Below, in pieces: positions 1-34,847 of a DNA stretch of 34,847 bases. Every line of letters begins with the position of its first letter. The stretch's first letter is position 1. The notes under the pieces were generated by a model that was not told where the DNA came from, searched no databases, and saw only the letters and a list, made by a program, of their open reading frames with translations. Origin of the DNA: Novosphingobium capsulatum (lineage in GTDB: Bacteria; Pseudomonadota; Alphaproteobacteria; Sphingomonadales; Sphingomonadaceae). The stretch is from positions 1-34,847 of the forward strand of contig DQVI01000202.1 of assembly GCA_015661825.1 (NCBI GenBank), in the 5' to 3' direction. Made by a program: the position numbers and the translations under genes.

Positions 1-1
1 A

Positions 2-1657
2 CCCGGCGCGCACGTGGCCTTGCGGGCGCGGTTGCTGCCCCCTCCGCCGCCGATGGTGCCCGGCGCGGTCAACTTCGCGCGCACGGCCTGGTTTGCCGGC
101 CTGATGGCGACGGGGCGGGCGCTTGGCCCGGTAACGGTGATTGCGCCCGCGCCGCCCGGCACCCGGCTCGACGCGGTCCGCCAGCGTCTGGCCGATCATA
201 TCCGCCATCAACTGGGCGGATCGCCCGGAACGATTGCGGCCGCCTTCGCCAGCGGCGATCGCGGCAGCATTGCGCGCAGCGACGAAGACGCGATGCGCGA
301 CGCCGGGCTTACCCATCTGCTGTCGATCAGCGGCCTGCATGTCAGCGCGGTGGTGGGGGCGGTCTATCTGATCGTGGCGCGGGGGCTGGCGCTGATCCCG
401 TTCGTGGCCCTGCGGATCAGGGTTCCGCTGGCGGCGGCGACGGGCGGGGCGCTGGCGGGGATCGGCTATACCCTGCTGACCGGCGCCGAAGTGCCCACGA
501 TCCGCTCCTGTCTGGGGGCGCTGCTGGTGCTGGTGGCGCTGGCGCTGGGGCGCGATCCGCTTTCGTTGCGGATGCTGGCGGTGGCGGCGTTCATTGTCAT
601 GCTGTTCTGGCCCGAGGCGGTGGTCGGGCCCAGTTTCCAGATGAGCTTCGGCTCGGTCATCGCGATCATCGCGTTCGACAGTTCGGCACCGGTCCGCCGT
701 TTCCTCAGGCCTCGCGGGGAGGGCTGGCTGGGGCGTCTCTGGCGCCATCTGGCCCTCGTGCTGGCGACCGGGCTGGTGATCGAGCTGGCGCTCATGCCGA
801 TGGGCCTGTTTCATTTTCACCGGGCCGGGATCTATGGCGCCCTCGCCAATGTCGTGGCGATTCCGCTCACCACGTTCGTTTCGATGCCGTTTCTGGCACT
901 GGCGCTGCTGCTCGATCCGGTAGGGCTGGGGGCTCCGGCCTGGTGGGTGACCGGGCGCTCGCTCGACCTGCTGCTGGGCATTGCCCATCTGACCGCGCAC
1001 CAGCCCGGCGCGGTGACGATGTTGCCGGGCATGCCGGGCTGGGTCTTTGCGATGATGGTGCTGGGGCTGTTGTGGCTGGCCTTGTGGACGGGGCGGGTGC
1101 GCTTGTGGGGGCTGGTGCCGGTCGGCCTCGGGGCGGTGCTCGCATTCATGACGCCATCGCCCGACCTGCTGATCACCGGCGACGGGCACCATGTCGGCAT
1201 CGTCGGGGAAGGGCCTGAAGGCGGAGGCGGGGAGAGGGCCTTGCTGATGCTGCGGACCACGCGCGGCGACTATACCCGTTCGACCCTGATGGAGAGCGCC
1301 GGGCTCGACGGGGAGGCTCGCCCGCTCGACACCTGGCCCGGCGCGCAATGCAATGCCGATTTCTGCCGCGTGGTCCTGCGCCGGTCAGGGCGGGCCTATG
1401 CCATCCTGATGAGCCGGGGCCGCGATCATGTCGATCTGGCGATGCTGGCACGGGCCTGCGCCGAGGCTGACATCGTGATCGCCGACCGGAGCCTGCCGCG
1501 CGGCTGCCGCCCCCGCTGGCTCAAGGCGGACCGGCGGTTGCTGCGGCAGACCGGGGGCATGGCGATCCGGCTGGCCGGGCATCATGTGCGGACAGTCGCC
1601 GATACGGAGCGGGGGCATGGCTGGTTTGCCGAGCCTTCGGTGCCATTGCCGCTATGA
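2..1657 (+). CDS. comEC: ComEC/Rec2-type DNA uptake channel, 5'-truncated by window edge
   Basis: This is the C-terminal part (about 550 residues) of a ComEC/Rec2 family inner-membrane protein, which conducts single-stranded DNA into the cytoplasm during natural transformation. The reading frame is already open at base 2, and a GTG at 14 is only the first in-window candidate start. The family is normally about 700 residues, so the true start lies upstream. The family signature around THLLSISGLHVSAVVG (about residues 98-113 counted from base 14) is followed by a long run of hydrophobic helices typical of the Competence domain. The last 150 residues hold a soluble domain in the position of the metallo-beta-lactamase-like domain, but I see no HxHxDH metal motif, so that part looks degenerate. 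The stop lies 15 bp from the stop of the convergent small gene at 1673. Family assignment is secure; a role in transformation in this organism is inferred. Confidence 0.85.
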   Translation, partial: PGAHVALRARLLPPPPPMVPGAVNFARTAWFAGLMATGRALGPVTVIAPAPPGTRLDAVRQRLADHIRHQLGGSPGTIAAAFASGDRGSIARSDEDAMRDAGLTHLLSISGLHVSAVVGAVYLIVARGLALIPFVALRIRVPLAAATGGALAGIGYTLLTGAEVPTIRSCLGALLVLVALALGRDPLSLRMLAVAAFIVMLFWPEAVVGPSFQMSFGSVIAIIAFDSSAPVRRFLRPRGEGWLGRLWRHLALVLATGLVIELALMPMGLFHFHRAGIYGALANVVAIPLTTFVSMPFLALALLLDPVGLGAPAWWVTGRSLDLLLGIAHLTAHQPGAVTMLPGMPGWVFAMMVLGLLWLALWTGRVRLWGLVPVGLGAVLAFMTPSPDLLITGDGHHVGIVGEGPEGGGGERALLMLRTTRGDYTRSTLMESAGLDGEARPLDTWPGAQCNADFCRVVLRRSGRAYAILMSRGRDHVDLAMLARACAEADIVIADRSLPRGCRPRWLKADRRLLRQTGGMAIRLAGHHVRTVADTERGHGWFAEPSVPLPL

Positions 1658-1672
1658 CATGGCGGGGGACGA

Positions 1673-2044
1673 TCAGGCCTGATCGAGCAGGAGCAGTTCG
1701 AGTTCGATTTCGAGCATGCGGTCGGGCACGAGCACTTCGTCGGTCCGTTTCAGGCTCACATCGACGACAAGTGCGCCCGTAACGGAGAAATCGTGGAGGG
1801 GCAGGGCCGCGATCAGGGCCTCGCCTTCGTCGCAGGCCTCCCAGCCGGTAAAGCGCAGGGCCAGCGTGTGACGGGTGCCGGAGAAGGTGACGCTGGCCCA
1901 GGGCTGCTCGCGATGATCGACGAGCTGGGCCTGCTTGCCAGCCAGGGCCAGAACGGCGCGAACAACGCGGGTGGCCATGCCGCCAACGCTGCCCGGACGG
2001 ATTGGCCGGGGGAAAGGCGGATTGTTTTCGGAATGGCGCAGCAT
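1673..2044 (-). CDS. Small conserved-looking protein of unknown function (123 aa)
   Basis: I do not recognise this protein. The frame is open back to 2227, but the start at 2044 (MLRHSENN) is preferred because a GAGG lies about 9 nt upstream. An alternative start is the internal MATRVVRAVLAL, 22 codons later. The protein is soluble-looking with no signal peptide. The central part, with WASVTFSGTRHTLALRF and EGEALIAALP, reads like alternating beta strands, and the C-terminus is very acidic and leucine-rich (EIELELLLLDQA). Codon use matches the neighbours and the frame is intact, which argues for a real gene. It is transcribed away from the S24 repressor at 2276, so the two share the 2045-2275 control region, and it converges on comEC. 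Confidence 0.6.
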   Translation of the reverse strand: MLRHSENNPPFPRPIRPGSVGGMATRVVRAVLALAGKQAQLVDHREQPWASVTFSGTRHTLALRFTGWEACDEGEALIAALPLHDFSVTGALVVDVSLKRTDEVLVPDRMLEIELELLLLDQA

Positions 2045-2275
2045 GATGCAATCCTCATGACAGGGGAAGCCGCGGCGTTCATGAATGGCTCGTAAGGGCG
2101 CTTCATGATGGGGCCGCTCTGGCTGCATGCGTGAGAGATCGGGCGGTGTGTTTGAATCGGTGCCGTCCTGTTGCTCCGTTTCCGGTGCAGTCAGATGGAC
2201 ATTGTATGGTAAAAATCCTACAACCATGATTTATACCTTGAAATCTAGGAAAAATCCTTTGATTTGGGACGCAGC
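2045..2275. promoter_or_regulatory. Divergent control region with two A-rich dyads
   Basis: This intergenic region separates the minus-strand small protein from the plus-strand S24 repressor. Its right half is markedly AT-rich against the surrounding high-GC DNA. AAAAATCCT occurs twice, inside GGTAAAAATCCT (2208-2219) and AGGAAAAATCCT (2247-2258), 39 bp apart. The second copy is a dyad (AGGA-AAAA-TCCT). S24 repressors usually regulate themselves by binding dyads next to their own promoter, so these are candidate operators. No clear -35/-10 pair could be assigned. Confidence 0.35.
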
Positions 2276-3073
2276 ATGGCGAAATCACTGGAATCTCCTG
2301 CAAGCCCCGCAATGGCTGCCCCATCGGCTGTGGCGACGGTTGCCGCAGCGCCCGAACCGCTCGATCCGGCTCGGGCGCGCCTCATGGTCCTGGCGGCTGC
2401 GCGCGGGGTCTCTCTGGCGGCGCTTTCCGGCCTGATCGGGCGCAATGCCAGCTACTTGCAGCAATTCGTGCGCAAGGGGTCTCCGCGCAAGCTTGAGGAA
2501 AACGACCGGCGCACGCTGGCGCGGTTCTTCGGGGTCGATGAAGTCGAGCTGGGCGGGCCTGACGAGCGTATCGAGGGCGGCGGCGGGGCTGGCCGGGAGA
2601 GTGTCCGCGAAGGGGGCATGTCGCTGGCGGCAGGCGCAGCGAGCGCGCCGCCCATGCCGCGCGCCCCTTCCGAATGGGCGGATATTCCGCGCCTGCCGCT
2701 GGGGGCTTCAGCGGGGCCTGGCACCATGCCCGAGGGCGAAGTGCCGGTCGGGCGGCTGCGGTTCTCGATCCGCTGGCTCAAGGCGCAGGGACTCGATCCC
2801 GCGATGCTCAGCGTGATCGAGGTGGAAGGCGATTCGATGGAGCCGACCTTGCGCGATGGCGACGAGATCCTCGTCGACCGGACCTTGCGACCGATGCGCG
2901 CGGGCATTCATGTCATTCGCGTCGACGGGGTCCTGCTGGTCAAGCGGCTGGAGATGGGGGGCGCGGGCGCCGTGCGCGTGATCAGCGACAATCCGGCCTA
3001 CCCGCGCGAGGAGCGCAGCCTTGAAGATGTCCATCTGGTGGGGCGCGTCGTGTGGAAGGGCGGCAGGATCTGA
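2276..3073 (+). CDS. S24-family (LexA/phage CI-like) self-cleaving transcriptional repressor
   Basis: The 265-residue protein has an N-terminal DNA-binding part and a C-terminal S24 signal-peptidase-like domain, the architecture of repressors that cleave themselves when RecA is activated. A helix-turn-helix of phage-repressor type spans about residues 35-85 (VSLAALSGLIGRNASYLQQF). A Gly/Ala-rich linker follows, with a possible Ala146-Gly147 cleavage bond. The catalytic serine is Ser187 in VEGDSMEPTL and the lysine is Lys223 in LLVKRLEM, a spacing close to that of LexA. The ATG at 2276 was chosen over an in-frame TTG at 2264. The HTH does not resemble the winged LexA N-terminus, so this is probably not the SOS LexA itself. 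Its targets are unknown. It is divergent from the gene at 1673-2044 and followed 85 bp later by an MBL-fold hydrolase. Confidence 0.8.
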   Translation: MAKSLESPASPAMAAPSAVATVAAAPEPLDPARARLMVLAAARGVSLAALSGLIGRNASYLQQFVRKGSPRKLEENDRRTLARFFGVDEVELGGPDERIEGGGGAGRESVREGGMSLAAGAASAPPMPRAPSEWADIPRLPLGASAGPGTMPEGEVPVGRLRFSIRWLKAQGLDPAMLSVIEVEGDSMEPTLRDGDEILVDRTLRPMRAGIHVIRVDGVLLVKRLEMGGAGAVRVISDNPAYPREERSLEDVHLVGRVVWKGGRI

Positions 3074-3158
3074 AAACGGGGCTGATTTTTCCCTGCATCG
3101 CGCGCTGTGGGGGCTTGCGCGGTTGAACTGTTGATCCTGCCGGGCCATTTTCACGGGC

Positions 3159-3830
3159 ATGACCCAAAACGCATCCCCCCAGCCGCCGATGAAGGTGGCG
3201 ATCCTGCCCGTCACCCCGCTCCAGCAGAACTCCACCTTGCTGTGGTGCACCGCCACGATGAAGGCGGCGGTGATCGATCCGGGCGGCGATCTCGACCGGA
3301 TCAAGGCGCTGGTCGCCAAGGCCGGGGTGACCGTTGAGAAGCTGCTGATCACCCATGGCCATATCGACCACTGCGGCGGCGCGGCGCAACTGGCCCGCGA
3401 ACTGGGCGTGCCGATCGAGGGGCCGCACAAGGAAGACCTGTTCTGGATCAACCGCCTTGCCGAAAGCAGCGGGCGCTGGGGCATCCCGGCGGAAATCTTC
3501 ACGCCCGACCGCTGGCTGGTCCAGGGGGACAAGGTGCGCGTGGGCGACCTCGAAATCGACGTGCTGCATTGCCCGGGTCACACGCCGGGCCATGTGGTGT
3601 TCTTCCACGAGCCGTCGCGCCTTGCCGTGGTGGGCGACGTGCTGTTCCAGGGCGGTATCGGCCGCTGGGACTTCCCGCTGGGGAATTATGATGATCTGGT
3701 GGCCTCGATCACCGGGCGGCTCTGGCCACTGGGGGACGACGTGACCTTCATTCCCGGCCATGGCCCGCACAGCACGTTCGGGCAGGAGCGCGCGACGAAT
3801 CCCTATGTGGGCGACGCCGCGCTGGCCTGA
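3159..3830 (+). CDS. MBL-fold metallo-hydrolase, glyoxalase II-like
   Basis: This 223-residue protein of the metallo-beta-lactamase fold resembles the YcbL / glyoxalase-II-like group. The metal-binding motif THGHIDH is at residues 65-71 (His66, His68, Asp70, His71). Further ligand positions are seen in CPGHTPGH, VVGDVLF and FIPGHGPHS, so both metal sites look intact. Members hydrolyse thioesters such as S-lactoylglutathione or related small substrates in the cytoplasm; the substrate here cannot be told from sequence. It lacks the C-terminal substrate-binding domain of classical GloB. An internal ATG at residue 11 (MKVAILPVTP) is an alternative start. The gene ends just before a strong bidirectional hairpin and converges on the MAPEG gene. 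Confidence 0.85.
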   Translation: MTQNASPQPPMKVAILPVTPLQQNSTLLWCTATMKAAVIDPGGDLDRIKALVAKAGVTVEKLLITHGHIDHCGGAAQLARELGVPIEGPHKEDLFWINRLAESSGRWGIPAEIFTPDRWLVQGDKVRVGDLEIDVLHCPGHTPGHVVFFHEPSRLAVVGDVLFQGGIGRWDFPLGNYDDLVASITGRLWPLGDDVTFIPGHGPHSTFGQERATNPYVGDAALA

Positions 3831-3857
3831 GTCGCGCTGAAGGTCTCGGGAAAAAGA

Positions 3858-3886
3858 CGGCGCCCGCGTGTTCTGCGCGGGCGCCG
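3858..3886. terminator. Bidirectional intrinsic terminator
   Basis: The arms CGGCGCCCGCG (3858-3868) and CGCGGGCGCCG (3876-3886) form a perfect 11-bp stem with a 7-nt loop. On the minus strand the hairpin is followed by TCTTTTTCCC, a good U-tract; on the plus strand it is followed by AATCATTT. It sits between two convergent genes, the MBL hydrolase and MAPEG, and should stop transcription from both sides. Confidence 0.8.
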
Positions 3887-3919
3887 AATCATTTCGGGGC
3901 ATTATTCACGCATCAAGGA

Positions 3920-4315
3920 TCAGGCATCTGCGGCAATCGAGATGCCCCAGATCGCCAGGCCGATCAGAACGACCATGGTCGTGAGCGCGCCGATCATGCG
4001 CAAGGGCAGCGCCCGCCCCCCATCCATGCCCAGCCCGTGGGCGATGCGCCCCAGCAGATAAATGGCCGCCGTTCCCAGCAGCCACGGGCTGCCGGGCCGG
4101 GCCAGTTCGATCGCGCCGACCAGAATCAGCGTGATAGGTGTATATTCGATGAAGTTGGCCTGGGCCCGCATGCGGGCGACCAGCGCCGTGTCGCCGCCAT
4201 CGCCCATCCAGATATGACGCGCGCGGCGGACCATGCCGATACGCACGGCGAGCCAGATATTGAGGATGGCAGCCGCTCCTGCGGCGCTCAGCGTGATGGG
4301 CAGGATGACAGGCAT
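3920..4315 (-). CDS. MAPEG-family membrane protein
   Basis: This 131-residue integral membrane protein belongs to the MAPEG superfamily (membrane-associated eicosanoid and glutathione metabolism). Four hydrophobic segments are visible, at about residues 3-23, 55-73, 75-95 and 105-127. The family-type stretch RARHIWMGDGGDTALVARMRAQANFIEYTP has the Arg-Ala-Gln-x-Asn-x-x-Glu-Tyr core characteristic of MAPEG proteins. The start at 4315 (MPVILPITL) places the first helix at the N-terminus; the frame is open to an upstream ATG at 4357, but that would add a polar extension unlike the family. Bacterial MAPEG proteins are poorly characterised and some conjugate glutathione. Proximity to a glyoxalase-II-like enzyme hints at thiol chemistry but proves nothing. 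Confidence 0.8.
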   Translation of the reverse strand: MPVILPITLSAAGAAAILNIWLAVRIGMVRRARHIWMGDGGDTALVARMRAQANFIEYTPITLILVGAIELARPGSPWLLGTAAIYLLGRIAHGLGMDGGRALPLRMIGALTTMVVLIGLAIWGISIAADA

Positions 4316-4384
4316 GGCAGGTGATCCCTCTCTTGTGCAGGCCTTCCCGGCCCGCATTGGTGTTTCTTGCTAGCCAGCACGAGC

Positions 4385-4412
4385 TTGCAAAGCACGAGAA
4401 AATCCGTATAGG
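4385..4412 (+). promoter_or_regulatory. Possible sigma-70-type promoter for rpmF-plsX-fabH
   Basis: TTGCAA (4385-4390) and TATAGG (4407-4412) are separated by 16 bp, in the 253-bp divergent gap between MAPEG and rpmF. The match is moderate and the distance to rpmF (about 155 bp) is long. The rest of 4316-4568 shows no other recognisable element. Confidence 0.3.
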
Positions 4413-4568
4413 CGCGCCTTCGCCCGTGATTGGCGATGCCGCTCCACCCGCTCTTTTGACGGAACGGAAGCCGCATATATCCTTCGTCGTGAGATGCGGG
4501 GTTGTGCGGTGGGTCGGTTTTCCCTATCGCGCCCGCAACAGACGCAATTTTCAGGAACAGGTGCCGCA

Positions 4569-4748
4569 ATGGCCGTCCCCAAAAGAAAGACCAGCCCCTC
4601 CCGCCGGGGCATGCGCCGCAGCCATGACGCGCTCAAGGCAGAAGCGTTTCATGAGTGCTCGAACTGCGGTGAACTCAAGCGCCCGCACATGCTGTGCAAC
4701 GCTTGCGGTCACTACAACGGTCGCGAAATCATCGCCGTCGGCGCCTGA
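4569..4748 (+). CDS. rpmF: 50S ribosomal protein L32
   Basis: This 59-residue protein opens with [20 protein letters not shown], the hallmark N-terminus of bacterial L32. It carries a complete zinc ribbon with four cysteines, Cys30, Cys33, Cys43 and Cys46, so it is the zinc-binding (C+) form. L32 is a small late-assembling component of the large ribosomal subunit. AGGAACAGG sits just upstream of the ATG. It is 28 bp from plsX in the same direction; the rpmF-plsX-fabH order is widely conserved in bacteria and couples ribosome production to membrane lipid synthesis. Confidence 0.97.
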
Positions 4749-4776
4749 GCCGATCTGACGGAGGGATGATCGGATC

Positions 4777-5859
4777 ATGAGCCTGCCCACAATCGCCGTC
4801 GATGCGATGGGCGGTGACGAGGGCGTGCGCGTAATGGTTGAAGGCGCGGCTCTGGCTCGCCGTCGCCATGCAAGCTTCAGGTTCCTGCTTGTCGGGGATG
4901 AGAAGCGGATCGCCAGCGCGCTTGACGATCATCCCGACCTTCGCGGTGCAGCGGATATTCTCCATGCACCTGAAGCCGTTGCGGGCGATGAAAAGCCCAC
5001 CCAGGCCTTGCGCCGCGCAAAAGTCACGTCGATGGGATTGGCCATCGATGCGGTCAAGCGCGGCGAGGCTGGCGCTGCTGTCAGCGCCGGCAACACTGGC
5101 GCGCTCATGGCCATGGCCAAGCTCGCCTTGCGCACGCTGCCCGGTATCGACCGGCCCGCGCTCGCCGCTCTGGTGCCCACGATGGGCGCGCACGACCTCG
5201 TCATGCTCGACCTTGGCGCCAATACCGAGTGCGATGCACGCAATCTCTACCAGTTCGCCATCATGGGTGCGGCCTATGCCCGCATCGTCAATGGTCTGGA
5301 AAGCCCGTGCGTGCGCCTTCTCAACATCGGTACCGAAGAGACCAAGGGAACCGGACATCTGCGTGATGCTGCGGCCCTGCTCAAGGAGGCCTCGGGCAAT
5401 CTCGCGCTCACGTTTGACGGTTTCACCGAAGCCGACAAACTCTCGCGCGGCGATTTCGACGTGGCCGTGACCGACGGATTTTCGGGCAATGTCGCCCTCA
5501 AGGCGATGGAAGGGGCGGCCCGTTTCGTGGGCGACCTCCTGCGCCGCAGCTTTTCCAGTTCGTTGCGCTCGAAGCTCGGCTTCCTGATCTCGCGTCCGGC
5601 GACCGATCTGCTGCGCCACCATCTCGATCCCAACCAGCACAACGGGGCCGTTTTTCTCGGTCTTAACGGTGTCGTGGTCAAGAGCCATGGCGGCGCTTCG
5701 GCGGTCGGCATGGCCAATGCCATTGCCGTTGCCACCCGGCTGGTCGAGGAAAACCTGATCGAACGCATCTCGGCAGACGTCGCGGCGGTCGATCCTGATA
5801 CGATTCGCCAACCGGCCCGGCGCCGCGCGGCAAACACGGAAGGTGAAACGGCGCTGTGA
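4777..5859 (+). CDS. plsX: Phosphate acyltransferase PlsX
   Basis: PlsX converts acyl-ACP and phosphate to acyl-phosphate, the acyl donor used by PlsY in the first step of phospholipid synthesis; it acts as a peripheral membrane enzyme. The 360-residue length is usual for the family. Conserved stretches include [11 protein letters not shown] at residues 6-16, [43 protein letters not shown] and [18 protein letters not shown]. The ATG at 4777 is preceded by GGAGGG. The stop codon overlaps the GTG start of fabH (GTGA), which implies translational coupling. The frame is intact and nothing is unusual. Confidence 0.97.
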
Positions 5860-6836
5860 TTGTTCGTAGCGTGATTACCGGCAGCGGCTCGGCCCTGCCG
5901 CAACGCGCCGTCTCGAATGCCGAAATGGCGCAGATGGTCGACACCTCCGACGAGTGGATCGTCGAGCGCACCGGCATTCGCAGCCGGCATGTCGCGGGCG
6001 AGGGCGAAACGACCGCCACGCTTGCCACGCTGGCTGCCCGGCGCGCGCTTGAGGCGGCTGGCCTCGAAGGCAAGGCGATCGACCTGATCGTGCTGGCCAC
6101 GGCTACCCCCGACCAGACTTTTCCGGCCACGGCCACGATCGTCCAGGACGCCATCGGCGCCAATGGCGGCATCGCGTTCGACGTGGCGGCGGTGTGCTCG
6201 GGCTTTCTCTATGCGATGGCGACCGCCGATTCGATGCTGCGCACGGGCATGGCCCGTCGCGCGCTGGTGATCGGGGCTGAAACCTTCAGCCGCATCCTCG
6301 ACTGGGAAGACCGCGCCACGTGCGTGCTGTTTGGCGATGGCGCGGGCGCCATCGTGCTCGAAGCGCGTGAAGTCGACGAGACCGACCCGGCTTCGCCCGG
6401 CATTCTGGCCTGCCGTCTTCATGCCGATGGCACGCACAACCAGCTTCTCTATGTCGATGGCGGGCCTTCGACGACGGGCACGGTGGGCAAGCTGCGCATG
6501 AAGGGCCGCGAGGTCTTCCGCCATGCGGTGACCAACCTGGCCAATGTTCTCGAAGAAGTCCTGGCCGACAGCGGCCATGTGGCTGCCGACCTCGACTGGG
6601 TCGTGCCGCATCAGGCCAACCAGCGCATCCTCGATGCGACGGCCCGCAAGCTGGGCCTGCCCGCCGAAAAGGTGGTGGTGACGGTCGACCGTCATGCCAA
6701 TACCAGCGCCGCTTCGGTGCCGCTGGCCTTCGACGCGGCTGTGCGCGACGGGCGGATCCAGCCCGGCCATCTGGTCGTGTTCGAGGCGATGGGCGGTGGT
6801 TTCACCTGGGGCGCCTGCATTGCCCGGATGGGCTGA
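5856..6836 (+). CDS. fabH: 3-oxoacyl-ACP synthase III (KAS III)
   Basis: FabH condenses an acyl-CoA primer, usually acetyl-CoA, with malonyl-ACP to begin fatty acid synthesis. The 326-residue protein shows the full Cys-His-Asn triad: Cys114 in [11 protein letters not shown], His252 in [10 protein letters not shown] and Asn282 in [13 protein letters not shown]. The glycine-rich C-terminal motif [11 protein letters not shown] is also intact. Translation begins at a GTG that overlaps the plsX stop. The last 15 bases of the gene, including its stop codon, are repeated exactly 19 bp further on (see findings). A 250-bp gap follows before ihfA, which has its own promoter candidate. Confidence 0.97.
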
Positions 6837-6855
6837 CTCGGCCCGGATGGGCTGA
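6822..6855. repeat. 15-bp direct repeat spanning the fabH stop codon
   Basis: GCCCGGATGGGCTGA occurs at 6822-6836 (the end of fabH) and again at 6841-6855, separated by 4 bp. It looks like a small local duplication. The copies are 19 bp apart, so they are in different frames and the second copy does not extend the protein. Confidence 0.8.
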
Positions 6856-7017
6856 TCGGGGCCAGATCTGCAAAAACCCGTTGCAGGCCGGGTGATTCGG
6901 CCTGTGGCGGAGCGTTTCCCGTGTCAAACTGTCCGAAAATGCTACCGGATTGCCTTCCAGCCGCCGAATTTTCGGGGATGGATGGTTTACGGGCCCCCAC
7001 GGGATCCTACGATGGCA

Positions 7018-7045
7018 TTGCCTGTCCGCAAAATCGCGCTATAGT
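7018..7045 (+). promoter_or_regulatory. Predicted promoter for ihfA-merR
   Basis: TTGCCT (7018-7023) and TATAGT (7040-7045) are separated by 16 bp and lie about 40 bp upstream of the ihfA start. This is the best sigma-70-like match in the fabH-ihfA gap. The remaining part of the gap (6856-7017) shows no other clear element. Confidence 0.5.
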
Positions 7046-7064
7046 ATGGGACGGGAAGGGATTT

Positions 7065-7082
7065 TTTTACCGGGGGGTAAAA
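7065..7082 (+). promoter_or_regulatory. Hairpin overlapping the ihfA ribosome binding site
   Basis: TTTTACC (7065-7071), a GGGG loop (7072-7075) and GGTAAAA (7076-7082) form a perfect 7-bp inverted repeat. The G-run at 7072-7077 is the only Shine-Dalgarno candidate for the ATG at 7087, so the structure would hold part of it in the stem. The stem is A-T rich and so may open easily. Control of translation is an inference. Confidence 0.45.
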
Positions 7083-7086
7083 TAAC

Positions 7087-7386
7087 ATGCGTTCTGTAGG
7101 CACGCTTACGAGGGCCGATCTGGCCGAGAGCATCAATCGTCGTGTCGGCCTTTCGCGGGCTGACTCGCTCGGGATGGTCGAGTCCATTTTGCAACATATG
7201 AGCGGCGCGCTCGCCGAAGGCGAGAACGTCAAGATTTCAGGGTTCGGTACGTTCCTGCTCAGGGACAAGTCCGAACGCATCGGTCGCAACCCCAAGACCG
7301 GGGTGGAAGTGCCGATCACGCCGCGTCGCGTGCTCACCTTCCGTGCCAGCCAGATGCTCAAGGATCGTATCTGCGACGAGACATGA
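7087..7386 (+). CDS. ihfA: Integration host factor subunit alpha
   Basis: IHF-alpha pairs with IHF-beta (elsewhere in the genome) to bend DNA sharply at specific sites. The complex is used in transcription, replication initiation and recombination. The 99-residue protein matches the HU/IHF family: [18 protein letters not shown] at the N-terminus, [26 protein letters not shown] in the middle, with the Pro of GRNPKTG that intercalates into DNA, and the [10 protein letters not shown]-terminal core. The stop overlaps the ATG of the MerR-type gene (ATGA). The placement fabH-ihfA-merR is typical of alphaproteobacteria. A hairpin covers the ribosome binding site. Confidence 0.95.
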
Positions 7387-7820
7387 CGGTTGCGTGCCAT
7401 CTCGAGTTTCCTGACGGCAAGGCGCCAGATGCCTTGCGGACAATCGGCGAGGTGGCCCGTGCTCTCGGGGTCAAGGCGCATGTCCTGCGCTATTGGGAGG
7501 AGCAATTTCCCATGCTTCGTCCTCTGACCCGCGCCGGAAACCGGCGCTATTACCGCGCAGCTGACGTGGCGCTCGTCGCCACGATCGACCGTCTCGTCAA
7601 CCGGGATGGCTATACCATTCGCGGCGCGCGTCAGGCTCTTGAAGGGGGCCTGACGCTCGACGCCGTGACTTTGGCCCCGTCCGACGAAGACAGCCCTGAG
7701 GAACAGGATATGGCTGAGTCCCCGATGCTGGAGGTGGAACTGGTGGCCGCCATCGCGCGCCTGCGCGTCCATCTCGAAGATATTCGCAGCAATCTGGCTG
7801 ACGCGCTGGAAGAAGCCTGA
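7383..7820 (+). CDS. MerR-family transcriptional regulator
   Basis: The 145-residue protein has an N-terminal MerR-type winged helix-turn-helix at about residues 19-87: [26 protein letters not shown], followed by [21 protein letters not shown]. The C-terminal half is acidic and helical ([14 protein letters not shown]), with no cysteine or other metal/redox motif, so it belongs to the non-metal MerR group found next to ihfA in alphaproteobacteria. Its effector and targets are not known to me. It is translationally coupled to ihfA by a 4-bp overlap. No tRNA follows it. Confidence 0.9.
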
Positions 7821-7923
7821 ACTGCCTTGTCCAAAGTTAATGGGGTGAAGGGGGCCCTATCCCTTTCGTTATCGTCCCTTCGTTATCTCTTGTTCTTCAA
7901 AATTCTTATCGCGAAGCGACAGT
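7821..7923. other. Convergent gap between merR and glgX
   Basis: This 103-bp spacer lies between two convergent gene ends. It holds a direct repeat, CCCTTTCGTTATCGT then CCCTTCGTTATCTC, but no convincing terminator hairpin and no RNA gene. Confidence 0.5.
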
Positions 7924-9710
7924 TCAACCGAGCGCCACACCATCGGCCCGGCTGATCCGGAAACCGCCGCGTGCCGCCCCTTCGGGCGGATTCCACACCA
8001 CACCGGGTGTCTGCGCGCTTTCCCAGCGCGCGGCGTCCATCGAGGCTCCGTCGAGGGCCAGCCACGTGCCGTCCTGCGGAAAGCGGGTCATGTCGTCCTG
8101 CGCGCGGCGGGCTGAAAGACGTGCGACATGGGCTTCGAGCGCGGTGTCGCGGGTGTGCCAGTCGATCCAGCCGAGCGGGTTGTCCTGCGCATAGGCATTG
8201 TTGTTGCCCAGTTGGGTGCGGCCGAATTCATCGCCGGCCGGCAGCATGATCGTGCCGGTCGAGGCGAACAGCGTGCCCAGCAGCGCGCGCTGGGCGGCAT
8301 GGCGGCGCGCGAGGACGTGGGGATCGCCGCTCGGTCCTTCGACGCCGCAGTTCCACGAATGGTTCTCGCCATGGCCGTCGCGGTTGTCCTCGCCATTGGC
8401 GTGGTTGTGGCGGTGGGTATAGCTGACGCAATCGGCCAGCGTGAAGCCGTCGTGGGCGGCGAGGAAATTGACGCTGCGGCACGGATGGGTATCTGCCGGG
8501 CCGAACAGGTCGGCAGAGCCGGCCAGACGCGTGGCCAGCGTGCCCAGCGCGCCATCGCCGCGCCAGTAGCGGCGCACGTCGTCGCGGAAGCGGTCGTTCC
8601 ATTCGAGCCAGTGGGGCGGGAAACGGCCCAGTTGATAGCCGTCCGGGCCGATGTCCCATGGCTCTGCGATCATCACGCGGTCGGCCAGCCACGGGTCGGC
8701 GGCAAGGTCTGCGAAGATCGGCGCATCGGCGTCGAAGCCGGGGCCACGGGCCAGGACCGGGGCGAGATCGAAGCGGAAGCCATCGACCCCGGCGTGGCGC
8801 ACGAAATGGCGCAGCGCGTCGCAGGTCAGGCGGCGAACATGGGGATTGGCGAAATCGAGCGTGTTGCCACAGCCCGTGTCGTTGATCAGGCTGCCATCAA
8901 GGGCATAGGCATAGGCGGCGTTGTCGAGGCCGCGCAGCGAGAGCACGGGGCCTTGCACATCGCTTTCGCCGCTGTGGTTGAACACGAGGTCGAGGATCGT
9001 GCCGATGCCGTGGGCGCGCAAGGTGGCGACCGTCTCGCGCAGTTCGGCGATGCCGCCCGGACACAGGCCCGGATCGAGCGCCATGAAGGCCACCGGATTG
9101 TAGCCCCAGGCGTTGGACAGGCCGAGCGGGGGCAGGTGGCGTTCGTCGATCCAGGCGACCACGGGCATCAGTTCGACCGCCGTCACGCCCAGTTTGGTGA
9201 GGTGGGCGAGGATCGCGGGATGGGCCAGCGCGGCGATGGTGCCGCGCAGGGCGGGGGGCACATGGGGGTGCAGCATGGTGAACCCGCGCACGTTCACTTC
9301 GTAGATCAGCCCGCCCGGCGTGAAGACCGGGGGCTGGCGCGGAACCTCGGGCAGGGGGCCGGGCACGATGGCACGCGGGACCAGCGCGGCGGTGTCGACC
9401 CCGAACGTTGCGAGCGCGGGATCGTAGACAAAGCGGCGGTCGAGTTCGAGCGCGCAAGGGTCGACCAGCAGCTTGGAGGAATCGAACCACAGGCCTTCGT
9501 CGGGCGCCCAGCGGCCTTGCGCGCGGTAGCCATAGCGCGCGCCCGCGTGCGAGCCGGGGAGGCTGAAAACCCAGTCTTCGCCCTCGCGCGCCATGGCATG
9601 GCGGGTTTCGGTGCCGCTATCGTCGAACAGGCAGAGCCAGAGGCCTTGCGCCTCTGGCGCGCGGACGCGCCAGAGGGTGCTTTCGTCGACGAGCCGGGCG
9701 CCGTGGTCCA

Positions 9711-9711
<1 letters not shown>
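7924..9711 (-). CDS. glgX: Glycogen debranching enzyme GlgX
   Basis: GlgX hydrolyses the alpha-1,6 branches left after phosphorylase has shortened glycogen chains. The 595-residue protein has an N-terminal CBM48-like domain (about residues 1-110, STLWRVRAPEAQGLWLCLFD) and a GH13 isoamylase-type barrel. Catalytic residues are in place: Asp315 in DGFRFDLAPVL, Glu350 in VMIAEPWDIGPDG and Asp421 in LAAHDGFTLAD. It is somewhat shorter than the E. coli enzyme, mainly at the C-terminus. Its ATG overlaps the pgm stop by one base (ATGA), and it is the last gene of the glg operon. No frameshift is seen. Confidence 0.95.
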
Positions 9712-12841
<3,130 letters not shown>

Positions 12842-12852
12842 CGCAAAGAGCC

Positions 12853-14112
12853 TTATGTCAGCCGGTCGAGCATCGGTTTTGTGATCAGGCAGACGCCGTT
12901 TTCCGTGCGGCGGAAGCGCTGGGCGTCGAACTCGGGATCTTCGCCCACGACCAGCCCTTCGGGGATGCGGACACCCGAGTCGAGGATCACCCGCTTGAGC
13001 CGCGCGCCCCGCCCGATGTTGCAATAGGGCAGGATCACCGCTTCCTCGGCGCTGGAAAAGGAGCCCATCTTGACCCCGGTGAACAGCAGGCTGCGCCGCG
13101 CCAGTGCGCCCGAAACGATGCAGCCCTGGCTGATCAGCGAGGAAATCGCCATGCCGCGCCGTCCTTCCTCGTCGTGGACGAACTTGGCCGGGGCGGCGAT
13201 GATCTGGTCGGTCCAGATCGGCCAGTCGCGGTCGTACATGTTGAGCTTGGGCACGGTGTCGGTCAGGTCGATATTGGCGTCGAAATAGGCATCGAGCGTG
13301 CCCACGTCGCGCCAGTATTCGCCGGTCTGTTCCGAGGCGCGCACGCAGCTGTCGGTAAAGCGGTGGGCGACCGCCTTGCCGTGCTTGACGATGTAGGGGA
13401 TGATGTCGCCGCCAAAATCGCGGGTCGATCCGGGCGTGGCGGCATCGCGCCGCAACTGGTCGAACAGGAATTCCGTCTCGAAGACGTAGATCCCCATCGA
13501 GGCCAGCGCATAGTCCGGGTCGCCCGGAATGGTCGGCGGATCGGCAGGCTTCTCGACGAAGCTGGTGATCACGCTGTCCTCGTCGACCCCCATCACGCCA
13601 AAGCCGCTGGCATCGGCCTTGGGCACGACGAGGCACCCCACCGTCACGTCGGCGCCCGAATTGACGTGCTGTTGCAGCATCAATTCGTAGTCCATCTTGT
13701 AGATGTGGTCGCCCGCCAGGATCACCATGTGCTTGGGGGCATGGGCCTGGATGATGTCGATGTTCTGGAACACCGCGTCGGCGGTGCCTTCGTACCACAG
13801 CAGCTCGGAGATGCGCTGCGAGGCGGGCAGGATGTCGAAGCTTTCGTTGCGCTCGGGCCGCATGAAGTTCCACGCACGGTTCATGTGGCGGATGAGCGAA
13901 TGGGCCTTGTACTGGGTGGCCACCCCGATGCGGCGAATGCCCGAGTTGATCGCGTTCGACAGGGCAAAGTCGATGATCCGGCTCACCCCGCCGAAATAGA
14001 CGGCGGGCTTGGCGCGGTTGTCCGTCAATTCCTTCAGGCGACTGCCGCGCCCGCCCGCCAGGACATAGGCCATGGCATCGCGGGCCAGCGGTTGGCCATA
14101 AGATATGCGCAT
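12853..14112 (-). CDS. glgC: Glucose-1-phosphate adenylyltransferase
   Basis: GlgC makes ADP-glucose from ATP and glucose-1-phosphate, the committed and allosterically controlled step of glycogen synthesis. The protein (419 residues) opens with [23 protein letters not shown], the nucleotide-binding loop. [38 protein letters not shown] and FVEKPADPP are typical, and a left-handed beta-helix domain with [19 protein letters not shown] closes the protein. Two ATGs are adjacent (14115 and 14112). The second is preferred because AGGAGG would sit only 1-2 nt from the first. It lies 26 bp downstream of the glgB stop. Confidence 0.95.
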
Positions 14113-14138
14113 CATTCCTCCTGACAGGCTCCGGGTGA

Positions 14139-16377
14139 TTACCCCTGATATTCAAATAGGATGGTGGCAAGGCCGGGCAGGACGACGAAGGCCGCCCCGT
14201 CCCGTGCCTCGATGGTTCCCGTATTGCCCCGTCCGCTGCCGCCGTAGACGTCAGAGTCGGAATTGATCACTTCGCGCCAGACGCCCGCATGGGGCACCGG
14301 CAGGCGATAATGATCGTGGCAGGTGGGGGTCATGTTGGCGACGACGAGCACCGGATTGGCGCCGGGCGCGCGGCGTACCCAGGCAAAGACCGAGGCCAGC
14401 GCATCGTTGACGACCAGCCATTCGAAGCCTTCGGGCTCGCAATCGCGGGCATGGAGCGCAGGCAGCTCGCGATAGGCGCGGTTGCAGTCGCGCACGAACG
14501 CGCGGACCCCGGCATGGGCGGGCGCATCGAGCAGGTCCCAGTCGAGCGCGCGGGCCTCGCTCCATTCGCGGCGCTGGGCGAATTCCTGGCCCATGAACAG
14601 CAGCTTCTTGCCCGGATAGCCCCACATGAGGCCGTAATAGGCGCGCAGGCTGGCAAATTTCTGCCAGTCGTCGCCGCTCATCTTGGTGATCAGGCTGCCC
14701 TTGCCGTGGACGACCTCGTCGTGGCTCAGGGGCAGGACGAAATTCTCGGAAAAGGCATACATCAGCCCGAAGGTGATTTCGTCGTGGTGATAGCGCCGAT
14801 GAACCGGGTCGCGCGCCATGTAGCGCAGCGTGTCGTTCATGAAGCCCATGTTCCACTTGAACCCGAAGCCGAGCGAACTGGGGCGTTCGCCAGTGGGGGA
14901 AGGGCCTTCAACCGGGAGGGTCACGCCCGGCCACGAGGTCGATTCCTCGGCCACGGTGATCACGCCGGGGCAGGTGCCATAGAGCGCGGTGTTCATCGCG
15001 CGCAGGAAATCGACCGCCTCCCAGTTCTCGCGCCCGCCTTGCGCATTGGGGATCCATTCGCCACCCTCGCGCGAATAGTCGCGATAGAGCATCGAGGCCA
15101 CCGCATCGACGCGCAGTCCATCGACATGATAGCGCTCGGCCCAGAACAGCGCGTTGTTGACCAGAAAATCGCGGACTTCGCGGCGCCCGAAATTGTAGAT
15201 CGCGGTGTTCCAGTCGGGGTGGAAGCCAAGCCGGGGGTCTTCGTGTTCGTAGAGCGCGGTGCCGTCGAAGCGCGCGAGGCCATGGGCGTCGGTCGGGAAA
15301 TGGGCGGGCACCCAGTCGACCAGCACGCACAGGCCCGCCCGGTGCGCGCCATCGACGAAGCGGGCAAACCCCGCCACATCGCCAAAGCGCGCCGAAGGGG
15401 CATAGAGCCCGGTCGTCTGGTAGCCCCAGCTCGGGTCGTAGGGATGCTCGGAAACCGGCAGGAACTCGATATGGGTGAAGCCCATGTCGACGACATAGGG
15501 GATCAGCCGGTCGGCCAGTTCGTCCCAGTTGTAGAATTCCCGGCCCCCTCCGGGCTTCTGCCACGAGCCGGGATGGACCTCGTAGATCGAAATCGGCATC
15601 CGGCGCGGATCGGCGGCGGCCCAGAATGCGCGGTGGGCTTCGTCGCCCCAGACGTGGGGTGGTATGTCGAGCGTGAGCGAGGCGGTGTGCGGGCGCAGCT
15701 CGGTCGCGAAGGCGAAAGGGTCGGCCTTGTAGGGCTGGACCGTGCCGTCCGGGCCGACGATCCGGTACTTGTAGGCGCGCCCCCCCCCGATGCCGGGCAG
15801 GAAGATTTCCCAGATGCCGGTATCGGTGCGGCGGCGCATGGTGTGGCGCGTGCCATCCCAGTCGTTGAAATCGCCCACCACGCTCACCAGCCGGGCATTG
15901 GGCGCCCAGACCGCGAAATGGACCCCGCGCGCGCCTTCATGGTCGATCACATGGGCGCCCAGCTTGTCGAACAGGCGGTGATGGGTGCCCTCGACGATCA
16001 GGAAATCGTCGATCGGGCCCAGCACCGGCCCGAACGAATAAGGGTCGGTCACCTCCCATGTGTGCGGCCCGGCGCAGCAGGCATAGCGCACCGGCTGGCG
16101 TTCACCGTCAACTGGCCCCCCCGAAATTGGCCCCTCGAACAGGCCGCGCGGATCGACGCGGGTCAGTTCGCCCAGCAGCGTCCCGTCGAGCGCGAAGGCC
16201 TGCGCCCGTTCCGCGCCGGGCAGGATCGCGCGGGCAAAGGCCCCCTGCGGCCCCGGATGAATGCCCAGCAGCGAGAACGGGTCGGCATGGGTTCCCGCCA
16301 GCAGCGCGGCGATGGCTTGCGCGGGCGGCTGGAGCGAGGGCGTTTCAGGGGAGGGCGGGGGCGCAGGCGGCAGCGGA

Positions 16378-16403
<26 letters not shown>
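14139..16403 (-). CDS. glgB: 1,4-alpha-glucan branching enzyme
   Basis: GlgB cuts alpha-1,4 chains and rejoins them as alpha-1,6 branches. The 754-residue protein has a Pro-rich N-terminal tail ([13 protein letters not shown]), an N-terminal domain beginning [20 protein letters not shown], a CBM48 domain ([23 protein letters not shown]), a GH13 barrel and an all-beta C-terminal domain. Catalytic residues are Asp433 ([16 protein letters not shown]), Glu486 ([10 protein letters not shown]) and Asp562 ([11 protein letters not shown]). The start at 16403 (MPAISGESD) overlaps the 3' end of glgP by 26 bp; the frame is open a little further to 16442. No strong Shine-Dalgarno sequence is visible, consistent with translational coupling to glgP. 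Confidence 0.95.
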
Positions 16404-18792
<2,389 letters not shown>

Positions 18793-18816
18793 GGCACCTG
18801 GCTCCACCTGCATGCG

Positions 18817-18862
18817 GGCCCGTCTCATGCTGCACCTTTTGGCATGCAGCATGAGACGGGCC
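18817..18862 (-). repeat. Perfect 18-bp inverted repeat in the glgP leader
   Basis: GGCCCGTCTCATGCTGCA (18817-18834) and TGCAGCATGAGACGGGCC (18845-18862) are exact reverse complements with a 10-nt spacer. In the glg transcript this gives a very stable hairpin ending 24 nt before the glgP start codon. No U-tract follows, so it is not a classical terminator. It may be an mRNA stabiliser, a translational control element or a protein-binding dyad. Confidence 0.9.
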
Positions 18863-18971
18863 GGTTATCCCGTCCTTCCCGTGCCCCCATCGCCGCAGCC
18901 GCATGCCATGCCACCCGCATGGGGCTGGCCAGCACCTCGTTCCGCAGCAAAACCGTGCCCTGAATGCCCAT
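18825..18971 (-). CDS. Possible 48-aa leader ORF upstream of glgP
   Basis: An ATG at 18971 is preceded by GGGAGG with a 7-nt spacer, the best Shine-Dalgarno sequence in this leader. It opens a 48-codon frame (MGIQGTVLLRNEVLASPMRV...) that ends with TGA inside the 18-bp inverted repeat, 32 bp before the glgP ATG. A ribosome translating it would melt the hairpin. I do not recognise the peptide; it has no obvious run of a regulatory codon. It could be a real leader peptide or small protein, or chance. The same DNA also carries longer shadow frames. Confidence 0.35.
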   Translation of the reverse strand: MGIQGTVLLRNEVLASPMRVAWHAAAAMGAREGRDNRPVSCCMPKGAA

Positions 18972-19166
18972 GACGCGGCCTCCCTTTGCAAGGCGTAAGC
19001 AGACGATCGCCCGCCGACAAGCCCAGACTTGGTGCGAGCGCCAGATTGGTGGCAACAAGGCTTCGGCCCAAGGGAATGCGGAAGGGGCGAGCAGGAACCG
19101 CCAGCCTCCCGGATCGGGTTTGTTTTCAGGAAACCACAGCCGGGATTCCGGGGCGTGCCGTGGAAT

Positions 19167-21299
19167 TCAGCGCAAGCCGATTCGCAGGCCCGCCCACAAG
19201 GTGCGCGGCGTGCCGATGTCGATCGAGCCACCCGAATTGCGGGTCACGATCGTCTCGTCGAACAGGTTCTCCCCGCGCAGGGTGAGGCTGGCCCATGTGG
19301 TCAGCGGAATTTGCGCGAAGGCGTCGAGCGTGGTGGCCGGGGCCAGCGGTGCGCTTTGCAGGTCGTCTTCATAGGCAAGGCCGGTGTGGCGCACCGTGAG
19401 CGCGCCGGTCCAGCGCGGGGCGGGGCTCCACGAGAGCGTGGCGCTGCCCGCGATGCGCGGGGTCTGCGAGGGGCGCATGCCGTCCATATTGGTGCCCGGC
19501 GCCTCGACCTTGGCGTCGGTATAGGCAAAGCTGCCCGAGAGCGCGACCTGGCCCCTCTCGATCCGGGTTGCCACCTCGACCCCGCGCGCGTGGACCGCGC
19601 CGACATTGCGGCGCTCGCGGGTCGTCGTGGTCGAGGCGCCCGATGTCACCGTCGAGAGCGTGACATTGGCGATGGCATCGCGCACCTTGTTGTCGAAGCC
19701 GGTGACCGAGAGCGTCACGCCGCGCGCAGGCGTCAGGTCGATGCCGCCTTCAAAGCCGAGCAGGCGCTCGTTGGCGAGGGCGGGGTTGCGGTTGGTGATC
19801 GTCGTCGAATTGGGGGCCGTCACGCGGAACGAGCGATAGAGTTCGTTGAGCGTGGGCATGCGCAGGCCGGTATAGCCCGAGCCGCGCAGCGCAAGCCACG
19901 ACGCGGCATGGACCACCGCGCCCGCGCGCCAGCTGCCATACCAGCCACTGCGCGGCGCCACTGCCGGATCGCCGACCGAGGTCGCGGTGACGACCGTGCC
20001 TGCCGGGTTGAGTTCCTGATAGTGGCCCTGCGTGATCGCCCAGCGGTCGAGACGGCCCCCGGCGGTCAGCACCACGGGCCCGAGCGTCCAGTCGTCCTCG
20101 GCAAAGAAGCCCACGTCGTCGGTGCGCCCGCCGGCCCGGCGCCGCGCGGTGACGAGGCCGGTCACGGTGGAGATCGCGTTTTCCTTCGATTCCCCCTCGG
20201 CCCGGCGCCAGTCGGTGCCCAGCTTCAGGACATGACCGCCGCCGACGGGCGGGCGCAGTTCGAACTTGGCGCCAAGGCCGGTCGAAGGCGTGCCATACTG
20301 GTCGAGCGTGGGGCGATGCTGCGAGGCCGGGGTCGATCCGGCGGTCACCGCGTTGAAATCGCGCGCCTGGACATAGGCCAGTGCATCGAACTGCCAGCGT
20401 CCGCGCCCGACGAGGCGCAGGCTGGCATCCTGCCCCGAAATGCCGGTGGTGGCCCCGGCAAAACGCAAGGTGCGCTTGTCGGAAAAGGCGGCGATGCGGC
20501 CCTGAAGCTCGATGTCGGGGCTGACCGGAACGACCGTGCGCAAGCCGGTCGACCAGCTTTCATAGCGGGCGCGCACGCTGGCGAAATCGCGCTGGCTTTC
20601 CGGTGTCGTCCAGAAGCCCTGCCCACGGTCCCAGCGTCCGGTCAGCACGGCAAAGCCCTGTCCCAGACGCGGGGCGAGCGCCCCCGAGAGCGAGGTTTCG
20701 CCCCGGTCGTCGGCCATGACCTCGCCATTGAACAGGCCCATTTGTGCAGGCCCCGCGCTCGTCATGTCGATGGTTCCGGCCACGGCGCCCGCCCCGAACG
20801 CGCCCGAGCCGCCGCCGCGCTGGACACGCACGGAGGCGAGGCGTTCGGGGCTGATCGCGCTGAACGGAATATAGCCGAAGAACGGATCGGCCATCGGCAC
20901 CCCGTCGAGCAGGACGAGCGTGCGGCTGGTGGCATTGCCGCCCAGCGCGCGCAAGGTGATGCCCTGCGACGAGGGATTGGAGGCGCGGCTGTCGGACCGG
21001 CGGAACTGCTGGAGCCCGGCGATATTGAGCAGGGCATCGTCGATCCGGCCCGAGGCGGTTGCCAGCAGGCGCTCGCGGTCGATGGTCTGGGTCGAATAGG
21101 CCGGGGCTGCCGGCGTGGCGTCGAGGCCCTGTCCGGTGACGACGATCACCGGCCCTGAAATCGGGGTGGATGCGGCAGGCGCGGGTGCCTCGCCGGTGTC
21201 GGCGCCAGTATCGGCTAGAGCGGCCACGCCCGAAAGCGCGGCGACGAGCGCCAGCGCGGAAACCGTCAACCGGGAGAGCGAATTCACACCTGCATGCAC
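19167..21299 (-). CDS. TonB-dependent outer membrane receptor (BtuB/CirA-like)
   Basis: This 710-residue active-transport receptor has a signal peptide (about residues 1-29, ending GVAALA), a TonB-box-like PVIVVTG at residues 50-56, a plug domain (about 60-170: DDALLNIAGLQQFRRSDSR, GITLRALGGNATSRTLVLLDGVPMADPFFG) and a 22-strand-type barrel. The start is a GTG with AAGGA 10 nt upstream. The C-terminus ends IGLR, without the terminal aromatic residue usual in outer membrane proteins. The substrate is not evident. It is co-directional with the glg operon 374 bp downstream, and divergent from vdh across a 624-bp control region. I found no cobalamin riboswitch motif upstream. Confidence 0.9.
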   Translation of the reverse strand: MHAGVNSLSRLTVSALALVAALSGVAALADTGADTGEAPAPAASTPISGPVIVVTGQGLDATPAAPAYSTQTIDRERLLATASGRIDDALLNIAGLQQFRRSDSRASNPSSQGITLRALGGNATSRTLVLLDGVPMADPFFGYIPFSAISPERLASVRVQRGGGSGAFGAGAVAGTIDMTSAGPAQMGLFNGEVMADDRGETSLSGALAPRLGQGFAVLTGRWDRGQGFWTTPESQRDFASVRARYESWSTGLRTVVPVSPDIELQGRIAAFSDKRTLRFAGATTGISGQDASLRLVGRGRWQFDALAYVQARDFNAVTAGSTPASQHRPTLDQYGTPSTGLGAKFELRPPVGGGHVLKLGTDWRRAEGESKENAISTVTGLVTARRRAGGRTDDVGFFAEDDWTLGPVVLTAGGRLDRWAITQGHYQELNPAGTVVTATSVGDPAVAPRSGWYGSWRAGAVVHAASWLALRGSGYTGLRMPTLNELYRSFRVTAPNSTTITNRNPALANERLLGFEGGIDLTPARGVTLSVTGFDNKVRDAIANVTLSTVTSGASTTTTRERRNVGAVHARGVEVATRIERGQVALSGSFAYTDAKVEAPGTNMDGMRPSQTPRIAGSATLSWSPAPRWTGALTVRHTGLAYEDDLQSAPLAPATTLDAFAQIPLTTWASLTLRGENLFDETIVTRNSGGSIDIGTPRTLWAGLRIGLR

Positions 21300-21520
21300 G
21301 TCGACTGGTTCCTTGTCCTGTTGCCCGGTCCTGTTGCCGTATCCGGGTTTCGGCGCCGGATCGGGGCCCGGACGCTCCTAGGCCGGGCGAAGATGGACGT
21401 CATTCGCGATTGTTTGCAATACGACGAAAGGATTGGCCGATGCGTTTCGCATGCAACAGGGGCAGACCCTGACTTGCCGCCCGATGTGGCCCGCTGCGGA
21501 GGGGGAAGGGCGCAAAACGC

Positions 21521-21555
21521 AAAAAAAGGGGCCGCACCAGAACGGGCGGCCCTTT
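21521..21555 (-). terminator. Intrinsic terminator inside the receptor leader (minus strand)
   Basis: On the minus strand, AAAGGGCCGC (21555-21546) and GCGGCCCC (21535-21528) form a GC-rich stem with a 10-nt loop, followed immediately by seven T residues (21527-21521). It faces the TonB receptor gene, whose start is about 220 bp further on. A terminator in a divergent spacer cannot serve a gene end, so it should be an attenuator or the end of a small RNA. Confidence 0.7.
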
Positions 21556-21578
21556 GGAAGTTTGGGAGAGGATGCCTG

Positions 21579-21613
21579 AAAGGCCCGTTCTTTTTGCTGT
21601 TTGGGCGGCCTTT
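21579..21613 (-). promoter_or_regulatory. Upstream pairing blocks of the putative attenuator
   Basis: On the minus strand, AAAGGCC (21613-21607) can pair with GGCCTTT (21585-21579). The second block, as GAACGGGC (21590-21583), can instead pair perfectly with GCCCGTTC (21547-21540), part of the terminator's first arm and loop, with an extra AAAG/CTTT pairing beyond a 4-nt bulge. The two states exclude each other, the layout of an attenuator. The trigger is unknown. Confidence 0.5.
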
Positions 21614-21702
21614 GTGCAAGTGCGAAAACTTCCAATTTCATTGCGTAATATGCAACTGTAAACGGGCGGGAAAGCCTGTTTTATAACGGTTGTTTGCATA
21701 GA

Positions 21703-21728
21703 GATTTTTCAATCAATTGATAAAAATC
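21703..21728 (+). promoter_or_regulatory. Operator-like dyad upstream of vdh-ech
   Basis: GATTTTT (21703-21709) and AAAAATC (21722-21728) flank the perfect palindrome ATCAATTGAT (21712-21721). The element is in the AT-rich promoter zone about 200 bp upstream of the vdh ATG. MarR-type repressors responding to hydroxycinnamoyl-CoA control equivalent genes in other bacteria through such dyads. No such regulator gene is in the window. Confidence 0.4.
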
Positions 21729-21923
21729 ATTTTTATTTTCGTGTTTGGCGGCATCCGCGCTTTTTCGGGGTGCGCTTTGTGCAAGTCGCTGAGGGGCGGC
21801 CCTGAGGGGGCTTTCGCAGGTTTTTCCGGTATTTCTGTTCATTTCCGGCCCTGTGGCGCGTGGTCCCGGTTGCATGCTTGAACGGTGATTGCTATCAATC
21901 ATAACATAATTGGGAGATTCGAG

Positions 21924-23324
21924 ATGCAATTTGAACGGCACAACCCGCTTACGGGCGCGGTTGCCTCGTCGGCGCAGGCGATGCAGGCGGCTGAAATTCC
22001 CGCCATTGCCGCCCGCGCGGGTGCGGGCTTCCCGGTCTGGGCGGAAATGGGCCCCAATGCGCGCCGTGCCGTTCTGATGAAGGCGGCCAGCGCGCTCGAA
22101 GCCCGCGCCGAGGCCTTTGTCGAGGCGATGATGGGCGAGATCGGCGCCACGCGCGGCTGGGCGATGTTCAACCTCACGCTCGCCGCCTCGATGGTGCGCG
22201 AGGCGGCCGCGCTGACGACGCAGATCGCGGGAGAGGTGATCCCGTCGGACAAGCCGGGGTGCCTGGCCATGGCCCTGCGCGAACCGGTCGGCGTGATCCT
22301 GGGCATCGCACCGTGGAATGCGCCGATCATTCTGGGGGTGCGGGCCATCGCCACGCCGCTGGCCTGCGGCAATGCGGTGATCCTCAAGGCCTCCGAACAG
22401 TGCCCGCGCACCCATGCCCTGATCATCGAGGCCTTTGCCGACGCGGGGTTCCCCGAGGGCGTGGTGCAGGTCGTCACCAATGCCCCGGCCGACGCGGGCG
22501 CGGTGGTGGGCGCGCTGATCGACGCGCCTGAAGTGCGCCGCATCAACTTCACCGGCTCGACCACGGTGGGCCGGATCATCGCCCGGCGCGCGGCGGACCA
22601 TCTGAAACCCTGCCTGCTCGAACTGGGCGGCAAGGCCCCGCTGGTGGTGCTGGAGGATGCCGACCTCGATGAAGCGGTCAAGGCGGCGGCCTTCGGGGCC
22701 TTCATGAACCAGGGCCAGATCTGCATGAGCACCGAGCGGATCATCGTCGTCGATGCCATTGCCGATGAATTCGCCCGCCGCTTCAAGGCCAAGGTCGAGA
22801 CGCTCACCGTCGGCGACCCGCGCGAGGGGACGACCCCGCTGGGCGCGGTGGTCGACGCGAAAACGGTCGCCCATTGCCGGGCGCTGGTCGACGATGCGCT
22901 CGCCCATGGCGCGAGCCTGCTGGTGGGCGGGGAAACCACGCACAATGTCCTGATGCCCGCCCATGTCGTCGATGGTGTCACGCGCGAGATGAAGCTGTTC
23001 CGCGACGAGAGCTTCGGCCCGGTCGTCGGCGTGATCCACGCGCGCGACGAGGCCCACGCCATCGAACTGGCCAACGACAGCGACTATGGCCTGTCTGCCG
23101 CCGTCTTCACCCGCGACACCGCGCGGGGCTTGCGCGTCGCGCGCCAGATCCGCTCGGGCATCTGCCACATCAACGGCCCGACCGTGCATGACGAGGCCCA
23201 GATGCCCTTCGGCGGGGTCGGCGCCTCGGGCTATGGCCGTTTTGGCGGCAAGGCGGGCATCGACAGTTTCACCGAACTGCGCTGGATCACGATGGAGACC
23301 CGGCCCGGACACTTTCCGATCTGA
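21924..23324 (+). CDS. vdh: Vanillin / 4-hydroxybenzaldehyde dehydrogenase
   Basis: This 466-residue NAD(P)-dependent aldehyde dehydrogenase should oxidise vanillin or 4-hydroxybenzaldehyde to the acid. The catalytic Cys267 is in NQGQICMSTERI, the general base Glu233 is in LLELGGKAPLVVLEDADL, and the cofactor stretch GIAPWNAPIILGVRAIATPLACGN and INFTGSTTVGR are intact. The ATG at 21924 has GGGAGA 7 nt upstream; an earlier in-frame GTG at 21885 lacks support. The vanillin-dehydrogenase assignment rests on sequence flavour and, more strongly, on the hydroxycinnamoyl-CoA hydratase-lyase gene 68 bp downstream, whose product is this substrate. Salicylaldehyde-type dehydrogenases are close relatives. 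Confidence 0.85.
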   Translation: MQFERHNPLTGAVASSAQAMQAAEIPAIAARAGAGFPVWAEMGPNARRAVLMKAASALEARAEAFVEAMMGEIGATRGWAMFNLTLAASMVREAAALTTQIAGEVIPSDKPGCLAMALREPVGVILGIAPWNAPIILGVRAIATPLACGNAVILKASEQCPRTHALIIEAFADAGFPEGVVQVVTNAPADAGAVVGALIDAPEVRRINFTGSTTVGRIIARRAADHLKPCLLELGGKAPLVVLEDADLDEAVKAAAFGAFMNQGQICMSTERIIVVDAIADEFARRFKAKVETLTVGDPREGTTPLGAVVDAKTVAHCRALVDDALAHGASLLVGGETTHNVLMPAHVVDGVTREMKLFRDESFGPVVGVIHARDEAHAIELANDSDYGLSAAVFTRDTARGLRVARQIRSGICHINGPTVHDEAQMPFGGVGASGYGRFGGKAGIDSFTELRWITMETRPGHFPI

Positions 23325-23358
23325 CCACTTTCCAATCCGACCCTTTCCCGATCTGCCC
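23311..23358. repeat. Three tandem 16-bp imperfect repeats at the vdh stop
   Basis: ACTTTCCGATCTGACC (23311-23326), ACTTTCCAATCCGACC (23327-23342) and CTTTCCCGATCTGCCC (23343-23358) lie head to tail. The first copy includes the vdh stop codon (TGA at 23322-23324). They fill most of the 68-bp vdh-ech spacer. Confidence 0.8.
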
Positions 23359-23392
23359 ATATTTTCAAAAAATAACCTGAAAGGACAAGACC

Positions 23393-24244
23393 ATGGCTGA
23401 CGCACCTTTCGTCCGCGCCGAAGAAGATACCGTCGCTGTCACGATCGAGGATGGCATCGCCTGGGTGCGCTTCAACCGCCCGGAGAAGCGCAACTGCATG
23501 AGCCCCAAGCTCAACCGCCAGATGCTCAAGGTGATCGAGGAACTCGAATTCCGCGAAGACGTGGGCGTGCTGGTGCTTTCGGGCGAGGGCGAGGCCTGGT
23601 CGGCGGGCATGGACCTTCAGGAATACTTCCGCGAGACCGAGGCGCAGGGCCTCTGGGCGATCCGCAAGTCGCAGCGCGAGGCCTATCGCTGGTGGAACCG
23701 CCTGCGCTGGTATGAAAAGCCGACCATCGCGATGGTCAATGGCTGGTGCTTTGGCGGCGGCTATGGCCCGCTCTATGCGTGCGACATCGCCGTGGCGTCG
23801 GAAAATGCCCAGTTCGGCCTTTCGGAAATCAACTGGGGCATCCTGCCGGGCGGCGGCGCCTCGAAAGTTGCCGCTGACCTCATGAGCCTGCGCAAGGCGC
23901 TCTACCACGCGATGATGGGCGAGAACCTGACCGGCAGGCAGGCCGCCGAACAGGGGCTGGTGACCGAAGCGGTCCCCCACGAGGACCTGAAGGCCCGCGT
24001 CACCCAGATCGCGCAGACCCTGCTCAAGAAGGACGCCAACGCCCTGCGCGCGACCAAGTGGGCCGTGCGCCGCATGATCGACATGACCTACGAGCACGCC
24101 GAAGACTACCTCGTGCGTGCGCAGGAAGCCCTGCACAGCTATGGCGGCGTGGCCGCGCGCAAGGAAGCCACCCGCCAGTTCCTCGACGAAAAGAGCTACA
24201 AGCCGGGGCTGGGCACGTTCGATACCTCGAAGATCGCGGGCTGA
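23393..24244 (+). CDS. ech: p-Hydroxycinnamoyl-CoA hydratase-lyase (feruloyl-CoA hydratase/lyase)
   Basis: This crotonase-family enzyme (283 residues) hydrates feruloyl-, p-coumaroyl- or caffeoyl-CoA and then splits it by retro-aldol cleavage to the aromatic aldehyde plus acetyl-CoA. It closely follows the characterised Pseudomonas HCHL. The block WSAGMDLQEYFRE carries Met73 and Tyr78, PTIAMVNGWCFGGGYGP forms the oxyanion hole, Glu145 in FGLSEINWG matches the catalytic Glu143, and Tyr239 in AEDYLVRAQ matches the substrate-binding Tyr239. The ending FLDEKSYKPGL is also typical. These residues separate it from ordinary enoyl-CoA hydratases. AAAGGA precedes the ATG. It forms an operon with vdh; the CoA ligase that would make its substrate is not in the window. 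Confidence 0.93.
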   Translation: MADAPFVRAEEDTVAVTIEDGIAWVRFNRPEKRNCMSPKLNRQMLKVIEELEFREDVGVLVLSGEGEAWSAGMDLQEYFRETEAQGLWAIRKSQREAYRWWNRLRWYEKPTIAMVNGWCFGGGYGPLYACDIAVASENAQFGLSEINWGILPGGGASKVAADLMSLRKALYHAMMGENLTGRQAAEQGLVTEAVPHEDLKARVTQIAQTLLKKDANALRATKWAVRRMIDMTYEHAEDYLVRAQEALHSYGGVAARKEATRQFLDEKSYKPGLGTFDTSKIAG

Positions 24245-24255
24245 TCGTCCTTCAG

Positions 24256-24296
24256 GGACATGGCTCCAAAGCCGTGGAGGGCTCCCGATCATGTCC
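24256..24296 (+). terminator. Possible hairpin terminator after ech
   Basis: GGACATG (24256-24262) and CATGTCC (24290-24296) are exact complements enclosing a smaller CTCC/GGAG pairing. No U-tract follows, so it may be a Rho-assisted terminator or a processed structure between ech and the M20 peptidase gene. Confidence 0.35.
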
Positions 24297-24401
24297 GGGG
24301 CCCTTCGCCACCCTTGCGGGAAAGCTCATCTTGCACTGCAAAAAAAGGTTGTATCCGAAACCGTTCGGGATCAGCTTCCGCGCCCGGAAGGAGTACCCCC
24401 G

Positions 24402-25808
24402 ATGAAGTTACCCGTGTCGCTTGTTTCTGCTCTGGCGCTGTCTGCCGCCACGGCCCTGACGGCCTCTCCGGCGCTGGCCGCCGGCCATGCCGAGGCCGAA
24501 GCGCAGACCCTGGAGCTGTCCAAGCAGTCGATCGCGCTGCGTTCGGTCCAGGGCCCCGGCAACGAGACCCCCAAGGTCGCCGCGCTCTATCGCGACACGC
24601 TGGTCAAGGCCGGCTGGGCGCCTGCCGACATCGAGATCGTCCCCGTCGACGACACCGCCTACATGATCGCCACCTGGAAGGGCTCCGATCCCAGGCTCAA
24701 GCCGCTGGTGCTCTCGGGCCATATGGACGTGGTCGAGGCCAAGCGCGAGGACTGGGTCCGCGATCCCTTCGTGCCGGTGGTCGAGAACGGCTATCTCTAT
24801 GGCCGCGGTGCGCTCGACATGAAGTTCAACGCCGCGCTTGCCGTCTCGACCCTGATCGAGATGCGCCATCAGGGCTTCAAGCCCAGGCGCACGATCCTCA
24901 TCGCCTTCTCCGGCGACGAGGAAACCAACATGAAGACCGGCGAGATCATCGCCAAGCGCCTCAAGAACGCGGGCCTGGTGATCAATGTCGATGGCGGCGG
25001 CGGCATGCTCGACGAGACCACCGGCAAGCCGCTGGCGTGGACGTGGGAAGGCGCGGAAAAGAACTATGCCGACTTCCAGCTCGAAGTGACCAATCCGGGC
25101 GGCCACAGCTCGGCCCCGCGCAAGGACAACGCGATCGTCCAGCTTTCGCAGGCGCTGGTCAACATCGGCGCCTATCACTTCACGCCCGAGCAGAGCCCGC
25201 TGACCAAGGCCTTCTTCGAAAGCGCGGCGAAGATCACGCCCGAGCCGAAGCTGGCCGCCGCCATGCGCGCCTTTGCCGCCAACCCGGCCGATCCGGCGGC
25301 CATCGCCACCTTGCGCGCGCTGCCCGAATATATCGGCCGTATCGAGACGACGTGCGTTCCCACCATGGTCAACGGTGGCCACGCGCTCAACGCGCTGCCC
25401 CAGCGCGCCACGGCCAACGTGAACTGCCGCATCTTCCCGGGCCACAAGCGCGAGGACATCATGGCCGAGCTGGCCAGGGTGGCCAACGATCCGGCGGTCA
25501 AGGTCAGCGACGTGACGCAAGGCTCCACGCCTTCGCCCGCCAGCCCGATGCGCGCCGACTTCCTCAAGGCGACCGACAAGGCGATCCATCAGGCCTATCC
25601 GGGCATCGCGGTGATCCCGGCACAGTCCTCGGGGGCGTCGGATTCGATGTGGTACCGGGTCAACGGCGTTGATTCCTATGGCGCCGCGCCGGTCCTGATC
25701 AAGGGCAGTGAAGAGTTCGCGCACGGGTTGAACGAGCGCGTCCCGCTCTCCAACATCGCGCCGGGCGTGGTCTACTTCACCAGCCTGTTCACCGATCTGG
25801 CCAAGTAA
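24402..25808 (+). CDS. Secreted M20-family metallopeptidase
   Basis: The 468-residue zinc peptidase/amidohydrolase of the M20/M25/M40 family is predicted to be exported: a signal peptide covers about residues 1-26 (LALSAATALTASPALAA). Metal and catalytic motifs are LSGHMDVVEA (His107, Asp109), GRGALDMKFNAA, FSGDEETNM (the Glu-Glu pair) and EEFAHGLNERV near the C-terminus; a dimerisation-domain stretch NPGGHSSAPRKDNAI is also clear. Such enzymes release amino acids from peptides or N-acyl amino acids, here in the periplasm. AAGGAG precedes the ATG at 24402, so the longer open frame upstream is rejected. A strong hairpin follows. It stands before a TPR-sulfotransferase and a TonB receptor in the same direction. 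Confidence 0.88.
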   Translation: MKLPVSLVSALALSAATALTASPALAAGHAEAEAQTLELSKQSIALRSVQGPGNETPKVAALYRDTLVKAGWAPADIEIVPVDDTAYMIATWKGSDPRLKPLVLSGHMDVVEAKREDWVRDPFVPVVENGYLYGRGALDMKFNAALAVSTLIEMRHQGFKPRRTILIAFSGDEETNMKTGEIIAKRLKNAGLVINVDGGGGMLDETTGKPLAWTWEGAEKNYADFQLEVTNPGGHSSAPRKDNAIVQLSQALVNIGAYHFTPEQSPLTKAFFESAAKITPEPKLAAAMRAFAANPADPAAIATLRALPEYIGRIETTCVPTMVNGGHALNALPQRATANVNCRIFPGHKREDIMAELARVANDPAVKVSDVTQGSTPSPASPMRADFLKATDKAIHQAYPGIAVIPAQSSGASDSMWYRVNGVDSYGAAPVLIKGSEEFAHGLNERVPLSNIAPGVVYFTSLFTDLAK

Positions 25809-25822
25809 GCCTGCCAAGGCAC

Positions 25823-25855
25823 GACAGGGCTCCGGGGCTGCCCCGGAGCCCTGTC
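25823..25855 (+). terminator. Strong hairpin after the M20 peptidase gene
   Basis: A perfect 15-bp stem (25823-25837 with 25841-25855; arms begin GACAGGGCTCC and end GGAGCCCTGTC) closes on a CTG triplet. No U-tract follows. It begins 14 bp after the stop codon. Its second arm overlaps the first unit of a tandem repeat. Confidence 0.75.
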
Positions 25856-25906
25856 ATGACCGCCCTGTCATGGCGGCCCAGTGATGGCGGCCCTGTGATG
25901 GCGAAA
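25851..25906. repeat. Four tandem 14-bp repeats upstream of the TPR-sulfotransferase
   Basis: The units are CTGTCATGACCGCC, CTGTCATGGCGGCC, CAGTGATGGCGGCC and CTGTGATGGCGAAA, directly adjacent at 25851, 25865, 25879 and 25893. Each contains an ATG; the only one in the frame of the downstream gene (25884) stops after four codons. Confidence 0.85.
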
Positions 25907-25958
25907 AGACACACGGCGCTTGATCGAAACGCCGCGCCATGATTGGTGTGGCCCCACG

Positions 25959-27578
25959 ATGACCACCGTGACCCTGCCCCCGCGCCCCGTCTACGATCCC
26001 CGCCTGCTGGCCGCCGCCAGCGCGATGAACGCCAACCGCCTGCCCGAGGCCGAGCCACTGCTGCGCGCGCTGCTGCGGGAAGACCCGTTCGACGTGCGCG
26101 CGATCCGCCTGTTTGCCGAACTGGCCGGGCGCATCGGCCGCTATGGCGACGCGGAAAACCTGCTGCGCCGCGCCATCGAGCTTGACCCCGCGTTTACGCC
26201 CGCCCGCGCCAACTTGGCGCTCGTCCTCTATCGCACCAACCGCGCGGCTGAGGCGCTCGACCAGCTTGCGCAAGTGACCCGCGAAGATCCCGACAATCCC
26301 AGCCACGCCAATCTGGCTGCCGCCGCCAATGGCCGCATCGGCGCATTTGACGCGGCGCTGGCGCTCTATGAAAAGGTGCTGGCCGATGCCCCGGCCCAGC
26401 CGCGCGTGTGGATGAGCTATGGCCACATGCTCAAGACCGTGGGGCGTCAGGCCGATGGCATTGCCGCCTATCGCCGCGCGCTGGCCCTGATGCCGGGGCT
26501 GGGGGAGGCGTGGTGGAGCCTTGCCAACCTCAAGACCGTGCGCTTTTCGGATGAAGACATTGCCGCCATGGAGCAGGCCCTGTCTGATCCCGGATTGGGC
26601 GCGGAAGACCGCTGGCATCTCGATTTCGCGCTGGGCAAGGCCTTCGAGGACCGGCGCGAGGCGCAGACTGCCTTTGCCCATTATGCCGCCGCCAATGCCC
26701 TGCGCCGCAAGCGCATTCCCTACAAGGCCGACGAGACCACCGCGACCATCGACGCGATGATCGCCGTGGCGACGCCTGCCCTGTTCGAGGCGGGGGAGGG
26801 GGCGGGCTGCCCGGCGCCCGATCCGATCTTCGTGGTCGGCATGCCGCGCGCCGGCTCCACGCTGGTCGAGCAGATCCTGGCCAGCCACAGCCAGGTCGAG
26901 GGCACCAGCGAACTGCCCGACATCGCCCAGCTGGCGCGCAAGGTGCCCGATTATCCGGCGGGTCTGGCAAAGCTCACGCGCGAGGATTTGCGCGCGATGG
27001 GCGAGAGCTATCTGCACACCACGCGCATCCAGCGCCACACCGCGCGGCCCCTGTTCATCGACAAGATGCCCAACAACTGGGTTCATGTTCCGCTGATCCG
27101 GCTGATCCTGCCGCGCGCGCGGATCATCGATGCGCGGCGTCACCCGCTCGGCTGCTGCTTTTCCAACTTCAAGCAGCATTTTGCGCGCGGGCAGGGGTTC
27201 TCCTACGATCTGGAGGACATGGGGCGCTATTATGCCGATTATGTGCGGCTCATGGCCCATGTCGATGCGGTGCAGCCCGGCACGGTTCACCGGGTGATCT
27301 ACGAGGCCATGGTCGAGGAGACCGAAACGCAGGTGCGCGCCCTGCTGGCGGCCTGCGGCTTGCCGTTCGAGGAAGCCTGCCTGGCCTTCCACAAGACCGA
27401 GCGCGCGGTCCGCACGGCCAGTTCCGAGCAGGTGCGCCAGCCGATCTTCCGCGAGGGCACCAGCGCGTGGAAGCCGTTCGAGCCCTGGCTCGATCCGCTC
27501 AGGGCCGCGCTCGGGCCGGTTCTGGAAAGCTATCCTCACGCACCGACAGTTTATGATTGGCCGCAAGGTTATGATTGA
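25959..27578 (+). CDS. Tetratricopeptide-repeat sulfotransferase
   Basis: The 539-residue protein joins N-terminal TPR repeats (about residues 15-190, with copies such as GRYGDAENLLRRAIELDPAF and NRAAEALDQLAQVTREDPDN) to a C-terminal PAPS-dependent sulfotransferase domain. The 5'-phosphosulfate loop is VVGMPRAGSTLVEQIL (Gly294 to Thr301), and the 3'-phosphate site is DARRHPLGCCFSNFKQHF. The combination recalls protein sulfotransferases, but the acceptor is unknown. No signal peptide is seen, so it is probably cytoplasmic. The start at 25959 (MTTVTLPPRPVYD) lacks a strong Shine-Dalgarno sequence; an in-frame TTG at 25920 is an alternative. It lies 128 bp before a TonB-dependent receptor in the same direction. 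Confidence 0.88.
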   Translation: MTTVTLPPRPVYDPRLLAAASAMNANRLPEAEPLLRALLREDPFDVRAIRLFAELAGRIGRYGDAENLLRRAIELDPAFTPARANLALVLYRTNRAAEALDQLAQVTREDPDNPSHANLAAAANGRIGAFDAALALYEKVLADAPAQPRVWMSYGHMLKTVGRQADGIAAYRRALALMPGLGEAWWSLANLKTVRFSDEDIAAMEQALSDPGLGAEDRWHLDFALGKAFEDRREAQTAFAHYAAANALRRKRIPYKADETTATIDAMIAVATPALFEAGEGAGCPAPDPIFVVGMPRAGSTLVEQILASHSQVEGTSELPDIAQLARKVPDYPAGLAKLTREDLRAMGESYLHTTRIQRHTARPLFIDKMPNNWVHVPLIRLILPRARIIDARRHPLGCCFSNFKQHFARGQGFSYDLEDMGRYYADYVRLMAHVDAVQPGTVHRVIYEAMVEETETQVRALLAACGLPFEEACLAFHKTERAVRTASSEQVRQPIFREGTSAWKPFEPWLDPLRAALGPVLESYPHAPTVYDWPQGYD

Positions 27579-27706
27579 TTGCAGCAATGCGTTGCAAAAC
27601 TGTCACGCTTATCTGTGATCTATTGGTATCGTTTGCATCCACTTGACGCATGATCATGTCGCAGCGCACACCCTTGCGCATAAGTATGTAACAGGGTGGA
27701 TTTATC

Positions 27707-30244
27707 ATGCGTTTTGTGACGGCGGGTCTCCCGCGTTTTCTCCTGATGACGAGCACGGCGCTTCTTGCTCCGGCGACCGTCGCCATGGCCCAGGAGGCCG
27801 CGCCCGCACCTGCCTCTCCTCCCACCGTCGTTCCTGACGCTGCACCCGCTGCGGAAGAGGGCAACGTCATCATCGTGACCGCGCAGAAGCGTTCGGAAAA
27901 CCTCCAGAACGTGCCGATCTCGATCCAGGCGCTCAGCACGCAGAAGCTCGACCAGCTCCACGTCAGCGATTTCAAGAGCTACACCCAGCAGCTCCCCTCG
28001 GTGATCTCGCAGAACTCGGGTACGCCGGGCACCAACATCATCTACATGCGCGGCGTGGCCTCGGGCGGCGACGGCAACCACTCGGGCCCGCTGCCCTCGG
28101 TCGGCGTCTATCTCGACGAACAGCCGGTCACCACCGTGGGCGGCAACCTCGACGTCCACATCTACGACATTGCCCGCATCGAAAGCCTCGCCGGGCCGCA
28201 GGGCACGCTCTATGGCGCCTCGTCGGAAGCGGGCACGATCCGCATCATCACCAACAAGCCCGATACCACCGGCTATTATGGCCGCATGGACGCCGAAGTG
28301 AACAAGGTCGGTCCGGGCGGCGTCGGGGTCAAGGTGGAAGGGATGGTCAACATCCCGCTCTCGCAGAAGGCCGCGCTGCGCGTGGTTGGCTTCTACCAGA
28401 AGGACGCGGGCTACATCGACAACGTGGCGGGCACACGCTGCTTCCTGCCGACCGACGGCGGCATCTGCGTCAACAATTCCAAGTACGTGAAGAAGAACTA
28501 CAACGACACCGAAGTGGCCGGTGGCCGCGCGGCGCTCAAGGTCGATCTGGACGACAACTGGACGGTCACGCCCACCGTCATGTACCAGGACACCCGCAGC
28601 CACGGCTCCTATGGCTATGACCCCAAGGTCGGCGACCTTCAGGTCCAGCACTTCTTCCCCGAATATCGCCACGATACGTTCGTTCAGGCCGCGCTGACGG
28701 TCGAGGGCAAGATCGGCTCGTGGGATCTCACGTATGCGGGCGCCTACCTTGACCGCAAGACGTTCCAGTCGAGCGACTACACCGACTATGCCGAGGCGTA
28801 TGATTCGCTCTACAGCAGCGCGGGTGGCCTGGCCGGTTATGCCTATTACAAGGACAATGCGGGCAACACGATCGACCCGCGCCAGCAGATCTTCGGCTCG
28901 GACCACTTCAAGAAGCTGAGCCAGGAACTGCGCATCGCGTCGCCCTCGACCGAGCCGCTGCGCGTGGTCGGCGGCCTGTTCTACCAGCGCCAGTCGAACC
29001 TGATCCATCAGGACTATCAGGTCGCGGGCCTGGCCGACGATCTCTCTGTCAATGGCCATCCCGGCACGCTCTGGCTGACCCAGCAGCACCGCATCGACAA
29101 GGACTATGCGATCTTTGGCGAGGTCAGCTACGACATCTTCCACAACCTGACCGCGACGGCGGGCGGGCGCTACTTCAAGTACGACAACTCGCTGATCGGC
29201 TTCTTCGGCTTCGGCCGCAATCCCGGCTACTATCAGGGCGCCGACGACAATCCGCCGCCCAACGGCGCGGGCTCGTCGCGCACGGGCGTGGCGGGGTGCT
29301 ACACCAGCGATGGCCTGACCCTGCGCGATGCGCAGTCGGCGGGCGAAACCGGCATCTCGCTGCTTCCCGCGGCGGTTGCGGGCGGCCCCTGCACCAATCT
29401 GGGTGACTATGTGAACGGGGGCGTGGTGCCCAAGCGGGCCAAGGGCGATGGCGCGACCTATCGCTTCAACCTGACCTGGAAGCCCATGCACGATGTCATG
29501 GTCTATGGCACGATCTCGCGCGGGTTCCGTCCGGGCGGGATCAACCGCCGCGCCGATGTCGCGCCCTATCGCTCGGACTTCCTCACCAACTACGAACTGG
29601 GCATGAAAACGACCCTGTTCAACGGTTTGCTGCGCCTCAACGTCGCGCTCTACCAGCAGAACTGGAAGGATTTCCAGTTCGCCTATCTGGGGGCGAACAG
29701 CTTCACCGAAATCCACAACGGCCCCGATGCGCGCATTCGCGGCGTGGAATTCGATGCCAATGTGGTCAAGGGCGGGCTGAGCCTCAACGTGGGCGGCGCC
29801 TATACCAACGCCACGACGCGCAAGAACCTCTGCTCGGTCGACGATCCGACGTATACTTGCGCGGGCAGCGAAATTCTTGCCCCCAAGGGCACCCGCCTGC
29901 CGATCACCCCGCAGTGGAAGCTGGCGAGCACGCTGCGTTACGCGAAGAATGTGGGCGAGGCGAAAGTCTATGGCCAGGTCAACGCCACGTTCCAGAGTTC
30001 GGCGGCGTCCGACTTGCGGGTCTACATGGCCAATGCGATGGGCTGGCTCCAGCCCTTCAGCCAGGTCAACCTCGCGCTGGGCACCGAATGGCGCAAGTAC
30101 AGCCTCGAGTTCTTCATGACCAACGTGGCCGACGAACGCGGCGATCTCTCGCGCTACATCGCCTGCTCGGTCTGCACGAGCCGCACCTACATCGTGCCCA
30201 ACCAGCCGCGCACGTTCGGTGTGCGTCTCGGGGCCAAGTTCTGA
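27707..30244 (+). CDS. TonB-dependent outer membrane receptor (FecA/oligomer-type, 845 aa)
   Basis: The 845-residue receptor has a signal peptide (about residues 1-28, ending ATVAMAQ), a Pro/Ala-rich segment, a TonB-box-like NVIIVTAQKR, a plug domain (NVPISIQALSTQKLDQL, SVGVYLDEQPVT, RIESLAGPQGTLYGASSEAGTIRIITNKP) and a beta barrel that ends in the expected terminal Phe (FGVRLGAKF). The plug motifs are those of the large sphingomonad receptor family that imports diverse carbon substrates, including aromatics and oligosaccharides; the ligand here is not known. GGTGGA lies 8 nt before the ATG. Tandem terminators follow. It is downstream of the TPR-sulfotransferase. The 128-bp spacer holds a palindrome, ATTGCAGCAAT, but no clear promoter. 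Confidence 0.92.
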   Translation: MRFVTAGLPRFLLMTSTALLAPATVAMAQEAAPAPASPPTVVPDAAPAAEEGNVIIVTAQKRSENLQNVPISIQALSTQKLDQLHVSDFKSYTQQLPSVISQNSGTPGTNIIYMRGVASGGDGNHSGPLPSVGVYLDEQPVTTVGGNLDVHIYDIARIESLAGPQGTLYGASSEAGTIRIITNKPDTTGYYGRMDAEVNKVGPGGVGVKVEGMVNIPLSQKAALRVVGFYQKDAGYIDNVAGTRCFLPTDGGICVNNSKYVKKNYNDTEVAGGRAALKVDLDDNWTVTPTVMYQDTRSHGSYGYDPKVGDLQVQHFFPEYRHDTFVQAALTVEGKIGSWDLTYAGAYLDRKTFQSSDYTDYAEAYDSLYSSAGGLAGYAYYKDNAGNTIDPRQQIFGSDHFKKLSQELRIASPSTEPLRVVGGLFYQRQSNLIHQDYQVAGLADDLSVNGHPGTLWLTQQHRIDKDYAIFGEVSYDIFHNLTATAGGRYFKYDNSLIGFFGFGRNPGYYQGADDNPPPNGAGSSRTGVAGCYTSDGLTLRDAQSAGETGISLLPAAVAGGPCTNLGDYVNGGVVPKRAKGDGATYRFNLTWKPMHDVMVYGTISRGFRPGGINRRADVAPYRSDFLTNYELGMKTTLFNGLLRLNVALYQQNWKDFQFAYLGANSFTEIHNGPDARIRGVEFDANVVKGGLSLNVGGAYTNATTRKNLCSVDDPTYTCAGSEILAPKGTRLPITPQWKLASTLRYAKNVGEAKVYGQVNATFQSSAASDLRVYMANAMGWLQPFSQVNLALGTEWRKYSLEFFMTNVADERGDLSRYIACSVCTSRTYIVPNQPRTFGVRLGAKF

Positions 30245-30257
30245 GGCAACGGGATCA

Positions 30258-30281
30258 GACGGGGGCCTCATGGCCCCCGTC
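30258..30281 (+). terminator. First of two terminators after the TonB receptor
   Basis: GACGGGGGCC (30258-30267) and GGCCCCCGTC (30272-30281) form a perfect 10-bp stem with a TCAT loop, followed by CCTTTC. It starts 13 bp after the receptor stop. Confidence 0.75.
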
Positions 30282-30296
30282 CCTTTCAGGACCAGG

Positions 30297-30337
30297 CGGG
30301 AGGGAAGGGGCGAGGCGCCTTCCCTCCCGTTTCTTTT
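30297..30337 (+). terminator. Second, stronger intrinsic terminator
   Basis: CGGGAGGGAAGG (30297-30308) and CCTTCCCTCCCG (30318-30329) form a perfect 12-bp stem with a 9-nt loop, followed by TTTCTTTT. Together with the hairpin just upstream it insulates dld from receptor transcription. Confidence 0.85.
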
Positions 30338-30371
30338 CAAGGTTTTGAGGAAATAATTCTAATTTGGAATG

Positions 30372-30404
30372 ATGATAATTCAAAACTATCATTTCAGGAA
30401 TGAT
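30372..30404 (+). promoter_or_regulatory. Overlapping dyads in the dld upstream region
   Basis: ATGATA (30372-30377) pairs with TATCAT (30387-30392), and ATCATT (30388-30393) pairs with AATGAT (30399-30404). The surrounding 30350-30405 is AT-rich, the likely promoter of dld. The elements are candidate operators for a lactate-responsive or other regulator not in the window. Confidence 0.4.
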
Positions 30405-30477
30405 GTTGGGCTCTCTATCTTCGGCGTCCCTTTTGCTGCGCCGGGAGCGTCCCGGCCTGATCCGCCGGATTTCAAGC

Positions 30478-32238
30478 ATGACCTTCGCGAATGTTCCGCC
30501 AGTTGCCAGTGCCAGCCATGTCCCGGTTTCCGGCCAGCCGGTCGATGCCGAAGGGCTTGTCGCGCGGCTTGAGGGGCTGGTGGGCCGGGCCCATGTCCTG
30601 ACCGGGGAAGGGGCCACGCGCGGCTTTTCCCATGGCATCCGGTTTGGCGCGGGGCCGGTGCTGGCGGTGGTGCAGCCCGGCAGCCTTGTCGAGCAATGGC
30701 GGGTGTTGTGCGCCTGTGTCGCGGCGGGGGTGATCGTGATCACCCAGGCGGCCAACACCGGCCTGACCGGCGGATCGACGCCCGATGGCACGTATGATCG
30801 CCCGGTGGTGATTATCTCGACACGCCGCCTTCATGGCATTCACCTGATCGATCAGGGGCGGCAGGTGGTCTGCCTGCCGGGGGCCACGCTCTATGAACTG
30901 GAGGCCCTGTTGCGCCCGTTCGGGCGCGAGCCGCATTCGGTGATCGGCTCGTCGTGCATCGGGGCTTCGGTCATGGGGGGCATCTGCAACAATTCAGGCG
31001 GCGCGCTGGTGCGGCGCGGACCGGCCTATAGCGAAATGGCGCTCTATGCCCGCGTCGATGCGCGCGGCCAGCTCGAACTCGTCAACCATCTGGGTATCGC
31101 ACTGGGCGAAGGGGCGCTGGGGGAGGAGGCCGAGGCGATGCTTGCCCGGCTCGAACGCGGCGGGTTCACGCCCGAAGAGATCGATCTGGCCCCCGCGCGC
31201 GCGGCCAGCGACCATGGCTATGCCGGGCATGTCCGCCAGATCGATGCCGATACGCCCGCCCGTTTCAACGCCGATCCGGGCCGTCTGTTCGAGGCTTCGG
31301 GCAGCGCGGGCAAAGTCATGCTGTTCGCCGTCCGCCTCGATACGTTTGAAAAGGACAAGGAAACCCGCGTTTTCTACATCGGCACCAACGATCCGGCGGA
31401 ACTGACCGCGCTGCGCCGCGCGATCCTGGGCGGGTTCGCCCATCTGCCGGTGGCGGGTGAATATATGCACCGCACCTGCTTCGACATCGCCGCGCGCTAT
31501 GGCAAGGATACCTACCTTGCCATCCAGAAGCTGGGGACCGACCGCATCCCCGCGCTGTTTGCGGCCAAGGCGCGCATCGACGGCCTGCCGTTCGTGCCGG
31601 CCGGATGGTCGGACAAGGTGATCCAGTTCGCCGCCAACCTGCTGCCTTCGCACCTGCCGCCGCGCCTTGTCGAATGGCGCGACCGCTATGAGCATCACCT
31701 GCTGTTGCGCATGGCCGACGAGGGCATTGCCGAGGCAAAAGCATGGCTGGAGGCGCATTTTCCGTCAGCCAGCGGCGATTTCTTCGAATGTACCCCGGCG
31801 GAGGCTGAAGGCGCGTTTCTCCACCGCTTTGCCGCAGCGGGCGCGGCCAACCGCTATCGCGCGGTCCATGGGGATACGGTGGAGAACATCGTCGCGCTCG
31901 ACATCGCCCTGCCGCGCAATTGCGAGGACTGGGTGGAGACCCTGCCGCCCGAAATCGAGGGGCCGATCCTTCACAAGCTCTACTATGGCCACTTCCTGTG
32001 CCATGTCTTCCATCAGGACTACATCGTGGCCAAGGGCACCGATTGCATGGCGCTCGAAGAAGCGATGCTGCCTCTGCTCGACCGGCGCGGCGCGGAATAT
32101 CCCGCCGAGCACAATGTCGGCCATCTCTACCACGCCAAGCCTGCGCTGGCCGATCACTATGCGGCGCTCGATCCCTGCAACGTGTTCAATCCGGGCATCG
32201 GGCACACCTGCCGCGATGCGCGCGCGCCCAATCCGTAA
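30478..32238 (+). CDS. dld: Quinone-dependent D-lactate dehydrogenase
   Basis: Dld is a peripheral membrane flavoenzyme that oxidises D-lactate to pyruvate and passes electrons to the quinone pool. The 586-residue protein follows E. coli Dld along its full length: AVVQPGSLVEQWRVL, ITQAANTGLTGGSTP (FAD domain), GREPHSVIGSSCIGASVMGG, NNSGGALVRRGPAYSEM, VAGEYMHRTCFDIAARYGKD, FPSHLPPRLVEWRDRYEHHL (approximate order) and LHRFAAAGAANRYRAVH, ending in AEHNVGHLY and NPGIGHT. The start at 30478 (MTFANVPP) fits the family length; the frame opens earlier at 30400, but that start would lie inside the AT-rich operator region. Its TAA stop directly abuts the stop of the convergent response regulator, with no spacer. 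Confidence 0.94.
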   Translation: MTFANVPPVASASHVPVSGQPVDAEGLVARLEGLVGRAHVLTGEGATRGFSHGIRFGAGPVLAVVQPGSLVEQWRVLCACVAAGVIVITQAANTGLTGGSTPDGTYDRPVVIISTRRLHGIHLIDQGRQVVCLPGATLYELEALLRPFGREPHSVIGSSCIGASVMGGICNNSGGALVRRGPAYSEMALYARVDARGQLELVNHLGIALGEGALGEEAEAMLARLERGGFTPEEIDLAPARAASDHGYAGHVRQIDADTPARFNADPGRLFEASGSAGKVMLFAVRLDTFEKDKETRVFYIGTNDPAELTALRRAILGGFAHLPVAGEYMHRTCFDIAARYGKDTYLAIQKLGTDRIPALFAAKARIDGLPFVPAGWSDKVIQFAANLLPSHLPPRLVEWRDRYEHHLLLRMADEGIAEAKAWLEAHFPSASGDFFECTPAEAEGAFLHRFAAAGAANRYRAVHGDTVENIVALDIALPRNCEDWVETLPPEIEGPILHKLYYGHFLCHVFHQDYIVAKGTDCMALEEAMLPLLDRRGAEYPAEHNVGHLYHAKPALADHYAALDPCNVFNPGIGHTCRDARAPNP

Positions 32239-32910
32239 TCAGGGTTTGTCCAGCACATAGCCGAGCGCGCGGACCGTGCGCAGCGGATAGCCCGCGCCCA
32301 CCTCGCGCAGCGCGCGGCGCAACCGGCTGACCCAGGCATCGACGGTGCGCTCGTCGATCGGCTGGGTCTGCTTGCCGAGCGCGGCGATCAGTTGCGCGCG
32401 CGAGAAGACCTGTCCGGGCTGTTCCATCAGATAGCGCAACAGCCGCAGTTCGTTGGGCATCAGGGCAATCGCCTTGTCCTTCCAGCGGGCCTGAAGCGCC
32501 GTCAGGTCGAGGCTGAGATCGCCCAGCCGCAGCGTGCGCGCGACGATCTCGCGCTCGGGCAATTGCACCGAGAGCACCCGGTCGAGCACGGTGCCCCGGT
32601 CGATCGGCCCGACGATATAGTCGTCGGCGCCCGCGCGCATGGCGCGGCGCTTGGCTTCGGCATCGTCCTCTTCGAGGATCATCGTCACATGGGCCTGCTC
32701 GGTCTGAAGGTCGCAGCGCAGGCGGCGGCACAGTTCCAGCCCCGAAAGCTCGGGCAGCAGCCAGTCGACAAAGGCCCAGGGGCGCCCGTCGAGCAGCGGC
32801 AGCGGCCCGTTCCAGCGCCAGGGATGGAACACCACTTTCAGGTCGCCATGGGCGAAACTGTCATGTCCGCCCTCAAGCGGATTGGTCAGAAGAATATCGA
32901 TCTGGCGCAT
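32239..32910 (-). CDS. Atypical OmpR/PhoB-type response regulator
   Basis: The 223-residue protein has an N-terminal receiver-like domain (about residues 1-118) and a C-terminal OmpR-type winged helix (about 125-220: LRLGDLSLDLTALQARWKDKAIALMPNELRLLRYLMEQPGQVFSRAQLI, DERTVDAWVSRLRRAL, TVRALGYVL). The phospho-acceptor position Asp49 (AFVDWLLPELSG) is kept, but the acidic pair normally near residues 8-10 is replaced (ILLTNPL), and the conserved Lys before Pro is Gly101 (DYIVGPID). The receiver is therefore degenerate and may work without classical phosphorylation. No histidine kinase is adjacent. Repeats with 11-bp period lie upstream. Function is unknown. Confidence 0.85.
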   Translation of the reverse strand: MRQIDILLTNPLEGGHDSFAHGDLKVVFHPWRWNGPLPLLDGRPWAFVDWLLPELSGLELCRRLRCDLQTEQAHVTMILEEDDAEAKRRAMRAGADDYIVGPIDRGTVLDRVLSVQLPEREIVARTLRLGDLSLDLTALQARWKDKAIALMPNELRLLRYLMEQPGQVFSRAQLIAALGKQTQPIDERTVDAWVSRLRRALREVGAGYPLRTVRALGYVLDKP

Positions 32911-32954
32911 GGTTTGCCCGCGGGATGAACACTTGCGCGCCTTGTGTCGGGAGT

Positions 32955-32992
32955 TTGTGACGGGCCTGTGACGGTTGGGGGGTATTTGTCAC
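32955..32992 (-). promoter_or_regulatory. 11-bp-period direct repeats upstream of the response regulator
   Basis: TTGTGAC (32955-32961) and CTGTGAC (32966-32972) are exactly 11 bp apart, and a related TTGTCAC is at 32986-32992. OmpR/PhoB-family proteins bind direct repeats with this period, so the site may be autoregulatory. It lies about 45-80 bp upstream of the gene. Confidence 0.4.
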
Positions 32993-33068
32993 ATTGACGG
33001 GAAACTTCGTGTCGTGAGCGGCAATCGGGCGTCTTGTCCCGCTGTTTCACCGACTTGGAGCAGGCGCG

Positions 33069-33103
33069 GCGCAGGGCCCCGGACCCGGTCCGGGCCCCTG
33101 CGC
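33069..33103 (-). terminator. GC-rich hairpin after pobA
   Basis: GCGCAGGGCCCCGGA (33069-33083) pairs with TCCGGGCCCCTGCGC (33089-33103) with a single mismatch. It lies 11 bp beyond the pobA stop. No U-tract follows. It is a likely terminator or 3'-end stabiliser. Confidence 0.65.
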
Positions 33104-33114
33104 TGTCCGCCCGA

Positions 33115-34284
33115 TCAAACCGGCAGGCCCACATAGTTCTCCGCAATGCTGGTCTGCGCCGCCCGGCTGCCGGCGATATAGTCGAGTTCGGCGACCTGCA
33201 TCGCCCGCTCGAACGGGCCATCATCGGGAAAGCGGTGCATGAGCTTGGTGAGCGACCAGCTGAACCGTTCCGACTTCCACACCCGCGCCAGGGCTTTGGC
33301 CGAATACCCGGCAATGGCATCGGCATCATGGGCTTTGAAGAACGCGCAGAGGGCTTGCGCCGCATAATGCACGTCGCTGGCGGCCAGATTGAGCCCCTTG
33401 GCCCCGGTCGGCGGAACGATATGGGCCGCGTCGCCACAGAGCAGCAGGCTGCGATGGCGCATTGGTTCGAACACGAACGAGCGCAAGGGCGCGATCGACT
33501 TCTCGATGGCAGGCCCCCGCGTGATCCGCGCGGCGGCCTCGGGGCCAAGGCGGATGCCCAGTTCGTCCCACAGCCGTTCGTCGTCCCAGTCCTCGACCCG
33601 TTCGGTCAGCGGCACGTCGATGTAATAGCGGCTGCGCGCGGCGCTGCGCATCGAGGCGAGGGCAAAGCCGCGCGCGTGGTTGGCATAGATCAGTTCGTCG
33701 TTGCACGGCGGGACATCGGCGAGGATGCCCAGCCAGCCGAACGGATAGACCCGCTCGAACACGCGCCCGACCGAGGCGGGAATGGCCCGGCGCGAGGGGC
33801 CGTGGAAGCCGTCACAGCCCACGATGAAGCGCGCGTCGAGGCGCCGGGCCCGGCCTTCGTGGGTGAACGAGAGCCATGGCGCATCGCTTTCTATGGCGTG
33901 GAGCGCGACATTGGCGGCCTCGTAGAAGATCGGCAGGCCCCGTTCGGGGGCGGCGTCCATCAGGTCGCGGGTCACTTCGGTCTGGCCATAGACGGTGACT
34001 GTCTGGCCGGTGAGATTGGCGACATCGATGCGGATCAGCCGCTCGCCATCGGCCAGGTTGAAGCCTTCCTCGACAAGGCCCTCGGCCCTGAGCCGCGCGT
34101 CGAGGCCGAGGCGCTCCATCAGCTCGACGGTGATCGCCTCCAGCACCCCGGCGCGGATGCGGCTGAGCACATAGTCGCCGCTTTGCCGTTCGACGATCAC
34201 GCAGTCGATGCCTTCGACCTTCAGCAGATGGCCCAGCAGAAGCCCGGCGGGCCCCGCGCCAACGATTGCAACCTGGGTTTTCAT
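33115..34284 (-). CDS. pobA: 4-Hydroxybenzoate 3-monooxygenase
   Basis: PobA is a flavoprotein (FAD, NADPH) that hydroxylates 4-hydroxybenzoate to protocatechuate in the cytoplasm. The 389-residue protein matches Pseudomonas p-hydroxybenzoate hydroxylase closely: the FAD loop GAGPAG at residues 9-14, Arg42 and Arg44 in SRIRAGVLE with the same numbering as in the Pseudomonas enzyme, the FAD/NADPH motif VGCDGFHG, TRGPAIEKSIAPLRSFVFEPM, GDAAHIVPPTGAKGLNLAASDV and the C-terminal ENYVGLP with the active-site Tyr. The start at 34284 (MKTQVAIVG) is fixed by the FAD loop, with GGGAGA upstream. It is divergent from an AraC-type regulator and supplies the next step after vdh-ech when the substrate is p-coumarate. 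Confidence 0.96.
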   Translation of the reverse strand: MKTQVAIVGAGPAGLLLGHLLKVEGIDCVIVERQSGDYVLSRIRAGVLEAITVELMERLGLDARLRAEGLVEEGFNLADGERLIRIDVANLTGQTVTVYGQTEVTRDLMDAAPERGLPIFYEAANVALHAIESDAPWLSFTHEGRARRLDARFIVGCDGFHGPSRRAIPASVGRVFERVYPFGWLGILADVPPCNDELIYANHARGFALASMRSAARSRYYIDVPLTERVEDWDDERLWDELGIRLGPEAAARITRGPAIEKSIAPLRSFVFEPMRHRSLLLCGDAAHIVPPTGAKGLNLAASDVHYAAQALCAFFKAHDADAIAGYSAKALARVWKSERFSWSLTKLMHRFPDDGPFERAMQVAELDYIAGSRAAQTSIAENYVGLPV

Positions 34285-34444
34285 GAGGTTCGTCTCTCCC
34301 GTTCGACCCGCATTTTTTCGAGGGAAAGGCGCGTCGTGTCCGGGCCTTGTCCGCTCTGGCGGGCTCATGCCCGAAACTTGACAGCGGCCCTTCCATACGG
34401 GAAGGCATGGAGGCGACATTTGCTGGTACTTTGAGGACAGATCG
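34285..34444. promoter_or_regulatory. Divergent pobA / AraC-regulator control region
   Basis: This 160-bp region should contain both promoters. TTGACA is at 34378-34383, without a matching -10. TGTCCG occurs twice exactly 11 bp apart (34337-34342 and 34348-34353), and CCTTCC/GGAAGG forms a 6-bp dyad near 34390-34410. Direct repeats about one helical turn apart suit AraC-type binding, but the assignment is tentative. Confidence 0.35.
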
Positions 34445-34847
34445 ATGGTCCGCCCTGCCATTCCCAGCTATACCCTCTATGGCGAGCGCGAACCCGCCAT
34501 CGACAGCGGTTTTGCCCATATCGAGACGATTGCCGCGCGCTCCTCGCTCAACGACTGGGAGATCAAGCCCCATCGCCATGCCGATTTCGTCCAGATGCTG
34601 CTGGTGCATCGGGGACAGGTGCGGATCTCGTTCGACGGGGCCGTGCAGGCGCTGGAAGGGCCGCTGGCGGTCGTCGTTCCGCCCGGCATCGTCCACGGCT
34701 TCGTCTTTGCCGCCGACGTGGAAGGCCATGTCGTCACGCTCGGCGCCGATTTTGCGGGACGGGGGCGGGGACGGGGGGAAGGCGATGGCCTCCATCGCGT
34801 GCTGACGCGCGGACAGGCCGCGCCGCTCGCGCCCGAACCGGCGCGGC
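34445..34847 (+). CDS. AraC-family transcriptional regulator, 3'-truncated by window edge
   Basis: Only the N-terminal 134 codons are in the window. They form an AraC-type cupin ligand-binding domain: HRHADFVQMLLVHRGQVRIS, LEGPLAVVVPPGIVHGFVF. The DNA-binding half lies beyond the edge, so the HTH cannot be seen. The ATG at 34445 has GAGGA 8 nt upstream. Its position, divergent from pobA, matches the AraC-type PobR/PobC activators that respond to 4-hydroxybenzoate, and this is the likely role by context. Confidence 0.8.
   Translation, partial: MVRPAIPSYTLYGEREPAIDSGFAHIETIAARSSLNDWEIKPHRHADFVQMLLVHRGQVRISFDGAVQALEGPLAVVVPPGIVHGFVFAADVEGHVVTLGADFAGRGRGRGEGDGLHRVLTRGQAAPLAPEPAR

Follow-up and report, generated by a model that had tools for sequence, protein, structure and literature searches.

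The RF00519 family of small RNAs is known from a few well-studied bacteria. SuhB of Sphingopyxis granuli TFA, an RNA of 61 nt, has an Hfq-dependent negative effect on translation of the thnR mRNA and is described as acting in tetralin catabolite repression (PMC6563040), and a role in carbon use is likewise described for SisA of Caulobacter crescentus, in a feast/famine switch (PMC12559287). The same account describes the siblings SisA-D as sharing no upstream motif, and an exact, single-stranded 10-mer, UUUCCUCCCU, as common to all alphaR8 RNAs. MmgR of Sinorhizobium meliloti is 77 nt long and is reported to be activated by NtrC (PMC7143759), and is given as the sole alphaR8 RNA of its genome (PMC12559287). 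For AbcR1, an anti-Shine-Dalgarno sRNA of S. meliloti, activation by the LysR-type protein LsrB through a motif at -61 to -49 has been described (PMC8844928).

The DNA analyzed here (the window) is a stretch of 34,847 nt from Novosphingobium capsulatum, contig DQVI01000202.1. On its minus strand, positions 21591-21514 match RF00519 (suhB/MmgR, alpha-r8 sRNAs) with 46.9 bits, above the gathering score of 41, in an alignment that spans positions 1-77 of the 77-position model. No other Rfam family reached its gathering score anywhere in the window, and no known aptamer class was found; a sequence-only reading of the same DNA had recognized none either. The predicted RNA, about 62-66 nt, covers 21521..21586 (-), with a 5' end most likely at 21586-21583, and has the architecture of the family. 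A 5' hairpin, GCC-UUUCA-GGC (21574..21584, -), is near-invariant in 65 copies of the RNA and formed in 205 of 205 folds; a single-stranded core of anti-Shine-Dalgarno type, AUCCUCUCCCAAA (21561..21573, -), is near-invariant in the same 65 copies; and a Rho-independent terminator with a run of U (21521..21552, -) was recovered in folds of the individual copies. Among copies from the genus the 5' domain GCCUUUCAGGCAUCCUCUCCCAAA is nearly invariant, and in copies from outside the taxonomic family UUUCCUCCC was present in 30 of the 30 fetched and GUUUCCUCCCU in 28. The canonical alphaR8 10-mer UUUCCUCCCU is absent from the window, the core being shifted, and the RNA was for this reason filed as a sphingomonad variant of RF00519, not as a canonical alphaR8 RNA. 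The start and level of its transcript, like its targets and its binding by Hfq, are predictions from sequence. As a whole, the stretch is best explained, with high confidence, as a free-standing gene for a trans-acting RF00519 sRNA of about 62-66 nt, one of four copies in the genome.

Placement of the start follows from the conservation of the DNA upstream of the RNA. From 63 loci, 66 copies were oriented and aligned without gaps on the core, and 65 were left after removal of one duplicate. Upstream information content is high in three blocks, the dyad TTGC-N7-GCAA, TTTCGCACTTGCACAA and CATANAG, and low in between. Reading these as operator, -35 and -10 gives a start at 21586-21583, and with it an RNA of about 62-66 nt; the position of the start is accordingly a predicted one. 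In the window the operator-like dyad (TTGCATATTACGCAA) lies at 21641..21655 (-), centered about -63 from the predicted start, and is followed by the -35 region TTTCGCACTTGCACAAA (21611..21627, -), recognized by its conservation in the 65 copies, with the hexamer TTGCAC at 21619-21614. Every position of TTTCGCACTTGC, outside the RNA, is retained in 58 to 65 of the 65 copies. The -10 hexamer of the window, CAAAAA (21591..21596, -), is an atypical, minority form that is possibly weak, the commonest letters of the 65 copies being CATATA.

The sequence-only reading had interpreted this stretch as a terminator/antiterminator-like leader in which four blocks on the minus strand, A to D, pair either as A:B together with C:D, to terminate transcription ahead of a TonB receptor gene, or as B:C, to exclude both and antiterminate. 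The blocks themselves were all found: A, AAAGGCC, at 21613-21607; B, GAACGGGCCTTT, at 21590-21579; C, AAAGGGCCGCCCGTTC, at 21555-21540; and D, GCGGCCCC, at 21535-21528, followed by seven T at 21527-21521. They also pair as drawn. The minimum-energy fold of a 126-nt RNA spanning all four contains A:B and C:D, that of a shorter RNA beginning just 5' of block A contains B:C, and the receptor is on the same strand about 222 nt past the terminator. The energy gained is modest (z of -1.82 for the 126-nt fold, with 9 of 200 shuffles equally good), and an additional 10-bp stem of that fold, UUGGAAGUUU/AAACUUCCAA, was rejected, having its 5' arm upstream of the -35 hexamer and so outside the predicted RNA. 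Since longer RNAs do fold in the manner proposed, the case against attenuation rests on the predicted start and on the lack of conservation. Block A is directly 3' of the -35 hexamer, within the 17-nt promoter spacer, and should therefore be untranscribed; block B, too, has its GAAC ahead of the predicted start. In an RNA that began 5' of block A the two forms would compete.

Conservation of the pairings was counted in 215 distinct copies, obtained after removal of duplicate sequences and of one duplicate locus (L035, of L004); a locus whose hairpin-core sequence was missed by the pattern (L015) and two family loci that repeat named records (L187, L201) were also dropped. Pairing A:B is complete (7 of 7 pairs) in 3 of the 215, namely the window, a copy from the same species and one other, and registers slid by 1-6 bases do equally well (for example, four complete at +4). 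All eight B:C pairs are present in 11 of 215 copies, which is the chance level, 8.1 +/- 2.4 being expected when 5' ends are dealt among copies. C:D is a different matter. It forms a self-contained terminator hairpin in all 205 copies folded, and the 5' arm of the terminator occurs in 109 distinct sequences with pairing retained, which shows that C:D is real. In these 205 folds, made from the inferred start, pairing between 5' end and terminator never reaches 4 pairs; each RNA folds as the first hairpin plus the terminator. For this analysis, which presupposes that start, the RNA was taken from three bases 5' of the hairpin, and one copy lacking a U-run and nine shortened to less than 58 nt were left out by rule. 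Each copy was folded separately because RNAalifold, applied to an alignment of 50 copies (A1), reported the first hairpin alone, with no covariation, and did not recover the terminator, a miss that we think was caused by misplaced gaps.

Conservation of the blocks, synteny, folds from the inferred start and the Rfam search together led to rejection of the attenuator and riboswitch readings. Neither the conserved, mutually exclusive pairings nor the constant downstream gene on the same strand that are expected of such a platform was found: C:D is kept in relatives and A:B and B:C are not, the receptor occurs at 4 of 14 conserved loci, and the sRNA is the sole match at gathering score in the window. 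Control of the receptor by a leader RNA that switches between the two pairings is thus highly improbable. The other suggestion made in the same reading, that a small RNA ends here, is supported, C:D being the terminator of the RF00519 sRNA; what had been read as a leader is a gene of a known sRNA family.

The genes on either side of the sRNA gene point in the same direction. It is located in a gap of about 0.6 kb between a divergent aldehyde dehydrogenase gene (21885..23324, +; Pfam PF00171) and, downstream, the TonB-dependent receptor gene (19167..21299, -; Pfam PF00593 and PF07715). The dehydrogenase is the steadier neighbor of the window copy, being upstream and divergent in 14 of the 215 copies. 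At these 14 loci, by mechanical ORF calls, the receptor is downstream in 4, the next ORF is on the opposite strand in 7, and another ORF on the same strand follows in 3. The sRNA gene travels with the dehydrogenase rather than with the receptor, and the 4 of 14 makes a cis-acting leader unlikely. A mixed arrangement can be imagined, in which the sRNA is made and read-through of its terminator also provides the 5' leader of a receptor mRNA in the few species so organized; the two genes share a strand, with about 222 nt between them, and their order is retained at four loci (L004, L036, L037 and L042). Against a strong terminator with seven U, and given the rarity of the arrangement among the loci examined, such read-through is quite doubtful. 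Elsewhere in the window, genes for a glycogen branching enzyme and a carbohydrate phosphorylase follow the receptor on the same strand (14139-18852), and a TPR-sulfotransferase protein, a second TonB-dependent receptor and a membrane-binding D-lactate dehydrogenase are encoded consecutively at 25920-32238 (+).

The free-standing sRNA gene is a member of a widespread set. In its own genome (3.53 Mb in 246 contigs) RF00519 has five matches, four of them over the cut-off; the fifth, C246:11462, scored 33.5 bits, under the cut-off, has no core, and was dropped as a terminator-only match. Of 59 genomes of the genus, 58 have the RNA family, in one to seven matches per genome; across the taxonomic family it was found in 105 of 119 genomes, and across the class in 89 of 143. 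Three copies are in tandem within about 0.9 kb in Novosphingobium clariflavum (L116), and seven other loci (L073, L094, L110, L112, L125, L127 and L144) contain two RF00519-type matches each. The best-scoring copy of the present genome (contig C246, locus L001) adjoins a conserved gene that by eye resembles a Cdc48-type AAA ATPase, as do copies at 56 other loci, and this position is possibly an old location of RF00519 in sphingomonads.

The dyad upstream of the promoter is common to these copies. With at most one mismatch and in register (within 1 base), it precedes 4 of 4 copies in the genome itself, 28 of 31 in the genus and 26 of 29 in the family (24 of 27 without duplicates, and with one of the 29 loci, L204, belonging to the window's own genus), in copies that were chosen by the RNA model alone from the best-scoring loci of each search and are therefore a non-random sample. 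Shuffled upstream sequences have it in 0.2% of cases. The exact dyad occurs anywhere in the 90 nt upstream in 4 of 4, 19 of 31 and 17 of 29 copies, respectively, and exact TTGC-N7-GCAA was found within 110 nt upstream in none of the 30 copies fetched from outside the family. In named genomes, the distance from dyad to RNA is 56 nt at 112 of 128 places among the matches listed, when 45-65 nt was allowed; 124 copies were retrieved by a pattern that itself contained the dyad and, being biased for it, are evidence of spacing alone. All four copies of the genome have the exact dyad, although one has an altered -35 (contig C53, L002) and the window copy an altered -10. A tighter form of the pattern, TTGCRWWWWNYGCAA, occurs at four distinct places in the genome, and the pattern read backwards at none.

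A dyad so placed could be the binding site of a regulator or an extension of the promoter. In the latter case it would belong to an extended constitutive promoter and the copies would not be co-regulated; the fixed distance between dyad and -35 and the lack of a known regulator are in keeping with this, as is the near-constitutive expression described for Caulobacter SisA (PMC12559287). The shape of the element, two 4-bp arms around a variable A/T-rich middle, is instead that usual for the site of a dimeric regulator, and the tight pattern is restricted to just four genomic places, so that a constitutive element seems unlikely, though far from negligible. LysR-type activators recognize a T-N11-A dyad (PMC8844928), and a center near -63 is the usual activator position. 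A T-N11-A is contained in TTGC-N7-GCAA, upstream of the -35, and it is for this form and position that a protein of LysR type is proposed. The sRNA copies are thus probably controlled together by a putative LysR-type regulator. The LysR-type helix-turn-helix has 37 matches in the genome, of which 30 loci were fetched. At one of them (L375:1465-1489, contig C67) TTGCGTGATATGCAA lies some 10 nt upstream of the ATG of a LysR-type gene, which makes that gene a weak candidate for the regulator. The dyad shows little or no enrichment at LysR loci (3 in 91 kb, compared with 5 in the 195 kb examined at other loci), and this gene is for that reason kept as a lead. A further dyad, TTGCAATTTATGCAA, is present near a trpB-like ORF (by eye) at L384:1501-1515 on contig C184, but there the -35 element typical of the sRNA promoters is missing.

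Of the two remaining places with TTGCRWWWWNYGCAA in the genome, one is on contig C138, where the dyad, a near-identical -35 and a leader precede an ORF of 27 codons, MRKFATVVLPLILAAGVSGAMFTATLV (L386:1685-1768). The ORFs on either side, by eye GuaA and GluQ, have a glutamine amidotransferase and a class I Glu/Gln tRNA-synthetase domain, respectively. The 17 nt from dyad to GCACTTG is the same distance as in the sRNA promoters, and in a scan allowing 10-24 nt a dyad-to--35 distance of 17 nt was found at 23 of 23 places outside the sRNA genes. A blastn search of 194 genomes of the genus gave matches in 63, overlapping the 27-codon ORF in 58 and consisting of other pieces alone in 5. The 30 best loci were fetched; at 25 of them the match begins no earlier than the Shine-Dalgarno of the ORF, so that their promoters had no part in the selection. 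The dyad is nonetheless exact in 28 of the 30 and present with at most one mismatch in all 30, and exact GCACTTG or GCATTTG follows at the same distance in 25. The ORF looks to be coding, judging from differences at the three codon positions of 2411, 1057 and 2650 in pairwise comparison of 28 distinct sequences, and from 1495 synonymous against 1476 non-synonymous single-base codon differences among pairs of the same sequences. By eye, the 27-residue peptide is hydrophobic and probably membrane-inserted. Neither Pfam nor NCBIfam has a family for it, and in three small-ORF loci compared with Rfam no match reached the gathering score.

Most of the small-ORF leaders have in common a block such as CUGGGAGGAUGCCUGCAAAGG that is near to the reverse complement of the 5' domain of the sRNA. 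In local alignment 23 of 30 leaders have p <= 0.01 against 500 dinucleotide shuffles of their own sequence (p = 0.006 for the leader of the genome itself) and three more have p of 0.012-0.018, all these loci being related and the tests not independent; four (L402, L404, L413 and L414) lack the site. The leaders of three of the latter (L402, L404 and L413) carry GCAAGTGCGAA, whose reverse complement is the conserved TTCGCACTTGC. Leaders scored a mean of 22.5 against the core, compared with 40 shuffled cores that averaged 13.6 and reached 16.1 at most; it is the sphingomonad core that fits, the canonical alphaR8 core scoring 14.7, and 24-nt windows of the sRNA starting at least 12 bases past the 5' end scored at most 14.9. 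A site complementary to the sRNA core, as in CrfA, is thus present in most of the small-ORF leaders. Single-sequence folds of 25 leaders gave no obvious common structure.

Anti-Shine-Dalgarno RNAs fit many purine stretches, and the match between leader and sRNA could be incidental, reflecting purines that resemble a Shine-Dalgarno. Duplex energy alone is ordinary: shuffled targets were as low as the own leader in 38 of 300 and 13 of 300 cases for two sRNA copies, as were 145 of 748 genomic windows, which is unremarkable. Moreover, 9 of 5098 windows from other loci of the genome equal the alignment score of the own leader (windows antisense to an sRNA copy included), and the site is missing from 4 of 30 leaders. 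The complementarity, however, continues through a stretch like AUGCCUGAAAGG that is outside any Shine-Dalgarno signal, the mean of 22.5 exceeds every one of the 40 shuffled cores, and the site precedes the true Shine-Dalgarno, most loci having it at about -42 to -23 and the present genome at -60 to -42. An incidental match is, on this evidence, on the unlikely side. With its site in that position, the small-ORF mRNA may be a repressed target, an activated target or a sponge. Its promoter and site suggest a co-regulated target or sponge that would work like Caulobacter CrfA.

Other targets of the sRNA were sought in the same genome. Raw energies of duplexes with the core are lower for leaders of TonB receptors (30 of 53 Plug matches) than for those of ABC transporters (29 usable of 36 matches), with p of 0.026. 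Relative to shuffled cores the difference is not supported (mean z of -0.06 for 30 TonB-receptor leaders and 0.24 for 29 ABC-transporter leaders, p of 0.11), and the comparison lends no support to TonB receptors as a target class of these sRNAs, as they are of SisA in Caulobacter. Complements of the core (TTGGGAGAGG, with one mismatch) have 125 matches compared to 78 for the reversed pattern; the 30 such loci fetched, which include the four sRNA genes, showed no convincing site at a start codon.

These findings can be assembled into a working model. A regulator bound at TTGC-N7-GCAA, probably of LysR type, would control the sRNA copies together. The C/U-rich core of each sRNA, probably with Hfq, would pair with purine-rich mRNA leaders and reduce translation, the mode of action published for SisA and SuhB. 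The 27-codon mRNA, made from the same type of promoter and with a near-complement of the sRNA 5' domain in its leader, would be a co-expressed target or sponge. It is proposed, tentatively and with the balance falling a little short of even, that a single sphingomonad regulator acting through this dyad turns on sibling sRNAs and, in Novosphingobium, a dual-function mRNA that encodes a membrane-type peptide of 27 residues and, through the near-complete antisense of the sRNA 5' domain in its leader, would be target and sponge at once. If true, the mRNA would be a built-in brake or threshold, reached by another route than Caulobacter CrfA. Among the listed titles and abstract openings of the openly licensed literature neither the shared dyad nor the 27-codon partner was found, and the combination of dyad, sibling sRNAs and co-controlled mRNA with an antisense site would be a sphingomonad regulatory unit not found described in the literature searched. 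Sphingomonads include many degraders of pollutants, and the shared dyad and candidate partner mRNA make the question of how these sRNAs are themselves controlled directly testable.

Among the known systems, SuhB of S. granuli is likewise from a sphingomonad and RF00519 by name, and its 61 nt agrees with the 62-66 nt predicted here; the Novosphingobium genome differs in having four copies. MmgR, which Rfam names in describing RF00519, is similar, by description, in core and terminator, but is single-copy and NtrC-activated; the four Novosphingobium copies have an exact dyad that none of 30 copies outside the family has within 110 nt upstream. LsrB and AbcR1 offer a parallel with another sRNA and another site consensus (GCAT-N3-TG-N3-T). 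SisA-D and CrfA of Caulobacter are alike in comprising several alphaR8-family siblings, a C/U-rich core and an RNA with a complementary purine-rich site; in contrast to SisA-D, the four Novosphingobium copies share a dyad, and the core sequence differs. CrfA is described as an sRNA (PMC12559287), whereas the Novosphingobium candidate is a site in the leader of a conserved 27-codon mRNA and hence is no CrfA-like sponge RNA in its own right, although that leader may act as one. Should the pairing prove real, sRNAs of this kind may have gained a purine-rich sponge as a partner on more than one occasion.
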